Part shown: piece by piece, positions 1 to 64,000 of the stretch
Layout of the letters: every line of letters begins with the position of its first letter
Numbering within the stretch: position 1 is the stretch's first letter
Source: an uncultured Pelagibacteraceae bacterium
GTDB lineage: Bacteria; Pseudomonadota; Alphaproteobacteria; Pelagibacterales; Pelagibacteraceae
Direction: 5' to 3'
Length of the DNA stretch: 64,000 bases
Assembly (NCBI GenBank): GCA_902623975.1
Contig: CACNVR010000002.1
Location: 62,001-126,000 of the forward strand
Program-made: the position numbers and the translations under genes
Notes under the pieces: model-generated
What the model was told of the DNA's origin: nothing
The model's input: only the letters and a program-made list of their open reading frames with translations
The model's database searches: none

Positions 1-1
1 A

Positions 2-955
2 AAATCTACTACATGTCAATTGATGTATGAAGTTTTATTAAATCAAAAATTTGATGTTAGATTGGTCGGCAATATTGGTAATCCCATTTTAAATTTAAAA
101 AGAATTAAGAAGAAAACAATTTTTGTAATTGAGGCTTCATCTTATCAATTAGAATATAGCAAGTATTTTAGGTCGAAGTATTCAGTTATATTAAATTTAG
201 CACCTGATCATCTTGAAAGACATAAAACTTTAAACAATTATATTAACGCGAAATTTGAATTATTAAAAAATCAAATTAAAGGTGATTTGGCTTTTATAAA
301 CAAGAATGACTATTTTATTTCAAAAAAAATTAAAAGAAATAAATATAAAAGTAAATTAATTAAGGTAGATACAAAAAAGATAAGCAGATTTATAAAACAA
401 AAATATAATAATTATTTTTTTACCAGAACAAATAAAGAAAATTTATCTTTTGTCTTAGCTATATCAAAAAAAATAAATCTTAAAAAAGACTTATTAAATG
501 AAACTATAAAAAATTTTAAAGGACTTAAGTATCGTCAACAAGTAGTTTTTCAAAAAAAAAATATCACAATAATTAACGATTCTAAGTCTACTAGTTTTTC
601 GTCATCAATAGATCTTCTAAAATCTGGTGGTAATATTTATTGGATATTAGGTGGAGTTAATAAAAAAGGAGATAAATTTAAAATATCAAAAAAAGATTGT
701 AAAAATGTCAAAGCTTTCATTTTTGGGAAAAATAAAAAATTTTTCATAAAAAAACTTAAAGGTAAAATTGAATATAAGTGTTTTTTAAATCTCAAAGATA
801 CTATTAAAAAAATTTCAGATATGAGCAAAAAACAAAAAGTTGATAATAAGATTATCTTATTTAGTCCCAGTGCAGCATCATTCGACAGCTTTTTAAACTT
901 TGAGGATAGAGGGCAATATTTCAACAAAATTATTAAAAAGCACAAATGGATATAA
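2..955 (+). CDS. murD: UDP-N-acetylmuramoylalanine--D-glutamate ligase, 5' partial
   Basis: MurD adds D-glutamate to UDP-MurNAc-L-alanine in the cytoplasm, using ATP. The reading frame is open to the window edge and begins inside the Mur-ligase P-loop (visible K-S-T-T from base 2), so the N-terminal UDP-binding domain is cut off by the window. The first ATG inside the window is therefore not the real start. Visible family motifs are the central-domain stretch ending in DHLERH, the C-terminal-domain motif NDSKST, the glycine-rich ILGGVNKKGD and the family ending FSPSAASFDSF followed by FEDRG. The stop lies 10 bases inside ftsW, which fits one co-transcribed division and wall cluster. Identification is firm; only the 5' end is missing. 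Confidence 0.95.
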   Translation, partial: KSTTCQLMYEVLLNQKFDVRLVGNIGNPILNLKRIKKKTIFVIEASSYQLEYSKYFRSKYSVILNLAPDHLERHKTLNNYINAKFELLKNQIKGDLAFINKNDYFISKKIKRNKYKSKLIKVDTKKISRFIKQKYNNYFFTRTNKENLSFVLAISKKINLKKDLLNETIKNFKGLKYRQQVVFQKKNITIINDSKSTSFSSSIDLLKSGGNIYWILGGVNKKGDKFKISKKDCKNVKAFIFGKNKKFFIKKLKGKIEYKCFLNLKDTIKKISDMSKKQKVDNKIILFSPSAASFDSFLNFEDRGQYFNKIIKKHKWI

Positions 956-2070
956 AAAATTTTATATTTAGAAAATATTATGAATGGTGGAAAAATTTAG
1001 ATAAATTTATTTTTTCTGTCATTATTTTATTGTTTTTAACAGGATTATTTTTTTCACTAGTATCAACATCATTAATAGCATCAGACAAATTAGATACTAA
1101 TGATTATTCATTTTTTTTTAAACATCTTGTTTTCATCATTTTAGGTCTGATAATTATTTTTTTATTTTCATCTTTAGATCAGGAGCAACTTTATAAATTT
1201 TCTGTTATGATTTTTTTAATTTCAACAGTTTTATTGGTTTTAGTACCAATTATAGGAGTTGAGGTGAAAGGATCTAAAAGATGGATTGATTTTTACTTAT
1301 TACCAAGATTTCAACCAATAGAACTTGTTAAACCTTTTTTAATTATATTTGTAAGTCTAACTTTAACTTATAAAAGATATCACAACATATATTTAAAGTA
1401 TTTATTTTCATTTTTAATTACACTTTTTATAGCTTTGTTATTAGCAATGCAGCCAGATATAGGTCAGACTATTTTAATTTTTTCAAGTTGGTTAATATTA
1501 ATTTTTACCTCAGGAATAAACATTTTACCTTTAATAATATTATTTTTTACTTTAGTGTCTGTAATTTTATACTTAATTTTTTTTGTTAATAAATTTGAAT
1601 ATATTAAAGATAGACTTTTTTCCTTTTTTGATAGTGATACTGGAACTCATAATTTTCAATCTGATAAAGCAATTGAGTCAATTATTAGCGGTGGTTTTTT
1701 TGGAAAGGGTATAGGAGAAGGAACTCTAAAAAATAGAGTTCCAGAAGCTCATACAGATTATATTATTTCAGTTATTTCTGAGGAATTTGGTATTATTGCC
1801 ATAATTTTAATTTTATCGTTATTTTTAATATTTATCTATTCAGTTTTTAAAAAGGTCTATTTAGAAGATAATGAAAAAACAAAATTAGTATTAGTAGGAT
1901 GTTCAAGTTTGATTTTGATGCAAACAATTATACACACTGGTGTAAATATAAGACTTTTTCCTACAACTGGTATGACACTACCTTTTATAAGTTACGGAGG
2001 CTCATCTATCATAAGTATTTCTATTTTATCAGGTATAATATTGAATTTAACAAAAAGAAAAATTTATTAA
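946..2070 (+). CDS. ftsW: Peptidoglycan glycosyltransferase FtsW (SEDS family)
   Basis: FtsW is the polytopic inner-membrane septal peptidoglycan polymerase that works with a class B PBP at the divisome. The 374-residue product is almost entirely hydrophobic helices with SEDS landmarks: GSKRWIDFYLLPRFQPIELVKP, split here as GSKRWID and RFQPIELVKP, then MQPDIGQT in the middle and LPFISYGGSS near the C-terminus. A second SEDS gene at 39265 sits beside mrdA and is RodA, so this copy in the mur cluster is assigned to FtsW by context. Its ATG overlaps the murD end by 10 bases and murG begins 1 base after its stop, so translation is probably coupled. Confidence 0.94.
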   Translation: MDIKNFIFRKYYEWWKNLDKFIFSVIILLFLTGLFFSLVSTSLIASDKLDTNDYSFFFKHLVFIILGLIIIFLFSSLDQEQLYKFSVMIFLISTVLLVLVPIIGVEVKGSKRWIDFYLLPRFQPIELVKPFLIIFVSLTLTYKRYHNIYLKYLFSFLITLFIALLLAMQPDIGQTILIFSSWLILIFTSGINILPLIILFFTLVSVILYLIFFVNKFEYIKDRLFSFFDSDTGTHNFQSDKAIESIISGGFFGKGIGEGTLKNRVPEAHTDYIISVISEEFGIIAIILILSLFLIFIYSVFKKVYLEDNEKTKLVLVGCSSLILMQTIIHTGVNIRLFPTTGMTLPFISYGGSSIISISILSGIILNLTKRKIY

Positions 2071-2071
2071 G

Positions 2072-3136
2072 ATGAAAAAAAATTTTTTAATAACAACGGG
2101 TGGATCAGGCGGTCATGTGATACCAGCTTGTATACTTTATGAGCATTTAAGGGAAGATTATAATGTAATAATTTCTACTGATAAAAGAGGATTAAAATAT
2201 TTTGATAAAGATTTATCTCAATTAGAAATTATAAATATGCCTAAATTGAATAATATTTTTTTTTTACCTTTTAACATTTTTTTTATTTTTTTCTTATTCA
2301 TAAAGTCAATAATTTTACTTAACCGTAATAAAATAGATAAAATTTTTTCAACTGGGGGATATATGTCTTTACCAATAATTCTTGCTGCAAAATTTTTAAG
2401 AAAAGATATTTATCTTATTGAACCTAACCAAGTCTTAGGTAGAGCTAATAAGTTTTTTTTAAGATCTTGTAGAAAAATTTTTTGTTATACAGATAAGTTA
2501 CTAAATTTTCCTGAAAATCAAAAAAAAAAAATAATTAAGATTTTTCCTTTGGTAAAAAAATATATTTATGAATTACAGTCATCCTCTAATAGTAATGACA
2601 AAATTAAATTACTGGTAGTTGGAGGTAGCCAAGGTGCAAAAATTTTTGATAATGATTTAAAAAACGCTATTGTAAATATTTCTAAACACATTCCCTTAAA
2701 AATAATTCATCAAACAAGTAAAAAAAATATACCTCTATTGAATGACTTTTATTTGAAAAATGATATTGAAAATGAAATTTTCAATTTTGAAAAAAACATA
2801 GCGGTGATGATAAATCAGACTGATATTTGTATAACTAGAGCAGGGGCCTCAACATTAGCTGAATTGTCTTTTTTGAATGTTCCATTTATAGCTGTACCTC
2901 TACCAACTTCAAAAGATAATCATCAGTTTGAAAACGCCAATTTTTACAGAAATAACGACTGTTGTTGGATTATTGAGGAAAACCTGTTTGAAAAAACAAT
3001 AGAGAAAACTTTAAAACATATTTTAGAAAAAAAAATTGATTATTTAAATAAAAAAAGAAATTTGAAAAAATTAAATTACCAAAATACCTGGATTAATGTT
3101 AATCAAAAAATATTAAATAATATAAATGAAAATTGA
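2072..3136 (+). CDS. murG: UDP-GlcNAc:lipid I N-acetylglucosaminyltransferase MurG
   Basis: MurG transfers GlcNAc from UDP-GlcNAc to lipid I to make lipid II on the inner face of the cytoplasmic membrane. The 354-residue protein shows the two-Rossmann GT-B layout: N-terminal glycine loop TTGGSGGHVIPA, an unusually hydrophobic stretch around residues 65-85 suited to membrane contact, the second loop VVGGSQGAKIFD, and the donor-sugar motif ITRAGASTLAEL. Its C-terminus overlaps murC by 11 bases. Length and motifs are normal for the family. Confidence 0.95.
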   Translation: MKKNFLITTGGSGGHVIPACILYEHLREDYNVIISTDKRGLKYFDKDLSQLEIINMPKLNNIFFLPFNIFFIFFLFIKSIILLNRNKIDKIFSTGGYMSLPIILAAKFLRKDIYLIEPNQVLGRANKFFLRSCRKIFCYTDKLLNFPENQKKKIIKIFPLVKKYIYELQSSSNSNDKIKLLVVGGSQGAKIFDNDLKNAIVNISKHIPLKIIHQTSKKNIPLLNDFYLKNDIENEIFNFEKNIAVMINQTDICITRAGASTLAELSFLNVPFIAVPLPTSKDNHQFENANFYRNNDCCWIIEENLFEKTIEKTLKHILEKKIDYLNKKRNLKKLNYQNTWINVNQKILNNINEN

Positions 3137-4520
3137 ATTAGCAAAGACAGAAATAATCCATTTTGTTGGAATTGGCGGTATTGGCATGAGTGGACTATCT
3201 TTGATAATGAAGGGTAAGGGTTTTAATGTTCAAGGTAGTGATTTGAATTCAAATAAAAATATTGAGAGATTAAAAAAAGAAAAAATTAAAATATTTATAG
3301 GTCAAAAAAAACAAAATCTTAAAAATGCTACTATTGTAGTTGTCTCCTCAGCTATTAAAAAAAATAATCCTGAAATAATTGAAGCTAAAAGAAAAAAATT
3401 ACCAATAATTACAAGAGGCAAGATGTTAGCACATATAGTTTCATTAATGAAAAATATAGTTGTGGTGGGTTCTCACGGCAAAACAACAACTACTTCGTTA
3501 GTAGCATCAATATTTCAAAAAACTAAATTAGACCCAACTATAATTAATGGAGGTGTGATAAATTCAATTAAAAATACAGCTGTATTAGGAAAAAGTGATT
3601 GGTCAATACTTGAAGCAGATGAGTCGGATGGTAGTTTTATTCATATTCCTCCCACTTATTCTATAATTACAAACATAGATAGAGAGCATATGGATTATTA
3701 CAAATCAATTGATGAATTAAAAAAATATTTTGTTAAATTTATAGAAAAAGTTCCTTCATTTGGAAAATCGTTTATTTGTTTAGATGATCAGATCAACTAT
3801 CAGATGATTAGAAAGTTTAAAAACTTAAATTTTTATACTTATGGAACACATAAAGAGGCAAATTTTTTAATTAAAAAAATTTTCCAAGCCAAAAAATATA
3901 CAGAGTTTGACTTGCAAGTAAATGTTCCAAACAAAAAAAAGATAAGAATTAAGAATATAAGAATACCATTACTTGGTATTCATAATGTAAGAAATTCTGT
4001 AGCAGCTGCAGCTGTTGCTATTACGGTTGGTATTTCAATTAAAAATATCAAAAAGGGTTTAATAAATTTTAAGGGAGTACAAAGAAGGTTTAATAAAATT
4101 TTTACTTACAATAATGTTGATTTTTATGATGATTATGCACATCATCCAACAGAAATTAAAGTTGTATTAGAAGGTGTTAATAAAGTTTACCAAGGCTATA
4201 AAAAGGTGTGTGTTTTCCAGCCTCATCGAATTTCAAGACTGAGAGATTTAAGAAAAGAATTTTCTTTAGCTTTCCAGAATGCTGACGAAGTAATTTTATG
4301 TCCAATTTATACTGCTGGAGAAAAGCTTAAATTAGGATTTAGTTATAAAAATTTTGCAAAGGAAATTATTAGAAATTCAAAGGTAAGATTATTTTTAGTA
4401 AATGATTTTAATCAACTGGCTGAATTTATTAAAAAAAATATTTATGGAAAAAAAATTGTGATTGGCATGGGCGCAGGATCAATCTCTAATTGGATGAGAA
4501 AACTACCACAATTGATGTAA
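3126..4520 (+). CDS. murC: UDP-N-acetylmuramate--L-alanine ligase
   Basis: MurC joins L-alanine to UDP-MurNAc, the first cytoplasmic step of stem-peptide assembly. The 464-residue protein has the N-terminal glycine-rich UDP site (HFVGIGGIGMSGL), the Mur ligase P-loop GSHGKTTTT at about residue 115, the EADESDGSF metal/ATP region, and the C-terminal motif DDYAHHPTEI. The stop overlaps the preferred murB start as TAATG, a tight coupling junction. The order murG-murC-murB-ddl is the usual proteobacterial dcw order. Confidence 0.96.
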   Translation: MKIELAKTEIIHFVGIGGIGMSGLSLIMKGKGFNVQGSDLNSNKNIERLKKEKIKIFIGQKKQNLKNATIVVVSSAIKKNNPEIIEAKRKKLPIITRGKMLAHIVSLMKNIVVVGSHGKTTTTSLVASIFQKTKLDPTIINGGVINSIKNTAVLGKSDWSILEADESDGSFIHIPPTYSIITNIDREHMDYYKSIDELKKYFVKFIEKVPSFGKSFICLDDQINYQMIRKFKNLNFYTYGTHKEANFLIKKIFQAKKYTEFDLQVNVPNKKKIRIKNIRIPLLGIHNVRNSVAAAAVAITVGISIKNIKKGLINFKGVQRRFNKIFTYNNVDFYDDYAHHPTEIKVVLEGVNKVYQGYKKVCVFQPHRISRLRDLRKEFSLAFQNADEVILCPIYTAGEKLKLGFSYKNFAKEIIRNSKVRLFLVNDFNQLAEFIKKNIYGKKIVIGMGAGSISNWMRKLPQLM

Positions 4521-5428
4521 TGGAAGTAAATGAATTAAAAAACCTGTTAAGTGATTTTAATAAAGATTTAATATTTGAGTGTGATTTAAAGAAAAAAAAT
4601 TGGTTTAATATTGGTGGAAAGGCAAAAGTTTTTTATAAAGCAGATAATTTAAAAGATTTAATAAATTTTTTAAAAAAACTTGATGAAAATGAAAAAATTT
4701 TTATTCTTGGTGCAGGTTCAAATACTCTTATATCTGACAACTTATTTAACGGTGTAGTAATTAAACTAGGTAAAAATTTTGGTAAAATTTCTTTGCATGG
4801 TAAAGACGTAATAATTGCTGGAAGTTCTGTATTAGATAAGTCTTTATCAGATTTTGCTATGAATAATAATTTAAGTGGATTTGAATTTTTATCATGTATT
4901 CCTGGGACTGTGGGCGGTGGCATCAGGATGAATGCAGGATGCTTTAATAAAGAATTTAAAGATATCTTACTATCGATACAGGCAATAGATAAAATTGGAA
5001 ATGTCGTAACCATTCCGTCAAAAGATATAAAATTTTCATATAGAAAAAATGATATTTCGGAGGATTTAATTTTTTTAAGTGCTTCATTTAAAGGTACTAA
5101 AAGTAATTTTTTAACTATAAAAAATGAGGTAATGAGATTAAAAATTGAAAAAGAAAAAAATCAACCAACTAAAGTAAAAACAGGAGGTAGCACCTTTAAA
5201 AATCCCATATCTCAAACAGATAGAAAAGTTTGGGAGTTAATAAAGGAGTCAGTTCCTTTAGATAAGAGATTTGGAGATGCGTGTATATCTGAAAAACATT
5301 GTAATTTTTTTGTAAACAAAGGTAATGCGAAATTTGAAGATATGGAGAAGCTGATTGATTACGTTTCAAAAAGTGTTTTAGAAAAAACCGGAATTAATTT
5401 AGAAAAAGAAATAAAGATTTTAAAATAA
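4520..5428 (+). CDS. murB: UDP-N-acetylenolpyruvoylglucosamine reductase
   Basis: MurB reduces UDP-GlcNAc-enolpyruvate to UDP-MurNAc with FAD and NADPH. Visible landmarks are NIGGKA near the start, the FAD phosphate loop LGAGSNTLISD, PGTVGGGIRMNAG, the catalytic-serine region TGGSTFKNP and a C-terminal HCNFFVNKGNA segment, which together indicate a type I enzyme. An in-frame ATG exists 30 bases earlier at 4490 inside murC, but the ATG at 4520 forms a TAATG junction with the murC stop and gives a normal N-terminus (302 residues), so it is preferred. ddl starts one base after the stop. Confidence 0.94.
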   Translation: MEVNELKNLLSDFNKDLIFECDLKKKNWFNIGGKAKVFYKADNLKDLINFLKKLDENEKIFILGAGSNTLISDNLFNGVVIKLGKNFGKISLHGKDVIIAGSSVLDKSLSDFAMNNNLSGFEFLSCIPGTVGGGIRMNAGCFNKEFKDILLSIQAIDKIGNVVTIPSKDIKFSYRKNDISEDLIFLSASFKGTKSNFLTIKNEVMRLKIEKEKNQPTKVKTGGSTFKNPISQTDRKVWELIKESVPLDKRFGDACISEKHCNFFVNKGNAKFEDMEKLIDYVSKSVLEKTGINLEKEIKILK

Positions 5429-5429
5429 C

Positions 5430-6344
5430 TTGAAAAAAAAAATATTAATATTGTCGGGTGGAATATCTAAAGAGAGATATATAAGTCTAGATACAGGCAA
5501 ACAGGTTGGAAGAGAACTTGTAAAAAATGGTTATAAAGTAAAATTCTCTGAACCAAATTATAATTTATTTAGTGCTATAAAATCATTTAAACCAAACATA
5601 ATATTTAATGCATTACACGGACAATTCGGTGAGGATGGTTACATTCAAGCAATATTAGAAACTACAAAAATACCCTATACTCATTCAGGCGTAATCTCAT
5701 CCGCAATAGCAATGGATAAAGAATTATCAAAAAAAATATTTTTAAAAAATGATATCTGTACTCCAAACTTTATAAGTTACTCCTTTGATAAGTCTAAATT
5801 AGAACTCACAAGAATTATTAGTAAAAAATTAAAATTTCCTGTAGTAATTAAACCAATAAACGAGGGATCAAGTGTTAACGTTTTTATTTGTTCCAAAACA
5901 AATTTTTTTAAGATAATTCAACGATTAAAAGATTATAAAAAGATATTAATAGAGGAATTCATTCCAGGACGTGAAATACAAGCAGCAATAATTGGTAAGA
6001 AAAAATTAGGAGCAATTGAATTAAAACCAAAAAGAAAATTTTATGATTACCAAGCTAAATATAACTTAAAAGCAAAAACAAAACATATTATTCCAGTTAA
6101 ACTATCTAAAAAAGATTATGATAAAATAATGAGTATTTCACTGAAAGCCCACAATCTGATTGGTTGTAGAGGCGTTACACGCTCTGACTTCAAATTTTTT
6201 AGGGGGAAATTTTATTTACTCGAAATCAATACTCAACCTGGCATGACAAATCTCTCTTTGGTTCCCGAGATAGCTGCTTATCGTGGAATAAATTTTATTA
6301 AACTTCTTGAATTAATTTTAAAAGATGCTGGCACTAAAAAGTAA
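5430..6344 (+). CDS. ddl: D-alanine--D-alanine ligase (TTG start)
   Basis: Ddl makes the D-Ala-D-Ala dipeptide for peptidoglycan through an ATP-grasp mechanism. The 304-residue protein has the family features LSGGISKER at the N-terminus, LHGQFGEDG, the ATP-grasp strand VVIKPINEGSS, EFIPGREI and the metal-binding end EINTQPGMT. The only start that keeps the N-terminal strand is a TTG at 5430, one base after the murB stop, which suggests translational coupling. Its 3' end overlaps ftsQ by 20 bases. Confidence 0.93.
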   Translation: MKKKILILSGGISKERYISLDTGKQVGRELVKNGYKVKFSEPNYNLFSAIKSFKPNIIFNALHGQFGEDGYIQAILETTKIPYTHSGVISSAIAMDKELSKKIFLKNDICTPNFISYSFDKSKLELTRIISKKLKFPVVIKPINEGSSVNVFICSKTNFFKIIQRLKDYKKILIEEFIPGREIQAAIIGKKKLGAIELKPKRKFYDYQAKYNLKAKTKHIIPVKLSKKDYDKIMSISLKAHNLIGCRGVTRSDFKFFRGKFYLLEINTQPGMTNLSLVPEIAAYRGINFIKLLELILKDAGTKK

Positions 6345-6999
6345 AAAGATTTATATATATATTTTTTTATTATTATTTTGCACAACTTTAAATAACAAAT
6401 ATTTCTATAATTTAGATTTCCCTAAAATAAACAATATTGAAGTATCAGGTTTAGAACAAAAAGAAAATATTAAATTAATAAATCAATTAGATTCTTTAAA
6501 GATGAAAAATTTGTTTTTTTTAAAAAAAGATGAAATAGAAAAAATTTTTGACTCAAATTATTTAATTGAAAAATATCATATTTTTAAAAATTATCCCTCA
6601 TCATTAAAACTAAAGATTATTAAAACAAAATTTTTGGCGACTACTAATAGAAATGGAAAATTATACATTATTGGCTCCAATGGAAAGTATATAGAAGGAA
6701 AAAAAGTTATTAATGATATTCCGTTTATTTTTGGTGACGTAGATATTAAAGAATTTTTAAAATTTAAAATGATTATTGATAATTCTGATCTTAATTTTAA
6801 TGAAATTAAAAAACTATTTTATTTTCAATCAGGTCGATGGGATTTAGAAACTAATTCAGGAATTTTAATAAGATATCCAAAGAAAAATCTTAGGCAATCT
6901 TTAAATTTATCTATTAAAATATTAGATGATGAAAATTTTAAAGATGCAAAAATTATAGATCTTCGTCAAAATAAACAAGTTGTAGTAAATGAAAAGTGA
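6325..6999 (+). CDS. ftsQ: Cell division protein FtsQ
   Basis: FtsQ is a bitopic divisome protein that links early and late division proteins. The 224-residue product has a short cytoplasmic start, one membrane segment at about residues 9-20, then a POTRA-like periplasmic part (INNIEVSGL, followed by IFKNYPSSLKLKI) and a beta domain containing IIGSNGKYIEGK. Position between ddl and the ftsA-like gene supports the call, because FtsQ sequences are poorly conserved. It overlaps ddl by 20 bases and the next gene by 11. Confidence 0.88.
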   Translation: MLALKSKKIYIYIFLLLFCTTLNNKYFYNLDFPKINNIEVSGLEQKENIKLINQLDSLKMKNLFFLKKDEIEKIFDSNYLIEKYHIFKNYPSSLKLKIIKTKFLATTNRNGKLYIIGSNGKYIEGKKVINDIPFIFGDVDIKEFLKFKMIIDNSDLNFNEIKKLFYFQSGRWDLETNSGILIRYPKKNLRQSLNLSIKILDDENFKDAKIIDLRQNKQVVVNEK

Positions 7000-7693
7000 T
7001 GCAAATTTGAATTTTTTTCTATTTATTAGTTTTGATAAAATTGAAATCGTTGTTAAAAAAAAATCTAGTTTTGAAGAAATATATAAAAATAAAATTTTGC
7101 TTCAAAATAACTCAGACACATTAAGATTTGAATATTTAGACAAATTTTTAAGTGAAAACGTATTTAAAATTGAAAAAAAAATAAAAAAATTTATTCAAGG
7201 TGTTTACCTTGTTTTTGATAGCAAAGATTATATTCCCATTGAAATTTCTATTAAAAAAAAAAATCACGGTAATTTGATCGAAAAAAAAGATTTAGTATAT
7301 TGTTTAAAAGATGCAAAGGAACAGTGTAAAAAAACTTTAGAAAATAAAAAAATAATACATACGGTTATTGAAAATTACCGAATAGATCAAATTGACTATT
7401 CTTTTTTTCCCAAAGATATAAAATGTGATACTATTTGTTTAGATATAAGATTTATTTGTATTCCAAAAAATATAATTATAAATTTTGAGCAAATTTTAAA
7501 AAAATATCAAATTACCTTAGATCAAATTGCGAGTGCAGAATACGTGAGACAATTTTTTTCTCAAAATGAACATAATTTTTTTGATATGGCAGGCAAAATA
7601 ATTGATGGTTGCAATGAAAATGAGGTGGTATTTGTTAACAAAAGTAAGAAAAATAGAGGATTTTTTGAAAGATTCTTTGATCTTTTTAGTTAA
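6989..7693 (+). CDS. ftsA: FtsA-like protein lacking the ATPase lobes
   Basis: This 234-residue protein occupies the ftsA position after ftsQ but is just over half the usual FtsA length. Residues about 110-190 resemble the FtsA 1C (SHS2) domain: IIHTVIENYRIDQ matches the family pattern vlHviPqeYxiD, and LDQIASAEYVRQFF matches the end of that domain. The next expected block, the actin-like phosphate-2 motif (DIGGGT) with subdomains 2A and 2B, is missing. The protein passes to a short tail ending RGFFERFFDLFS, which looks like the amphipathic membrane-targeting helix at the FtsA C-terminus. If the gene call is right it can bind membrane and partners but cannot bind ATP as FtsA does. It may be a reduced functional adaptor or a decaying gene; the intact frame favours function. 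Confidence 0.72.
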   Translation: MKSDANLNFFLFISFDKIEIVVKKKSSFEEIYKNKILLQNNSDTLRFEYLDKFLSENVFKIEKKIKKFIQGVYLVFDSKDYIPIEISIKKKNHGNLIEKKDLVYCLKDAKEQCKKTLENKKIIHTVIENYRIDQIDYSFFPKDIKCDTICLDIRFICIPKNIIINFEQILKKYQITLDQIASAEYVRQFFSQNEHNFFDMAGKIIDGCNENEVVFVNKSKKNRGFFERFFDLFS

Positions 7694-7757
7694 TTTGTAT
7701 TTTACCGTAATATTTGTTGTTTTTGATATTTGAACCCGAAGTATTAAACCCTTCTAA

Positions 7758-8678
7758 ATGTCAGGGTTAAATCAAAAAACAATTAAAAACAGCTTTTCGT
7801 TAAAAGGTGTAGGGCTTCATACTGGCAAAGAAGTCTTGCTTACTGTTAAACCTGCACAACCTAACTCAGGAATTATCTTCAAAAGAGTAGACATTTCAAA
7901 AGACAACATAATTTTACCGAACGTGTATAATGTAAGCAATGCAGCTTACTGTACAACAATAACAAATGATAGCGGAGTATCGGTATCAACTATAGAACAC
8001 TTAATGGGAGCTCTTTATGGTATAGGAATTGATAACGCTTTAGTTGAAATTAATAATCAGGAAGTTCCTATTTTAGATGGATCTGCAAAAATTTTTGTTA
8101 AGGAAATTTTGAGAGTTGGAATTGAGACAAGCACTACTCCAATAAAAATTATTAAGATAGAAAAAGAAGTTGAATTGGAAAAAGATGAAAAGAATATTAA
8201 GATTAAACCTAGTAAACTTAGTTTAGATATAGATTTTGAAATAAAATATAAGAATACATTAATTGGCACACAAAGAAACTCGATTGATGTTTATAAATCC
8301 AATCTTGACGATATTTATAATTCAAGGACATTTTGTTTATATGAAGATATTGAAAAATTAAGATCAATTAATCTAGCTCTTGGTGGCTCATTAGATAATG
8401 CTATTGTAGTGAGAGATGATCAGATTTTAAACAAAGAAAAAATAAGAAATCCAAAAGAATTTGTTAATCATAAAATTTTAGATTGTATGGGAGATTTATC
8501 TCTTTCTGGCTATAAAATCATTGGGAGTTTAACTTGCTCACAGGGTGGACATTCTTTAACTAATCAGCTTTTAAGAAAAGTGTTTGATGATAATACAAAC
8601 TTTTCAGTTCTTGAGGTAAAAGAAAAAATTGTACCTAATACATTGCTTAACAGAAGACATTTAAAATCTATAGCATAA
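7758..8678 (+). CDS. lpxC: UDP-3-O-acyl-N-acetylglucosamine deacetylase
   Basis: LpxC is the zinc deacetylase that commits UDP-GlcNAc to lipid A synthesis. The 306-residue protein shows SLKGVGLHTG at the N-terminus, the zinc-histidine motif TIEHLMGALYGIGIDNA, VPILDGSA, SRTFCLYED, and the second zinc site HKILDCMGDLSL. Length is normal. It follows the ftsA-like gene after 64 bases with no ftsZ between, which is unlike the common ftsQ-ftsA-ftsZ-lpxC order. A TATTAA box at 7742-7747 lies only about 10 bases before the ATG and could be a -10 element, but no convincing -35 accompanies it. Confidence 0.95.
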   Translation: MSGLNQKTIKNSFSLKGVGLHTGKEVLLTVKPAQPNSGIIFKRVDISKDNIILPNVYNVSNAAYCTTITNDSGVSVSTIEHLMGALYGIGIDNALVEINNQEVPILDGSAKIFVKEILRVGIETSTTPIKIIKIEKEVELEKDEKNIKIKPSKLSLDIDFEIKYKNTLIGTQRNSIDVYKSNLDDIYNSRTFCLYEDIEKLRSINLALGGSLDNAIVVRDDQILNKEKIRNPKEFVNHKILDCMGDLSLSGYKIIGSLTCSQGGHSLTNQLLRKVFDDNTNFSVLEVKEKIVPNTLLNRRHLKSIA

Positions 8679-8721
8679 TAGTTTAGTTTTAATTAAAAAA
8701 CTGATAAATAATTTCATTTTA

Positions 8722-9552
8722 ATGAAATATTTAACTTTTATAATTTTATTTGTTCTAATAACAGCTTGCTCACAAAAACAAGAAGAAATTGTTAGTGAAG
8801 TACAAGGTGATAGTTTGGAGCAACAAATGATAGAGGCTTATAACTCTGGGTTGAATGCTTTGGACAAAGGAGATGTTTTGTATGCAGCTAAAAAATTTAA
8901 TGAGGCAGAATTATTATTCCCTCAATCTGAATGGGCACCAAAATCTTCGTTAATGGCAGCTTATGGTTATTGGACTCAGGGATATTATAGTGACTCTATA
9001 AATGAACTTAAGAGATTTTTGAAACTTTATCCAAAAAATAAAAATTTAGATTATGCTTATTATCTATTGGCAATGAATTATTATGATAGCATTATTGATG
9101 AAAAGAAAGATTTAAAACCGCTTGAGCAAGCTGATAAATATTTTACTTTAATCGTAAATCAATATCCAAATTCAGACTATGCACTAGATGGAAGATATAA
9201 GTTAGAGTTAATCCAAGATCTATTAGCAGCAAAAGAGATGTATTTAGCCAGACATTATATGAAAAAACAAAAATGGATTGCGGCAATTAATAGATTTAAA
9301 TTTGTGATAGAAAATTATGATACCACAATTTATGTTGAGGAAGCTCTACACAGATTGGTAGAAACTCATTATCAGATTGGATTAGAAGATGAAGCAAGAA
9401 AGTATGCAAAAATTTTAGGATACAATTATCAATCTAGTGAATGGTATAAAGAGTCTTATAGAGTTTTCAACAAGGATTATTCTAAAATTAAAAAAGAAAA
9501 AAAAGAGAAAAATGAAAAGAATATATTAGATAAAATAAGATCCTTTTTTTAA
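8722..9552 (+). CDS. bamD: Outer-membrane assembly lipoprotein BamD
   Basis: BamD is the essential TPR lipoprotein of the BAM complex that inserts beta-barrels in the outer membrane. The 276-residue product has a lipoprotein signal (ILFVLITAC, lipid-modified Cys16) followed by five or so TPR-like helical pairs, including YNSGLNALDKGDVLYAAKKF, LKRFLKLYPKN and a C-terminal YVEEALHRLVETHY. The last 20 residues are lysine-rich and charged. It sits between lpxC and ligA, 1 base before the ligase; recN, which lies between bamD and ligA in many proteobacteria, is not present here. Confidence 0.93.
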   Translation: MKYLTFIILFVLITACSQKQEEIVSEVQGDSLEQQMIEAYNSGLNALDKGDVLYAAKKFNEAELLFPQSEWAPKSSLMAAYGYWTQGYYSDSINELKRFLKLYPKNKNLDYAYYLLAMNYYDSIIDEKKDLKPLEQADKYFTLIVNQYPNSDYALDGRYKLELIQDLLAAKEMYLARHYMKKQKWIAAINRFKFVIENYDTTIYVEEALHRLVETHYQIGLEDEARKYAKILGYNYQSSEWYKESYRVFNKDYSKIKKEKKEKNEKNILDKIRSFF

Positions 9553-9553
9553 A

Positions 9554-11584
9554 ATGGAAAAAAAAAAAATAAAGAAAATATATCAAGAAAAAATTAAAAT
9601 ATTTAAACATCATAACTTTCTATATTTCGAAAAAAACAAACCCATAATACCTGATGGCGATTTTGATAAACTTAAAAATGAAATAATAGAATTAGAGAAA
9701 AGCCATAAATATTTAAAAGATAAAGATTCTCCTTCAAATTCTGTAGGATTTAAACCATCAAAAAATTTTAAAAAAGCGACCCATAAAGTGCCTATGCTTT
9801 CACTAGCTAATGCTTTTACTCAAGAGGATCTTGTAAATTTTGAAAAAAAAATTCTTAATTATTTGGATAAAGATGTTGGGTTTAAAATTGAATATAGTGC
9901 TGAACCAAAAATTGATGGTATCTCAGCTTCTTTGATTTATAAAAATAAAGAATTTGTAACTGGATTATCAAGGGGTGATGGAAAAGAGGGTGAAGATATA
10001 ACAGAAAATTTAAAAACAATTAAAGATATTCCGCATAAAATAAAATCAAAAAATTTCCCTCAAGAGATTGATATTAGAGGCGAAGTGTTTATTCAAAATA
10101 GTGATTTTAAAAAATTAGCGAATAAATTTGCAAATCCAAGAAATGCTGCCTCAGGCTCATTAAGACAAAAAGATCCAACTGAAACAAAAAAAATTCCATT
10201 AAAATTTATTGCTTATACTTTTGGTTATGAAAAAGGCTTAAAGGCATTGTCTCAAAATGATTATTTAATAAAATTAAAAGAGTGGGGCTTTAAAACAAAC
10301 CCTTTAAATAAGACAATTAGTAAAGTGGAAAATTTAATGAAGAATTATTTTGAAATTGAAAAAAAAAGGGATCAGTTAGATTTTGATATTGATGGTATTG
10401 TCTATAAAGTTAATGACTTTAGTTTACAAAAAAGACTTGGAAATGTTGCTAATGCACCTCGATGGGCGGTGGCACATAAATTTTCAGCTAATAGTGGAAT
10501 TTCAATAATAGAAAATATTGAAATCCAAGTTGGAAGAACTGGTGCTTTAACACCTGTGGCAAAGATTAAACCAATAAATATTGGAGGTGTTGTTGTATCA
10601 AATGCTACATTACACAACGAAGAAGAAATTACACGTAAAGATATAAGAATAGGTGACACGGTGGTTGTTGAAAGAGCAGGAGACGTAATACCTCGTGTAA
10701 TTTCTGTAGATTTAAAAAAAAGGCAAAAAGATTCAAAAAAATTCGAATTTCCGATTAATTGTCCTTCATGTGGTTCTAAAACTATTAAAGACTTTAATTT
10801 AACAACTAAAAAAGAGGATGCTGTTAGAAGATGTTCAAACGAGGGTTATAATTGTGAAAAGGTTGCTATTGAAAAGATAAAACACTTTGTGTCTAAAGAT
10901 GCATTTAATATAGAAGGTTTTGGAAAAAAAATTGTTGAAAATTTCTGGAATTTGAAATTAATTAAATTGCCACAAGATATATTCAATTTAGATTATTCAA
11001 AAATTGAAAATTTAGATGGTTGGGGTAAACAATCTGTGGCCAATCTAAGATATTCTATCAATTTAAAAAAAAAAATTACATTTGAAAGATTTATTTTTGC
11101 TTTAGGCATAAGGCACATCGGTTTAGAGAATGCTAAGCTTATATCAAAAAATTTAAAATCTTTAAAAAATTTTTTATCTTTATCAAATAAAAAAAATTTT
11201 AATGAGTTGCTTAATATTGATGGTATCGGTGAAACTCAAATTAATTCAATAAAGAATTTTTTTCTTAATAATACAAATATAAAAGTTTTAAATAAACTTG
11301 AAAAAATCCTCACTGTAGAAGATGCAAAAATACAAAAAACTGATGGATTATTAAGTAATAAAACATTTATGCTTACAGGTAAGCTTGAAGGAATTAGTAG
11401 AGCAGAGGCCAAATCATTAATTGAGGAAAATTCTGGCTCAATAATAAGTAATGTTTCTAGTAAACTTGACTATTTAATCATTGGTAAAAAGCCTACAAAA
11501 AGAAAAATAGATACAGCAAAAGAATTAAAGATAAAGATTATCACTCAAAAAGAGTGGTTCAATATGTTAAAAAAAACTAGTTAA
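9554..11584 (+). CDS. ligA: NAD-dependent DNA ligase LigA
   Basis: LigA seals nicks during replication and repair using NAD+. The 676-residue protein carries the full domain order: domain Ia, the adenylation domain with the active lysine in EPKIDGIS (about residue 120), an OB fold (GRTGALTPVAKI), a four-cysteine zinc finger (CPSC, then C and C in CSNEGYNC), HhH repeats and a C-terminal BRCT domain beginning near LLSNKTFMLTGKL. The 3' end runs 18 bases into the convergent pepP gene. Confidence 0.97.
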   Translation: MEKKKIKKIYQEKIKIFKHHNFLYFEKNKPIIPDGDFDKLKNEIIELEKSHKYLKDKDSPSNSVGFKPSKNFKKATHKVPMLSLANAFTQEDLVNFEKKILNYLDKDVGFKIEYSAEPKIDGISASLIYKNKEFVTGLSRGDGKEGEDITENLKTIKDIPHKIKSKNFPQEIDIRGEVFIQNSDFKKLANKFANPRNAASGSLRQKDPTETKKIPLKFIAYTFGYEKGLKALSQNDYLIKLKEWGFKTNPLNKTISKVENLMKNYFEIEKKRDQLDFDIDGIVYKVNDFSLQKRLGNVANAPRWAVAHKFSANSGISIIENIEIQVGRTGALTPVAKIKPINIGGVVVSNATLHNEEEITRKDIRIGDTVVVERAGDVIPRVISVDLKKRQKDSKKFEFPINCPSCGSKTIKDFNLTTKKEDAVRRCSNEGYNCEKVAIEKIKHFVSKDAFNIEGFGKKIVENFWNLKLIKLPQDIFNLDYSKIENLDGWGKQSVANLRYSINLKKKITFERFIFALGIRHIGLENAKLISKNLKSLKNFLSLSNKKNFNELLNIDGIGETQINSIKNFFLNNTNIKVLNKLEKILTVEDAKIQKTDGLLSNKTFMLTGKLEGISRAEAKSLIEENSGSIISNVSSKLDYLIIGKKPTKRKIDTAKELKIKIITQKEWFNMLKKTS

Positions 11585-13264
11585 CCATTTTTTTTCATTT
11601 TTATTTAAATATTTTGACAATTTTGAATAAATATTTAAATGATAATTAAAAAGATAATTTTGTTCATGTGAACTTAAAAGTTTAAAATTTATTAATTTTC
11701 TATCTATTGGAGCTAAAGTTAAATTTTCAAAAAACAATTTGTTTTTAAATTTTTTTACGTAAACCAAATTTTCAATTCTTATTCCAAATTTTCCTTTCTT
11801 ATAAAATCCTGGTTCATTACTTACGATCATTCCCTCTTTAAATCTAATCGAATTAAATTTTGATATTGCTTGTGGTCCTTCATGAACATTTGAAAAAAAA
11901 CCTACACCATGACCAGTGCCATGTGCATAGTCTAAACCACTTTTTTTCAAATATTTTCTAGCTCTAATATCAATAAGTTTGCCGTTAAAATGGGTTTTTA
12001 GATTTGAAGTAGCTACAGCGATATGACCTTTTAAGACTTTGGTAAAAATATCTTTTATATATTTTTTAGGTTGAGAAAAACATAATGTTCTAGTTACGTC
12101 AGTTGTTCCGTATTTGTATTGTCCTCCAGAGTCGCATAAGAAAATATCTTTTTTGTTTATGATTTTTTCATTTCCTTTTTTTGCTCTATAATGAACTATT
12201 GCTCCATTAGCACCTGATCCAGCAATAGTGTTAAAACTTGGATATAAGTATTGTTTATTTTTTTTTCTAAATTTTTCTAATTTTTTTTGAGCATCTATTT
12301 CTGAGATCTTTTTTTTATTTAATACTTGAATCCAATAAATAAATTTAGTTAAAGCTACTCCATCAAACAAATGACTCGAAATCATATTATTAATTTCGTT
12401 ATTATTTTTCATTGATTTCAAAAGATATATTGGATCTTCTTTGTTGAGTATTTTGAATTTTTTTTTTAAAATACTTTCGTAGAATATTGAACAGGTTCTA
12501 TAGTCGATAATAACTTTACCTTTTTTCAATCTGTTTATAAATAAACCAAATTTTTTTGGATCTATAAGTCTTTTTTTACTTATTTTTTTTTCTTGAATTA
12601 ATTTTTTTACTTTATTGATTTCTGCAACGAGAAATATCTTTTTATCTGCGCTTAAAAAAAGTCTACAATTAGGTATTGGACTATTTGGGTTATCATAACC
12701 TCTTATATTTAACAACCATGCAACATTTTCTGGAGCTGAAATAAAAATATAATTTGATTTGTTTTTTCTTAAATAGGAAGAAACTTTTCTTATTTTACTA
12801 TTATGTCCCTCTCCGACTACATTCTTACTTAATGAAAAAAATTTTTTTGAATTGATAGAATATTTGTTAAAAATAGTATCAATTAAATTTGTTTCTATTT
12901 TTTTTACATTATTAAATTTTAAAAAAAAATTTGAAACTTGACTTGAAGTAAATAAAGAAGGATCAATACCCAATTTAATATTTTTAAATAATTTACAATT
13001 TACTAACTTTTCATAACTTACTATTTTAAAAAAATCCCCTGACTCGATCTTTGCTTGGATTGTATATCTGCCATCCACGAATAAATAATTTTTTTTTTTA
13101 AGAATGATCGCAAACCCAGCAGAGCCGGTAAAATTAGAAATTATTTTTAACCTATCTTTTTGAGCATATTCTGAAAAAAACTCATCGTTTTTAGGTATTA
13201 CATATCCATCAATATCAAATTCATCAAATTTTTTTCGTAAAGTCTCGATTCTTTTTTTTATCAT
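11567..13264 (-). CDS. pepP: Xaa-Pro aminopeptidase (M24B, three-domain type)
   Basis: This cytosolic metallopeptidase removes an N-terminal residue preceding proline. The 565-residue product is the long form with two N-terminal creatinase-like domains and a C-terminal pita-bread catalytic domain. The dinuclear metal ligands are recognisable in order: LCDSGGQYKYGTTDVTRTL (two Asp), GTGHGVGFF (His), SNEPGFY (Glu) and FGIRIENLVYV (Glu). It forms a two-gene minus-strand unit with uvrD, overlapping it by 4 bases, and meets ligA tail to tail with an 18-base overlap. A role in peptide recycling is an inference from the family. Confidence 0.92.
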   Translation of the reverse strand: MIKKRIETLRKKFDEFDIDGYVIPKNDEFFSEYAQKDRLKIISNFTGSAGFAIILKKKNYLFVDGRYTIQAKIESGDFFKIVSYEKLVNCKLFKNIKLGIDPSLFTSSQVSNFFLKFNNVKKIETNLIDTIFNKYSINSKKFFSLSKNVVGEGHNSKIRKVSSYLRKNKSNYIFISAPENVAWLLNIRGYDNPNSPIPNCRLFLSADKKIFLVAEINKVKKLIQEKKISKKRLIDPKKFGLFINRLKKGKVIIDYRTCSIFYESILKKKFKILNKEDPIYLLKSMKNNNEINNMISSHLFDGVALTKFIYWIQVLNKKKISEIDAQKKLEKFRKKNKQYLYPSFNTIAGSGANGAIVHYRAKKGNEKIINKKDIFLCDSGGQYKYGTTDVTRTLCFSQPKKYIKDIFTKVLKGHIAVATSNLKTHFNGKLIDIRARKYLKKSGLDYAHGTGHGVGFFSNVHEGPQAISKFNSIRFKEGMIVSNEPGFYKKGKFGIRIENLVYVKKFKNKLFFENLTLAPIDRKLINFKLLSSHEQNYLFNYHLNIYSKLSKYLNKNEKKWLTSFF

Positions 13265-15300
13265 TTGATTCTTTTTTGATATCTGATCCAGCCAGGACTT
13301 CTTATATTATCGTCATTATCATAATCTTGATCTTGATTAAATTCAAAATCATCAATTTCATTTTTATTTTCATCAAAAAAAGAATTTCTCTCTAAATATT
13401 TTTCAGGAAGCTCCTCAATGAATCTTGATGCAATACTATCCATCCAATCTCCTTGATAGAACCTACTCATTGAAAAAGAGATTAAAGCTCTTTTTTTTGC
13501 TCTGGTTATTCCAACATAAGCTAACCTTCTTTCTTCCTCTAATCCGTTTTGACCTTTTTCCTCAATAGATTTTTGATGAGGAAAAAGTCCCTCTTCCCAG
13601 CCAGGTAGGAATATAACATCAAATTCTAATCCTTTAGATGCATGCATAGTCATCATGTTAATTTTTTCTCCATCCCATTCTTGATCTACAGAGGTGGCTA
13701 AAGAAACATGTTCTAAGAAGCTTTCCAAATTATCAAATTCTTTCATTGCATTTAATAGTTCTTTGATATTCTCAAGTCTGTTTTCATTTTCTAAATCTTT
13801 CTTATTCTTTAGCATCGATGAATAACCAGATTCATCTAAAATTAATTGTAATAGTTTTACATGATATACTTTTTTATTATTTAGATCATCTCTCCATTTG
13901 TCCATTAAATCTAAAAATGTAGTTAATCCAATTTTGGCCTTAGGTTTTATTAGATTTTGTTCCAACATTTTTTTTGAAGATATTTCTAAGCTTAAAGTGT
14001 TTTTCTTTGCAAATTCATGGATCAATTTTACTGTACTTTCTCCTATTGCCCTCTTTGGATTGTTAATAATTCTCTCAAATGCTAAGTCATCTTTGCCAGA
14101 ATAAATAAGCCTTAGATAAGCAACGCAATCCTTTATTTCAGCTCTTTCATAAAATTTTGTACCTCCAATAATTCTATAAGGTAATCCAATCTTTAAAAAT
14201 CTTTCTTCGAACTCTCTAGTTTGAAAAATTGCTCTTACTAAAATAGCTATATTATTATATGAAAATTTACTTTTTATTTTTTCTATTTCGTCAGATACAC
14301 CGATAGCCTCGTCTTTACCATTTTTATAACAATTTAATTTTATTAAATCTCCATCCTCCATAGTAGCTTTTAAGGTTTTACCAACTCTATTTTGATTATT
14401 AGCAATCAAACTAGACGCTACTGATAAAATATTTTGAGTAGATCTGTAATTTTCTTCTAATCTAATTATTTTTGTATTTTTATAAACCTGATCAAATTCT
14501 AAAAAATTTTTGATTTCCGCACCTCGCCAGCTATAAATTGATTGATCATCATCTCCAACACAACAGATATTTTTTTCTTCATTTGTAAGTAAATTGAGCC
14601 ATTTACTTTGAATAAAATTTGTATCTTGGTATTCATCAACCAATATATATTTAAAATTAGTTAAATAAATTTTTCTTATATCATTATTTTTTTCAAGCAT
14701 TTTTACAGAGTGCAGTATTAGATCTCCAAAATCACATGAATTGAGATCTCTTAGTTTTTGTTGGTAAATTTTGTAAATTGGTAGAATAGTTTTTTCATAG
14801 ATATCTTTATTATTAACTATAACTTCTTCGGGGTAATGACCTTTATTCTTCCACTTATCAATTATTGCTAAAATATATCTAGGGGATAGTTGTTTGACAT
14901 CTATGTTCTCTGCCTTACAGATATTTTTGATTAATCTAATTTGGTCATCTGTATCAACAATTGTAAAATTTGAACTTAAATTTACAGCTGAGGCATGTCT
15001 TCTTAAAAGCTTAGCACAAATTGAGTGAAAGGTTCCAAGCCAAGGTAAACCAATAGCAGAAGATCCAAGTGTTTTACTTACTCTTAATTGCATCTCTTTT
15101 GCAGCTTTGTTTGTAAAAGTCACTGCAAGAATTTGATTTGGAAAGGCTTTTTTTTCTTTAATTATGTTTGCAATTCTCGACGTAAGAACCTTAGTTTTGC
15201 CAGATCCAGCTCCGGCGACTATTAATAAGGGTCCTTCAGTATAAAGAACAGCCTCTTTTTGGGATTTATTAAGATTTATTAAATATTCAGAGTTTACCAT
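13261..15300 (-). CDS. uvrD: ATP-dependent DNA helicase UvrD/PcrA (SF1)
   Basis: This is a 3'-5' SF1A helicase that acts in nucleotide-excision and mismatch repair. The 679-residue protein has motif Q/I (NKSQKEAV, then AGAGSGKTKVLTSRI), Ia (AVTFTNKAAKEM), II (LVDEYQDTN), III (GDDDQSIYSWRGA), IV (LEENYRST), V (MTMHASKGLEFDVIF) and VI (RRLAYVGITRAKK). The C-terminal tail is acidic and Asp/Asn-rich before a final basic patch, a variable region in this family. No LexA-type box was found in the 34 bases between its start and the divergent AsmA-like gene. Confidence 0.95.
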   Translation of the reverse strand: MVNSEYLINLNKSQKEAVLYTEGPLLIVAGAGSGKTKVLTSRIANIIKEKKAFPNQILAVTFTNKAAKEMQLRVSKTLGSSAIGLPWLGTFHSICAKLLRRHASAVNLSSNFTIVDTDDQIRLIKNICKAENIDVKQLSPRYILAIIDKWKNKGHYPEEVIVNNKDIYEKTILPIYKIYQQKLRDLNSCDFGDLILHSVKMLEKNNDIRKIYLTNFKYILVDEYQDTNFIQSKWLNLLTNEEKNICCVGDDDQSIYSWRGAEIKNFLEFDQVYKNTKIIRLEENYRSTQNILSVASSLIANNQNRVGKTLKATMEDGDLIKLNCYKNGKDEAIGVSDEIEKIKSKFSYNNIAILVRAIFQTREFEERFLKIGLPYRIIGGTKFYERAEIKDCVAYLRLIYSGKDDLAFERIINNPKRAIGESTVKLIHEFAKKNTLSLEISSKKMLEQNLIKPKAKIGLTTFLDLMDKWRDDLNNKKVYHVKLLQLILDESGYSSMLKNKKDLENENRLENIKELLNAMKEFDNLESFLEHVSLATSVDQEWDGEKINMMTMHASKGLEFDVIFLPGWEEGLFPHQKSIEEKGQNGLEEERRLAYVGITRAKKRALISFSMSRFYQGDWMDSIASRFIEELPEKYLERNSFFDENKNEIDDFEFNQDQDYDNDDNIRSPGWIRYQKRIK

Positions 15301-15334
15301 TTATTATTTTTTATTATAAGTTTAGCCAAAAACA

Positions 15335-16825
15335 ATGGCAAAACAAAATTTTCTTTCAAAAAAAATTAAGAGACATTTCTTATCAATAAATGACTCTTTA
15401 GAAAACTATTTTAATAAATTAAGATTTTTTTTAATAAATTTTAAAAAGACAAAATATAGCACCAAATATAAAGCCTTTGGTGTGATTGGAATTATAATTA
15501 TAATATTATTAACTTATTTATCATTACCTAATTTTTACAATCAAAAAACAATCCAAACAGAAATAAAGAATCAAATTCTCAAAAAATATAATATCCAAGT
15601 TAAATTAAACGAAAATTTTAGATATGCACTTTTCCCAAAACCACATTTTGTAGCTAAAAATTTATCAATTTTGAGGAATGAAAAAGAGATTGCTATTGTT
15701 AAAAATTTTAAAGTATTTTTAGATGTAGAAAACTTTTTTAAACTGGATAGTGTTGAAATTAAAGATTTAATTTTTAATAAAGTTGATTTTAAAATTTATC
15801 AAGAGGATTTAAAGTTTTTCTCAGATCTTTTAAAAACAGAACCAAACGAAAATAAAATTGTCATAAAAGACAGTAATATTTTTTTTAAAGATAAAAATGA
15901 AGAAGTTTTATTTATAAATAAAATTTATGAAAGTAAGTTCTTTTACGATCCTAATAGACTTGCAAATATATTGTCAGCAAAAAATAAGATATTTAATATC
16001 CCTTTTACAATTGATATTAAAAATGATAAATTTAATAAGAAAATTTTTGTTAATTTTAATTCTAAAAAATTCAGACTAGATATTGAAAATCAAATTAATT
16101 ATGAAAATACTTTTCCAAACGGAGTACTTGATGTTTTATTCATAAATAAAAGCACTTCATTAATTTATGAATTAAAAAAAAATTCATTAAATTTTGAGTC
16201 TGTAAGTAAAAATAATTTATACAATGGGTCAGTAGATTTTAAGCCATTTTACTTAAATGCTAATTTTAATTACGAAGGATTAAGTTCAAAAAATTTATTC
16301 AACAAAGAGTCGATTTTATTCGACCTTATCAAATCTGAAATATTTAATAATCCAAATTTGAATGTAAATCTTAACTTTAATGTAAACAATATTATTAACA
16401 TAAATGAATTGAATGACTTATTTTTTAATGTTGTGATTGAAGAAGGAGAAATCAGAATTTTAAACTCAATGATTCAATGGAAAGACGATATAGATATAAC
16501 AATTAATGAAAGTTTAATAAGTTATGAAAATGATGATGTCAATTTGATTGGTAAAGTGATTTTCAAAATAAAAGATATAGAAGATTTCTATAGTTCATAC
16601 CAAATAAAAAAAATTCACAGAAAAGATATTAAGAAAATTGAATTTGATTTTGTATATAATTTGATAAAAAAAAATATTAATTTTGATAATGTGAGAATTG
16701 ATAATAAATCATTTGAAAATATTGATAAATTAATTGACAGATTCAATTCAAAAGGAAAAAGAGTTTTAAATAAAATTATTTTCAAAAATTTTGTGAATAA
16801 TTTTTTTGAAGTTTACGCAGGGTAA
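15335..16825 (+). CDS. AsmA-family inner-membrane/periplasmic protein
   Basis: The 496-residue product has a basic cytoplasmic N-terminus, one strong membrane segment at about residues 50-66 ([10 protein letters not shown]) and a long beta-strand-rich periplasmic part. The region after the anchor, with [24 protein letters not shown], split here as [13 protein letters not shown] and HFVAKNLSI, resembles the start of AsmA-like proteins, which contribute to outer-membrane biogenesis and lipid traffic. Composition is very rich in Lys, Asn, Ile and Phe. It is divergent from uvrD with 34 bases between them, and its end overlaps convergent fumC by 13 bases. Family assignment is by pattern only, so the precise role is unknown. 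Confidence 0.7.
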
Positions 16826-18201
16826 ATCATTTTTTTTGGGATAACAATTTTGTTGTATTCTTTCTCGTCTATAAGACCAGATTTTAGAGCTTCAGTTTTT
16901 AAAGTAGTTTTATTTTTAAGAGCTTTTTTAGCAATTTTAGCTGCATTATCATATCCAATTCTTGGTGCTAAAGCTGTTACTAACATCAGTGACTCATCTA
17001 AGTAATTTTTTATTTTTTCTTTATCTGCCTTAAGACCTTTTATACAGTATAAAGAAAAATTTTTAGAACTATCTGCTAATAGGTCTATTGATTGTAGTAT
17101 GTTATGAGCGATAAGCGGCTTAAAAACATTTAGTTCAAAATGACCATGAGAGCCTGCCATCGTAATTCCATTATGGTTACCAATAACTTTTACACAAACC
17201 ATTGTTACAGCCTCAGACTGTGTTGGATTTACTTTTCCAGGCATAATTGATGAGCCAGGTTCATTAGCTGGAAGAATAAGTTCTCCATATCCTGCTCTAG
17301 GCCCTGAACCTAAAAATCTTATATCGTTAGCAATTTTCATTAAGCAAACAGCAGTTGTGTTTAAAGTTCCTGAAAAATTTACAATCTCATCATGTGCTGC
17401 TAGAGCTGCAAACTTATTTTTGGTTGGTTTAAAGGGTATTTTTGTAATTCTTTTAATCTCTTGAATAACCTTTTTATCAAAACCTTTTTTACTATTTATA
17501 CCTGTTCCTACTGCTGTACCACCTTGTGCTAAAAAATATATTTCATTCAAAGCATTTTTAATTCTTGAAATGCAATCTTGAAGTTGTGCTTGATATCCTG
17601 AAAATTCCTGCCCTAGTGATAATGGGGTTGCATCTTGAAGATGCGTTCTACCAACCTTAATAATACTTTTAAATTGTGAGATCTTTTTTTTTAATTCTTT
17701 GTTTAGTAGTTCCAATGATGGCAGTAATTTATTTCTTGTCTCAAGGGCAATTGCAATATGCATTGCTGTTGGAAAAACATCATTTGTAGATTGAGATTTA
17801 TTTACATGATCATTTGGGTGTACTGGCTTCTTTGTACCTTTTTTTCCACCTAGAATTTCAATAGCTCTATTAGCTATTACCTCATTAACGTTCATATTAG
17901 TTTGTGTACCAGATCCGGTTTGCCATACTTTTAAAGGAAAGTGTTCATCTAATTTACCAGATATTACCTCATTTGATGCTTGAATGATCGCTTTTGATAG
18001 ATTGGGTGCAATTTGTTTTTCCTTTGAATGAACTTTTGCAGCTGCTTTTTTGATTATGGCAATAGATTTTATTAAAACTGGTCTTACTAAAAATTCACCA
18101 ATATCAAAATATTTTTTTGATCTTTGTGTTGAGGCACCCCAATATTTATCATTAGGAACATTTATCGATCCTATACTGTCGAATTCTTTTCTTAATTTCA
18201 T
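16813..18201 (-). CDS. fumC: Fumarate hydratase, class II
   Basis: FumC interconverts fumarate and malate in the TCA cycle without an iron-sulfur cluster. The 462-residue protein has the class II landmarks: WGASTQRS near the start, [37 protein letters not shown], and the aspartase/fumarase signature [13 protein letters not shown]. It ends inside the convergent AsmA-like gene by 13 bases and is divergent from the MazG-like gene across 53 bases, where both promoters must lie. Using the Fe-independent class fits an organism from iron-poor water, which is an inference. Confidence 0.97.
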
Positions 18202-18254
18202 TGATAGTAATAAGTTTATTATATATTAAAATTTGATTAACTTATAGGAGCAAA

Positions 18255-18635
18255 ATGACAAATTTTAATAAAGTGGGTGAATTTATGAAAACTTTTGGCC
18301 AAGAAGTTAAGAATAAACCTTCATTAAGTACAGAAAAAATAAATCAGTTAAGAATTAGCTTAATTCAAGAGGAATTAAGTGAGTTAAAGGAGGCTATGGA
18401 TAATAATGATTTATTAGAAGTTGCTGATGCTTTAACTGATTTATTATATGTAACATATGGTGCAGGTCATGCCTTTGGAATAGATTTAGATAAATGTTTT
18501 GATGAAGTTCAAAATTCCAACATGAGTAAATTAGGAGAAGATGGTAGGCCTATTTATAATGAATTTGGAAAAGTAATGAAAGGTCCTAACTATTTCAAAC
18601 CAAATTTAGGAAAATTTATAAAAAAAAATGATTAA
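18255..18635 (+). CDS. MazG-like nucleotide pyrophosphohydrolase
   Basis: The 126-residue all-alpha protein has the metal-binding pattern of the MazG/HisE-like superfamily: QEELSELKEA in one helix and EVADALTDLLYVTYG in the next (ExxE then ExxD). It belongs to a one-domain subgroup of phosphoribosyl-ATP pyrophosphohydrolase-like proteins, thought to hydrolyse non-canonical or surplus NTPs/dNTPs; the substrate cannot be told from sequence. The start has one of the few clear ribosome binding sites of the window, TAGGAG seven bases before the ATG. Confidence 0.83.
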   Translation: MTNFNKVGEFMKTFGQEVKNKPSLSTEKINQLRISLIQEELSELKEAMDNNDLLEVADALTDLLYVTYGAGHAFGIDLDKCFDEVQNSNMSKLGEDGRPIYNEFGKVMKGPNYFKPNLGKFIKKND

Positions 18636-18652
18636 GAATTATCTGAATTAAT

Positions 18653-18772
18653 TTATAAATTCATATCTGGCCAATTTTTATCATTATATCTATCAATCTC
18701 CCTTTTTGAGAAAGGCCTGAAAAGAACCCAGGCAACAACTATTACAAGTACTAAGATAATTAATGTTTGCAT
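18653..18772 (-). CDS. Possible small membrane protein, 39 residues
   Basis: This short minus-strand frame (ATG at 18772, TAA at 18653) encodes a classic single-span mini-protein: residues 1-17 hydrophobic (LIILVLVIVVAWVLF), then a basic turn RPFSKRE and a polar tail ending NWPDMNL. It lies just downstream, on the same strand, of the lone copy of the tmRNA 3' hairpin at 18799-18825, so it probably followed ssrA before the insertion described below. No strong ribosome binding site is visible. Support is the coherent hydrophobic-then-charged pattern only. Confidence 0.45.
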   Translation of the reverse strand: MQTLIILVLVIVVAWVLFRPFSKREIDRYNDKNWPDMNL

Positions 18773-18798
18773 AATCTAATTTTACATATTGTTTTTAA

Positions 18799-18825
18799 AA
18801 GGGGCGTTCTGTTGCCAGGTGCCCC
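18799..18825 (-). repeat. Duplicate of tmRNA 3'-end hairpin (direct repeat, copy A)
   Basis: These 27 bases are identical to 20822-20848, the 3' end of the tmRNA coding piece, in the same orientation. Read on the minus strand they fold as GGGGC/GCCCC enclosing CUG-GCAA-CAG, a GNRA tetraloop. Here the hairpin is followed by TTTT on the minus strand, so this copy looks like a better terminator than copy B. The next 11 bases (18826-18836) match the other copy at 7 positions and keep an AAAC...GTT stem with a changed loop. No other tmRNA sequence accompanies it. Confidence 0.88.
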
Positions 18826-18836
18826 GAACTTTGTTT

Positions 18837-18958
18837 CAATAATCCTTATATTGCAACAATTACATTTTATCAAATTTAGCAAAATTTAATATTATCACGT
18901 ACAAATACCGTATGAAAATCTGTTCGTCACAGGTCACTAGATTTGATAACCTTGGACT
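18837..18958. other. Upstream region of the protease gene
   Basis: AT-rich non-coding stretch between the tmRNA-like hairpin and the protease gene. It holds TAATATTAT-like -10 candidates near 18890 and several GTCAC/GTCAC-type short motifs around 18923-18934 (CGTCACAGGTCAC, a 5-base direct repeat). No clear ribosome binding site precedes the ATG. I see no gene in it. Confidence 0.4.
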
Positions 18959-20743
18959 ATGAAAAAGCTCTTAGGAACTTTACTTATTTATTTTAGCATC
19001 ATAACTTACAGCGTTGCTGAAACTGAGAGTTTTTATATAAAAAAATTATCAGATAGTATCAGCACGTGTTGGAGTACTCCGATGGGAATACCCAATGAAG
19101 ACAATCTAATTGTGGAAGCTGTTCTTACACTATTTCCAAATGGTGAACTTGCACATATTAAAATTTTAGATCAAGAAAGAATGAATAAACCAGGACAAGG
19201 CGCATATAGAGTTATTGCTGAAAGCATTATAAGAGCATCTAAGATATGTGCACCATTTGAATTTCCAGAGGAGGATTATGAAAAATGGAGAAAAGTTGTC
19301 CTAAAATTTGATGTAAGGAAAATTGTACATGGCATTGCTTCAATAGAAAAACCAAAACAAAATAATGAAAAAAATTCATCGATTAAAGATCCAAAAGAAT
19401 TCTCAAAACCTGAGGAATTCTATGAATATGTTGTAAGTTTTCTAAAAATTGGTGATTATATAAGTGCAGCTAATGGTTTTAAAATTTTTGTAAATAATTA
19501 TCCAAAGCATCAATTAGCCGGAGATGCTCAATATTGGTACGCAGAGACTTTTAGAATTAGAAGACTTTGGACAGATGCTGCCAAGGCTTATCTTTATGGA
19601 TATGAAAATTTTCAAAATTCAACAAAAACCCCAATAAATTTTTTAAAACTAGGTGTGAGTTTATCCACTATTGGCGAAGTAGATATGGGATGTTCAATAT
19701 TATTTGCTGTTAAAAAAGAATACCCAAATTCTTCGAAGTCAGTATTAAAAAAAGCTGAATATGAGATTAATAAGTTCAAGTGTAAAAATTTTAACTCGAA
19801 TTGGAAAAATAAAATTCCTAGTCTTTATGCAATATTAAACGTTGATTCTACTGATCAAAAAATCTCAAAAGAAGAACAACGTAAAATAGCTGAAGAGGAG
19901 CAAAAGAGAATTGAGGATGAAAAAAGAAAAATTGCTGAGGAAAAAAAGAAAATTGAGGATGAAAAAAGAAAAATAGCCGAAGCGAAAAAAAGAAAAAAAG
20001 AAAAGGATAAAGATAAGAAGAAAAAAATAAGAGATGATCTATTTATAATTGGTACTGGCACAGGTTTTTTCGTTGATAAAAAAGGCCATGTTATCACGAA
20101 CGAACACGTTGCAGGAATATGTTTAAATATGGTTTCAAGAATAAATGGAAAAGTTAATTTATTTGATATTATTGCAACTGATGCAAATAACGATCTAGCA
20201 TTATTAAAAGGAAATAATGATCAAGGTGATTATTTAAATATCAATTCTTATGGTGCAGATTTTGGAGAAGATATAGTAGCATTTGGATATCCACTTTCTC
20301 AGGATTTAAGTTCAAGTGTTAAGCTTACTAGAGGTATAGTTAGTTCATTAAGCGGACCAGAAAATAATATTGCACAAATTCAAATTGATGCAGCTATACA
20401 ACCTGGTAATAGTGGAGGTCCAGTATTAAACTACGAAGGGCAAGTCATAGGAGTTGCCTCGTCTGGATTAAATAAATTATATATGTTAGAAAAACAGGAC
20501 TATATTCCAGAAAATGTTAATTTTGCTGTTGCAGCACAAACATTAACTAGTTTCTTAAAATCAAATCGAATTAAATTTTCTGATAGGAAAATAAGAATTA
20601 AAACCACCAAAGATTTAGCAAAAGTAGGTATGCCTTCCACAATGCAATTGCTTTGTTTAAATACTAAAGCAGCGCATCAGAAACTGATGAAAAATAAAAA
20701 ACACAGCGATGTTTTGTTAGAAAAAGTTATAAATTTTAAATAA
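18959..20743 (+). CDS. TolA-C / CpoB-type TPR / coiled-coil / trypsin-like protease fusion
   Basis: The 594-residue exported protein has four parts. Residues 1-20 are a signal peptide ending SVAE. Residues about 30-125 (CWSTPMGIPNED, VEAVLTLFPNGEL) resemble the TolA/TonB C-terminal domain. Residues about 150-275 are TPR-like and close to the CpoB/YbgF family (SFLKIGDYISAANGFKIF, AGDAQYWYAETF). Residues about 300-357 form a highly charged coiled coil with a 14-residue repeat (IEDEKRKIAE twice). Residues 360 to about 540 are a trypsin/Deg-type protease with His383 (NEHVAG), Asp412 (NNDLALLK) and Ser485 (PGNSGGP); no PDZ domain follows. The parts suggest a periplasmic protease tied to the Tol-Pal or cell-wall machinery, which is inference. 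It stands alone between two direct repeats of the tmRNA 3' end. Confidence 0.85.
   Translation: MKKLLGTLLIYFSIITYSVAETESFYIKKLSDSISTCWSTPMGIPNEDNLIVEAVLTLFPNGELAHIKILDQERMNKPGQGAYRVIAESIIRASKICAPFEFPEEDYEKWRKVVLKFDVRKIVHGIASIEKPKQNNEKNSSIKDPKEFSKPEEFYEYVVSFLKIGDYISAANGFKIFVNNYPKHQLAGDAQYWYAETFRIRRLWTDAAKAYLYGYENFQNSTKTPINFLKLGVSLSTIGEVDMGCSILFAVKKEYPNSSKSVLKKAEYEINKFKCKNFNSNWKNKIPSLYAILNVDSTDQKISKEEQRKIAEEEQKRIEDEKRKIAEEKKKIEDEKRKIAEAKKRKKEKDKDKKKKIRDDLFIIGTGTGFFVDKKGHVITNEHVAGICLNMVSRINGKVNLFDIIATDANNDLALLKGNNDQGDYLNINSYGADFGEDIVAFGYPLSQDLSSSVKLTRGIVSSLSGPENNIAQIQIDAAIQPGNSGGPVLNYEGQVIGVASSGLNKLYMLEKQDYIPENVNFAVAAQTLTSFLKSNRIKFSDRKIRIKTTKDLAKVGMPSTMQLLCLNTKAAHQKLMKNKKHSDVLLEKVINFK
19911..19982 (+). 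repeat. In-gene tandem repeat encoding a coiled coil
   Basis: A 42-base unit is repeated nearly twice (starting at 19911 and 19953), encoding IEDEKRKIAEEKKK then IEDEKRKIAEAKKR. The 14-residue period equals two heptads, so the repeat lengthens a single alpha-helical rod between the TPR and protease parts of the host protein. Slippage at this site could change rod length between strains. Confidence 0.8.
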
Positions 20744-20821
20744 AAATCCCGTACACAGGACGTATAGCAAGGTTGTATTTTTTAAATAACGTTGATACTG
20801 CAAACTAAATTAACAAATGAG

Positions 20822-20848
20822 AAGGGGCGTTCTGTTGCCAGGTGCCCC
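20822..20848 (-). repeat. tmRNA 3'-end hairpin (direct repeat, copy B)
   Basis: Second copy of the perfect 27-base direct repeat, here forming the 3' terminal hairpin of the tmRNA coding piece. The hairpin has a GGGGC/GCCCC stem and an inner CUG-GCAA-CAG tip. After it the minus strand reads TTCTCATTTG, a poor T-run compared with copy A. The two copies bracket about 2.05 kb. Confidence 0.88.
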
Positions 20849-21082
20849 AAACCCCGTTTACTTAATTAACAAAGTTAATTAAGCAGCAAGTGCGTAACTT
20901 TCGTTAGCAATTATAAATTAGCCCGTTACGGTGGAACAATTCCGAACGAAAGAATAGCCTTTAGTCACCCGTCGAATCTAGTTCACCCCCATAAGTTGTA
21001 AATGGTGGAGGTGGTGGGTACTGCCCCCACGTCCGTAATGGTTATTACGAAATTCGTTTATCGTCATAGTTGGAAAACCAAC
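20824..21082 (-). ncRNA. ssrA: Transfer-messenger RNA, circularly permuted two-piece type
   Basis: tmRNA with SmpB rescues stalled ribosomes and tags the unfinished protein. On the minus strand the acceptor part comes first: a T-arm GTGGG-GGCAGTA-CCCAC, then CACCTCC and an encoded ACCA. A 12-base loop TTTACAACTTAT follows, then the coding part beginning GGGGGTGAACTAG with ATTCGACGGG. GGGGGTG pairs with CACCTCC over seven bases. The tag frame at 20879-20908 (GCT to TAA) encodes ANESYALAA and is followed by an AT-rich hairpin (TTAATTAAC/GTTAATTAA) and the GGGGC...GCCCC end hairpin. This acceptor-first order is the arrangement known for alphaproteobacteria, where processing removes the loop and leaves two RNAs. 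Exact mature ends are inferred. Confidence 0.93.
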
Positions 21083-21088
21083 ATGATT

Positions 21089-21116
21089 AATATAAAAGTA
21101 ATTGATTAAGATTCAA
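21089..21116 (-). promoter_or_regulatory. Probable tmRNA promoter
   Basis: On the minus strand TTGAAT and TATATT are separated by 16 bases. The predicted start, about 7 bases downstream, falls at the first base of a GTTGG-TTTT-CCAAC hairpin (21069-21082) that would cap the 5' end of the precursor. This start agrees well with the beginning of the acceptor piece. Confidence 0.55.
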
Positions 21117-21126
21117 TAAATTATTC

Positions 21127-22074
21127 ATGAAATTAACAAAAGAACAGCAACAAGAGATCAAAGATCAACAGTCTCAAGAAAATAAAACTAAAAGAGTTAC
21201 AGTAGCAGAACTTGAAAACATCTTGTATGAGGCAATTCCTATTTTAGATCACGGATTTATAAGAGTAATTGATTACATGGGTGATGACACATCAATTGTT
21301 CAGGCAGCTAGAGTCTCTTATGGTAAGGGTACAAAAAAAGTTTCTACCGACTCAGGCTTAATTAAATATTTAATGAGGCACTGGCATAGCACTCCGTTTG
21401 AAATGTGTGAAATAAAATATCATGTGAAGCTGCCAATTTTTATTGCTAGACAATGGATTAGACACAGAACAGCAAATGTGAATGAATATTCAGCAAGATA
21501 CTCTATTTTAGATAAAGAATTTTATTTACCTGCTGTTGAAAATTTAGCAGCACAATCCCAAAGTAATCGACAAGGAAGAGGAGATATACTTACCGGAGAT
21601 CAAGCAAAAAAAGTTTTAGATTTATTAAAAAAAGATGCTGAACAAACATACGATAATTATGAAACAATGCTTAATGAAAGATATGATGGTTCAGTCATTG
21701 ATGAAAAACAAGTTGGTTTAGCTAGAGAGCTTGCAAGAATGAATTTAACTCTAAACACTTATACTCAGTGGTACTGGAAAACAGATCTTTTAAACTTAAT
21801 GAATTTTTTAAGATTAAGAGCAGATCATCATGCACAATATGAAATAAGAGCTTATGCGGATGCTATGCTTGATACAGTAAAAAAATGGGTCCCAATTACT
21901 TATGATGCATTTATGGATTATAGAGTGGGTGGAACTGAAGTATCCTCAAAAGGCAAAAAGATAATTCAAAAATTGATTGGTGGAGAGGAAATTGATGCTG
22001 AAAAATCAGGATTATCTAAGCGAGAATGGAATGAGTTAATGACTGCTTTTGATCTAAAAGATAAGTTGATATAG
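21127..22074 (+). CDS. thyX: Flavin-dependent thymidylate synthase ThyX
   Basis: ThyX methylates dUMP to dTMP using methylene-tetrahydrofolate, FAD and NADPH. The 315-residue protein contains the ThyX signature in the extended form [19 protein letters not shown] (residues about 115-133), QAARVSYG before it and [19 protein letters not shown], split here as NTYTQWYWK and [11 protein letters not shown], after it. The N-terminus carries a short Gln/Lys-rich extension before the catalytic fold. It is divergent from the tmRNA gene, sharing the 45-base intergenic stretch. Confidence 0.95.
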
Positions 22075-22101
22075 TCCGCCAAAAAAAAATAAAAACTATA
22101 A

Positions 22102-24201
22102 ATGAAACTTATAAAAAAAATAACTTTCATAATCATTTTCATATTTGTAAATGTTAATGCTTTTGGAGCTGTAAGTGGATTTGTTGACAACAAAGATATT
22201 GCTCAAAGAATTGCTCATGGGATAGCATTTAACGCAAATGGAACCAAAATGTTCATCTCTGGCTCAAGCCAAAATAAAGTTTTGGAATTTGATTTAACAG
22301 TAGGTTTTGACGTCTCAACAGCTACGAAAAATTCTAACGAATGTACTCATTCAGACGAAGATGAAGATGTAATTGGTTTAAAATTAAGTTCAGATGGAAC
22401 TAAAATGTTTTTAATCGGTTCAGATTCTGGAGCAGAAGGAATAGAAGAGTATAAATTAGATACTGCTTATGATGTTTCATCTTGTGACTTTGTGACTACA
22501 CACTTTGAGGGAGAGATGAATATAAGAGATATTGCATTTAACAATAGTGGAACAAAATTATTTATCTATGATGGAACTGGGAATGACTTTATTAAAAAAT
22601 ATTCACTTACTAGCCCTTTTAATATTTCAAACGCTACTTTTGAGCAACAATCTACCGGAACAAGTAGTAAAACCTTTTCACAACTTGAAGGCAATCCACA
22701 GGGATTAGCATTCAGTTCTGATGGTTCTAAAATGTATATAACAGGACATGGAAAAGATAAAGTTCAAGAATTCAATTTAAGTACACCATTTGATTTATCT
22801 AATGTAACAAAAAAAGGGGGTTACGATGTTTCAGATGATGGAGTTGAGCAAGTTTCAGGTATAGCATTCAGTTCAGATGGTTTAAAAATGTTTGTTTTAG
22901 ATTTTAAAACAGGCAATAAAACTGTTAGTGAATATAACTTAACTTGTGGTTTTGGAGTGATCAATTGTATCGATCCAACAGCAAATAAAGATGATGTTGC
23001 CTCTATTGAAACTCAGTCTGAAACTACAAAAAAACTTATACAGCATACAACTTATCCAGTGCTCAATCGTATGGAATGGTTAAGACGAAATAGCGGAAGA
23101 ATAAACTTAACAAATCAAAATATTAATTTTCAATTTAAAAATGAAATTTTAAATTCATTAACAGATACTTTAATACCTCTTTATTTCTCAAATGATAATT
23201 CAAATGATTTAACTGATCAAAATTCAAGTTGGTCATTTTGGAGTGAAGGTAGTATTAGCATTGGTAAAGTTGGAGACGACTCAGTCTCTTCAGCGAAGAA
23301 TATCAATACATCTGCAATCACACTTGGTGCAGATAAAAAAGGTGAAGACAATATAATGAGAGGTATTGCTTTGAGATTTGGCAGTGATGATGTTGACGTT
23401 GGTGATCTTGGAAGTGCTGTAGATATGAGTTCATTTAGTTTTACTTTTTATGAGAGTAAACCTAAGGGAGAAAAGAGATTTACTGATTCTTTATTAGGTA
23501 TGAGTTTTATCAATTCTAATTTAATAAATAATAGTGGTTCTGCTTCAACAGATGGCGAAAGATACGGTGAACAATTATATGGCTCCTTAAGTTTAAGAGA
23601 TACATTTTCAAAAAACCGATTAAATTTTACACCTAAATTAAAAATAAATTATGGAATAACACATTTAGGAGCTTACACAGAAACTGGATCAACAGGGTTG
23701 AACTTAGAATATGAGGACCAATATATTGGAAACTTTACATCATCTTTAGGAACAAGTTTAGATAATACTTATGATTTTGAAGTTGGATCTTTTATTCCCT
23801 ATTTTGATTTTGAGTATTATGCAGATATGAGTCCAGCTTCAAAACAAAAATTTTCTTATGAATCTAGTGGTGAGAGTTTTACTTTAAAAGATATACAGAG
23901 TTCTACTCATAATATAATTAGCGGTATTGGATTTGATTTTATCTCAGAAAATGGTTTAACCTTAATGACGAAATACACCAGAGACCAATCTCAAAACAAT
24001 AAAAATGATAGCTTCGTGATAGCTTTAGATTACAGAGGTTCTCAAAGGTCTGCTTATGCTATGTCTTTTCAAGACAGTTTAGCTAAACTTTCACATGATA
24101 AAGAATTAAAAGATTTTAAAATTAATATAGATAGTCATTATGAATTTTTTAAAGATGACCCAGATTATGGAGTGTATTTAAAAATTTCGAATGTTAATTA
24201 A
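22102..24201 (+). CDS. Secreted propeller-repeat protein with autotransporter-like C-terminus
   Basis: The 699-residue protein has a signal peptide (IIFIFVNVNAFGA). It then carries five repeats of about 50 residues built on the pattern G(I/L)AFSSDGxKMF...V.EY.L...FD(V/L)S, starting near residues 40, 92, 145, 201 and 253, which suggests a beta-propeller-like head. A linker with a basic WLRRNSGR stretch leads to about 330 residues rich in alternating beta strands (GNFTSSLGTSLDNTYDFEVG), like an autotransporter beta-barrel. It does not end in the usual terminal Phe. Most likely it sits in the outer membrane with the repeats exposed. Ligand and function are unknown. Its end overlaps convergent mrp by 4 bases. 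Confidence 0.72.
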   Translation: MKLIKKITFIIIFIFVNVNAFGAVSGFVDNKDIAQRIAHGIAFNANGTKMFISGSSQNKVLEFDLTVGFDVSTATKNSNECTHSDEDEDVIGLKLSSDGTKMFLIGSDSGAEGIEEYKLDTAYDVSSCDFVTTHFEGEMNIRDIAFNNSGTKLFIYDGTGNDFIKKYSLTSPFNISNATFEQQSTGTSSKTFSQLEGNPQGLAFSSDGSKMYITGHGKDKVQEFNLSTPFDLSNVTKKGGYDVSDDGVEQVSGIAFSSDGLKMFVLDFKTGNKTVSEYNLTCGFGVINCIDPTANKDDVASIETQSETTKKLIQHTTYPVLNRMEWLRRNSGRINLTNQNINFQFKNEILNSLTDTLIPLYFSNDNSNDLTDQNSSWSFWSEGSISIGKVGDDSVSSAKNINTSAITLGADKKGEDNIMRGIALRFGSDDVDVGDLGSAVDMSSFSFTFYESKPKGEKRFTDSLLGMSFINSNLINNSGSASTDGERYGEQLYGSLSLRDTFSKNRLNFTPKLKINYGITHLGAYTETGSTGLNLEYEDQYIGNFTSSLGTSLDNTYDFEVGSFIPYFDFEYYADMSPASKQKFSYESSGESFTLKDIQSSTHNIISGIGFDFISENGLTLMTKYTRDQSQNNKNDSFVIALDYRGSQRSAYAMSFQDSLAKLSHDKELKDFKINIDSHYEFFKDDPDYGVYLKISNVN

Positions 24202-25028
24202 TTCTTAAAATAATTTGACTTAATCTTATTAGCTAAATCAAGGTATATTTGAGAAATTTTATTTTCTGGATTGCTTTCTACAATTGGTTTTCCTTGATCT
24301 CCAAATTTACCAACTTCAGGATCAATAGGTATTTCACCCAAGAATTCTTTATTAAATTCTTCTGCTGTTCTTTTAACGCCACCTTCACCAAAAATTGCAT
24401 ATTTCTTTCCATCCTCGCCAGTAAATGAACTCATATTGTCAATTAAACCTAAAATTTGAACTCCAAGTTTATCAAACATTTTGATACCTCTTTTAACGTC
24501 AAGTAAGGCTACTTCTTGAGGGGTTGAAACTATAATTGCACCATCCATTTTTATTTCTTGTGAAAAAGTAAGTTGCGTATCACCTGTTCCTGGTGGCATA
24601 TCTACAATTATAAAATCTAAATCTTTCCAATTTACTTTTTGAGTAAATGTTTTGATTGCACTTGTTACCATAGGACCTCGCCAGATCATGGGAGTTTGTT
24701 GATCAGCCAAAAAACCAATCGACATACATTGAATATCATATTTCATAATCGGTTCTAATTTTTGGCCATCACTTTTAGGCTTTTCATCTATTCCGAACAT
24801 CTTAGGTATTGAAGGACCATATATATCAGCATCTAACAGACCAACTTTGCATCCAATTTTTTTTAAAGCTAAAGCAAGATTTGTTGCAAATGTTGACTTA
24901 CCAACTCCCCCTTTAGCACTTGAAATAGCTATGGTAAATTTTGTTCCATTAATTGGATTTTTTTTAAAAACCTTTGGTTCTACCTTACTTTTCATTGCGG
25001 CACTTAGTTCTGGCTTTTTATCGGTCAT
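24198..25028 (-). CDS. mrp: Mrp/NBP35-family iron-sulfur carrier ATPase
   Basis: Mrp/ApbC proteins are cytosolic P-loop ATPases that carry Fe-S clusters to target enzymes. The 276-residue product has the deviant Walker A KGGVGKST, switch motifs DADIYGPSIP and VDMPPGTGD, and NMSSF in place of the NMS..C part of the family. The N-terminal MIP18/DUF59 domain found in E. coli-length Mrp is missing, so this is the short form. The usual C-terminal CxxC is not visible: after GLIDNMSSF the sequence runs FTGEDGKKYAIFGEGG, where related proteins have CPHCG. That makes cluster binding uncertain. Confidence 0.9.
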   Translation of the reverse strand: MTDKKPELSAAMKSKVEPKVFKKNPINGTKFTIAISSAKGGVGKSTFATNLALALKKIGCKVGLLDADIYGPSIPKMFGIDEKPKSDGQKLEPIMKYDIQCMSIGFLADQQTPMIWRGPMVTSAIKTFTQKVNWKDLDFIIVDMPPGTGDTQLTFSQEIKMDGAIIVSTPQEVALLDVKRGIKMFDKLGVQILGLIDNMSSFTGEDGKKYAIFGEGGVKRTAEEFNKEFLGEIPIDPEVGKFGDQGKPIVESNPENKISQIYLDLANKIKSNYFKN

Positions 25029-25042
25029 AAATTGATCTTAAC

Positions 25043-25070
25043 TTGTTTTTAATGAATTAGACACTATATA
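25043..25070 (+). promoter_or_regulatory. Probable hflK promoter, near-leaderless
   Basis: TTGTTT and TATATA are separated by 16 bases. The expected transcription start is at about 25077-25078, only 1-2 bases before the hflK ATG at 25079, and no Shine-Dalgarno sequence is present. The same 50-base gap must hold the divergent mrp promoter. Confidence 0.45.
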
Positions 25071-25078
25071 GATAATGT

Positions 25079-26182
25079 ATGTCGGACGATTTTCAACAAA
25101 GAGGAGGAAGTCCTTGGGGAAGACCTCCAGGGGGTAGTGGAGGTAATGGTTCGGGAAGAGGACCAACGCCACCTGATATTGACAAAATTATAAGAGAGTT
25201 CCAAGAAAAAATTAAAAAATTTTTACCAGGTGGTAGTTCATCTGGAGGTAAACAAGCAGTTTTAGTTTTATTAATTTTAGGTTTTGTGTGGTTAGCAAGT
25301 GGTCTTTATAGAGTGCTACCAGATGAGCAAGGCGTAGTTTTAAGGTTTGGAAAATTTGTGAAAACAACACAACCAGGATTAAATTATCATATTCCCTTTC
25401 CAATAGAAAATGTACTAACACCGAAAGTAACTAAAGTTAATAGAATAGACATTGGTTTTAGATCTGAGAGAGATAGTGGATTTTCTTCATCAGGAGGTGT
25501 TGCGGATGTTCCTCAAGAAAGTTTAATGTTAACTGGAGACGAAAATATTGTGAACATAGATTTTTCTGTTTTTTGGGTAATTAAAGATGCAGGAAATTTT
25601 TTGTTTAAGATTCAAGATCCCGAAGGTACGGTTAAGGCAGCAGCTGAAACAGCTATGAGAGAAGTTATTGCAAGATCTGATATTCAACCAATATTAACTG
25701 AGGGAAGATCAGTTATTGAAACTGATACGCAAGAGATTATTCAAAAAATTTTAGATGAGTACACAAGTGGAATTCAGATAACACAAGTGCAAACTCAAAA
25801 AGCAGACCCACCGGATCAAGTTATTGACGCATTTAGAGATGTGCAAGCTGCAAGAGCAGATATGGAAAGATCTAAAAATGAAGCTGAAGCTTACGCTAAC
25901 GATGTAATTCCAAGAGCACGGGGTGAAGCTGCAAAGATATTACAAGCAGCAGAAGCTTATAAAAAAGAAGTAGTTGCTAAAGCTGAGGGTGAGGCAAGTA
26001 GATTTTTGGCAATTTATAACGAATACAAAAATGCTAAATCTGTTACTCAAGAGAGAATGTATTTAGAGACAATGGAAAAAGTTTTAGCCGATATAGATAA
26101 AGTAATTATTGAAAAAAATGCAGGTTCAGGTGTAGTGCCGTATCTCCCTTTACCTGAATTAAAAAAGAAAGTAGTTAATTAA
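25079..26182 (+). CDS. hflK: FtsH protease modulator HflK
   Basis: HflK, with HflC, forms a large membrane-anchored SPFH cage around FtsH and modulates membrane-protein degradation. The 367-residue protein has the typical Gly/Pro-rich cytoplasmic N-terminus (GGSPWGRPPGGSGGNGSG), one membrane segment at about residues 60-78 (AVLVLLILGFVWLASG), then the SPFH domain (LPDEQGVVLRFGK) and a helical region (ADMERSKNEAEAYANDVIPR). It overlaps hflC by one base (TAATG), consistent with equal expression of the two partners. Confidence 0.95.
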   Translation: MSDDFQQRGGSPWGRPPGGSGGNGSGRGPTPPDIDKIIREFQEKIKKFLPGGSSSGGKQAVLVLLILGFVWLASGLYRVLPDEQGVVLRFGKFVKTTQPGLNYHIPFPIENVLTPKVTKVNRIDIGFRSERDSGFSSSGGVADVPQESLMLTGDENIVNIDFSVFWVIKDAGNFLFKIQDPEGTVKAAAETAMREVIARSDIQPILTEGRSVIETDTQEIIQKILDEYTSGIQITQVQTQKADPPDQVIDAFRDVQAARADMERSKNEAEAYANDVIPRARGEAAKILQAAEAYKKEVVAKAEGEASRFLAIYNEYKNAKSVTQERMYLETMEKVLADIDKVIIEKNAGSGVVPYLPLPELKKKVVN

Positions 26183-27051
26183 TGAACAAAGGTAAAATTA
26201 TAGCTGGAATAGTAGTTGCAATTGGTATTGTAACATTTTTTTCTATTTTCATTGTAAAAGAAGTTAATCAGGCGATAGTTCTTCAATTTGGAGATCCAAA
26301 AAGAATAATTTTAAAACCAGGTCTTAACTTTAAAATTCCGTTTATACAAAACGTCGTTTATTTAGATAAAAGAATTTTAAATTTAGATACTCCACCAGAA
26401 GAGGTTATTGCATCGGATCAAAAAAGATTAATAGTTGATGCTTTTGCAAGATTTCAAATAGTTGATCCACTAAAATTTTATATTTCAGTTGGAAATGAAA
26501 GGGTTGCAAGATCAAGATTAGCAACAATTATAAATTCAAGAATAAGAAATGTTTTGGGTCAACAAGAATTACAAACCCTTTTATCGGAGGACAGAACGAA
26601 ACAAATGGCTCTTATTCAAGAGGGTGTTAATACTGAAGCTGAAAATTTCGGAATTAAGATCGTTGATGTGAGAATAAAAAGAGCTGACCTTCCTCAAGCA
26701 AATAGTGATGCTATTTTTAGACGAATGCAAACAGAGAGGGAGAGAGAAGCTAAAGAATTTAGAGCAAGAGGAGCGGAGATGGCAGTTACTATAACATCTA
26801 CTGCTGATAAGGAAGTAACCGTAATTCTTGCTGATGCTCAAAAAAAATCAGAGATAATGAAGGGTGAAGGTGATGGAAAGAGAAATAACATATTTGCTAG
26901 TGCTTTCGGTCAAGATCCAGAATTTTTTGCATTTTACAGAGCAATGCAAGCTTACGAAAAAGCTTTAATTGGGGGAGAAACATCATTAATTTTATCTCCA
27001 GACAGTGAGTTCTTTAAATTTTTTGGAAATATAAAACCTAAAACAGAATAA
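26182..27051 (+). CDS. hflC: FtsH protease modulator HflC
   Basis: HflC is the partner SPFH protein of HflK. The 289-residue product starts with a membrane anchor (residues about 6-25), followed by VNQAIVLQFGDPKRIILKPG, the SPFH core, and a long helix (MQTEREREAKEFRARGAEMA). A C-terminal FFAFYRAMQAYEKAL segment matches the family. Length and order hflK-hflC are typical. The DUF2065 gene follows after 8 bases. Confidence 0.95.
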   Translation: MNKGKIIAGIVVAIGIVTFFSIFIVKEVNQAIVLQFGDPKRIILKPGLNFKIPFIQNVVYLDKRILNLDTPPEEVIASDQKRLIVDAFARFQIVDPLKFYISVGNERVARSRLATIINSRIRNVLGQQELQTLLSEDRTKQMALIQEGVNTEAENFGIKIVDVRIKRADLPQANSDAIFRRMQTEREREAKEFRARGAEMAVTITSTADKEVTVILADAQKKSEIMKGEGDGKRNNIFASAFGQDPEFFAFYRAMQAYEKALIGGETSLILSPDSEFFKFFGNIKPKTE

Positions 27052-27059
27052 ACGTTTTT

Positions 27060-27245
27060 ATGAAAGAATTGATCATTGCTTTTGGTCTGTTCTTATTTAT
27101 TGAAGGTATTTTATATGCCATATTTCCATCAAAAATGAAAAGTATGTTAAAAAAACTTGAAGTTGTTAAAGATAGCCAATTAAGAACTGGAGGTTTAATT
27201 TTTGCGATTTTAGGTTTTATAATAATTTACTACGTAAAAAATTAA
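27060..27245 (+). CDS. DUF2065 small membrane protein
   Basis: The 61-residue protein has two membrane helices (residues about 3-22 and 44-59) joined by a basic loop containing MKSMLKKLE and the conserved RTGGLIFAILGF end. This pattern, and the position between hflC and degP, match the DUF2065 family commonly found there in proteobacteria. Function is unknown; the location suggests a link to membrane-protein quality control. It is separated by 8 bases from hflC and 1 base from degP. Confidence 0.85.
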   Translation: MKELIIAFGLFLFIEGILYAIFPSKMKSMLKKLEVVKDSQLRTGGLIFAILGFIIIYYVKN

Positions 27246-27246
27246 T

Positions 27247-28656
27247 ATGATTAAAATAAAAACAGTTTTATTAACTTTTATAATTGTTTTAAGTTCATAT
27301 TCTAGTGCAACTTCCAAAAATCCTCCTGAATCATTTGCTGATTTAGCTGAAAAATTGATGCCTTCAGTTGTAAATATCTCAACAACTACAATAATAACTA
27401 CTCAAAATAATCCATTTCCATTTCAATTTCCCCCTGGATCTCCTTTTGAGGACATGTTTAAGGAATTTGGAACTCCACAAGAAAGAAAATCTTCCGCACT
27501 AGGCTCTGGTTTCATAATTGATGAAAAAGGGATTGTTGTTACAAACAATCATGTAATTCAGGATGCAGAAGATATCATAGTTAGAGTTAATGGTGATAAA
27601 GAGTACAAAGCTAAAGTAGTGGGAGCAGATCCCTTATCTGATATAGCAGTATTACAATTGGAGACTAAAGAAAAATTTACTCCTGTAAAGTTTGGGAACT
27701 CTGATAAAGCAAGAATAGGTGATTGGGTTATAGCTATAGGTAATCCTTTTGGTTTAGGAGGAACAGTTACATCTGGAATAATTTCAGCAAGAAATAGATC
27801 AATTGGTTTAACAAGATATGAAGATTATATTCAAACTGATGCTTCTATAAATTCTGGAAACTCTGGAGGACCATTATTTGATATGAATGGTGATGTGATT
27901 GGAATTAATACAGCTATTCTTGGAAGAAGTGGATCGATAGGTATCGGTTTTTCAATACCTTCTAACAGTGCCAAAATTGTAATTGATCAACTAATAGAAT
28001 TTGGTGAAACAAAAAGAGGATGGTTGGGTGTACGAATTCAAGACGTTACAAAAGAAATTGCTGAAGTTGAAAAGTTAGATGAACCTAGAGGAGCGTTAGT
28101 TGCAAGTGTTGCTGAAAATAGTCCTTCAGATAAAGCTGGTGTAAAAGCAGGCGATATAATTTTAGAATTTAATGGGGTAAGAATTCAAGAGATGAAAGAA
28201 TTACCAATAATTGTTGCTCGAACACAGGTTGGAAAAAAAGTAAAAGTAAAAATTTGGAGAAATAAAGAAGAAATTATAAAAACTATAACACTTGGAAGAT
28301 TAGAAACTTCTGAAGATTTCAAAGTTGGTGAGAAAAAAAAGATACCTTTAAAAGAGATAGAAATTGAAAATTTGAAAATTACTGTCAGAAAACTTTCAAA
28401 TGAGGATATAAAAAGTAGAAATTTGCCCAATCAAACTACTGGCTTAGTTATAACTAAGATTAAAAATGACAGTCCATTATTTAATTCAATAGAGGTTAAT
28501 AGTATTATCCTAGAGGCTCAAAAGAAAAAAATTAGATCTGCAAATGATTTAAATCAGGTAGTTAAGAATGTTTTAAATAGTAATCAGAAAACTATACTGC
28601 TAGTTATTTATAATAGCCAAAACCAAAGAAGATATATTGGTGTTAAGTTAGATTAA
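27247..28656 (+). CDS. degP: Do-type periplasmic serine endopeptidase (DegP/DegQ/HtrA)
   Basis: This is a periplasmic chaperone-protease that removes misfolded envelope proteins. The 469-residue precursor has a signal peptide (residues 1-22), a trypsin-like domain with His102 (NNHVIQ), Asp132 (LSDIAVLQL) and Ser206 (SGNSGGPLF), and two PDZ domains, the first starting near RGWLGVRIQDV and the second near LKITVRKLSNED. The second PDZ is divergent. It is part of the hflK-hflC-DUF2065-degP operon and is followed by miaA after 2 bases. It differs from the protease at 18959, which lacks PDZ domains. Confidence 0.95.
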   Translation: MIKIKTVLLTFIIVLSSYSSATSKNPPESFADLAEKLMPSVVNISTTTIITTQNNPFPFQFPPGSPFEDMFKEFGTPQERKSSALGSGFIIDEKGIVVTNNHVIQDAEDIIVRVNGDKEYKAKVVGADPLSDIAVLQLETKEKFTPVKFGNSDKARIGDWVIAIGNPFGLGGTVTSGIISARNRSIGLTRYEDYIQTDASINSGNSGGPLFDMNGDVIGINTAILGRSGSIGIGFSIPSNSAKIVIDQLIEFGETKRGWLGVRIQDVTKEIAEVEKLDEPRGALVASVAENSPSDKAGVKAGDIILEFNGVRIQEMKELPIIVARTQVGKKVKVKIWRNKEEIIKTITLGRLETSEDFKVGEKKKIPLKEIEIENLKITVRKLSNEDIKSRNLPNQTTGLVITKIKNDSPLFNSIEVNSIILEAQKKKIRSANDLNQVVKNVLNSNQKTILLVIYNSQNQRRYIGVKLD

Positions 28657-28658
28657 TA

Positions 28659-29567
28659 ATGGATTTAAAATCCAAAATTATTCTAATTTATGGTTCAACA
28701 GCATCTGGAAAATCTAAATTTGCAATTAAACTCGCTAAAAAAATTGATGGGGAAATAATCAATGCTGATAGCATGCAAGTTTATAAGGAATTGAAAATTT
28801 TATCTGCAAGACCAAATAAAAAAGACTATAAAAATATCAGGCATCATTTATATGGTTTTTTAAGTGTAAAAAAATCTTTTTCTACTGGCGACTGGCTTAA
28901 ACTTGTTGATCAAAAAATTTCTAATTGTAAAAAAAGAAAAAAAGTTCCAATTCTAGTCGGTGGCACTGGATTATATTTTAAAGCTTTATCAGATGGGTTG
29001 GTTAATATTCCTTCAATACCAATTAAATTTAGAAAAAAAATCCGATTACTTCATAATCAAATAGGTCCAAAAAAATTTTATTTTAAACTGATTAAAGAAG
29101 ATCCACTGGCAAAAAAATATATAAAACCCTCTGATACTCAAAGAGCTATACGTGCTTATGAAACTAAATTATTTACAAAAAAATCTTTATTTAAATGGTT
29201 TAAAAACACTCAATCAAAATATGAAAAAAATGATTTTCTGAAAATTTATATTGATTATCCAAGAAATGAGCTGATTAAAAGAATTCATATAAGAGCTGAA
29301 GAAATGATAAAAAACGGAGCTGTACCTGAGGTTAAAAATTTTATTAAACTCAGAATTCCAAAGGAAAAAAGTGTAAACAAAGCTATAGGGATCAGTGAGA
29401 TCAGAGAATTTCTTAATAAAAAGATTTTAATTGAGAATGTTATTGAGAAAATATCAATAAAGACTAGGCAATATGCCAAAAGACAAAGAACTTGGGGTCG
29501 AGGCCACATGTCAGACTGGATCAAAATTCATCCTAATGACCTGGATCTTTTTTTAAAAAAAATTTAG
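28659..29567 (+). CDS. miaA: tRNA dimethylallyltransferase MiaA
   Basis: MiaA transfers a dimethylallyl group to A37 of tRNAs that read UNN codons. The 302-residue protein has the P-loop GSTASGKSK, the DSMQVYKEL motif, PILVGGTGLYFKAL, and the C-terminal RQYAKRQRTWGR segment characteristic of the family. It is the last gene of the hfl-degP transcription unit; a separate promoter for ilvB lies in the 53 bases after it. Confidence 0.95.
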   Translation: MDLKSKIILIYGSTASGKSKFAIKLAKKIDGEIINADSMQVYKELKILSARPNKKDYKNIRHHLYGFLSVKKSFSTGDWLKLVDQKISNCKKRKKVPILVGGTGLYFKALSDGLVNIPSIPIKFRKKIRLLHNQIGPKKFYFKLIKEDPLAKKYIKPSDTQRAIRAYETKLFTKKSLFKWFKNTQSKYEKNDFLKIYIDYPRNELIKRIHIRAEEMIKNGAVPEVKNFIKLRIPKEKSVNKAIGISEIREFLNKKILIENVIEKISIKTRQYAKRQRTWGRGHMSDWIKIHPNDLDLFLKKI

Positions 29568-29584
29568 ATATTCTCTACTTAGTC

Positions 29585-29614
29585 TTGACCAATAAGCACA
29601 ACTTCAGCTAGATT
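29585..29614 (+). promoter_or_regulatory. Probable ilvB promoter, leaderless
   Basis: TTGACC and TAGATT are spaced by 18 bases. The expected start of transcription, 6-7 bases after the -10 box, coincides with the ilvB ATG at 29621. No Shine-Dalgarno sequence precedes the ATG. No attenuator-type leader peptide or terminator is present, which leaves no room for ordinary ilv attenuation. Confidence 0.45.
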
Positions 29615-29620
29615 GCATAA

Positions 29621-31387
29621 ATGTCTAAATTATATTCTGGTGCTGAAATTGTATTTAAATGTCTTGAAGATCAAGACGTTGAATTTATTTTTGGTTATCC
29701 AGGTGGGGCAGTCTTGCCAATTTATGATGAGTTAAAAAACCATGACACAATAAAACATATTTTAGTAAGACATGAACAAGGAGCTGGACACGCTGCAGAG
29801 GGATATGCAAGATCATCTGGAAAACCAGGTGTTGTTCTAGTAACTTCTGGACCAGGTGCTACAAATGTTGTAACTGCATTAACAGATGCATATATGGACT
29901 CAGTTCCATTAGTTTGTATTTCAGGACAGGTTCCAACTCATTTGATTGGAACTGACGCTTTTCAAGAATGTGACACTACAGGAATTACAAGACCATGCAC
30001 AAAACATAATTGGTTAGTAAAAGATGTGAAAGATTTGTCAAAAATTATCCACGAAGCATTCAAAGTTGCTACGACAGGACGACCCGGTCCAGTTTTAGTT
30101 GATATTCCTAAAGATATCCAATTTGCTAAAGTTGGTTATTCAAAACCTAAAATTGAAAAAAAGCTTAATGGAAAATCACCAAATCATTTTTCCCAAAAAG
30201 ATATCGATAAACTGATAGATTTGATGAACCACTCAAAAAAACCAATTTTTTATTCTGGAGGAGGAGTCATAAACTCAGGACCAGAGGCAAGCAATGTATT
30301 AAGAGAGCTTGTTGAGTTAACCGGTTTTCCTATTACATCAACATTACAAGGTCTAGGTGCTTATCCTGGAGATGATAATCAATTTTTAGGAATGTTAGGC
30401 ATGCACGGAACTTACGAAGCGAATAATGCTATGCATGACTGTGACTTATTAATTAATATTGGTGCAAGATTTGACGATAGGATAACTGGCAAGATAGATG
30501 AATTTTCACCGAAATCAAAAAAAGTTCATATAGATATTGATCCTTCATCAATTAATAAAATTATCAAAGTTGACTTAGCATTGGTTGGAGATGTTAAGGA
30601 TGTACTTAAAAGTATCAATAAAACTCTAAAAAAGAAAAATTTAGATTTAAAAAAATCTAACAAACAAAAGATTGCTAAATGGTGGGAACAAATCCAAAAA
30701 TGGCGAACAAAAAATTCATTACATTTTAAAAATAGTGATGAAACAATAAAACCACAACATGCGGTCCAAAGACTTTATGAATTAACAAAACATAAGGACA
30801 CTTTTGTAACAACAGAAGTTGGCCAACATCAAATGTGGGCTGCTCAACATTACAAATTTAATAAACCAAACCGTTGGATGACTTCAGGTGGTCTTGGCAC
30901 CATGGGTTATGGTTTGCCAGCTGCAGTTGGTGTACAAATTGCTCATCCAAAAAAATTAGTAATTGATATTGCTGGAGAAGCTTCAGTCTTAATGACAATG
31001 CAAGAGATGTCGACAGCTGTCCAGTATAATTTACCAATAAAAATTTTTATTTTGAATAATCAGTACATGGGCATGGTTAGACAGTGGCAAGAATTGTTAC
31101 ATGAAAAAAATTATTCAGAAAGTTATTCTGAGGCTTTACCTGATTTTATCAAGATGGCAGAAGCTTATGGTTGCAAGGGTATTAAAGCAGACAAACCAGA
31201 TGAATTAGATGAAAAAATCAAAGAAATGGTTGAGTTTGATGGTCCTGTGATTTTTGATTGTAGAGTAGACCCAAATGAAAACTGTTTCCCTATGATACCA
31301 TCAGGAAAACCTCACAACCAAATGATATTAGGTCCAAGCGAAAAAGAGGATAATAAAATTACTGGCAAAGGAAAAGCTTTAGTTTAG
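29621..31387 (+). CDS. ilvB: Acetolactate synthase, large (catalytic) subunit
   Basis: This ThDP enzyme condenses pyruvate to acetolactate (or with 2-oxobutyrate) as the first common step of valine, leucine and isoleucine synthesis. The 588-residue protein has the ThDP-activating glutamate region VRHEQGAGHAAEGYARSSG, the central FAD/nucleotide domain, and the C-terminal ThDP/Mg region GEASVLMTMQEMSTA ending in LNNQYMGMVRQWQEL. The canonical GDGS start of that last motif reads GEAS here. I recall the same form in other alphaproteobacterial enzymes, so I do not treat it as damage. The small subunit follows after 2 bases. Confidence 0.96.
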   Translation: MSKLYSGAEIVFKCLEDQDVEFIFGYPGGAVLPIYDELKNHDTIKHILVRHEQGAGHAAEGYARSSGKPGVVLVTSGPGATNVVTALTDAYMDSVPLVCISGQVPTHLIGTDAFQECDTTGITRPCTKHNWLVKDVKDLSKIIHEAFKVATTGRPGPVLVDIPKDIQFAKVGYSKPKIEKKLNGKSPNHFSQKDIDKLIDLMNHSKKPIFYSGGGVINSGPEASNVLRELVELTGFPITSTLQGLGAYPGDDNQFLGMLGMHGTYEANNAMHDCDLLINIGARFDDRITGKIDEFSPKSKKVHIDIDPSSINKIIKVDLALVGDVKDVLKSINKTLKKKNLDLKKSNKQKIAKWWEQIQKWRTKNSLHFKNSDETIKPQHAVQRLYELTKHKDTFVTTEVGQHQMWAAQHYKFNKPNRWMTSGGLGTMGYGLPAAVGVQIAHPKKLVIDIAGEASVLMTMQEMSTAVQYNLPIKIFILNNQYMGMVRQWQELLHEKNYSESYSEALPDFIKMAEAYGCKGIKADKPDELDEKIKEMVEFDGPVIFDCRVDPNENCFPMIPSGKPHNQMILGPSEKEDNKITGKGKALV

Positions 31388-31389
31388 TC

Positions 31390-31938
31390 ATGGCAAATCC
31401 AAAATCAGCTTATAGTGTTTCTTCAAAAAAAGAAAAATCAGACACTCATATAATCGTTGTTTGGGTGGATAATGAAGCAGGTGTACTAGCAAGAGTTGTC
31501 GGATTATTTTCTGGTAGAGGTTATAATATTGAGTCTTTAGCAGTTGCAGAGGTTGATGCTAAAAGGAATATATCGAGAATTACTATTGTTACTACAGGTA
31601 CACCGCAGGTGATTGATCAGATTAAATTACAATTAAAAAAGCTAGTTCCGGTTCATAAAGTTGCAGATTTTAAGAGAAATGATAAAGGCGTGATATTTAA
31701 GGAGATGGCTTTGTTTAAAGTTGTTGGCAATACTAATAAAATTAAAAAAGCTATTAACGCTTGTAAAAAGTATGATGCTGTAATATTGGATAAAACAAAA
31801 AAATCAAATGTTATTCAAATAACAGCACTAAGAAGAGAGATAGATAAGATGGCAAAAAGTTTAAGAAAATTTGGATTAGTAAGTATTTCTAGAACAGGAG
31901 CTGTAGCCATGACCAGAGGAGATAAAGTTTTTAATTAA
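31390..31938 (+). CDS. ilvH: Acetolactate synthase, small (regulatory) subunit
   Basis: This subunit binds valine through ACT domains and activates and feedback-regulates the catalytic subunit. The 182-residue protein has a full N-terminal ACT domain with NEAGVLARVVGLFSGRGYNI, followed by the family segment ITIVTTGTPQVIDQI and the C-terminal ALFKVV and ITALRREIDKM part. The first 20 residues are a Ser/Lys-rich extension. ilvC follows after 17 bases that contain a good ribosome binding site. Confidence 0.95.
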   Translation: MANPKSAYSVSSKKEKSDTHIIVVWVDNEAGVLARVVGLFSGRGYNIESLAVAEVDAKRNISRITIVTTGTPQVIDQIKLQLKKLVPVHKVADFKRNDKGVIFKEMALFKVVGNTNKIKKAINACKKYDAVILDKTKKSNVIQITALRREIDKMAKSLRKFGLVSISRTGAVAMTRGDKVFN

Positions 31939-31944
31939 TCATTT

Positions 31945-32978
<1,034 letters not shown>

Positions 32979-33008
32979 TAAATAATTTATTAAATTTTAA
33001 CAAACATT

Positions 33009-33036
33009 TTGCATTTTCTAATATAGATTGTATTAT
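33009..33036 (+). promoter_or_regulatory. Probable leuA promoter
   Basis: TTGCAT and TATTAT are spaced by 16 bases, a good sigma-70-type match. The predicted start is about 15 bases before the leuA ATG at 33058. No leader peptide rich in leucine codons and no attenuator hairpin is present. This may also drive the mre-mrd genes, since mreB begins at the base after the leuA stop. Confidence 0.55.
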
Positions 33037-33057
33037 GATTTCCAAAAATAAATTATT

Positions 33058-34629
33058 ATGGCAGATAAAGATAAAGTTTTTATATTTGATACCACAATGC
33101 GTGATGGTGAACAATCACCTGGCGCTTCAATGAGTCTTGAAGAGAAAATTCAAATTTCAAGAGTTTTTGATGAATTGGGCATAGATATAATTGAGGCAGG
33201 ATTTCCAATAGCTTCTCCTGGAGATTTTGAGGCAGTGTCTGCGATAAGTAAAGTTTTAAAAAAATCTATCCCATGCGGATTAGCCAGACACTCTAAAAAA
33301 GATATTGATAGATGTTATGAAGCTTTAAAACATGCACCAAGGTTTAGAATTCATACATTTATATCTACAAGTCCACTTCATATGAAGCACAAATTAAACA
33401 AAACTCCAGAACAAGTTTATGAGTCTATTAAAGAGCATGTAACTTATGCAAGAAATTTGACAGATGATGTAGAGTGGTCTTGTGAGGATGGAACAAGAAC
33501 AGACATGGATTATATGTGCAAAACTGTTGAACTTGCTATTAAATCAGGAGCTAAAACAATCAACATCCCAGATACAGTTGGTTATACGGTCCCTTCAGAA
33601 TTTACAAAAATAATCAAAACTCTTTTAAACAATGTCCCGAACATTGATAAAGCTATTTTATCAACTCATTGTCATAACGATTTAGGTTTAGCAGTTGCAA
33701 ATTCATTAGCGGGTATTCAAGCAGGCGCAAGACAAATTGAATGTACAATAAATGGTATAGGTGAAAGAGCTGGAAATGCTGCTTTAGAGGAAGTTGTTAT
33801 GGCAATCAGAACTAGGAATGATTTGATGCCTTATGAAACTGGAATTAATACTACATTATTAAGCAAAGCATCTAAACTGGTATCTAATGTAACTGGGTTT
33901 CCTGTACAATTTAATAAAGCAATAGTAGGAAAAAATGCTTTTGCCCATGAGTCAGGTATTCATCAAGATGGAATGCTAAAAAATAGAAATACTTATGAAA
34001 TAATGACACCAGAAAGTGTTGGTGTTAAGCAAACATCATTAGTTATGGGAAAACATTCAGGAAGACATGCCTTTAAAGACAAGTTGATAAGTCTTGGCTA
34101 TGCAGACTTGACTGATGATGTGATTGAAAATGCATTTGGAAAATTTAAAATTTTGGCAGATAAGAAGAAACATATTTATGATGAGGATATAATTGCATTG
34201 GTTGATGATAGTTTAGTTATAGATAATAAAGCTAATAAAATTGTTTTAAAGTCTTTAAAAGTTTTTGCAGGGACTGGAGAGCCGCAAAAAGCAGATATGA
34301 AATTGGATATTGATGGACAGATTAAATCAGCATCTGAGACAGGAGATGGACCAGTTGATGCAATATTTAAATGTATTAAGAATTTGTACCCGCATGAAGT
34401 AAATTTACAGCTCTATCAAGTACATGCTGTGACAGAGGGAACAGATGCTCAAGCTACTGTAAGTGTTCGTATTGAGGAAAATGGTAAAACAACTGTTGGT
34501 CAAGCAGCAGATACAGATACATTAGTTGCTTCAGCAAATGCATATATAGCTGCATTGAACAAGATGATAATTAAAAGAGAAAAAACTGCTCCAATGGAGC
34601 AAGAAAATGCAAAAATGAGAGGAATTTAG
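33058..34629 (+). CDS. leuA: 2-isopropylmalate synthase
   Basis: LeuA condenses acetyl-CoA with 2-oxoisovalerate, the first step specific to leucine. The 523-residue protein has the HMGL-type TIM barrel with FDTTMRDGEQSPGASMS, the metal motif STHCHNDLGLAVANSLAGI and NGIGERAGNAALEEV. It also has the C-terminal allosteric LeuA domain (beginning near IVLKSLKVFAGTG) that confers leucine feedback inhibition. It directly abuts mreB: the stop ends at 34629 and the mreB ATG begins at 34630. Confidence 0.96.
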   Translation: MADKDKVFIFDTTMRDGEQSPGASMSLEEKIQISRVFDELGIDIIEAGFPIASPGDFEAVSAISKVLKKSIPCGLARHSKKDIDRCYEALKHAPRFRIHTFISTSPLHMKHKLNKTPEQVYESIKEHVTYARNLTDDVEWSCEDGTRTDMDYMCKTVELAIKSGAKTINIPDTVGYTVPSEFTKIIKTLLNNVPNIDKAILSTHCHNDLGLAVANSLAGIQAGARQIECTINGIGERAGNAALEEVVMAIRTRNDLMPYETGINTTLLSKASKLVSNVTGFPVQFNKAIVGKNAFAHESGIHQDGMLKNRNTYEIMTPESVGVKQTSLVMGKHSGRHAFKDKLISLGYADLTDDVIENAFGKFKILADKKKHIYDEDIIALVDDSLVIDNKANKIVLKSLKVFAGTGEPQKADMKLDIDGQIKSASETGDGPVDAIFKCIKNLYPHEVNLQLYQVHAVTEGTDAQATVSVRIEENGKTTVGQAADTDTLVASANAYIAALNKMIIKREKTAPMEQENAKMRGI

Positions 34630-35664
<1,035 letters not shown>

Positions 35665-35669
35665 AAACA

Positions 35670-36899
35670 ATGGCCTCTAGCAGAGATGATTTTATAATTG
35701 CAATTCGTTCTGCTTTTTTAAAAAAAAGCACTCAACAAAAATTCTCATTATCTACTTTAATCTTAATTTCCTTATTTACGATTATTTTATCAAACTATGA
35801 TTTTAAAATAATAAGGTATGCCAAAATAGGAATTAATGAAGTTGTTTATAGATCATCTTTTATAGTTTCTATTCCAGAGAATTTCATCAAGAATACTTTT
35901 TTAGAAATAAATGAATACACTACCTTTTTTAAAAAATATAAAGAAGATCAAAATGAGTTAAATAAACTTAGATCTGAAAATATTTCTAATGAAATTATTC
36001 AAAACGAAAATAGAGAACTAAAAGAATTAATTAATGATTATGTCTCAAGCTCAGAGATGCTGTTAGCCAAAATTATTGTTGACCATGATAGCCCTTTTTT
36101 AAAAAGTATTATTATAAACAAAGGAAGTAAAGATAATGTAAAAATTGGAACCAATATATTTGATCAATCTTATTTGGTTGGTAGAGTAATTGAGGTAAAC
36201 TATAGAACTTCAAGAGTTCTACTACTTTCAGACTTGAATTCAAATGTGCCTGTTACTATTGCGCCTCAGAATGTTCAAGCTATCATCACAGGATCAGGAA
36301 CAGATTTTGCACAAATAAAATATATCAAAGAGGGCATATTTGATGAGTTTACTGAACAAAGTATTATTTATAGTTCAGGAACAGGTGCAATATTTAAAAG
36401 TGGAATTCCTATAGGGAGATTAAAATCTTCAGTCAACGAAGATATAAAAGAATACAATGTAGAATTTTATAGTGATTTTTCACAACTAAAATATGTATTT
36501 GCTGACGTAGGATCTAAAATAGAAATCACAAAAGTAGAGGAAAAATCTAATAATAGTGAAGTTGAAGATAAAACACCATTAAATGCAAAGCTTAAGATTT
36601 TGGAAGATGAATTAAGAATTATTGAAGATAGTAACTTAAAATTTCAAAGCGAAAATGATTTTTTAAAAACAAAAATAAATGAATTAAACATAAATATTAC
36701 AATATTAAAGAATGAAATTACTAATCAAAAAAAAATAATCAATCAGATAGATATTGATAAAGAAGAGTTAGAATTTTTGAGATTAAATTTATTATATAGT
36801 CACAAGTGTCAAACAAGAAAATTATTTAGCACTGGTTATAAAATTGGAACACCGGAATATAAAAAATGTATTTTAAATAAAGGTAAGATTGATGATTAA
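35670..36899 (+). CDS. mreC: Rod shape-determining protein MreC with extended C-terminus
   Basis: MreC is a bitopic periplasmic scaffold of the elongasome. The 409-residue product has a membrane anchor (about residues 26-42), a coiled coil (KYKEDQNELNKLRSEN) and the double beta-barrel core containing VDHDSPFLKSIIINKG, SYLVGRVIEVNYRTSRVLLL and GSGTDFAQIKYI. Unlike typical MreC, about 110 more residues follow the core: a second coiled coil (LKILEDELRIIEDSNLKFQ) and a terminal stretch with two cysteines in SHKCQTRKLF and GTPEYKKCILNKGK. The latter resembles a GxxPGTxxYxxC motif seen in other alphaproteobacterial proteins. mreD overlaps its end by 11 bases. Confidence 0.92.
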   Translation: MASSRDDFIIAIRSAFLKKSTQQKFSLSTLILISLFTIILSNYDFKIIRYAKIGINEVVYRSSFIVSIPENFIKNTFLEINEYTTFFKKYKEDQNELNKLRSENISNEIIQNENRELKELINDYVSSSEMLLAKIIVDHDSPFLKSIIINKGSKDNVKIGTNIFDQSYLVGRVIEVNYRTSRVLLLSDLNSNVPVTIAPQNVQAIITGSGTDFAQIKYIKEGIFDEFTEQSIIYSSGTGAIFKSGIPIGRLKSSVNEDIKEYNVEFYSDFSQLKYVFADVGSKIEITKVEEKSNNSEVEDKTPLNAKLKILEDELRIIEDSNLKFQSENDFLKTKINELNINITILKNEITNQKKIINQIDIDKEELEFLRLNLLYSHKCQTRKLFSTGYKIGTPEYKKCILNKGKIDD

Positions 36900-37398
36900 T
36901 TTTAAAACGAAAGGATTTTATTATAAATTATATACTTGGTTTCCTATAATGTTTCTATTTATATCTGTATTAAATGAATTTGACTTTAATTATCTAAATT
37001 TGCGATATTTTTCTTTTAATTTCCCCTTTATACTTATTTTTTACTTTACAATTAAAGATGTTAAAAATTTTGATTATTCTTTAGTTTTTTTGTCTGGTTT
37101 AGTAAATGATACGGTCACAGGACTTCCGCTAGGTATTAGTAGTTTATCGTATATCTTAATTTGTATAGCAACATCTTACATTAGAAATATAACAATTAGA
37201 CCTAATCCAATAAAAGATTGGTTTTATTTTTTATTTGTAATCAGTCTTATAAATTCAATCAATTATTCTGTTTTAACTTTGTTTTTTTCTTTTGATCTTA
37301 TTCTAGTTAGTTATCTTATAAATACATTATTTACTTTTTTTTTTTATATAATTTTCTATTCAATATTTAAATATTACATGAAAGGATTAAATGATTAA
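36889..37398 (+). CDS. mreD: Rod shape-determining protein MreD
   Basis: MreD is a small polytopic inner-membrane component of the elongasome. The 169-residue protein has about five membrane segments. The helix-loop LVFLSGLVNDTVTGLPLGIS carries the G-L-x-x-D and G-x-x-x-L-G pattern of the family. Assignment rests on that motif plus the position between mreC and mrdA. It overlaps mrdA by 8 bases. Confidence 0.88.
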   Translation: MMINFKTKGFYYKLYTWFPIMFLFISVLNEFDFNYLNLRYFSFNFPFILIFYFTIKDVKNFDYSLVFLSGLVNDTVTGLPLGISSLSYILICIATSYIRNITIRPNPIKDWFYFLFVISLINSINYSVLTLFFSFDLILVSYLINTLFTFFFYIIFYSIFKYYMKGLND

Positions 37399-39262
37399 TT
37401 CCTCAAGCGATAATGTAAAAAAACTAAATTCGATAAACAGACGAATGTTTATTACTGGATCGCTAAAATTTTTTATAATGATTGGTTTAATTAGTAGATT
37501 GTTTTTTTTACAAATTAAAGAAAATAAAAAATATTTAACCCTTTCAGATAAAAATAGAATTAGGGAATGGAAATTAGCACCAGTAAGAGGGGAATTTCAT
37601 GATTATTTTGGAAACATTATAGCAGGAAATTTTGAAGCTTATCAATTGCATATTATTCCTGAACAAGTAGAAGATTTTAGATATGTGATTTATAGAGTTA
37701 AAGACTTATTAGAGTTATCAGATAAAGAATTTAAAAGAATATTAAAAAAGAAAAAAGAGAAAAAACCTTGGGAAACTTTAATTGTATCTGATAATCTAGA
37801 TTGGAAAAAATTCTCAAAAATAAATAATCATTTATATGACTTAAATGGTGTAAAACCTGTTATCTCAATTTCAAGAAATTATCCTTATAAAGATAATTTT
37901 ACTCATTTATTAGGATACGTAAGTCAAGCTAATGAGATGGACATTGAAAATTCAGAAATGATTAAGAAAAATTTTGTGCCAGGTTTAAAAGTTGGCAAAG
38001 TTGGTTTAGAAAAATCATTTGAAAATAAACTGATAGGTACAAATGACATTGAAAGATATGAAGTCAATGCTTATGGCAGAAGAATAAGTCAATTAGAATT
38101 TCAAAAAGGAGAAAAGGGGAAAAATCTTAAATTAACTGTAGATACAAAGGTTCAACAATTAGCAAATGAACTTTTAAAAGATAAAGCTGGCTCAATTTGT
38201 GTTATGGATATTTTCACTGGTTCAATAGTGGCAATGCATTCATCACCTTCTTTTGACCCAAATTTATTTGTTTTTGGGATAAGCCAAGATGATTGGCAAT
38301 TAATCAGAAATGATCCAATGAAACCATTAGTAAATAAAACTTTACAAGGTAACTATTCACCAGGTTCAACTATAAAACCGATCGTAGCATTATCGGCATT
38401 AGAGAACGGAATTATAAACACTAACTTTACTGTCAAATGTACTGGTAAAACAGAGATGTATGGTCAAACTTATCACTGTTGGAAGAAAAAAGGTCATGGT
38501 TTTGTAAGCCTTAGAAACGCTATGAAACAATCTTGTGATACATATTTTTATGAAATTGCGCGCCTATTAGGTGTTGATAAATTGAGCGAAACAGCAAAAA
38601 AATTTGGTCTTGGAGAAAAAGTATTTGGTGATTTGTTTGAAATTGAAAAAAAAGGCTTAATTCCTAACACAACTTGGAAAAAGAATTTTTTAGGTAAAGG
38701 TTGGTTACTCGGTGAAACAATAATTACTGGTATAGGCCAAGGTTACATTCAGACAACACCTATCCAATTATGCTTGATGACTGCACAAATTGCAAATGGT
38801 GGTTATAAAATTTATCCTCACATTGTTGTAGATGATAAAAAGATACATCCTCAAGATAAATTTACTCCTTTATATCAAAATTCAAAAAATATAAGAATTG
38901 TTCAAGATGCTATGTTTGGATCAACTAACGAGGTAATGGGTACTTCATATAAATCTAGAATTGATGATCCAAAATATCAATTTGCTGGCAAAACTGGAAC
39001 AGCGCAAGTCAAAAAGATTACTGAAAAAGATAGAGAACTTGATTTAAAAACTTTTCAAATTCCTTACGAGGAGAGAGATCATGCTCTTTATATTGCTTAT
39101 GGTCCTTATAAAAATCCAAGATATGCACTAAGTATTATAGTTGAGCATGGTGGAAACGGTAGTACCACTGCAGCTCCCATGGCAAAAAAATTATTTAAGT
39201 TAATTATTGATCGTCATGTATTGAGAAATTCTATTAATGACAATAAATATTTGGATATATAA
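37391..39262 (+). CDS. mrdA: Penicillin-binding protein 2 (elongasome transpeptidase)
   Basis: PBP2 is the class B transpeptidase that cross-links lateral wall peptidoglycan together with RodA. The 623-residue protein has a cytoplasmic tail, one membrane segment (about residues 22-38), a pedestal region with APVRGEFHDYFGNIIAGN, and the penicillin-binding domain with all three motifs: STIK in YSPGSTIKPIVA, the SCD form of SxN in KQSCDTYFYEIA, and KTG in FAGKTGTAQV. rodA begins 2 bases after its stop. Confidence 0.96.
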   Translation: MINSSSDNVKKLNSINRRMFITGSLKFFIMIGLISRLFFLQIKENKKYLTLSDKNRIREWKLAPVRGEFHDYFGNIIAGNFEAYQLHIIPEQVEDFRYVIYRVKDLLELSDKEFKRILKKKKEKKPWETLIVSDNLDWKKFSKINNHLYDLNGVKPVISISRNYPYKDNFTHLLGYVSQANEMDIENSEMIKKNFVPGLKVGKVGLEKSFENKLIGTNDIERYEVNAYGRRISQLEFQKGEKGKNLKLTVDTKVQQLANELLKDKAGSICVMDIFTGSIVAMHSSPSFDPNLFVFGISQDDWQLIRNDPMKPLVNKTLQGNYSPGSTIKPIVALSALENGIINTNFTVKCTGKTEMYGQTYHCWKKKGHGFVSLRNAMKQSCDTYFYEIARLLGVDKLSETAKKFGLGEKVFGDLFEIEKKGLIPNTTWKKNFLGKGWLLGETIITGIGQGYIQTTPIQLCLMTAQIANGGYKIYPHIVVDDKKIHPQDKFTPLYQNSKNIRIVQDAMFGSTNEVMGTSYKSRIDDPKYQFAGKTGTAQVKKITEKDRELDLKTFQIPYEERDHALYIAYGPYKNPRYALSIIVEHGGNGSTTAAPMAKKLFKLIIDRHVLRNSINDNKYLDI

Positions 39263-39264
39263 AG

Positions 39265-40392
39265 ATGTACCAACATACGAGATTTACTAGTAATAATTTT
39301 AGTTTTTTTCAAAAATTTAAAAATTTTGATTATATTTTGTTAACTTGCATCGTTCTTTTAGGATCTATAAGTCTTGTTACAATGTATTCTACAGATGGAG
39401 GAAAGATCCTATTTCATACTAAGAGTCATTTTACAAAATTAATTGTTTTTACTTTAATGATGTTAATATTTTCATTTATTAATATAAAATTTTGGTTTTT
39501 ATTTGGTTATATCTTTTATCTATCAGTTATAGGATTATTGGTTTGGACATATTTATTTGGGATTAAATCCTCGGGTTCACAAAGATGGATTGATCTTTAC
39601 TTCATAAATCTTCAGCCTTCTGAATTAATGAAAATTTGTATTATTATGTGCTTAGCAAAATATTTTCATAGAATGAAATTAGAAAATGTAAACTCAATTT
39701 ATACAATCTTAACTTCATTAATTATTATTATATTACCAATGGGCCTTGTGATAGTTCAACCGGATTTAGGAACTTCACTTCTAATTGCTATTAGTGGAAT
39801 CGCAGTATTATGGTTTGCTGGAGTAAATCATAAATATTTTATTTACACCATGCTTGGTTTTTTAATTTCACTACCTTTTATTATTTCATTTTTAAAACCT
39901 TACCAAAAACTGAGAGTATTGACTTTTTTAAACCCTGACCGCGACCCGTTAGGTGCAGGATACCAAATAATTCAATCAAAAATTGCTGTGGGTTCTGGTG
40001 GAATATTTGGAAAAGGCTTTTTAAAAGGAACTCAAAGTTATCTAGAATTTTTACCTGAAAAACATACTGATTTTATTTTTACGCTTTTTTCAGAAGAATT
40101 TGGTTTTGTTGGATCAGCATTTCTTTTACTTATTTATGCTATCATAATTTATAGAATTGTTGCTGTGGGTGCATCATCGAGAAGCTATTTTGCAAAGTTA
40201 TTCTGTTATAGTTTCGGAGCATCAATTTTTGTTTATATAACAATAAATATGAGCATGGTACTAGGTTTATTACCAATTGTAGGATCACCTTTACCAATTA
40301 TGTCCTACGGGGGATCTTCAATGCTTGCAACTATGTTTGGTTTTGGTGTAGTGATGAGTGCCAAAGTGCACAACCAACAAGCAATTGCTTAA
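39265..40392 (+). CDS. rodA: Peptidoglycan glycosyltransferase RodA (SEDS family)
   Basis: RodA polymerises glycan strands for cell elongation as partner of PBP2. The 375-residue protein is polytopic (about ten segments) with SEDS motifs SGSQRWIDLYFINLQPSELMK, split here as SGSQRWIDLYF and LQPSELMK, VQPDLGTSLLIAISG, PEKHTDFIFTLFSEEFG and LPIMSYGGSSM. It closes the mre-mrd operon. The other SEDS gene at 946 is assigned to FtsW by its mur-cluster context. Confidence 0.95.
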   Translation: MYQHTRFTSNNFSFFQKFKNFDYILLTCIVLLGSISLVTMYSTDGGKILFHTKSHFTKLIVFTLMMLIFSFINIKFWFLFGYIFYLSVIGLLVWTYLFGIKSSGSQRWIDLYFINLQPSELMKICIIMCLAKYFHRMKLENVNSIYTILTSLIIIILPMGLVIVQPDLGTSLLIAISGIAVLWFAGVNHKYFIYTMLGFLISLPFIISFLKPYQKLRVLTFLNPDRDPLGAGYQIIQSKIAVGSGGIFGKGFLKGTQSYLEFLPEKHTDFIFTLFSEEFGFVGSAFLLLIYAIIIYRIVAVGASSRSYFAKLFCYSFGASIFVYITINMSMVLGLLPIVGSPLPIMSYGGSSMLATMFGFGVVMSAKVHNQQAIA

Positions 40393-40410
40393 GTATAATT
40401 TGTCGCTTAA

Positions 40411-40436
40411 CTTATTTCTGAGATAAATTGTATATA
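40411..40436 (+). promoter_or_regulatory. Possible promoter of the 40.4-45.5 kb operon, near-leaderless
   Basis: In the 49 bases after rodA, TTAACT (about 40407-40412) and TATATA (40431-40436) are spaced by 18 bases. The expected transcription start is at about 40443, on the ATG at 40442. No Shine-Dalgarno sequence is present. The match is moderate. Confidence 0.35.
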
Positions 40437-40441
40437 GATTT

Positions 40442-41683
40442 ATGAGCAAAAAATTAAACATTGGTATTGTTGGAGCAGGTATTCAAGGGGTATCTAACGC
40501 TCTATTCTTACAAAAAAAAGGTTTTGAAGTAACTATTTTCGATAGAGACAATCCAGGAAGCCCAGCAGCGTCGTATGGTAATGCAGGTCATTTCTCACCT
40601 TACGCATCTTTATCATTGAATAGGACTGATGTACTAGCAGATGTTCCTGCAATGTTATTAAGCTCATCTGGACCACTTGCCTTGAAATGGAATTATGTTC
40701 CTAAAATGCTGCCATGGTTTTTTAAATTTATTCTTAACACAAGCAAAAATAAAATGATGCATACAGCAAGAAATATGCATCAAATTTTAGACTTAGCTTT
40801 GCCTGCTTATGATGAGCTTTTTGATGAAATAAAATTAGATGGATTAGTTGAAAATAAAGGAATTTTATATATTTGGAATGATAAAGATTTAAAAAGTAGA
40901 GAATTAGAAATCAAAGTAAGAGATGAACTTGGTGTAAAACAACAATTAGTAAATAAATCTGAAATTCATGATTTAGAACCTAACATAAAACCTTTTTATC
41001 ATGCAGGAGTTTACTATCCATACGCTCGACATGCTAGAAATCCAAAAAAAATTTTACTAAAGTTTTTTGAACTTTTTCTAAAAAAAGGTGGAAGATTTGA
41101 AAAAAAAAATATTAATGATATTCAGTTTGATGACGAAAAGCCAATTTTTGTTACTGATGACAAAAGATACAGTTTTGATAGAATTGTGGTTGCTTGTGGA
41201 GCTTTTTCAAAAAAATTAACAGATAATTTAAATGAAAATATACCTCTTGATACTGAAAGAGGTTACCATGTTCATTTTAAAAATTGCGATCATCTTTTAA
41301 GTAGACCTGTAATTTTTTCTAACAGAGGGTTTGGTATTACCCCTATGGAACAAGGATTAAGAGTGGTAGGTACTGTAGAATTTGGTGGTTTAAGTAATCC
41401 TTTATCAAAATCAAGAATAAAAAATTTGATTAATAATGCAAAATATATGTTGGGAGATCTTCCTGAACATGAGGATGAGTGGCTAGGTTTTAGACCAACA
41501 TTACCTGATTTTTTACCTGTTATGGGGCCGTCTAAAAATTATAAAAATGTATTCTATTGCTTTGGGCATCATCATTTGGGATGGACTTTAGGCCCAATAT
41601 CTGGAAAGATTGTTTCTGGAATGATAGCTAAAGAAAATACAAATCTAAATTTGGATCCTTATAGCTCAACAAGATTTAGTTGA
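40442..41683 (+). CDS. FAD-dependent oxidoreductase, D-amino acid dehydrogenase (DadA)-like
   Basis: The 413-residue protein belongs to the DAO fold family. It shows the N-terminal dinucleotide loop GIVGAGIQGVSNALFL, the ASYGNAGHFSPYA segment typical of DadA-like enzymes, and a C-terminal FAD-contacting end CFGHHHLGWTLGPISGK. DadA enzymes oxidise D-amino acids to 2-oxo acids and pass electrons to the respiratory chain; substrate here is not established. It starts a closely spaced set with an EamA transporter, a 2-hydroxyacid dehydrogenase, an FkbM methyltransferase, an HDAC-like deacetylase and MsrB. Confidence 0.82.
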   Translation: MSKKLNIGIVGAGIQGVSNALFLQKKGFEVTIFDRDNPGSPAASYGNAGHFSPYASLSLNRTDVLADVPAMLLSSSGPLALKWNYVPKMLPWFFKFILNTSKNKMMHTARNMHQILDLALPAYDELFDEIKLDGLVENKGILYIWNDKDLKSRELEIKVRDELGVKQQLVNKSEIHDLEPNIKPFYHAGVYYPYARHARNPKKILLKFFELFLKKGGRFEKKNINDIQFDDEKPIFVTDDKRYSFDRIVVACGAFSKKLTDNLNENIPLDTERGYHVHFKNCDHLLSRPVIFSNRGFGITPMEQGLRVVGTVEFGGLSNPLSKSRIKNLINNAKYMLGDLPEHEDEWLGFRPTLPDFLPVMGPSKNYKNVFYCFGHHHLGWTLGPISGKIVSGMIAKENTNLNLDPYSSTRFS

Positions 41684-41687
41684 TAAA

Positions 41688-42581
41688 ATGCAAAATACTA
41701 AGGCATATATAATGCTAGTATGTGCAACATTATTTTGGGCAGGAAACTTTACATTAGCAAAGCTTGCTTACTTAGAAAATATACCTCCAAATTCACTCGC
41801 ATTTTTAAGGTGGTGCCTAGTATGGATAATATTACTTCCCTTCACTTATAAAGAGATATTAAAATTAAAAAATCAAATTAAGGAAAATTTATCGTTATTT
41901 CTTATTCTAGGTTCTACTAGTGTATGTATATTTACTTCTTTTACTTATAACGCTTTAAATTACACTCAAGTAATTAATGCATCACTTTTTAATACCGCAA
42001 TACCTGTAACAATAATTTTAGTTTGTTTTTTATTAAAAATTGAAAAAACAAATATTTTTCAAATATCTGGATTACTTATTTCAGTTTTAGGAATTTTAGC
42101 TATTATTACTAAACTTGACCTAAATATTTTACTTACCTTAAATTTTAACAAAGGAGATTTATTTATGGTCGGTGCAATTATTTCTTGGGGTATATATTCT
42201 GCGTATTTGAGAAAAAGAACCTTCGAAGTATCTTTACTTGCTCTTGTCCAAATAATTTGCACATTTGGATTAATTTTTCTTTTGCCTCTATTTATTTTAG
42301 ATATGACACAAGGCAAAATTATTATGATGAGTAGTAATTTTTTTTATATTTTAGCTTATGTTGCAATATTTCCAAGTATTGGATCTTATTATTGTTGGGC
42401 AGGAGCTGTTTCTATCATTGGAGCAAATAGAGCTGGAATATTTTTATCTTTAATTCCATTATTCAGTACTTTGATGGCGATATTTTTTTATAATGAACAA
42501 TTTCAATTTTTTCACTTGATTGGAGCAATTTTGATTATATTAGGTTTATTTTTATCAAATAAGGAAATTAAAAATGCTTAA
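41688..42581 (+). CDS. EamA/DMT-family transporter
   Basis: The 297-residue product has about ten hydrophobic helices in two homologous EamA halves. The first begins LVCATLFWAGNFTLAKLA, with LAFLRWCLVWIILLPFTY next, and the second begins GAIISWGIYSAYLRKR and ends in GAILIILGLFLSNKE. Members export or import metabolites such as amino acids; direction and substrate cannot be told. It lies 4 bases after the DadA-like gene and overlaps the dehydrogenase gene by 8 bases, which suggests a shared pathway. Confidence 0.86.
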   Translation: MQNTKAYIMLVCATLFWAGNFTLAKLAYLENIPPNSLAFLRWCLVWIILLPFTYKEILKLKNQIKENLSLFLILGSTSVCIFTSFTYNALNYTQVINASLFNTAIPVTIILVCFLLKIEKTNIFQISGLLISVLGILAIITKLDLNILLTLNFNKGDLFMVGAIISWGIYSAYLRKRTFEVSLLALVQIICTFGLIFLLPLFILDMTQGKIIMMSSNFFYILAYVAIFPSIGSYYCWAGAVSIIGANRAGIFLSLIPLFSTLMAIFFYNEQFQFFHLIGAILIILGLFLSNKEIKNA

Positions 42582-43527
42582 AGTTGCAATTTTAGATGAT
42601 TATCAAAATGTCTCTGAACAATTCGTAAATTTAGAAAATTTATCAGGAAAATATGAGTTTAAAATTTTTAGTGAACCATTTGTTGATGAGACAGATGCAA
42701 TTGAACAATTAGCTGACTTTGAAGCACTTCTAGTTATGCGTGAGAGAACACCAATGACTAAGAATTTAGTCGATAATCTAAAAAAATTAAAATTTATCAT
42801 TACAAGCGGCATGAGAAATAGATCAATTGATCTAGAAGCAACTCAAAAAAGAAAAATTATAGTTTGTGGGACTGAGTCAAATCTTAATCCAACACCAGAA
42901 TTAACTTGGGGATTAATTTTAGGACTAGCTAGAAATTTTAAAGAGGAGATTGACAATATGTATCAAGGTTATTGGCAAACTACTGTAGGAGTAGAGTTAA
43001 AAGGTAAAGTTTTAGGTTTGATTGGCTTAGGTAGAGTTGGTTCACAGGTTGCAAAAATTGGCAAAGCTTTCGGTATGCAGGTTATGGCCTGGAGTGAAAA
43101 TTTAGATTTAGATAAATGTAAAGAATTGGAAGTTTTACCATGTAGTAAAGAAGATTTGATTTCTAACTCAGATTTTTTATCCATTCATGTCCAAGGAGGT
43201 GAAAGGTATAGAAATTGTATTACTATAAAAGAATTAGATAAAATGAAAAAAACATCTTTCTTAATTAATACCTCAAGAGGACCTATAATAAATGAGGATG
43301 ATTTAATTATTGCTTTATCAACTAATGAAATAGCTGGTGCTGGTTTAGATGTTTATGATAAAGAGCCTTTGTCAGAAAATAACAAATTAAGATTTTTACC
43401 AAATGCTCTGTTGACACCTCATATTGGTTACGTAACTGCAGAAAATTATAATCTGTTTTATAATCAGATGATTGAGGCATTGGAGTCTTGTGTAAATGGC
43501 AATCCAATACGACTAATTAAAGAATGA
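42574..43527 (+). CDS. D-2-hydroxyacid dehydrogenase family protein
   Basis: The 317-residue NAD(P)-dependent enzyme shows the Rossmann loop GLIGLGRVGSQVAKIGKAFG, the substrate arginine region NTSRGPIINEDDL, DVYDKEPL with the catalytic Glu, and the catalytic His in LTPHIGYV. These enzymes interconvert 2-oxo acids and D-2-hydroxy acids. Next to a DadA-like oxidase and a transporter, it may take a 2-oxo acid product onward; this is inference. The stop overlaps the next ATG as ATGA. Confidence 0.88.
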   Translation: MLKVAILDDYQNVSEQFVNLENLSGKYEFKIFSEPFVDETDAIEQLADFEALLVMRERTPMTKNLVDNLKKLKFIITSGMRNRSIDLEATQKRKIIVCGTESNLNPTPELTWGLILGLARNFKEEIDNMYQGYWQTTVGVELKGKVLGLIGLGRVGSQVAKIGKAFGMQVMAWSENLDLDKCKELEVLPCSKEDLISNSDFLSIHVQGGERYRNCITIKELDKMKKTSFLINTSRGPIINEDDLIIALSTNEIAGAGLDVYDKEPLSENNKLRFLPNALLTPHIGYVTAENYNLFYNQMIEALESCVNGNPIRLIKE

Positions 43528-44210
43528 TAAATCAATTAAGATACTATTATTATCTTTTTTATCGTCCAAAGATTTTTTTTCCAAAAAAAAGTTATTCATT
43601 ACTAGGTGAAGACACCTTCTTAAAAAAATATTTTAGTAAACAAAAAAAAGGCTTTTATATAGATGTGGGTTGTTATCATCCTTTATCAGGAAATAATACT
43701 TATTTACTTTACAAAAAGGGATGGCACGGAATGAATTTTGATATAAGTGAATTATCTATAGATCTTTTTAATTTTTTTAGGAAAAAAGATAGAAACATTT
43801 GGTGTGGTATTTCGAATAAAAGTGGAAAAAAAAAGATTTTTTTTAGAAAAAAATTGAATATGCTTAATACACTTAATAAAGATATTGCTAAAATTCATTT
43901 TAAAAATGGCTTCAATACATCATCTATTAGAGTTAATACTTTAAATTACTTTTTGAAAAAATTCTACAATTCAAAAATTAAAATAGATTTACTTAAAATT
44001 GATGTAGAGGGTGAAGAAATGAATGTTCTAAAATCAATTAATTTTAAGTTTTATAGACCCAAAATAATTTCTATTGAGATACATAATCAAAACTCAATTT
44101 ATGAAGATAATACGAATTATTTTAAAACAAATAAGATTTATAAGTTTTTGGTTACAAAAAAATATAAATTAATTTGGAGAAAAAAATATTCATTTATTTT
44201 TAGAGGATAG
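43524..44210 (+). CDS. FkbM-family SAM-dependent methyltransferase
   Basis: The 228-residue protein has the FkbM layout: an SAM-binding start YIDVGCYHPLSGNNTYLLY, a second segment MNFDISELSIDLFNFF, and the acidic motif LKIDVEGEEMNVLKSI that marks the family. A basic, aromatic N-terminus (about 25 residues) precedes the fold. Such enzymes often O-methylate sugars or lipid-linked glycans, but the substrate is unknown. It overlaps the upstream gene by 4 bases and precedes the HDAC-like gene by 7. Confidence 0.86.
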   Translation: MINQLRYYYYLFYRPKIFFPKKSYSLLGEDTFLKKYFSKQKKGFYIDVGCYHPLSGNNTYLLYKKGWHGMNFDISELSIDLFNFFRKKDRNIWCGISNKSGKKKIFFRKKLNMLNTLNKDIAKIHFKNGFNTSSIRVNTLNYFLKKFYNSKIKIDLLKIDVEGEEMNVLKSINFKFYRPKIISIEIHNQNSIYEDNTNYFKTNKIYKFLVTKKYKLIWRKKYSFIFRG

Positions 44211-44217
44211 ATTTTTT

Positions 44218-45114
44218 ATGGCAACTCTCCCAATCATAAATCATGAAGATTATTTTGCGAAGATTGGTGATGATCATAAATTTCCAATAAATAAGTTTGG
44301 TGAACTTGCAAACTATCTAAAAAAAATTAAGATAACAAAAAAATTTTACATACCATATCCATGCTCTGACGAAACTCTAATGAGAGCTCACTCAAAAAAG
44401 TATATTGATCAAATAAAAAATAAAACCCTAGATGATAACGGCATAAAAAAGATTGGTTTTCCGCTAGTTGATAGTGTAGTTCAAAGATCTTTAGTTGCGA
44501 CTGGTGGAACTGTTTTAGCATCAAAGCTTGCAATAAATTTTGGCCTAGCATGCAATACTGCTGGAGGAAGTCATCATGCAAATTTTGATTGTGGTGCTGG
44601 ATATTGTGTGTTCAATGATGTGGCTGTTGCAGCAAAATATCTCATCAATCGTGGGCTTGCTGGAAAAATTTTAATCGTTGATTTAGACGTTCATCAAGGA
44701 AATGGAAGTGCAGATATTTTTAAGAATGATAAGAATGTATTTACTTTTAGTATGCATTCAAGAACAAATTACCCAGCAAAAAAATCTAAAAGTGATCTTG
44801 ACGTAGAGCTCGAAGATAATATGGAGGATAAAGAATATTTAAAGATACTTAAGTTTTATTTAGATCAATTGAATCAGGAAAATTTTGATTATGTCTTTTA
44901 TATAGCTGGTGTTGATATTCATTTTAATGATCGATTAGGAAAATTAAAAATTTCTGATGAGGGTATAAGATCAAGAGATGAAATCGTGACAGAAAACTTT
45001 TTCTCAAAAGGAGTTCCTCTTTGTGGTGTTTTAGGTGGTGGATATAATAAAGACTTCAGTAAACTTGTAGAATTACATTCTATTTTACATCAATCCTGTG
45101 CTAAATTATTATAA
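44218..45114 (+). CDS. Histone-deacetylase-like amidohydrolase
   Basis: The 298-residue zinc hydrolase belongs to the HDAC/AcuC/AphA superfamily. Visible are the charge-relay histidines GGSHHANFDCGAGYCVFND, the zinc-binding aspartate and histidine in VDLDVHQGNG, a second aspartate in AGVDIHFNDRLG and the C-terminal GGGYNKD. In bacteria such proteins remove acetyl groups from polyamines, other small molecules or acetylated lysines. The target here is unknown. msrB follows after 4 bases. Confidence 0.88.
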   Translation: MATLPIINHEDYFAKIGDDHKFPINKFGELANYLKKIKITKKFYIPYPCSDETLMRAHSKKYIDQIKNKTLDDNGIKKIGFPLVDSVVQRSLVATGGTVLASKLAINFGLACNTAGGSHHANFDCGAGYCVFNDVAVAAKYLINRGLAGKILIVDLDVHQGNGSADIFKNDKNVFTFSMHSRTNYPAKKSKSDLDVELEDNMEDKEYLKILKFYLDQLNQENFDYVFYIAGVDIHFNDRLGKLKISDEGIRSRDEIVTENFFSKGVPLCGVLGGGYNKDFSKLVELHSILHQSCAKLL

Positions 45115-45118
45115 CTTG

Positions 45119-45487
45119 ATGAAAAAAAATCCAAACCTTTCAGCTGAGCAAAAATTAGTAATGTTTGAGGATGGAACTGAACCTCCAGGTACAAGTGAAT
45201 TAAATAATGAAAAAAGAGAGGGGAGTTATCATTGTGCCAATTGTGGTATCAAATTATTCGATTCTAAATCAAAATATGAGAGTGGGTCTGGATGGCCTTC
45301 GTTTTACGAGTCTTTACCAGATGTTTTTGAGACAAAAACTGATTATTTGATTGGTTACGCTCGCACCGAGTATCATTGTAAAAATTGTAACGCTCACCAT
45401 GGTCATATTTTTGAAGATGGTCCACAGCCCACAGGCAAACGGTATTGTAATAATGGAGTTTGTTTAGTGTTTAATGAAAAAAAGTAA
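45119..45487 (+). CDS. msrB: Peptide-methionine (R)-S-oxide reductase MsrB
   Basis: MsrB repairs the R-epimer of methionine sulfoxide in proteins. The 122-residue product has both zinc CxxC pairs (YHCANCGIKL and YHCKNCNAHHGH), the SGSGWPSF substrate pocket and the catalytic cysteine in GKRYCNNGVCLVF. The frame could start 21 bases earlier inside the HDAC-like gene (at 45098), but the ATG at 45119 gives a normal MsrB N-terminus and a 4-base gap, so it is preferred. It probably ends the six-gene unit. Confidence 0.93.
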   Translation: MKKNPNLSAEQKLVMFEDGTEPPGTSELNNEKREGSYHCANCGIKLFDSKSKYESGSGWPSFYESLPDVFETKTDYLIGYARTEYHCKNCNAHHGHIFEDGPQPTGKRYCNNGVCLVFNEKK

Positions 45488-45500
45488 TTTATTTAATAAT

Positions 45501-46334
45501 TTAAATCTCTAATTTAAAATCAATTGCCGGTGCACTGTGAGTAAGGCTACCTATTGATATTCTATTAACTCCAGTCGATGCAAATGATTTAACTGTTTTT
45601 AAATTAATATTTCCAGAGGCTTCAGTTTCATAGAATTTTTTTGCAATTTTGACCCCTTTTCTTAGATTTTTTAAATTCATGTTATCAAATAAAACGGTAT
45701 TAAATTTTAAACCAATAATTTTTTTTAACTGTTTTAAATTATCAACTTCAACAGTAATTTTTCTACCTTTTTTATTCTTGATCGCTAATAAAACTATTTC
45801 TTGAATATTTGAATTAGCAATATGATTATCTTTAATTAAAAACTCATCACTTAAATTAAATCTATGATTAGTGCCACCACCTAAGTTCACAGCATATTTT
45901 TGGATAACTCTTAAAGAAGGGATTGTTTTTCTTGTACAGCATATTCTACATCTTTTTCCAGCTAACTTTACAAATCTATTGGTTTTTGTAGCTATACCTG
46001 AGATATGAGATAAAAAATTTAAGGCAACCCTCTCACCAATTAAAATATTTTTTGCATTTCCTTGTATAGTAGCAACTAAAGATTTTTTTTTAGCAAATGA
46101 GCCATCTTTTTTTTTTACAGAAAATCTAATTTTTTTATCTATTAGAGAAAAAGTATGTTTAGCAAATAACAAACCACCAACTATTGCATCTTGGTTTAGT
46201 ATCAATTTAGCTTTAACGATCCTGTTTTTTTTTATTAGGTCTGAGGTAATATCTCCTGATGGATAAAGGTCTTCATTAAGAGCAAGTTTGACAGTATTTT
46301 TTATGAAATTTTTACTAAGTTTAATTTTTGACAC
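45501..46334 (-). CDS. nadC: Nicotinate-nucleotide pyrophosphorylase (carboxylating)
   Basis: NadC converts quinolinate and PRPP to nicotinate mononucleotide in de novo NAD synthesis. The 277-residue protein shows EDLYPSGDITSDLI, GERVALNFLSHISGIATKT, CCTRKTIPSLRVIQKYAV, NHRFNLSDEFLIKDNH and the C-terminal GVNRISIGSLTHSAPAID. It is 6 bases downstream of nadA on the minus strand. nadB is not in the window. Confidence 0.95.
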   Translation of the reverse strand: MSKIKLSKNFIKNTVKLALNEDLYPSGDITSDLIKKNRIVKAKLILNQDAIVGGLLFAKHTFSLIDKKIRFSVKKKDGSFAKKKSLVATIQGNAKNILIGERVALNFLSHISGIATKTNRFVKLAGKRCRICCTRKTIPSLRVIQKYAVNLGGGTNHRFNLSDEFLIKDNHIANSNIQEIVLLAIKNKKGRKITVEVDNLKQLKKIIGLKFNTVLFDNMNLKNLRKGVKIAKKFYETEASGNINLKTVKSFASTGVNRISIGSLTHSAPAIDFKLEI

Positions 46335-46340
46335 AAAAAA

Positions 46341-47330
46341 TTATCTGCCAATAGCAACCATCTTTTCTACCGACAGTCTTGCTTTATCAATAGTTTCTTG
46401 ATCCATAATAATTTCTCCAGTCTCATTTTCCAAACAATCTAAAATTTTTGGTAAAGTTATTTTTTTCATATGTGGACAGAGATTGCATGGCCTTATGAAT
46501 TCTACATTTGGGTTTTCAACTTGAATATTATCGCTCATTGAACATTCAGTGACCATCATTACTTTCTTTGGTTGATTATCTTTTACGTAATTTATCATTC
46601 CTGAAGTTGATCCAGCAAAGTCACTTGCTTTTATAACTTCTGGTGGGCACTCTGGGTGTGCAATTATTTTGATGCCTGGATTATTTTTTCTTATATTATT
46701 AATTTCATTTTCATTAAATTGATCATGAACTATACAAATGCCTTTCCAAGAAATTATTTCCACATCCGTTTGTGATGCAACATATTTTGCAAGATAGTCA
46801 TCTGGTAAAAAAATTACTTTTTTGACACCTAAAGATTTTACAATTTTAACTGCGTTGGCTGAAGTACAACACACATCAGTTTCTGCTTTCACATCAGCAG
46901 AGGTATTTACATAGGAGACAACAGGTACACCAGGATATTTTTCTTTTAATAGTCTAACATCTTTGCCTGTTATTGAGGAAGAAAGTGAGCATCCTGCATC
47001 CATATCAGGTAGCAAAACTTTTTTATTTGGACTCATCAACTTTGCTGTCTCAGCCATAAAGTGAACACCTGCCATCACAATTATATCTGCTGAAGTTTTT
47101 GAAGCTTCAACAGCAAGCGCCAAAGAGTCAGCTGAGAAATCAGCAATACCATGATAAATTTCTGGAGTTTGATAATTATGAGCTAGGATGACTGCATTTT
47201 TTACTTTTTTTAATTTATTAATTTTATGAATATATGGAGCATGAATTGACCATTCAATTTCAGGCATTACCTTTGAAATTTTTTGGTAAATTGGATCTGT
47301 TGCTTGCTTAACTTCTTGATTAAATTCCAT
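46341..47330 (-). CDS. nadA: Quinolinate synthase NadA
   Basis: NadA condenses iminoaspartate with DHAP to quinolinate using a 4Fe-4S cluster. The protein has AVILAHNYQTPEIYHG, MAGVHFMAETAKLMSP, PDMDAGCSLSSSI, and the cluster cysteines in the expected contexts: GCSLSS, ECPPEVIK or TECSMSDN, and CNLCPHM. The longest frame begins with TTG at 47345, but the ATG at 47330 gives a 329-residue protein with a typical N-terminus and is preferred. It is followed by nadC. Its start lies 57 bases from the tRNA-Leu gene, which is on the other strand. Confidence 0.93.
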   Translation of the reverse strand: MEFNQEVKQATDPIYQKISKVMPEIEWSIHAPYIHKINKLKKVKNAVILAHNYQTPEIYHGIADFSADSLALAVEASKTSADIIVMAGVHFMAETAKLMSPNKKVLLPDMDAGCSLSSSITGKDVRLLKEKYPGVPVVSYVNTSADVKAETDVCCTSANAVKIVKSLGVKKVIFLPDDYLAKYVASQTDVEIISWKGICIVHDQFNENEINNIRKNNPGIKIIAHPECPPEVIKASDFAGSTSGMINYVKDNQPKKVMMVTECSMSDNIQVENPNVEFIRPCNLCPHMKKITLPKILDCLENETGEIIMDQETIDKARLSVEKMVAIGR

Positions 47331-47386
47331 ATTAAAATTTATCAATTTGAAACCTGCTTGTCATTGATTTAATGTGGGTCATATTT

Positions 47387-47472
47387 GCGGCCATGCTGAA
47401 ATTGGTAGACAGGCACGGTTGAGGGCCGTGTGGACTCAGTCCATGAGAGTTCGAGTCTCTCTGGCCGCACCA
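47387..47472 (+). tRNA. tRNA-Leu (anticodon GAG)
   Basis: A full class II tRNA cloverleaf: acceptor GCGGCCA pairs with TGGCCGC, the anticodon stem CACGG/CCGTG encloses TTGAGGG (anticodon GAG), a long variable arm TGGACT...AGTCCA follows, and the T-arm is GAGAG-TTCGAGT-CTCTC. The CCA end is encoded (47470-47472). GAG reads CTC/CTT leucine codons. It sits alone between divergent nadA and convergent ygfZ. Confidence 0.96.
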
Positions 47473-47477
47473 AAAAC

Positions 47478-48365
47478 TTAAATTTTTAGCCATTCAGGTA
47501 AAAAAATTTTAAATGTGCCATTTTTTGATTTAAGTGTTTGATTTTTATCAAAATTTTTATCAAGAAATTTTACTAATGCAAAAGGGTAATTGTCATTAAT
47601 TAGGACCTTGCCGATTTCAATATCATTACAATAAATTTTTTCATCTTCAGCAAGTTTACCGTCAATCATTTGAATAGGCAGTAATCTTTTTGAAAGCTTA
47701 TTCTTGAGTTTTATTCTGGCGGTATTTTCTTGACCAACATAACAACCCTTTTTAAAGTCTATTCCATTAAGTTCCTCATAATTACATTCGATACCAAACA
47801 ACTTATTTTTTAATTTATTCAAATTTTTTGGAACAATTCCAAGTTTATGACTTTGATCATAATAGTTTTCAATTTTATCGTTTTTTAAATTCAATTTTTT
47901 GAGTGATAAATATAATTTCTCTAAATTTATAATTAATCTAGCTCCTAATGCTCTATTTCTTGGATCTAAAATTACAGGATCCTCTCTATATCTAATAGTA
48001 AAACCCAGAGTATCTTTCGATCCATCAATTGTTAGATATTTTTCATACCCAAAACTTGCAACCACGAATTCGTTGCTTAAATTGAGAATTTCAACCTTTG
48101 ATCTAATTTTATACAGTTTTAGTTGATTAAAAATTTCTTCAGATTGTGTTTTTTCGCAATCAATAAAATAACCCGATTTATGTTTTACAATAATGAATTC
48201 ATATAAAAACTTTCCTTGGGGTGTCAACAATGATGCAAAACAGCTAGAGTTATTAGTTACTTTATTTATGTCATTACTAATTAGATTTTGTAAAAAATTT
48301 TTTGCATCTAAACCGTGGACATAAAGAATGGCCCTATCTTCTAATATATAAACACTATTTTTCAT
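47478..48365 (-). CDS. ygfZ: Folate-binding protein YgfZ (GcvT-like)
   Basis: YgfZ is a folate-binding protein that helps build or repair Fe-S enzymes such as the tRNA modifier MiaB. The 295-residue product has the GcvT-like fold and the diagnostic motif KKGCYVGQENTAR (family K-G-C-Y-x-G-Q-E) at about residue 205. The N-terminal RAILYVHGLDAKNFLQNLIS, shown here as VHGLDAKNFLQNLIS, also fits. It ends 5 bases from the tRNA-Leu gene and is divergent from the dihydroorotase gene. Confidence 0.92.
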   Translation of the reverse strand: MKNSVYILEDRAILYVHGLDAKNFLQNLISNDINKVTNNSSCFASLLTPQGKFLYEFIIVKHKSGYFIDCEKTQSEEIFNQLKLYKIRSKVEILNLSNEFVVASFGYEKYLTIDGSKDTLGFTIRYREDPVILDPRNRALGARLIINLEKLYLSLKKLNLKNDKIENYYDQSHKLGIVPKNLNKLKNKLFGIECNYEELNGIDFKKGCYVGQENTARIKLKNKLSKRLLPIQMIDGKLAEDEKIYCNDIEIGKVLINDNYPFALVKFLDKNFDKNQTLKSKNGTFKIFLPEWLKI

Positions 48366-48408
48366 ATTTGATTGATACCTAATTTTAATATAAGTACTTT
48401 TCTTTAAA

Positions 48409-49716
48409 ATGTTAGATCTAATAATAAAAAATGGAAAGTGTTATATTGATGGTGAGCTAAAAGAAGCAGATGTTTCGGTTAAAGATGGAAAAATTCTAAA
48501 TATTGGCCAAATTTCTGATGATGCAAAAAATTTAATTGATGCAAAAGGTCTTACCGTTCTCCCTGGATGTATAGATACTCAAACTCATTTTAGAGAACCA
48601 GGTTCTACTGATACTGAAGATCTTCATTCAGGAAGTCGCGCTGCTGTTGCAGGAGGTATAACAGCTGTGTTCGAAATGCCAAATACAAATCCACCAACTT
48701 CAAATAAAAAAGAATTTCAAAGAAAATTAGATTTAGCTAAAAATAGAATGTATTGTAATTATGCTTTTTATTTTGGTGCAACAGCCGATAATGCAGATGA
48801 TTTAGCATCGTTGAAGGATTTAGAGGGATGTTGTGGCATAAAACTTTTTGCTGGATCCTCTACAGGAAATCTTTTAGTTGCAGATGAAAAAGATATTGAA
48901 AAAGTATTTCAAAATAGTTCTAAAGTAGTTGCAGTTCACTCAGAAGATGAAGAAATTTTAAACCAAAATAAAAAATTGATAAAGAAGGGAGATGTTCATT
49001 CGCACCCTACATGGAGAAGTGAGGAATGTGCTATGTCCTCTACGAGGAGAATAGTAAGATTAGCTGAGCAATATAACAAAAAAGCTCACGTTCTTCATAT
49101 TACCACAAAACAAGAAATTGATTTTTTATCTCAGCACAAAGGCAATATTACTTTTGAAATTACACCTCAGCATTTAACTATTTATGCTCCTGATTGTTAC
49201 GACAAACTTGGTACATATGCACAGATGAACCCTCCGTTAAGGGACAAATCTCACTATGATAGATTATGGTATGCAGTTAGAAATAATCTTAATGATACAA
49301 TTGGATCTGATCATGCACCACATTTAAAAAAGAATAAGGATAAAGAGTACCCTGGCTCACCATCTGGAATGCCAGGCGTTCAAACTTTAATGCCAGTTAT
49401 GCTTAATCATATAAATGAGGAAAGATTATCACTTAATCAATTAATGAATTTAGTATGTGAAAACCCTGTTAAAATTTTTGGAATTAAGAATAAAGGATTT
49501 ATTAAAGTAGGTTTTGATGCAGACTTTACTATTGTTGATATGAATAAAAAAATTGTTATTAAAAATGAAAATATTGAGAGTAAATGTGGATGGTCACCAT
49601 TTGATGGATATGAATTTAAAGGAACACCAGTTTCAACTATTATTGCGGGTAAAATTAAAATGAGAGATGGTAAAATTTTAGGAGATCCAGAGGGAACTCC
49701 TTTACAATTTAATTGA
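48409..49716 (+). CDS. pyrC: Dihydroorotase (QxH variant of the metal site)
   Basis: Dihydroorotase closes the pyrimidine ring by converting carbamoyl-aspartate to dihydroorotate. The 435-residue amidohydrolase has the lysine for the bridging carbamate in CGIKLFAGSSTG, metal histidines in AVHSEDEE and HVLHITTK, and the catalytic Asp in GSDHAPH. The first metal motif, normally DxHxHxRxPG, reads DTQTHFREPG: Asp56, Gln58, His60. I recall similar QxH forms in some alphaproteobacterial dihydroorotases, so this is probably a subfamily trait. A related amidohydrolase such as allantoinase cannot be wholly excluded. Its end overlaps the convergent SMR gene by 8 bases. Confidence 0.87.
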   Translation: MLDLIIKNGKCYIDGELKEADVSVKDGKILNIGQISDDAKNLIDAKGLTVLPGCIDTQTHFREPGSTDTEDLHSGSRAAVAGGITAVFEMPNTNPPTSNKKEFQRKLDLAKNRMYCNYAFYFGATADNADDLASLKDLEGCCGIKLFAGSSTGNLLVADEKDIEKVFQNSSKVVAVHSEDEEILNQNKKLIKKGDVHSHPTWRSEECAMSSTRRIVRLAEQYNKKAHVLHITTKQEIDFLSQHKGNITFEITPQHLTIYAPDCYDKLGTYAQMNPPLRDKSHYDRLWYAVRNNLNDTIGSDHAPHLKKNKDKEYPGSPSGMPGVQTLMPVMLNHINEERLSLNQLMNLVCENPVKIFGIKNKGFIKVGFDADFTIVDMNKKIVIKNENIESKCGWSPFDGYEFKGTPVSTIIAGKIKMRDGKILGDPEGTPLQFN

Positions 49717-50041
49717 TTTTACCAGTAAAGGTATTTACTAAAACAACACCAATAACAATTAAGAATAATCCTAATATTGCTTGCCAAGCTAATGTTTGTT
49801 TGAAAAAAATGTAACCCAATATTGCTATAGTAAATATCCCAAGACCACTCCAAGTAGCATAGACTATAGCTATTGGAAGTTTGTTCACAACAAAAGTAAG
49901 TAAATAAAAAGCAGTTAAATAAAATATTGTAAGTAAACTTGTTGGAACCAATTTAGTAAAGTTTTGTGAAACTGGTAAGAGCATAGTACCAGCAACTTCA
50001 CAAAAAATTGCTCCTATTAAAAATAAGTAAGTTTTAAGCAC
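49709..50041 (-). CDS. Small multidrug resistance (SMR) family transporter
   Basis: The 110-residue, four-helix protein has the SMR landmarks: the membrane-embedded glutamate in FCEVAGTMLL (Glu15), the helix 3 motif VYATWSGLG and GYIFFKQTL. SMR proteins act as antiparallel dimers that exchange cationic compounds, or guanidinium in the Gdx subgroup, for protons; substrate class is not decided here. It overlaps the end of convergent pyrC by 8 bases and the preceding prpE gene on its own strand by 8. Confidence 0.9.
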   Translation of the reverse strand: MLKTYLFLIGAIFCEVAGTMLLPVSQNFTKLVPTSLLTIFYLTAFYLLTFVVNKLPIAIVYATWSGLGIFTIAILGYIFFKQTLAWQAILGLFLIVIGVVLVNTFTGKIN

Positions 50042-51935
50042 TTTTTAAGATATTATTTTTTATAAGATCCTCTTTTATTTCATCAAGAATAGCAGGATCA
50101 TCGATTGTTGGAGGCATTTTGTATTCAACATTGTCAGCAATTTTTCTTATTGTTCCTCTTAAAATTTTACCAGATCTTGTTTTAGGAAGTCTTTTAATAA
50201 CAATTGCAACTTTAAATGCTGCAACTGGACCAATTTTTTCTCTAACCATTTTAATACATTCTTTTGAGATGGTATCATCATCTTTTTCTACTCCAGCTTT
50301 GAGCACTATTAATCCAATTGGTAACTGACCTTTTAATTTATCAGCTATACCAAGCACCGCACATTCAGCAACGGATTGATGTTCTGACAAAACTTCTTCT
50401 ATAGCGCCTGTTGACAATCTGTGACCGGCAACATTGATAATGTCATCAGTTCTAGACATAATCCAGATGTAACCATCTTCATCAATGTGACCAGCGTCAT
50501 AGGTTTGATAATAGCCTTCATAATTTGACATATAATTTTCTTTATATCTTTGATCTGCATTCCAGAGTGTTGGAAAAGTTCCTGGTGGCAAAGGTAACTT
50601 CACTACAATATCTCCCATTTCATTTGGTTTAGCTAACGTCTGATCTGATTTGATAATTTTTACATCGTAGCCGGGAACCGCTTTACAGGCTGAACCATAT
50701 TTAGTTTTCATCATTTCTATTCCGGTACAATTTGAACTAATCGCCCAACTAGTTTCGGTTTGCCACCAGTGGTCAATTACTGGAACTTTTAATAAATTTT
50801 CTGCCCACTTAATAGTATCTGGATCTGCTCGTTCCCCTGCAAGAAAAAGACTTTCAAATTTGCTAAGATCATACTTTGAAAAAAATTTTCCCTCAGGATC
50901 TTCTTTTTTAATAGCTCTAAAAGCTGTTGGTGCTGTGAATAAAGATTTAACTTTATAATCAGAAATGATTTTCCAAAAAGCTCCAGCATCAGGAGTTCCT
51001 ACAGGCTTACCTTCAAACAACACAGTAGTACATCCTTTGAATAATGGAGCATAAACAATGTAGGAATGACCGACGATCCAACCAATATCACTTGCTGACC
51101 ACCAAATATCGTCCGCATCAATGTTATAAATATTTTTCATCGTCCATTTTAATGCAACGATGTGGCCACCAATATCTCTGACGATACCTTTTGGCGTTCC
51201 AGTGGTGCCTGATGTATAAAGTATGTAAGCAAATTCATTTGAATTCATTTCAACACAATCAGTATCTTTGGTATTAGCATGTGCTTCATCCCAACTAATC
51301 TCCATTGGAGCACTTAATTTAACTTCATGATCTTTCCTTTGAAATAAAATCATCTTACTAATTTTATGTTTAGCTTGTTTAATAGCTTCATCTACTAGAG
51401 GTTTATATTCAACAGTTCGCCCAGGTTCAAAGCCACAGGATGCAGTGACTAAAAGTTTTGCTTTACTATCATCAATTCTGCTTGCAAGTTCATTTGAAGC
51501 AAAACCGCCGAACACGACTGAGTGTATGGCACCAATTCTTGCACAAGCAAGCATTGCAACAACTGCTTCAGGGATCATTGGCATATAAATTATTACTCGA
51601 TCCCCTTTATTGACACCTTGATCCTTAAGTGCGCCTGCAAACTTTGATACTTTTGATCTCAATTGTTCATAAGTGAATTTGCTTTTGTTTCCAGTAATAG
51701 GGCTATCGTAAATTAAAGCAATTTTATTACCTTTGCCTTGGTCAATATGAAAGTCTAAGGCGTTGTAACATGTGTTTGTAACCCCATCTTCGTACCATTT
51801 ATAAAAAGGAGGATTTGATTTATTTAAAATTTTGTTAGGTTTTTTAAACCAAAAGATATCATCAGAGGCTTTTTTCCAAAAATCCTCAGGATTTTTTATG
51901 GATTGGTCATAAATTTGTGTAAATTTGCCTGACAT
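50034..51935 (-). CDS. prpE: Propionyl-CoA synthetase (acyl-CoA synthetase)
   Basis: The 633-residue AMP-forming ligase activates a short acid to its CoA thioester. It has an N-terminal ACAS domain (NPPFYKWYEDG and NTCYNALDFHID are PrpE-like), the P-loop YTSGTTGTPKGIVRD, DIGWIVGHSYIVYAPL, the adenylate region WWQTETSW and the C-terminal catalytic lysine in KTRSGKILRG. These N-terminal motifs favour PrpE over acetyl-CoA synthetase; acetate as a substrate is possible. No other propionate pathway gene is nearby. Confidence 0.88.
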   Translation of the reverse strand: MSGKFTQIYDQSIKNPEDFWKKASDDIFWFKKPNKILNKSNPPFYKWYEDGVTNTCYNALDFHIDQGKGNKIALIYDSPITGNKSKFTYEQLRSKVSKFAGALKDQGVNKGDRVIIYMPMIPEAVVAMLACARIGAIHSVVFGGFASNELASRIDDSKAKLLVTASCGFEPGRTVEYKPLVDEAIKQAKHKISKMILFQRKDHEVKLSAPMEISWDEAHANTKDTDCVEMNSNEFAYILYTSGTTGTPKGIVRDIGGHIVALKWTMKNIYNIDADDIWWSASDIGWIVGHSYIVYAPLFKGCTTVLFEGKPVGTPDAGAFWKIISDYKVKSLFTAPTAFRAIKKEDPEGKFFSKYDLSKFESLFLAGERADPDTIKWAENLLKVPVIDHWWQTETSWAISSNCTGIEMMKTKYGSACKAVPGYDVKIIKSDQTLAKPNEMGDIVVKLPLPPGTFPTLWNADQRYKENYMSNYEGYYQTYDAGHIDEDGYIWIMSRTDDIINVAGHRLSTGAIEEVLSEHQSVAECAVLGIADKLKGQLPIGLIVLKAGVEKDDDTISKECIKMVREKIGPVAAFKVAIVIKRLPKTRSGKILRGTIRKIADNVEYKMPPTIDDPAILDEIKEDLIKNNILKSA

Positions 51936-52081
51936 TAGTTTTTTGATTCGATGGTTACCATTTTTTCGATTTTTAAAGTATAAATTGTATTTAATTTCAA
52001 AAAGTAAGTAAAATCAATGGTTATTAGTGTTATTTTAGTCTTCTAATAACTCATATAATTTGGTATCTAACGCAGATCTTT

Positions 52082-52099
52082 GCTTAGGGATGCCTAAGC
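52082..52099 (+). promoter_or_regulatory. Leader hairpin of the proteorhodopsin mRNA
   Basis: A perfect stem-loop: GCTTAGG, loop GATG, CCTAAGC. It lies about 50 bases before the rhodopsin ATG and inside the predicted transcript. It could stabilise the mRNA or act as a protein or RNA binding site. No T-run follows, so it is not an intrinsic terminator. Confidence 0.65.
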
Positions 52100-52117
52100 T
52101 TAGTTTATATAAACTAA
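52100..52117 (+). promoter_or_regulatory. 18-base perfect palindrome in the proteorhodopsin leader
   Basis: TTAGTTTAT followed at once by ATAAACTAA is a perfect dyad and directly abuts the leader hairpin. With no loop, it suits a dimeric DNA-binding protein (operator) better than an RNA hairpin. Alternatively it contains a TATATA-like -10 for a second, nearer promoter. Confidence 0.5.
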
Positions 52118-52131
52118 TAAGTAAAAACTAA

Positions 52132-52142
52132 CTAAAGAGGGA
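52132..52142 (+). promoter_or_regulatory. Strong ribosome binding site of the proteorhodopsin gene
   Basis: AAAGAGGGAG ends eight bases before the ATG at 52150. It is the best Shine-Dalgarno site in the window and fits high expression of a membrane proton pump. Confidence 0.75.
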
Positions 52143-52149
52143 GTTTTTT

Positions 52150-52923
52150 ATGAAAAAACTTAAATTGTTTGCTCTTACTGTTGCAGCATTAATTGGTGTG
52201 ACTGGTGTAGCAAACGCAGCATCTGCTACAATGTTAGCTCAAGATGACTTCGTTGGGATATCTTTTTGGATAATCTCAATGGGTATGTTGGCTGCTACAG
52301 CGTTCTTCTTTATGGAGAGAAACACTGTTGCTCCTGGCTGGAAAACGTCAGTAACTGTTGCAGGTCTTGTAACTGGTATTGCTTTCATTCATTACATGTA
52401 CATGAGAGAAGTATGGGTAATGACTGGCGATTCACCAACAGTATATAGATATATTGACTGGTTAATTACTGTGCCATTACAGATGATAGAATTCTATTTA
52501 ATTCTAGTAGCTGTAAGAAAAGCAAACTCTGGAATTTTCTGGAGATTGTTAATCGGTTCATTAGTAATGTTAATCGGTGGATATTTAGGAGAAGCAGGAT
52601 ACATCAACGCTACACTTGGATTCGTAATCGGTATGGCTGGATGGATCTACATTCTTTATGAAATATTCTCAGGTGAAGCTGGAAAAGCTGCTGCTAAGAG
52701 CGGAAATAAAGCTCTAGTAACTGCGTTCGGTGCGATGAGAATGATCGTAACAGTTGGTTGGGCTATTTACCCATTAGGTTACATTTTTGGTTACCTAACA
52801 GGAGGAGTAGACGCTAACTCACTAAACGTAGTATACAACTTAGCTGACTTTATAAACAAAATTGCATTCGGTCTAGTAATCTGGGCTGCTGCAGTAAGTT
52901 CAGCTGGTGCAAGAAGCAGATAA
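52150..52923 (+). CDS. Proteorhodopsin, blue-absorbing type
   Basis: Proteorhodopsin is a seven-helix retinal protein that pumps protons outward in light. The 257-residue precursor has a signal peptide (residues 1-23, ending VANA). Key residues, with the green reference numbering in parentheses, are His81 (75), Asp103 (97, proton acceptor), Gln111 (105), Glu114 (108, proton donor) and Lys237 (231, retinal Schiff base) in INKIAFG. Acceptor and donor are both present, so it should pump. Gln at the 105 position is the known blue-tuning residue, as in open-ocean types. Codon use looks different from neighbours, with more C- and G-ending codons in the second half. No retinal-synthesis gene is in the window. 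Confidence 0.97.
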   Translation: MKKLKLFALTVAALIGVTGVANAASATMLAQDDFVGISFWIISMGMLAATAFFFMERNTVAPGWKTSVTVAGLVTGIAFIHYMYMREVWVMTGDSPTVYRYIDWLITVPLQMIEFYLILVAVRKANSGIFWRLLIGSLVMLIGGYLGEAGYINATLGFVIGMAGWIYILYEIFSGEAGKAAAKSGNKALVTAFGAMRMIVTVGWAIYPLGYIFGYLTGGVDANSLNVVYNLADFINKIAFGLVIWAAAVSSAGARSR

Positions 52924-52943
52924 TTACTATTTAAATTAAATTT

Positions 52944-52984
52944 ATAGGGCGAGTATGTTTGACATACTTGCCCTATTTTTTTTT
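52944..52984 (+). terminator. Intrinsic terminator after proteorhodopsin
   Basis: A 14-pair stem (52944-52957 with 52963-52976, one G-T pair) with loop TTTGA is followed by nine T residues. It is the strongest Rho-independent terminator in the window, and it separates the rhodopsin transcript from the ferredoxin gene. Confidence 0.92.
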
Positions 52985-53001
52985 ATACCTATATTCAATC
53001 A

Positions 53002-53322
53002 ATGCCTAAAATAAATTATATCACACACGATAATCAAAATTATACTATTGAAGTTGCTAATGGTCTTACTGTAATGGAGGGGGCAGTTCAAAATGACGTA
53101 CCTGGAATAGATGCTGATTGTGGTGGCGGTATGGCGTGTGCAACTTGCCATGTTTATGTCAAAGAAGACTGGTTTAATAAACTTCCAAAAAAAGAAGATG
53201 GAGAGGAAGATATGTTAGATATGGCGTTTGAACCAAAAAAGAATAGTCGATTAAGTTGTCAAATAATAGTTTCTGATGAATTAGATGGTCTTACTGTCAA
53301 TATTCCATCTAAACAAGGATAA
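53002..53322 (+). CDS. 2Fe-2S ferredoxin, adrenodoxin/ISC type
   Basis: A 106-residue soluble electron carrier. The cluster cysteines follow the vertebrate/ISC-type spacing in [17 protein letters not shown], with the fourth in RLSCQIIV; the acidic [13 protein letters not shown] stretch is the partner-binding region. A ferredoxin reductase gene begins 2 bases after the stop, so the two probably form a pair. Its own start lies just after the rhodopsin terminator. Confidence 0.93.
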
Positions 53323-53324
53323 CT

Positions 53325-54344
53325 ATGAAAAAAACTGATGCATTAATCATTGGAGCAGGGCCGACAGGATTATTTACTGCTCATCAGCTAAAATTAATTG
53401 GACTTGATTGTGAGATAGTTGATAACTTAGACAAAATTGGTGGACAATGTATTGAGCTTTATCCTGATAAACCAATATATGACATTCCAGCTATACCACA
53501 GTGCACAGGTGAAGAATTAACTAATAATTTAATTAATCAAATAAAACCTTTTAATATTAAATTTCACTTAGGTGAAAGAGTGAATGAGGTAAAAAAAGAA
53601 GCAGATAACTGGAATGTTAAAACAAGTAACGGTACAACATTTCAAACTCCAAATGTGATTATTGCTGGTGGTGTTGGCTCATTTGAACCAAGAAAATTTC
53701 CTGTAAAAGAGTGTGAAAAATTTGAAAATCAATCAGTATTTTATTCAATTAAAGATAAAAAGATGTTTGAAGGTAAAACTGTTAGCATTTTTGGTGGTGG
53801 TGATAGCGCTTTAGATTGGGCGGTTGAATTGTCAAAAAATTCAAAAGTAAATCTAATTCATAGAAGAGATGAATTTAGAGGAGCACAAGCAACTGTAGAT
53901 AAGGTGCATGAGCTAGCAAAAGAGGGAAAAATAAATCTTTTTACCAAATATCAAATGACCGCGATAAAGGGCGAAAATAAATTAGAAAGCATAGATATCA
54001 AAAGTGACGATAAAGAATTTAAAACACTAAAAACTGATTATGTATTAGGTTTCTTTGGTTTAATTATGCAGCTTGGTCCCATAGCTAATTGGGGACTTAA
54101 CATTGATAAAAAAACTATAGAAGTTGATACAGAAAAATTTGAAACTAACCAAAAAGGTATTTATGCTGTGGGTGATATATGCAGCTATCCTGGGAAATTG
54201 AAATTAATTCTTTCAGGTTTTCACGAGGGTGCTTTAGCAGCAAGAGCTTGCTTTAAATTAGCAAGGCCAAATGAGAAATATCGATTTGAATTTACAACTT
54301 CATCAAAAACTATCAAAGAGCGTCTTGGTGTAAAAAGTGATTGA
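53325..54344 (+). CDS. Ferredoxin--NADP reductase, thioredoxin-reductase-like type
   Basis: The 339-residue flavoprotein has the FAD loop IIGAGPTGLFTAHQL, a second nucleotide loop IFGGGDSALDWAVEL, IHRRDEFRGAQAT, and the C-terminal YAVGDICSYPGKLKLIL. It lacks the CxxC active site of thioredoxin reductase; the matching region reads GGQCIELYPDKPIYDIP, shown here as GGQCIELYPDKP. It is therefore the TrxR-like FNR class, which exchanges electrons between NADPH and ferredoxin. Genomes often list it as thioredoxin reductase. It pairs with the preceding ferredoxin. Confidence 0.92.
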   Translation: MKKTDALIIGAGPTGLFTAHQLKLIGLDCEIVDNLDKIGGQCIELYPDKPIYDIPAIPQCTGEELTNNLINQIKPFNIKFHLGERVNEVKKEADNWNVKTSNGTTFQTPNVIIAGGVGSFEPRKFPVKECEKFENQSVFYSIKDKKMFEGKTVSIFGGGDSALDWAVELSKNSKVNLIHRRDEFRGAQATVDKVHELAKEGKINLFTKYQMTAIKGENKLESIDIKSDDKEFKTLKTDYVLGFFGLIMQLGPIANWGLNIDKKTIEVDTEKFETNQKGIYAVGDICSYPGKLKLILSGFHEGALAARACFKLARPNEKYRFEFTTSSKTIKERLGVKSD

Positions 54345-54963
54345 ACTTTTTTCAGCAAATACACCTAATGGAAAAAAAATAAGCATAATGCTTGATGAGA
54401 TAGGTTATGAATATAAAGTAATTAAAATTGATATCGAGAAAGGTGAACAATTTAAATTAGATTTTAAAAAAATTAGCCCATTAAGTAAAATTCCAGTGAT
54501 CATTGATCATGATAATAACAAAACTATTTTTGAGTCTGGTGCAATCTTGATTTATTTAGGAGAACAAAGTGGTAAGTTTTACAACATAGATGAAAGATTA
54601 GAGATTAACCAATGGTTGATGGCTCAAATGGGATATGTGGGTCCTATGTTAGGACAGCACCATCAATTTCACCATTATAATCCAGGCAAAAGTAAATTTG
54701 GAGAAGATAGATATTTTAAGATATCAAAAAGAATTTATGAGGAACTTGATCAAAGATTATCGCAAACAAAATTTTTAGCGGGAAATAATTATACAATTGC
54801 CGATATAGGCACTTTCCCATGGATAGCACGTCATGAATGGCATGATATTGGTCTAAAAAATTATAAAAATTTAACTAGATGGTATGTTGAAATTTCTGAG
54901 AGAGATGCAGTTAAAAAAGGCTTTTCATTTATGAATAAAAATGAAACTCCACCGTTGCCATAA
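54337..54963 (+). CDS. Glutathione S-transferase family protein (GTG start)
   Basis: The 208-residue protein has an N-terminal thioredoxin-like half (FSANTPNGKKISIMLDEIG, then SPLSKIPVIID with the cis-proline and FESGAILIYL) and an all-helical C-terminal half (AGNNYTIADIGTFPWIARHE). The pattern resembles the YfcG/YghU (Nu-type) disulfide-bond oxidoreductase subgroup. It starts with GTG inside the FNR gene, overlapping by 8 bases, so the ferredoxin, FNR and GST genes are likely one redox operon. Confidence 0.9.
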   Translation: MIELFSANTPNGKKISIMLDEIGYEYKVIKIDIEKGEQFKLDFKKISPLSKIPVIIDHDNNKTIFESGAILIYLGEQSGKFYNIDERLEINQWLMAQMGYVGPMLGQHHQFHHYNPGKSKFGEDRYFKISKRIYEELDQRLSQTKFLAGNNYTIADIGTFPWIARHEWHDIGLKNYKNLTRWYVEISERDAVKKGFSFMNKNETPPLP

Positions 54964-55068
54964 TTAATTCATTGAATTAAGTAATCTGAAAAGTGATGCA
55001 AAGATCCCATGGCCTGATAATTCTATAGCCAAAATTATTAGTATTATTAAGATTATTTTTGGGTTCAT
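54964..55068 (-). CDS. Small membrane protein, 34 residues, coupled to the dksA unit
   Basis: This minus-strand frame starts with ATG at 55068, overlapping the previous small ORF stop as ATGA, and stops at 54964. It encodes MNPK, a hydrophobic helix (IILIILIILAIEL, residues 5-17), then SGHGIFASLFRLLN. The four-base overlap and membrane-helix composition support a real gene. It is unlike any family I know. Confidence 0.55.
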   Translation of the reverse strand: MNPKIILIILIILAIELSGHGIFASLFRLLNSMN

Positions 55069-55193
55069 CTAGTAAATACAAATACTAACAAAAGTATCCA
55101 AAAAAAAGCATAATAAAAATAGATGTATTTTTTAGTAAAATTGTAAGTAATAGGATTGTGTATAGTTTTCTTTTTCTTTTTCCTTTTAGTCAT
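55065..55193 (-). CDS. Small membrane protein, 42 residues, coupled to the dksA unit
   Basis: The ATG at 55193 lies inside the last codons of the DksA-like gene (8-base overlap) and the stop at 55065 overlaps the next small ORF as ATGA. The product is MTKRKKKKK followed by a polar, aromatic stretch (TIHNPITYNFTKKYIYFYY) and a membrane helix AFFWILLLVFVFTR. The highly basic N-terminus and C-terminal helix predict an N-in orientation. It is too short for usual gene finders. I do not recognise a family. Confidence 0.55.
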   Translation of the reverse strand: MTKRKKKKKTIHNPITYNFTKKYIYFYYAFFWILLLVFVFTR

Positions 55194-55710
55194 CTGCGTG
55201 AACCTTTTCGTCTTTTTCGTGTTTTTCTTGAGCGGCAATTGTATATTTTGCGACAGGTCTTGCCATCAATCTTTTGAGACCAATTGGCTCAGCTGTATCC
55301 AAACAGTAACCATAAGTATCATCTTTTATTCTCATTAAAGCTTTATCAATTTCAGAAATTAATTTTATCTGTCTATTGATTGCTTTCATTTCAACATTTT
55401 TATCAGTGTAAGAACTAGCTTGGTCAACAATATCTGCTGAAATACTGTTATCATCCATACTTCCATTGTATAAAGCCTCATTATTTGCTTTAACTAATTC
55501 TTTTTTCCATTCTTGTAATTTTATTCTAAAAAAAACTTTATGTTTTTCGCACATATATTTTTCCGTATCTTTTGGAATATATGTTTTTGAAATTTTTATT
55601 GGGCCTTTAAGAACCTCTTTGGGCTTAGCAACCGATTTTATTTTAGGTTTTTTTGCCGTTTTAGATTTAACTTTTGTGCCTTTTTTTTTTACTTTACTAG
55701 TTTTTGGCAT
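55186..55710 (-). CDS. dksA: DksA-family RNA polymerase-binding protein, alpha type
   Basis: DksA binds the RNA polymerase secondary channel and modulates promoters, often with ppGpp. The 174-residue protein has a lysine-rich N-terminal extension of about 45 residues and a coiled-coil hairpin starting at MCEKHKVFFRIKLQEWKKEL, with the tip acidic stretch around IVDQASSYTD. A degenerate zinc-finger lobe YGYCLDTAEPIGLKRLMARP follows. Only one of four zinc cysteines remains. I recall this single-Cys form as common in alphaproteobacterial DksA. Two small membrane-protein ORFs follow with overlapping codons. Confidence 0.88.
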   Translation of the reverse strand: MPKTSKVKKKGTKVKSKTAKKPKIKSVAKPKEVLKGPIKISKTYIPKDTEKYMCEKHKVFFRIKLQEWKKELVKANNEALYNGSMDDNSISADIVDQASSYTDKNVEMKAINRQIKLISEIDKALMRIKDDTYGYCLDTAEPIGLKRLMARPVAKYTIAAQEKHEKDEKVHADD

Positions 55711-55789
55711 ATATCAAATTTGAATTCGAGGGAGTATATTCAGCAAAATATTGGTGTCAAGCAACCTTAATTATTGTAAATATTTATTT

Positions 55790-57112
55790 ATGAATGTTTT
55801 AAACAGAAATATTAGTAATATATTTTTTATTTTTGTATTAGCGCATTTGATTATATGGACACTGATTCCATCTTTAACAAATAAAAATTTACCTTTAGAT
55901 ACAATTGAAGCTTTGGCTTGGGGAAGTAATTTAGAATGGGGATTTAGCAAACATCCACCAATGAGTGCTTTTTTTTCAGAAGTTTTTTTTAATTTTTTTG
56001 GCCCTCAAGATTGGGCCTATTATTTACTAAGCCAAGTTTTTGTTATTATTGCATTTTATTATGTCTTTAAATTTGCGTATGAAATTTTAGGAAATATAAA
56101 GTTAAGTTTAATTTCAGTATTATTATTAGAGTCGATTTATTTTTATAATTTTACTACACCAGAATTTAACGTAAATGTTTGCCAATTACCATTTTGGTCA
56201 TTGGTAGTTTATTTTTCTTGGAAAATTTATGATACACAAAAAATAAGATTTATAGATTGTCTTTTAGTTGGATTATTTGCAGCGGTTGGCTTTCTATCAA
56301 AATATCTATTTATTTATTTATTACTTTCAATTGTATTATTTTTTATATACATAATTTTTTTTAAAAAATATAAAAAATTTGATTTTAAATATTTAATTTG
56401 CATTGAAATATTTTTTGTTCTTTTAGTGCCACATTTAATTTGGCTTTTTAATAATGAATTTATTACGATTACATATGGTCTAAATAGAACTCAATTAGAA
56501 GATGCCAACATACTTAATCATCTAAGTTATCCGATAACATTTATAGTCAAACAAATTGTAATACTCATTCCTTTTTTATTTTTAATTTGGTTATTGATAA
56601 AAAAAATAAAATTTACAATTAATTTAAGAGATAAAAGAATGTTATTTTTAATATTTATTAACATTATGCCATTTTTTTTAATTTTAATTACTTCTGCAAT
56701 AATGGGATCGAAAATAAGAACTATGTGGATGACACCTTTTTACTTATTTTTTGGTATTTTGTTTGTATATGTATTTAAAAGTCAAATAAATTTAAAAAAG
56801 ATTAATTCTTTTTTATATGGCTTTTTATTTTTATTCTTTTTAAGTCCAATTCTTTATTCATATATTTCAATTACTCAAACTGAAAAAAGAACTGATTATC
56901 CTGGTAGAGAAATTGCTGCAAAAGTTCAAATTACTTGGAATTTAAATTTTGATAAAAAAATTGAGTTTGTAACTGGTGATGAATGGAAAGCTGGTAACTT
57001 ATCATATCATTTGAAATCAAGACCGAAATGGGAAGGATTTGTTAATGAAAAAATTTTAAACAAATCATCTCAATTTATTTGTGTAGATGATGTATGTTTG
57101 GGAAGATATTGA
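55790..57112 (+). CDS. Glycosyltransferase family 39 (ArnT/PMT-like) membrane protein
   Basis: The 440-residue protein has about 11 hydrophobic helices and the family signature at the first periplasmic loop, EALAWGSNLEWGFSKHPPMS, split here as EALAWGSNLEWGF and KHPPMSAFF (acidic residue, then KHPP). It ends in a small periplasmic domain. Such enzymes move a sugar from a polyprenyl-phosphate carrier to a lipid or protein on the outer face of the inner membrane. The next gene is a DPM1-like GT2, the type that makes the lipid-linked sugar donor, so the pair probably works together. The frame can begin at TTG 55751, but the ATG at 55790 is preferred. Confidence 0.85.
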   Translation: MNVLNRNISNIFFIFVLAHLIIWTLIPSLTNKNLPLDTIEALAWGSNLEWGFSKHPPMSAFFSEVFFNFFGPQDWAYYLLSQVFVIIAFYYVFKFAYEILGNIKLSLISVLLLESIYFYNFTTPEFNVNVCQLPFWSLVVYFSWKIYDTQKIRFIDCLLVGLFAAVGFLSKYLFIYLLLSIVLFFIYIIFFKKYKKFDFKYLICIEIFFVLLVPHLIWLFNNEFITITYGLNRTQLEDANILNHLSYPITFIVKQIVILIPFLFLIWLLIKKIKFTINLRDKRMLFLIFINIMPFFLILITSAIMGSKIRTMWMTPFYLFFGILFVYVFKSQINLKKINSFLYGFLFLFFLSPILYSYISITQTEKRTDYPGREIAAKVQITWNLNFDKKIEFVTGDEWKAGNLSYHLKSRPKWEGFVNEKILNKSSQFICVDDVCLGRY

Positions 57113-57127
57113 AATTAAAAATGACTT

Positions 57128-57997
57128 ATGAAAATTAAAATTTTGATACCTGTATTTAATGATTGGCAATCTGTGTCAAAATTGACTGAGGAAATAAATA
57201 GTTTACCAATCAATCCAGAGCACATTATCTCACTTATTATAGTTAATGATGCATCAAATCATGATCGTCCAGATGATGAAAAAAATTTTGAAAATATTCA
57301 GTCCATAAAAATTTTAAATATGAAAAAAAACCAGGGACATGCAAGATGTATAGCAACTGGATTAAAATATATTTTAGAAAAAGAGGATTTTGATTATGTT
57401 ATTCCAATGGATGGAGACGGGGAGGATAGACCTGAAGAAATTGTAGAATTCTTAAGTAAAATCGAAAACTCAAATGGCAGAACTATTGTTGGAGAAAGAA
57501 TTAAAAGATCAGAAAATTTAATTTTTCAAATTTGTTATCAATTACATAAATTGTTAACTTTAACTTTTGCAGGTAAATCAATTAAATTTGGAAATTTTAC
57601 TTGTTTACCCAAATCTTCTGTTGAAAAAATGGTTAATGAAAAAGCGACGTGGAATAGTTTTTCTGGCTCATTAAGAAAAATAGAAGACAACTTAATGTCA
57701 ATACCATCCAAGAGAGGAGAGCGATATTTCGGGCCATCTAAAATGAGTTTTTATAATTTAATCAAACACTCACTTTCTATTATTAGTGTATTTAGAAAAA
57801 CTTTTTTAATCCGCTCAGGTTTATTCATAATTTTGTATATACTTTTCATAAAGAGTAATGCTTCAATTATAACAGCCATACCGCTGATATTTTTGCTAAT
57901 TGCAGTTTATTCAGTCTCAAATTTAGCATTGAGAGAAAATATGGATGAGTTTGATAAAGCCTTGTCAAACATAAACGATATTGAAAATATTAAATAG
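57128..57997 (+). CDS. Glycosyltransferase family 2, dolichyl-phosphate-sugar synthase-like
   Basis: The 289-residue protein has a cytosolic GT-A domain (ILIPVFNDWQSVSKL, IIVNDASNHDRPDDE, GHARCIATGLKYI, and MDGDGEDRPEEI with the metal Asp residues) followed by two C-terminal membrane segments. This arrangement matches enzymes that load a sugar on undecaprenyl phosphate, the donor for the GT39 gene just before it. The sugar and acceptor are unknown. Its end overlaps convergent umuC by 8 bases. Confidence 0.88.
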   Translation: MKIKILIPVFNDWQSVSKLTEEINSLPINPEHIISLIIVNDASNHDRPDDEKNFENIQSIKILNMKKNQGHARCIATGLKYILEKEDFDYVIPMDGDGEDRPEEIVEFLSKIENSNGRTIVGERIKRSENLIFQICYQLHKLLTLTFAGKSIKFGNFTCLPKSSVEKMVNEKATWNSFSGSLRKIEDNLMSIPSKRGERYFGPSKMSFYNLIKHSLSIISVFRKTFLIRSGLFIILYILFIKSNASIITAIPLIFLLIAVYSVSNLALRENMDEFDKALSNINDIENIK

Positions 57998-59270
57998 CTT
58001 TAATAGTGGGTAGACAATAAAAATCAGCAGTATCTATTTTAGAAGAGTACTGTCTTCGCATATTCCATTTTTTATGTACGCCAGCGCTAGCAAGACTTAA
58101 TGTGGATCTTCCGTATCTATAATTAGTATTATCTATTGATCTCATTAAGCTTTTTATTTTTTCATCTTTTTCAGATGAAAATAAATTTTTTCTACCATCA
58201 TCATTACGGAGTCCTGTAAGCATTACACCTGCTTTTTGATATCGGTAACCATTTTTGAAAATACTTTCTAATATCGAAATTGCAGTTTTAACTGTTTCAA
58301 TGCTATTATTTGTTGCAATTGGAAAATCAATTGTTTTAGCACTTGAATAATAACCATAATCTCTTTGGAAAGGACTAGTTCTAACAAACACTGTGATTGC
58401 TTTTGCAACTAAAGACTCTGATCTAATTTTTTCAGATGCATTTAAACAATAGTTTACAACTGCTTCTTTTAGTTCTTGAAATTTTTCAATTCTTTTGCCG
58501 AATGACCTTGAAACTACGCAGCTTTTTCTTTTTGTTTGTGTTGTTTCTAAATTGATACAAGGTACTCCTCTAAGTTCCATTGCAGTTCTTGAACTTAAAA
58601 CATTAGAACATTTTTTGATCCAGGTATTAGATTTATTCTTAAGTTGTTTAGCATTATAAATTCCATTTTTTTGATAAAATTTTGTAAGCTGTCTTCCCAC
58701 TCCCCATACATCATTAATTTCAATTTTTTCTAAAATTGGATCTAAGTTTTCTATACCAATTAAACTGGTAACACCTGATTGCTTTTTCTTTGCAATATGA
58801 TTTGCTACTTTACTTAAAGTTTTAGTTTTAGCGATACCAATACTAGTTGGGATTCCAGTCCATTGTAAAACCGTTTCTCTAATTTCTCTTCCAACTTTTT
58901 CAACTTCAGAGTCTGGGAAATTAGATAAGTCTATAAATGCTTCGTCAATTGAATATACTTCTATTTCTGTATTAAATCTTTTAAGAGTTCTCATTACTCT
59001 TCTTGATAAATCTCCATACAAAGAATAATTTGACGAAAAAACCTCAACTTTATTTTTAGCAATGATATCTTTTGCTTTAAAATAAGGTTCACCCATTTTA
59101 ATCCCTAATGCTTTTGCTTCATTGGATCTAGAAATAATACAACCATCATTATTAGATAAAACTACGACAGGTTTTTTTCTTATTCTTGGATTGAACAACC
59201 TTTCACAAGAAACATAGAAAGAATTACAATCAACTAAGGCTAGTTTTCTAGTATGTTGAATGGATGACAT
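57990..59270 (-). CDS. umuC: DNA polymerase V catalytic subunit UmuC
   Basis: UmuC is the Y-family polymerase that copies past DNA damage with UmuD'. The 426-residue protein has the Y-family metal motifs ALVDCNSFYVSCERLF and YSIDEAFIDLSNF, the HhH thumb (GVGRQLTKF) and a little-finger domain (RKSCVVSRSFGKRI). Its start overlaps umuD by 23 bases. It is under the LexA-type box in front of umuD. It ends inside the convergent GT2 gene by 8 bases. Confidence 0.95.
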   Translation of the reverse strand: MSSIQHTRKLALVDCNSFYVSCERLFNPRIRKKPVVVLSNNDGCIISRSNEAKALGIKMGEPYFKAKDIIAKNKVEVFSSNYSLYGDLSRRVMRTLKRFNTEIEVYSIDEAFIDLSNFPDSEVEKVGREIRETVLQWTGIPTSIGIAKTKTLSKVANHIAKKKQSGVTSLIGIENLDPILEKIEINDVWGVGRQLTKFYQKNGIYNAKQLKNKSNTWIKKCSNVLSSRTAMELRGVPCINLETTQTKRKSCVVSRSFGKRIEKFQELKEAVVNYCLNASEKIRSESLVAKAITVFVRTSPFQRDYGYYSSAKTIDFPIATNNSIETVKTAISILESIFKNGYRYQKAGVMLTGLRNDDGRKNLFSSEKDEKIKSLMRSIDNTNYRYGRSTLSLASAGVHKKWNMRRQYSSKIDTADFYCLPTIKAI

Positions 59271-59643
59271 AAGTCACAACTCCCCAAATAAAAACGTCCT
59301 CTTCTTCATTAATTAAAATTCTATTAGAAAAATCCTTAGATCCAGATGATAGAAATTTTTTATCTCTTTCTTGAACTAAAGTTTTAACTACAAGTTCGTC
59401 ATGAACGTTTGCAATAACTGTTGAAAAATTTTTTGGTTTTAAACTTTTATCGACAACTAATAAATCACCATCATTAATCCCAACATCCACCATTGATTTT
59501 CCCTGAACTCTGATAATGAAAGTTGCTGGAACATTTTTGATTAAATGCATGTTTAAGTCGATATCTTCTTCGATATAATCAGTGGCAGGTGAGGGAAAAC
59601 CAGCACCAGCTTTATGTAGATAATAAGGGACTGTTAGTTTCAT
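59248..59643 (-). CDS. umuD: DNA polymerase V subunit UmuD (S24 self-cleaving)
   Basis: UmuD cuts itself with RecA help to give UmuD', the active partner of UmuC. The 131-residue protein has the cleavage site KAGAGFPSP (Ala14-Gly15), catalytic Ser50 (QGKSMVDVG) and Lys87 (ELVVKTLV). The Ser-Lys distance of 37 equals that of E. coli UmuD. A longer frame from 59673 would put the LexA box inside the coding region and start before the likely transcription start, so the ATG at 59643 is preferred. Confidence 0.92.
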   Translation of the reverse strand: MKLTVPYYLHKAGAGFPSPATDYIEEDIDLNMHLIKNVPATFIIRVQGKSMVDVGINDGDLLVVDKSLKPKNFSTVIANVHDELVVKTLVQERDKKFLSSGSKDFSNRILINEEEDVFIWGVVTYVIHSTY

Positions 59644-59658
59644 GTTCTTGTTTTGTTC
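59644..59658 (-). promoter_or_regulatory. LexA (SOS) box of umuDC
   Basis: On the minus strand GAAC-AAAACAA-GAAC is an exact GAACN7GAAC direct repeat (GTTCN7GTTC on the plus strand), the operator known for alphaproteobacterial LexA. Its last base touches the umuD ATG and it covers the predicted transcription start, so bound LexA would block initiation. Confidence 0.85.
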
Positions 59659-59661
59659 CAA

Positions 59662-59690
59662 TTTATAGCCCATTTATACAATGCACGCAA
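59662..59690 (-). promoter_or_regulatory. Probable umuDC promoter
   Basis: On the minus strand TTGCGT and TATAAA are spaced by exactly 17 bases. The start is predicted at about 59655, inside the LexA box, leaving a leader of only about 12 bases with no Shine-Dalgarno site. A second TATAAA at 59672-59677 lacks a good -35. Confidence 0.6.
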
Positions 59691-59808
59691 GAGGTTGTAT
59701 TTTGAGTCCGTAATTGAATCAAAAGTGAATCAAAACGAGAACATCAAAACTACATTTTGTATGCTTGTGGATAAGTTCAACCAAGGATAGTTTGATTTAA
59801 TATCAAAA

Positions 59809-60171
59809 ATGAAAAAACTAATTTGTCATTGCGGAGCTGTTGAAGCAGAAATTAATTTAGATGGGGATTTGGCTAAAGTAATAAAATGTAATTGTTCTAT
59901 TTGTAAAAGAAAAGGAGCAGTTATGTCTATGGTAAAAAATGAAGACTTTAAAATTGTAAAAGGTGAAGATAAATTAAAACTTTATCAATTTCATTCAAAA
60001 GTAGCCAAACATTACTTTTGTTCTGATTGTGGAATTTATACTCATCACAATCCAAGAATTAATCCAGCAATGACAGGATTTAATGTTGGATGTATTGATG
60101 AAATAAATACTTTTGATATAAAAGAAGTTCCTGTAAATGATGGTCAAAATCATCCGTTAGATAAAAAATAA
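59809..60171 (+). CDS. GFA (glutathione-dependent formaldehyde-activating)-fold zinc protein
   Basis: The 120-residue protein has the zinc cysteines of the GFA/CENP-V family: CHCGAV at the start, CNCSICKRKG in the middle and YFCSDCGIYTHHNP near the end. Family members are small zinc proteins of mostly unproven role; the original example acts on glutathione and formaldehyde. It is preceded by a 135-base gap shared with divergent umuD and followed by the kinase-like gene after 5 bases. Confidence 0.87.
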   Translation: MKKLICHCGAVEAEINLDGDLAKVIKCNCSICKRKGAVMSMVKNEDFKIVKGEDKLKLYQFHSKVAKHYFCSDCGIYTHHNPRINPAMTGFNVGCIDEINTFDIKEVPVNDGQNHPLDKK

Positions 60172-60176
60172 TTTTC

Positions 60177-61106
60177 ATGCAACAATTTGGTTTATGCTTT
60201 GATAAGGTTAAAAAGGATTGTTTAAAGTTCATTAAATCTCAAGAAACTAAAGCTGATAAATTTAAGAATAAAGAGCGAATGATCAAATTATTTTTAATTC
60301 CTTTATGTTTTTGGATAAGTAAAAAAGCTAATAAAAAAAGACCTTATTTTGTAGGTTTAGCTGGAGGCCAGGGAACTGGTAAAACAACAATTAGTTCCTT
60401 GATCAGAATTATATTAACAAAATACTTTAAATTAAATGTTTTTAGAATTTCAATAGATGATTTTTATAAAACAAGAAAAGAGCGAATAAATTTGTCAAAA
60501 AGAGTACATCCTATGCTTTTAACTAGAGGCGTACCAGGAACACATGATATTAATATGATGTTGAATTTTTTTAAAAGGTCAAAAAGTAAGAAATTCAATA
60601 GATTTAAATTACCATCATTTAATAAAGCTGTCGATGATAGGAATAATAAAAAAAAATGGTACGATTTAAAGAAGAGACCAGATGTTGTTATTTTTGAAGG
60701 GTGGTGCGTTGGTGCTCAATCAGAAAAAAATAATACCTTGAAAAAAACAATTAATTCAATGGAAAAAGCAAAAGATCAAAAACAAATTTGGCGAAAATAC
60801 GTTAATCATCAACTGAAATCAAAATATAAAATTTTATTCTCACAATTGAACTGTTTAATTTATTTAAAAGCAAAAAATTTTACTTTGTTACAAAAATGGA
60901 GATTAAAACAAGAGCGTAAACTTTGGGTTAAAAGTAAAATTAAATCAAACTTTAAGATAATGAGCAAAGGAGATGTTTTAAATTTCATGCAAACTTATCA
61001 AAGAATTACTCAAAATATGTTTAGATATATGCCTAAATATGCATCAATAGTTTTCAATTTAAATACTAACCATCAAATCAAATCTGCGGTATATAAAAGA
61101 AAATGA
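60177..61106 (+). CDS. P-loop kinase, D-glycerate 3-kinase (GLYK)-like
   Basis: The 309-residue protein has a phosphoribulokinase/uridine-kinase-type P-loop GLAGGQGTGKTTISSLI at about residue 62, ISIDDFYKTRKER, the segment LLTRGVPGTHDINMM and VVIFEGWCVGAQ. The RGxPGTHD and FEGWCxG motifs are those of the plant/fungal-type glycerate kinases and E. coli YggC-like relatives. Glycerate phosphorylation is therefore likely but not proven. It overlaps the TolC-like gene by 4 bases (ATGA). Confidence 0.82.
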   Translation: MQQFGLCFDKVKKDCLKFIKSQETKADKFKNKERMIKLFLIPLCFWISKKANKKRPYFVGLAGGQGTGKTTISSLIRIILTKYFKLNVFRISIDDFYKTRKERINLSKRVHPMLLTRGVPGTHDINMMLNFFKRSKSKKFNRFKLPSFNKAVDDRNNKKKWYDLKKRPDVVIFEGWCVGAQSEKNNTLKKTINSMEKAKDQKQIWRKYVNHQLKSKYKILFSQLNCLIYLKAKNFTLLQKWRLKQERKLWVKSKIKSNFKIMSKGDVLNFMQTYQRITQNMFRYMPKYASIVFNLNTNHQIKSAVYKRK

Positions 61107-62398
61107 ACTTATTTTTCAAAATTTTTCTAATTTTAGTTTTTTTCATTAGCAGTGTTTCAGCTGAAACTTTAAATGATGCGTTAAAAAGGGCTTACGATAA
61201 CAATTCAGAATTAAACGCCGAAAGACAAAGTATAGATATTTCTGAACAAGAACTAAAAGTATCAAAAAGTTCTTACCTTCCGACAATAACTTTGGAAGGA
61301 ACTAAAAGCGAAGAGGACACAGACAAACTCACTAATAGAGATGGAACTAACGCATCAATTACCGATGTTGATCCAGAAGTGAGATCAGTTAAAATAACCC
61401 AAACATTGATTGACTTTGGCAGGGGTGCTGAGTTAGCTAAAAGTAAAATAGGTATCAATTTAGCAAAAGCGAAACTTTTAAAAAAAGAGCAAGAAATTTT
61501 GTATAAAGCTGCAGATGCCTACACAGGTTTAATTTCTGCAAAAGAAAAATTTGCAATAAATAGATCAAATGTAAATCTATTAGAAAGACAAGTAGAAACA
61601 GACAGAATAAGACTCGAAAGGGGAAATATTTCTCTTTCAGATGTAGCACAGTCAGAATCATCGTTAGCTGGAGCCCAAGCGAAATTAATACAAGCAGAAA
61701 ATGATCTTTTAACAAGTAGATTAAACTATGAAAATATAATTGGCCAATTAAATAATATTGAAGATTTAGATAAAACTTCAATTCAAAATTTGAATTTACC
61801 TAATCAATTAAGTGATGCAATTGAAATATCAAAAAATAAAAATCCAAATTTAATTATTGCTCAACTTGAGTATGAACAATCAAAAAAAGATACGATAAGT
61901 GCTAAATCAGATCTAGCGCCGACTGCTAAATTATCTTTTGATAGATCAAAAACAGATGACTTAAGTGCTACATACGATGAGAGAGAAAAAGATATCTTGA
62001 AAGCAACTGTCACTTGGCCGTTTTTTTCAGGAGGAAAAAATTATGCAAATTTGAATAAAAACAAAAGTACAGAATTACAAAAAAGTTTGCTTTTAGACAG
62101 CACAATTAAGAAAAATCAAACAGAAGTTGCAAGTGCCTGGTCTTCATATCAGTCAAATCAAAGTTTATTGAACTCAGTTCGTGCCCAAGTTAATGCAGCT
62201 GAGATAGCAAATGAGGGTATTGTGGCTGAATATAATAGTGGCTCAGATCGAACTACCCTAGAGGTTATTCAATCAAATTCTTTATTACTTAACGCTCAAA
62301 TTTCTTTGGCTGATTCTGAGAAAAATTATATTCTTTCACAATTTAACTTATTGAAATCTATAGGTTTGCTTAATAGTAATTACTTAAAAATTAAGTAA
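61103..62398 (+). CDS. tolC: TolC-family outer-membrane efflux channel
   Basis: The 431-residue protein has a signal peptide (ILVFFISSVSAE) and two repeats of the TolC/OEP domain: LNDALKRAYDNNSELNAERQ with the coiled helices to about residue 215, then LSDAIEISKNKNPNLIIAQLEYEQ, shown here as AIEISKNKNPNLIIAQ, to the end. It forms a trimeric channel used by type I secretion or RND/ABC efflux pumps; no pump genes are adjacent. The ATGA overlap with the kinase-like gene implies co-translation but no evident functional link. Confidence 0.92.
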   Translation: MNLFFKIFLILVFFISSVSAETLNDALKRAYDNNSELNAERQSIDISEQELKVSKSSYLPTITLEGTKSEEDTDKLTNRDGTNASITDVDPEVRSVKITQTLIDFGRGAELAKSKIGINLAKAKLLKKEQEILYKAADAYTGLISAKEKFAINRSNVNLLERQVETDRIRLERGNISLSDVAQSESSLAGAQAKLIQAENDLLTSRLNYENIIGQLNNIEDLDKTSIQNLNLPNQLSDAIEISKNKNPNLIIAQLEYEQSKKDTISAKSDLAPTAKLSFDRSKTDDLSATYDEREKDILKATVTWPFFSGGKNYANLNKNKSTELQKSLLLDSTIKKNQTEVASAWSSYQSNQSLLNSVRAQVNAAEIANEGIVAEYNSGSDRTTLEVIQSNSLLLNAQISLADSEKNYILSQFNLLKSIGLLNSNYLKIK

Positions 62399-62441
62399 AT
62401 ATTGGATTTTTAAACATAAATTATATAAAACTTGCTTATGA

Positions 62442-62456
62442 GAACAAAATGTGTAC
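62442..62456 (+). promoter_or_regulatory. Degenerate LexA-type box upstream of recA
   Basis: GAAC-AAAATGT-GTAC matches the alphaproteobacterial GAACN7GAAC pattern with one mismatch (GTAC for GAAC). It lies 50 bases before the recA ATG and 12 bases after a TATAAA box at 62424-62429 with a TTGGAT 15 bases upstream of that box. The match is weaker than at umuD, fitting a gene that needs basal expression. Confidence 0.5.
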
Positions 62457-62505
62457 ATTTAATTTATGATTCGAGAGTTAAAAAAATTAAAAAAAGAGGC
62501 AAAAA

Positions 62506-63654
62506 ATGACTAAAAATAACTTAAAAGTGGTTAAATCTGCAAAAAATCAAGAATTGGAAGATAAAGAGAAAAATAAGGCTTTAGAGGCGGCAATCAGCCA
62601 AATCACAGACAATTTTGGAAAAGGTTCTGTAATGAAGCTAGGTGAAAAAAGAGCTATGGATATCGAGTCGATATCTACTGGTTCTTTGAGTTTAGACTTA
62701 GCTTTAGGAATAGGTGGTTTACCTAAAGGAAGAATTATTGAGGTATATGGACCAGAATCTTCTGGAAAAACAACATTGGCACTACAAGTAGTTGCTGAAG
62801 CACAAAAGGCTGGTGGAATTTGCGCATTTGTTGATGCTGAGCATGCATTAGATCCAGTTTACGCAAAAAAATTAGGAGTAAATACTGAAGAGCTTTTAAT
62901 TTCACAACCTGATGCTGGTGAACAAGCTTTAGAAATTGCTGATACACTAGTAAAATCAGGCTCTATTTCAGTTATCGTGATTGACTCGGTTGCAGCTTTA
63001 ACACCAAAAGCTGAAATTGAAGGTGAGATGGGTGATCATCATGTCGGTCTTCAATCAAGATTAATGAGTCAAGCATTAAGAAAATTAACTGGATCAATTT
63101 CGAATACTAACACAATGATGATTTTCATTAATCAAATCAGAATGAAAATTGGAGTAATGTTTGGTAGTCCTGAAACAACATCAGGTGGTAATGCACTTAA
63201 ATTTTATTCATCTGTTAGAATGGATATTAGAAGAATTGGTGCTATCAAAGATAAAGATGAAATTATTGGAAACACTACAAGAGTAAAAGTAGTTAAGAAT
63301 AAAGTTGCACCACCATTTAAGGTTGTTGAGTTTGATTTGATGTATGGCAGAGGAATTAGCAAAATGGGTGAATTAGTCGACCTAGGTGCTAAAGCTGATA
63401 TTATTGAAAAATCAGGTGCATGGTATGCTTATAAGGGTGAGAAGATTGGACAAGGCAGAGAGAATGCGAAAACTTATCTTGCTCAAAACCCTAAAGTTGC
63501 TGCAGAGATTGAAATGGCAATTAGAGAAAAAGCTGGCGTGATTTCAAAGAAAATTGAAGGAAATCCATTAAGTCCTGAAAAGATTGAAAAAGAGAAGAAA
63601 GTAGTTGAAAAAGAAGAAGCTACTACTGAAGCTACTCCTTCAAAAAAGAACTAA
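62506..63654 (+). CDS. recA: Recombinase RecA
   Basis: RecA drives homologous recombination and triggers LexA and UmuD self-cleavage. The 382-residue protein has Walker [30 protein letters not shown], Walker [11 protein letters not shown], the loop L1/L2 segments MSQALRKLT and [19 protein letters not shown], and the C-terminal [12 protein letters not shown]. The N-terminus (about 25 residues) and the acidic/lysine-rich C-terminal tail ([20 protein letters not shown]) are longer than in many RecA proteins. A terminator follows the stop. Confidence 0.98.
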
Positions 63655-63673
63655 AATTAAAGGTCATCTTTAA

Positions 63674-64000
<327 letters not shown>

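Follow-up and report, generated by a model that had tools for sequence, protein, structure and literature searches.

Work on FtsA treats it as an actin-like polymer that depends on ATP, and the locus described here raises the question of what such a protein could still do in cell division once its ATP-binding half has gone. In the window, a stretch of 64,000 nucleotides from an uncultured member of the Pelagibacteraceae (SAR11, order Pelagibacterales), the gene in the ftsA position encodes only 234 residues. The original prediction took its product to be an FtsA consisting of subdomains 1A and 1C plus a membrane tail and devoid of ATP-binding lobes. The gene and its immediate neighbours are:

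6325–6999, forward strand: ftsQ, the 5′ neighbour (Pfam FtsQ_DivIB_C and POTRA_1, above cut-off)
6989–7693, forward strand: short ftsA-derived gene, 234 aa, an open frame from ATG to TAA with zero internal stops
7758–8678, forward strand: lpxC, the 3′ neighbour, used as the anchor for finding the ftsA slot in relatives

The start of the short gene shares 11 nt with the end of ftsQ, and lpxC starts 64 nt 3′ of its end. The order ftsQ–short ftsA–lpxC thus places it in the ftsA slot, between ftsQ and ftsZ or lpxC. The genes on the 5′ side are, in order, ftsW, murG, murC, murB, ddl and ftsQ (the mur, ddl and ftsW names, like mraZ, rsmH, DnaK and RlpA below, are our presumptive assignments, read off the sequence). 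Among relatives, the ftsA–lpxC gap measures 58–70 nt in both families of the order, with three exceptions (L110, L140 and L257) that each have a shortened or cut lpxC frame.

The wider gene order has features of its own. In the window's genome, ftsZ lies outside the ftsQ–ftsA–lpxC block, about 15.7 kb upstream of position 6989 and beyond the window (L007:8246-9709; Pfam), flanked by mraZ- and rsmH-like genes; lpxC is directly 3′ of ftsA in both families read. Just upstream of the window, a 949-aa frame (L007:12724-15573) carries three Mur ligase Pfam domains, each twice, and is a probable murE–murF fusion.

Sequence profiles tie the short protein to FtsA: even with E values up to 10 admitted, Pfam and NCBIfam yield no match to any other family. 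TIGR01174 (NCBIfam ftsA) aligns with residues 93–185 (E 3.6e-4, 19.7 bits), far under the family cut-off of 175.85 bits; this cut-off is strict for the SAR11 order, because just one of 41 searched genomes of the order passes it, short and long forms pooled. The Pfam 1C domain, SHS2_FTSA, matches residues 94–153, also under its cut-off (E 0.048). Searching the PDB with the bare sequence gave four matches (E 0.059–0.21), with the T. maritima FtsA fourth and the other three unrelated. The TIGR01174 match is nevertheless not a chance one, since the same profile recognises 38 of the 43 short relatives with E values of 1 or below, the lowest being 5.2e-11, and since hhalign aligns the 43 short rows with a full-length FtsA profile (E. 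coli, five second-family and six long forms of the genus) over 207 columns, corresponding to window residues 3–213 (99.6%, E 1.8e-23). Frame, profile–profile alignment and slot together confirm that the protein in the ftsA slot has 234 residues and derives from FtsA, and on sequence grounds the gene is the positional orthologue of ftsA. By descent, then, it is FtsA; by the ATP-binding actin fold that defines the family it is not, and we refer to it as an FtsA-derived lobe-I protein rather than a standard FtsA.

Structure prediction leads to the same family. The AlphaFold model of the window protein (mean pLDDT 86.5, pTM 0.80) retrieves FtsA as the 19 top PDB chains in Foldseek, followed by PilM and GspL; these 19 include the 3wt0 chains, whose title merely reads 'Cell Division Protein'. 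The best E value is 3.1e-13 (4A2A), and chain 7q6i_D superposes with a TM score of 0.66 on the query and an rmsd of 3.0. In VIA, 11 FtsA entries are on top (Z 11.9–15.0, 196–204 residues, rmsd 3.0–4.5). A second AlphaFold model, of the divergent short relative L146 (pLDDT 87.6, pTM 0.83), likewise has FtsA chains at ranks 1–19. Both models thus adopt an FtsA fold, and the unrelated fold that would have spoken against the original prediction did not materialise. Consistently, hhalign, Foldseek and VIA all recover a lobe I in which 1C is inserted into 1A.

The two runners-up are instructive. The cytoplasmic domain of GspL/EpsL, some 230 residues in size, likewise has a reduced actin-like fold and works for a membrane complex (VIA Z up to 10.8), but it belongs to another machine, is reduced in another way and shares only 5–10% sequence identity. 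GspL/EpsL is, moreover, anchored by a transmembrane segment, not an amphipathic tail. PilM shares the 1A–1C arrangement, and a membrane-protein tail binds in its interdomain cleft, according to one report (PMC7613929); it differs in that its actin-like fold is complete, with structures determined in the presence of ATP, ADP and AMP-PNP, and reaches a VIA Z of 10.4 at best. With GspL and PilM next in structural rank, one may ask whether short FtsA has left cell division for a PilM- or GspL-like role in another machine. We regard this as most improbable: FtsA scores Z 11.9–15.0 against 10.8 or less, the ftsQ–lpxC slot is unchanged, the tail resembles that of FtsA, no further FtsA turned up in the genomes searched, and the gene is surrounded by mur, ddl, ftsQ and lpxC rather than by pilus or type II secretion genes.

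With the usual subdomain limits of FtsA, the protein divides as follows:

6989–7228, forward strand: subdomain 1A, N-terminal segment, residues ~1–80 (hhalign; AlphaFold strands and helix H47–65)
7016–7039, forward strand: decayed phosphate-1 loop, residues 10–17, FLFISFDK (E. coli GLEIGTAK; alignment)
7229–7468, forward strand: subdomain 1C (SHS2-type), residues ~81–160 (SHS2_FTSA, TIGR01174, AlphaFold/Foldseek)
7469–7564, forward strand: subdomain 1A, second segment, residues ~161–192 (hhalign, AlphaFold)
7565–7576, forward strand: junction at the missing lobe II (2A and 2B; alignment with long relatives of the genus)
7577–7627, forward strand: probable C-terminal 1A helix and NEV segment, residues 197–213 (long-relative alignments, VIA)
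7661–7690, forward strand: putative amphipathic helix at the C-terminus and candidate membrane tail, FFERFFDLFS, residues 225–234 (moment test, model, conservation)

Long relatives within the genus (369–394 aa) locate the deletion. Between two flanks, SYxKSxxYK and ICESGL, they carry phosphate-2, both lobe II subdomains (2A, 2B) and the adenosine motif; in the short forms, these flanks are joined directly on the two sides of a single junction. Short forms are about 135–145 residues below the closest long forms and about 150–160 below the remaining ones. Alignments with the long relatives and with E. coli FtsA agree that lobe II (2A, 2B) is absent, which confirms the earlier claim that 2A/2B and the DIGGGT loop are missing.

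Beyond the junction, residues 197–213 resemble the ICESGLKxxxGxxKQEV of the closest long relatives, and the NEV segment reads NENEVVFVNKS in the window protein versus KQEVVIVPKK in the closest long forms. Aligners disagree on this region: hhalign, in its last twenty or so columns, and one MAFFT run put residues 190–213 at the start of 2A, whereas other alignments and VIA match them with the C-terminal 1A helix or assign no residues to 2A. VIA pairs model residues 2–6 to 204–211 with FtsA residues 2–8 to 375–392, so that the last aligned model residue (204–211) meets FtsA residue 375–392; the C-terminal piece of the short protein therefore falls past lobe II, at the far end of FtsA. Probably, then, the C-terminal 1A helix is retained, lobe II having been cut out and lobe I rejoined. 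The predicted architecture of 1A, 1C and a membrane tail stands, as does the loss of lobe II, with the amendment that the C-terminal 1A helix is apparently also kept. Four sequences (L146, L149, L154 and L256) have a near-long-form C-terminus and are intermediate; we interpret them as transitional forms.

Compared with FtsA proper (TIGR01174; E. coli, T. maritima, S. aureus), the short form shares the slot after ftsQ, the lobe I fold with 1C in 1A, the C-terminal 1A helix (probable in the short form) and the amphipathic C-terminal tail (putative in the short form), but it lacks 2A/2B and the phosphate-1, phosphate-2 and adenosine motifs (E. coli FtsA has 420 aa against 234). The long FtsA proteins of the same genus and order share position and lobe I with it, the group of about 370 aa being nearest, and those of the genus end in the same GFFEKxFxxF tail as the short forms; they differ in retaining lobe II and, in the genus, also the D-x-G phosphate-1 loop.

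The loss extends to the part of the nucleotide site that lies within lobe I. Across the short rows (110 rows, 106 of them distinct, some genomes appearing under two locus ids), the acidic residue plus glycine of phosphate-1 occurs in 0/110, and the phosphate-2 and adenosine columns are empty in 110/110. In the long rows of the genus, phosphate-1 has its acidic residue in 36/36 (35 D, 1 E) and its glycine in 36/36, and phosphate-2 is mostly DIG[F/L/W/Y]x[R/K], not DIGGGT. The transitional sequences L146, L149 and L154 retain the acidic phosphate-1 residue, with Ser in place of Gly. The claim that the ATP-binding motifs have gone is therefore upheld and can be extended, as the phosphate-1 loop has decayed in addition.

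The second family of the order represents another state. Six rows were compared, in which the phosphate-2 glycines are lost in 6/6 and the phosphate-1 glycine in 5/6, yet lobe II is kept; loop decay alone thus does not entail lobe loss. The FtsA sequences of this family (L008–L022) are full-length with degenerate loops, for example DIRADK and DIQKNK, and judging by these motifs they are possibly already non-ATPases. Within the order, the sequences form a series that leads from degenerate loops to lobe II loss.

The C-terminus, by comparison, is strongly conserved among relatives. The last 10 residues of the window protein, FFERFFDLFS, have a hydrophobic moment of 0.71, which 1.8% of shuffles equal or exceed. 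With a moment above 95% of shuffles as the criterion, 106/110 short rows are amphipathic in a 10-residue window, 81/110 in an 11-residue window and 1/110 in a 13-residue window; in the 13-residue window, the first tried, the tail of the window protein is not amphipathic. The model places a helix at H225–233, with low confidence (tail block means 41–47). The amphipathic end that had been proposed is thus recovered with the 10-residue moment and not with the 13-residue one, and the sequence data are supportive of an amphipathic, membrane-type tail.

How widespread the short form is was assessed in 115 genomes of the genus, 114 of them at least 90% complete (one 6% contaminated) plus the window's own (85%). 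FtsA matches were obtained in 106 of the 115: 65 intact short copies (open frame of 220–245 codons), 30 long copies (370–401 codons) and 11 copies that are not intact; nine genomes gave no match. Among the single-contig genomes, the short form is intact in G322, G409, G431 and G106 and frameshifted in G012, and the long form is present in G479 and G424. A wider draw of 399 genomes gave 277 with a match (52/57 among the good ones) and 122 without, the latter mostly of lower completeness. Finally, of 198 relatives confirmed in named genomes, 80 were retained, all of them Pelagibacterales by record title, and the frame is 229–240 aa in 78 of these 80 loci, L131 being cut by a contig end and L139 interrupted; as the 80 were drawn with a short-form query, they are uninformative on the long-form share. 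A short form common to all SAR11 genomes, a point that the original prediction had raised, does not hold: 65 of 95 intact copies in the genus are short and 30 long, and in the second family of the order 15 of 16 genomes have a full-size frame (397–403 codons; 393–396 aa). The sixteenth, G033, gave no match of FtsA size. Among the matches listed from the open-licence literature, no title or abstract opening describes a shortened FtsA from SAR11.

The non-intact copies do not reveal further forms. Nine of the 11 (G478, G180, G360, G165, G384, G435, G466, G453 and G468) are merely cut by a contig end, and their frames of 27–179 codons are thus no sign of N-terminal erosion below 200 aa. Nor is whole loss of ftsA evident in the nine genomes without a match: seven lack lpxC too and probably have a contig gap here, G464 holds a cut long form, and in G142 the place is at a contig edge. 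The other two non-intact copies are frameshifted, in G012 and G458, near codons 65–75 in an A-rich stretch, where sequencing error, decay or slippage may be at work; in lpxC orientation, the split genes span 716–1415 of L203 (G012) and 720–1422 of L201 (G458). A long-form ftsA is also interrupted in one locus (L028, G010), which has one in-frame TAA and yields a 183-aa frame and an 89-aa C-terminal frame.

Selection estimates argue for a functional gene. The dN/dS of the short forms is 0.23 (121 pairs among 43 rows with dS 0.1–0.5; pairs 0.09–0.36). By region it is 0.29 in the N-terminal part of 1A, 0.17 in 1C, 0.20 in the second part of 1A with the junction and 0.15 in linker and tail. Over 1394 pairs, where dS is large, the median is 0.50; the estimates given here come from the pairs with dS 0.1–0.5 alone. 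Values for lpxC are lower (0.05–0.12 for those of the 40 closest pairs that gave a value). This pattern suggests that short FtsA is a working, moderately fast protein under purifying selection, with tail and 1C most constrained. That the gene is a pseudogene in decay or arose through misassembly, as might be suspected from the frameshift-split gene in G012 (one contig) and G458 and from the interrupted frame in L139, is extremely unlikely in view of this dN/dS, the intact copies in 65 of 115 genomes, the 229–240 aa frame in 78 of 80 loci and the confident folded models.

Phylogenies of 51 short and 36 long rows, hand-picked, bear on the number of losses. In the FtsA tree, built on shared columns, all 51 short rows and seven long rows (~370 aa) form one clade (SH-aLRT 99) that sits among the other long rows, the rooting being our choice. 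Changes between the short and long states number at least three on the LpxC tree and two on the FtsA tree, and the starred branches alone force one and two, respectively. A single short-form clade is not rejected (AU p 0.10 and 0.65 for the LpxC and FtsA trees). Lobe II was thus excised in one or several events. That the long form is ancestral follows not from the trees but from its occurrence in the second family and among bacteria generally.

A complete FtsA elsewhere in the genome, named at the outset as the observation that would count against the original prediction, was found neither in the four single-contig genomes whose short form is intact nor in the frameshifted fifth (G012). The FtsA profile finds one place per single-contig genome (in G012, two pieces of one place). 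Searches with TIGR01174 (E up to 10) detected no other FtsA in G322, G409, G431, G106, G012, G426 or G472; in these seven short-form genomes (97–100% complete), the remaining matches fall in frames of 345–366 and 642–655 codons, which correspond in size to MreB and DnaK, respectively. This silence is weaker than the FtsA-profile result, because TIGR01174 detects the short protein in just one (G322) of the five single-contig short-form genomes and overlooks it in the other four. In the window's own genome (85% complete), TIGR01174 and PF14450 profile searches likewise revealed no second FtsA, and the other TIGR01174 matches are MreB (Pfam) and a frame that we take, from its sequence, to be of DnaK type. 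The same searches bear on the idea that FtsA is split, the short form being complemented by a lobe II chain from a gene of its own at another place. Nothing in its favour came up, and we hold it to be very unlikely, since the TIGR01174 and PF14450 matches beside short ftsA in the own genome are MreB and the DnaK-type frame, since those in the seven short-form genomes have MreB or DnaK size, and since phosphate-1 is decayed in 110/110 short rows, which a split ATPase would hardly tolerate.

What, then, can lobe I do alone? Judged from sequence, alignment and model, the residue is a predicted folded 1A–1C unit with a C-terminal membrane-type helix. The dock for the FtsZ tail in FtsA is subdomain 2B, as in the T. 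maritima complex (PDB 4A2A), and with 2B lost a link to FtsZ via the known route is unlikely. We surveyed ftsZ in 29 genomes, of which 27 have the gene (no match in G110 and G027) and one second-family record is cut, leaving 26 tails. The tail peptide is DLEIPAFLRRQKN, and EIPAFLRRQK plus one residue ends FtsZ in 15/15 short-form and 11/11 long-form genomes. Invariance across both forms implies that the FtsZ tail is still read by something and, given the loss of 2B, predicts either another tether or a new site. FtsZ of the genus mostly has 475–506 codons, with a long variable linker ahead of this tail.

Contacts described for FtsA elsewhere indicate what the deletion spares. In one report, lateral FtsA–FtsA contact is almost exclusively IC–IC and longitudinal contact IIA–IIB, and FtsN binds in the IA–IC cleft (PMC7613929). 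Two E. coli studies describe, respectively, loss of function in vivo upon the E14R substitution of an ATP-site residue (PMC10213515), and failure of an FtsA mutant without double-stranded filaments, for which ftsL* or ftsW* alleles compensate (PMC11323482). A SPOR search of 11 genomes, short- and long-form alike, showed no FtsN: it gave eight matches in seven genomes, and the seven proteins read are lipoprotein-like and, by eye, presumably of RlpA type, none with a cytoplasmic tail and a transmembrane segment.

As the lateral (1C) face, the cleft and the tail are spared and the sites for nucleotide, longitudinal contact and FtsZ-tail docking are removed, an ATP-free membrane adaptor is the simplest reading. 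The dependence of E. coli FtsA on ATP-site residues and on double-stranded filaments, the latter bypassed by ftsL* or ftsW*, and the failure to see FtsN in the 11 genomes speak against it. Probably, lobe II (2A and 2B) has been excised in frame and the remaining folded 1A–1C unit with its membrane-type helix is an adaptor that has no switch and needs no ATP. Short FtsA would sit on the inner membrane via its C-terminal tail, as a monomer or an IC–IC antiparallel dimer; it would bind no ATP, and the longitudinal IIA–IIB filament contact would be impossible. Its 1C surface and 1A–1C cleft may hold membrane divisome proteins (e.g. FtsW, FtsQ or a bitopic partner). The old tethering of FtsZ through 2B would be gone, and either another protein or a new site on lobe I would have to take it over. 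The linker-only role of FtsA originally proposed is an inference.

The second of these routes deserves separate mention, as a lobe I with a newly evolved FtsZ-tail site would remain the main membrane tether of FtsZ, only without ATP control. The unchanged EIPAFLRRQK in all 15 short-form and 11 long-form genomes and the retained tail helix are in line with it; the known dock, 2B (PDB 4A2A), is gone, however, and the conservation of the FtsZ tail is equally expected if other tail-binding proteins persist. We consider a new site on lobe I rather unlikely, though well ahead of a pseudogene, a split FtsA or a role in another machine.

Returning to the ATP-free adaptor, its consequences for the organism can be stated tentatively, at somewhat less than even likelihood: a large part of SAR11 may divide with an FtsA that neither binds nucleotide nor forms an actin-like filament. 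The essential job would then be to contact the septal synthase through 1C and the 1A–1C cleft; the steps that involve nucleotide and polymer could be dispensed with, and a different tail-binding protein would tether FtsZ. The short forms (in at least 65 genomes of one sample), the intermediates and their long sisters amount to a natural deletion series of FtsA. The series sets the portions on which division depends (1C, cleft, tail) apart from those it can do without (ATP, filament contact, FtsZ-tail dock). With it, one can test whether partner recruitment or polymerisation is the essential work of FtsA, and in SAR11, among the most abundant cells of the ocean, it points to a further tether for FtsZ.
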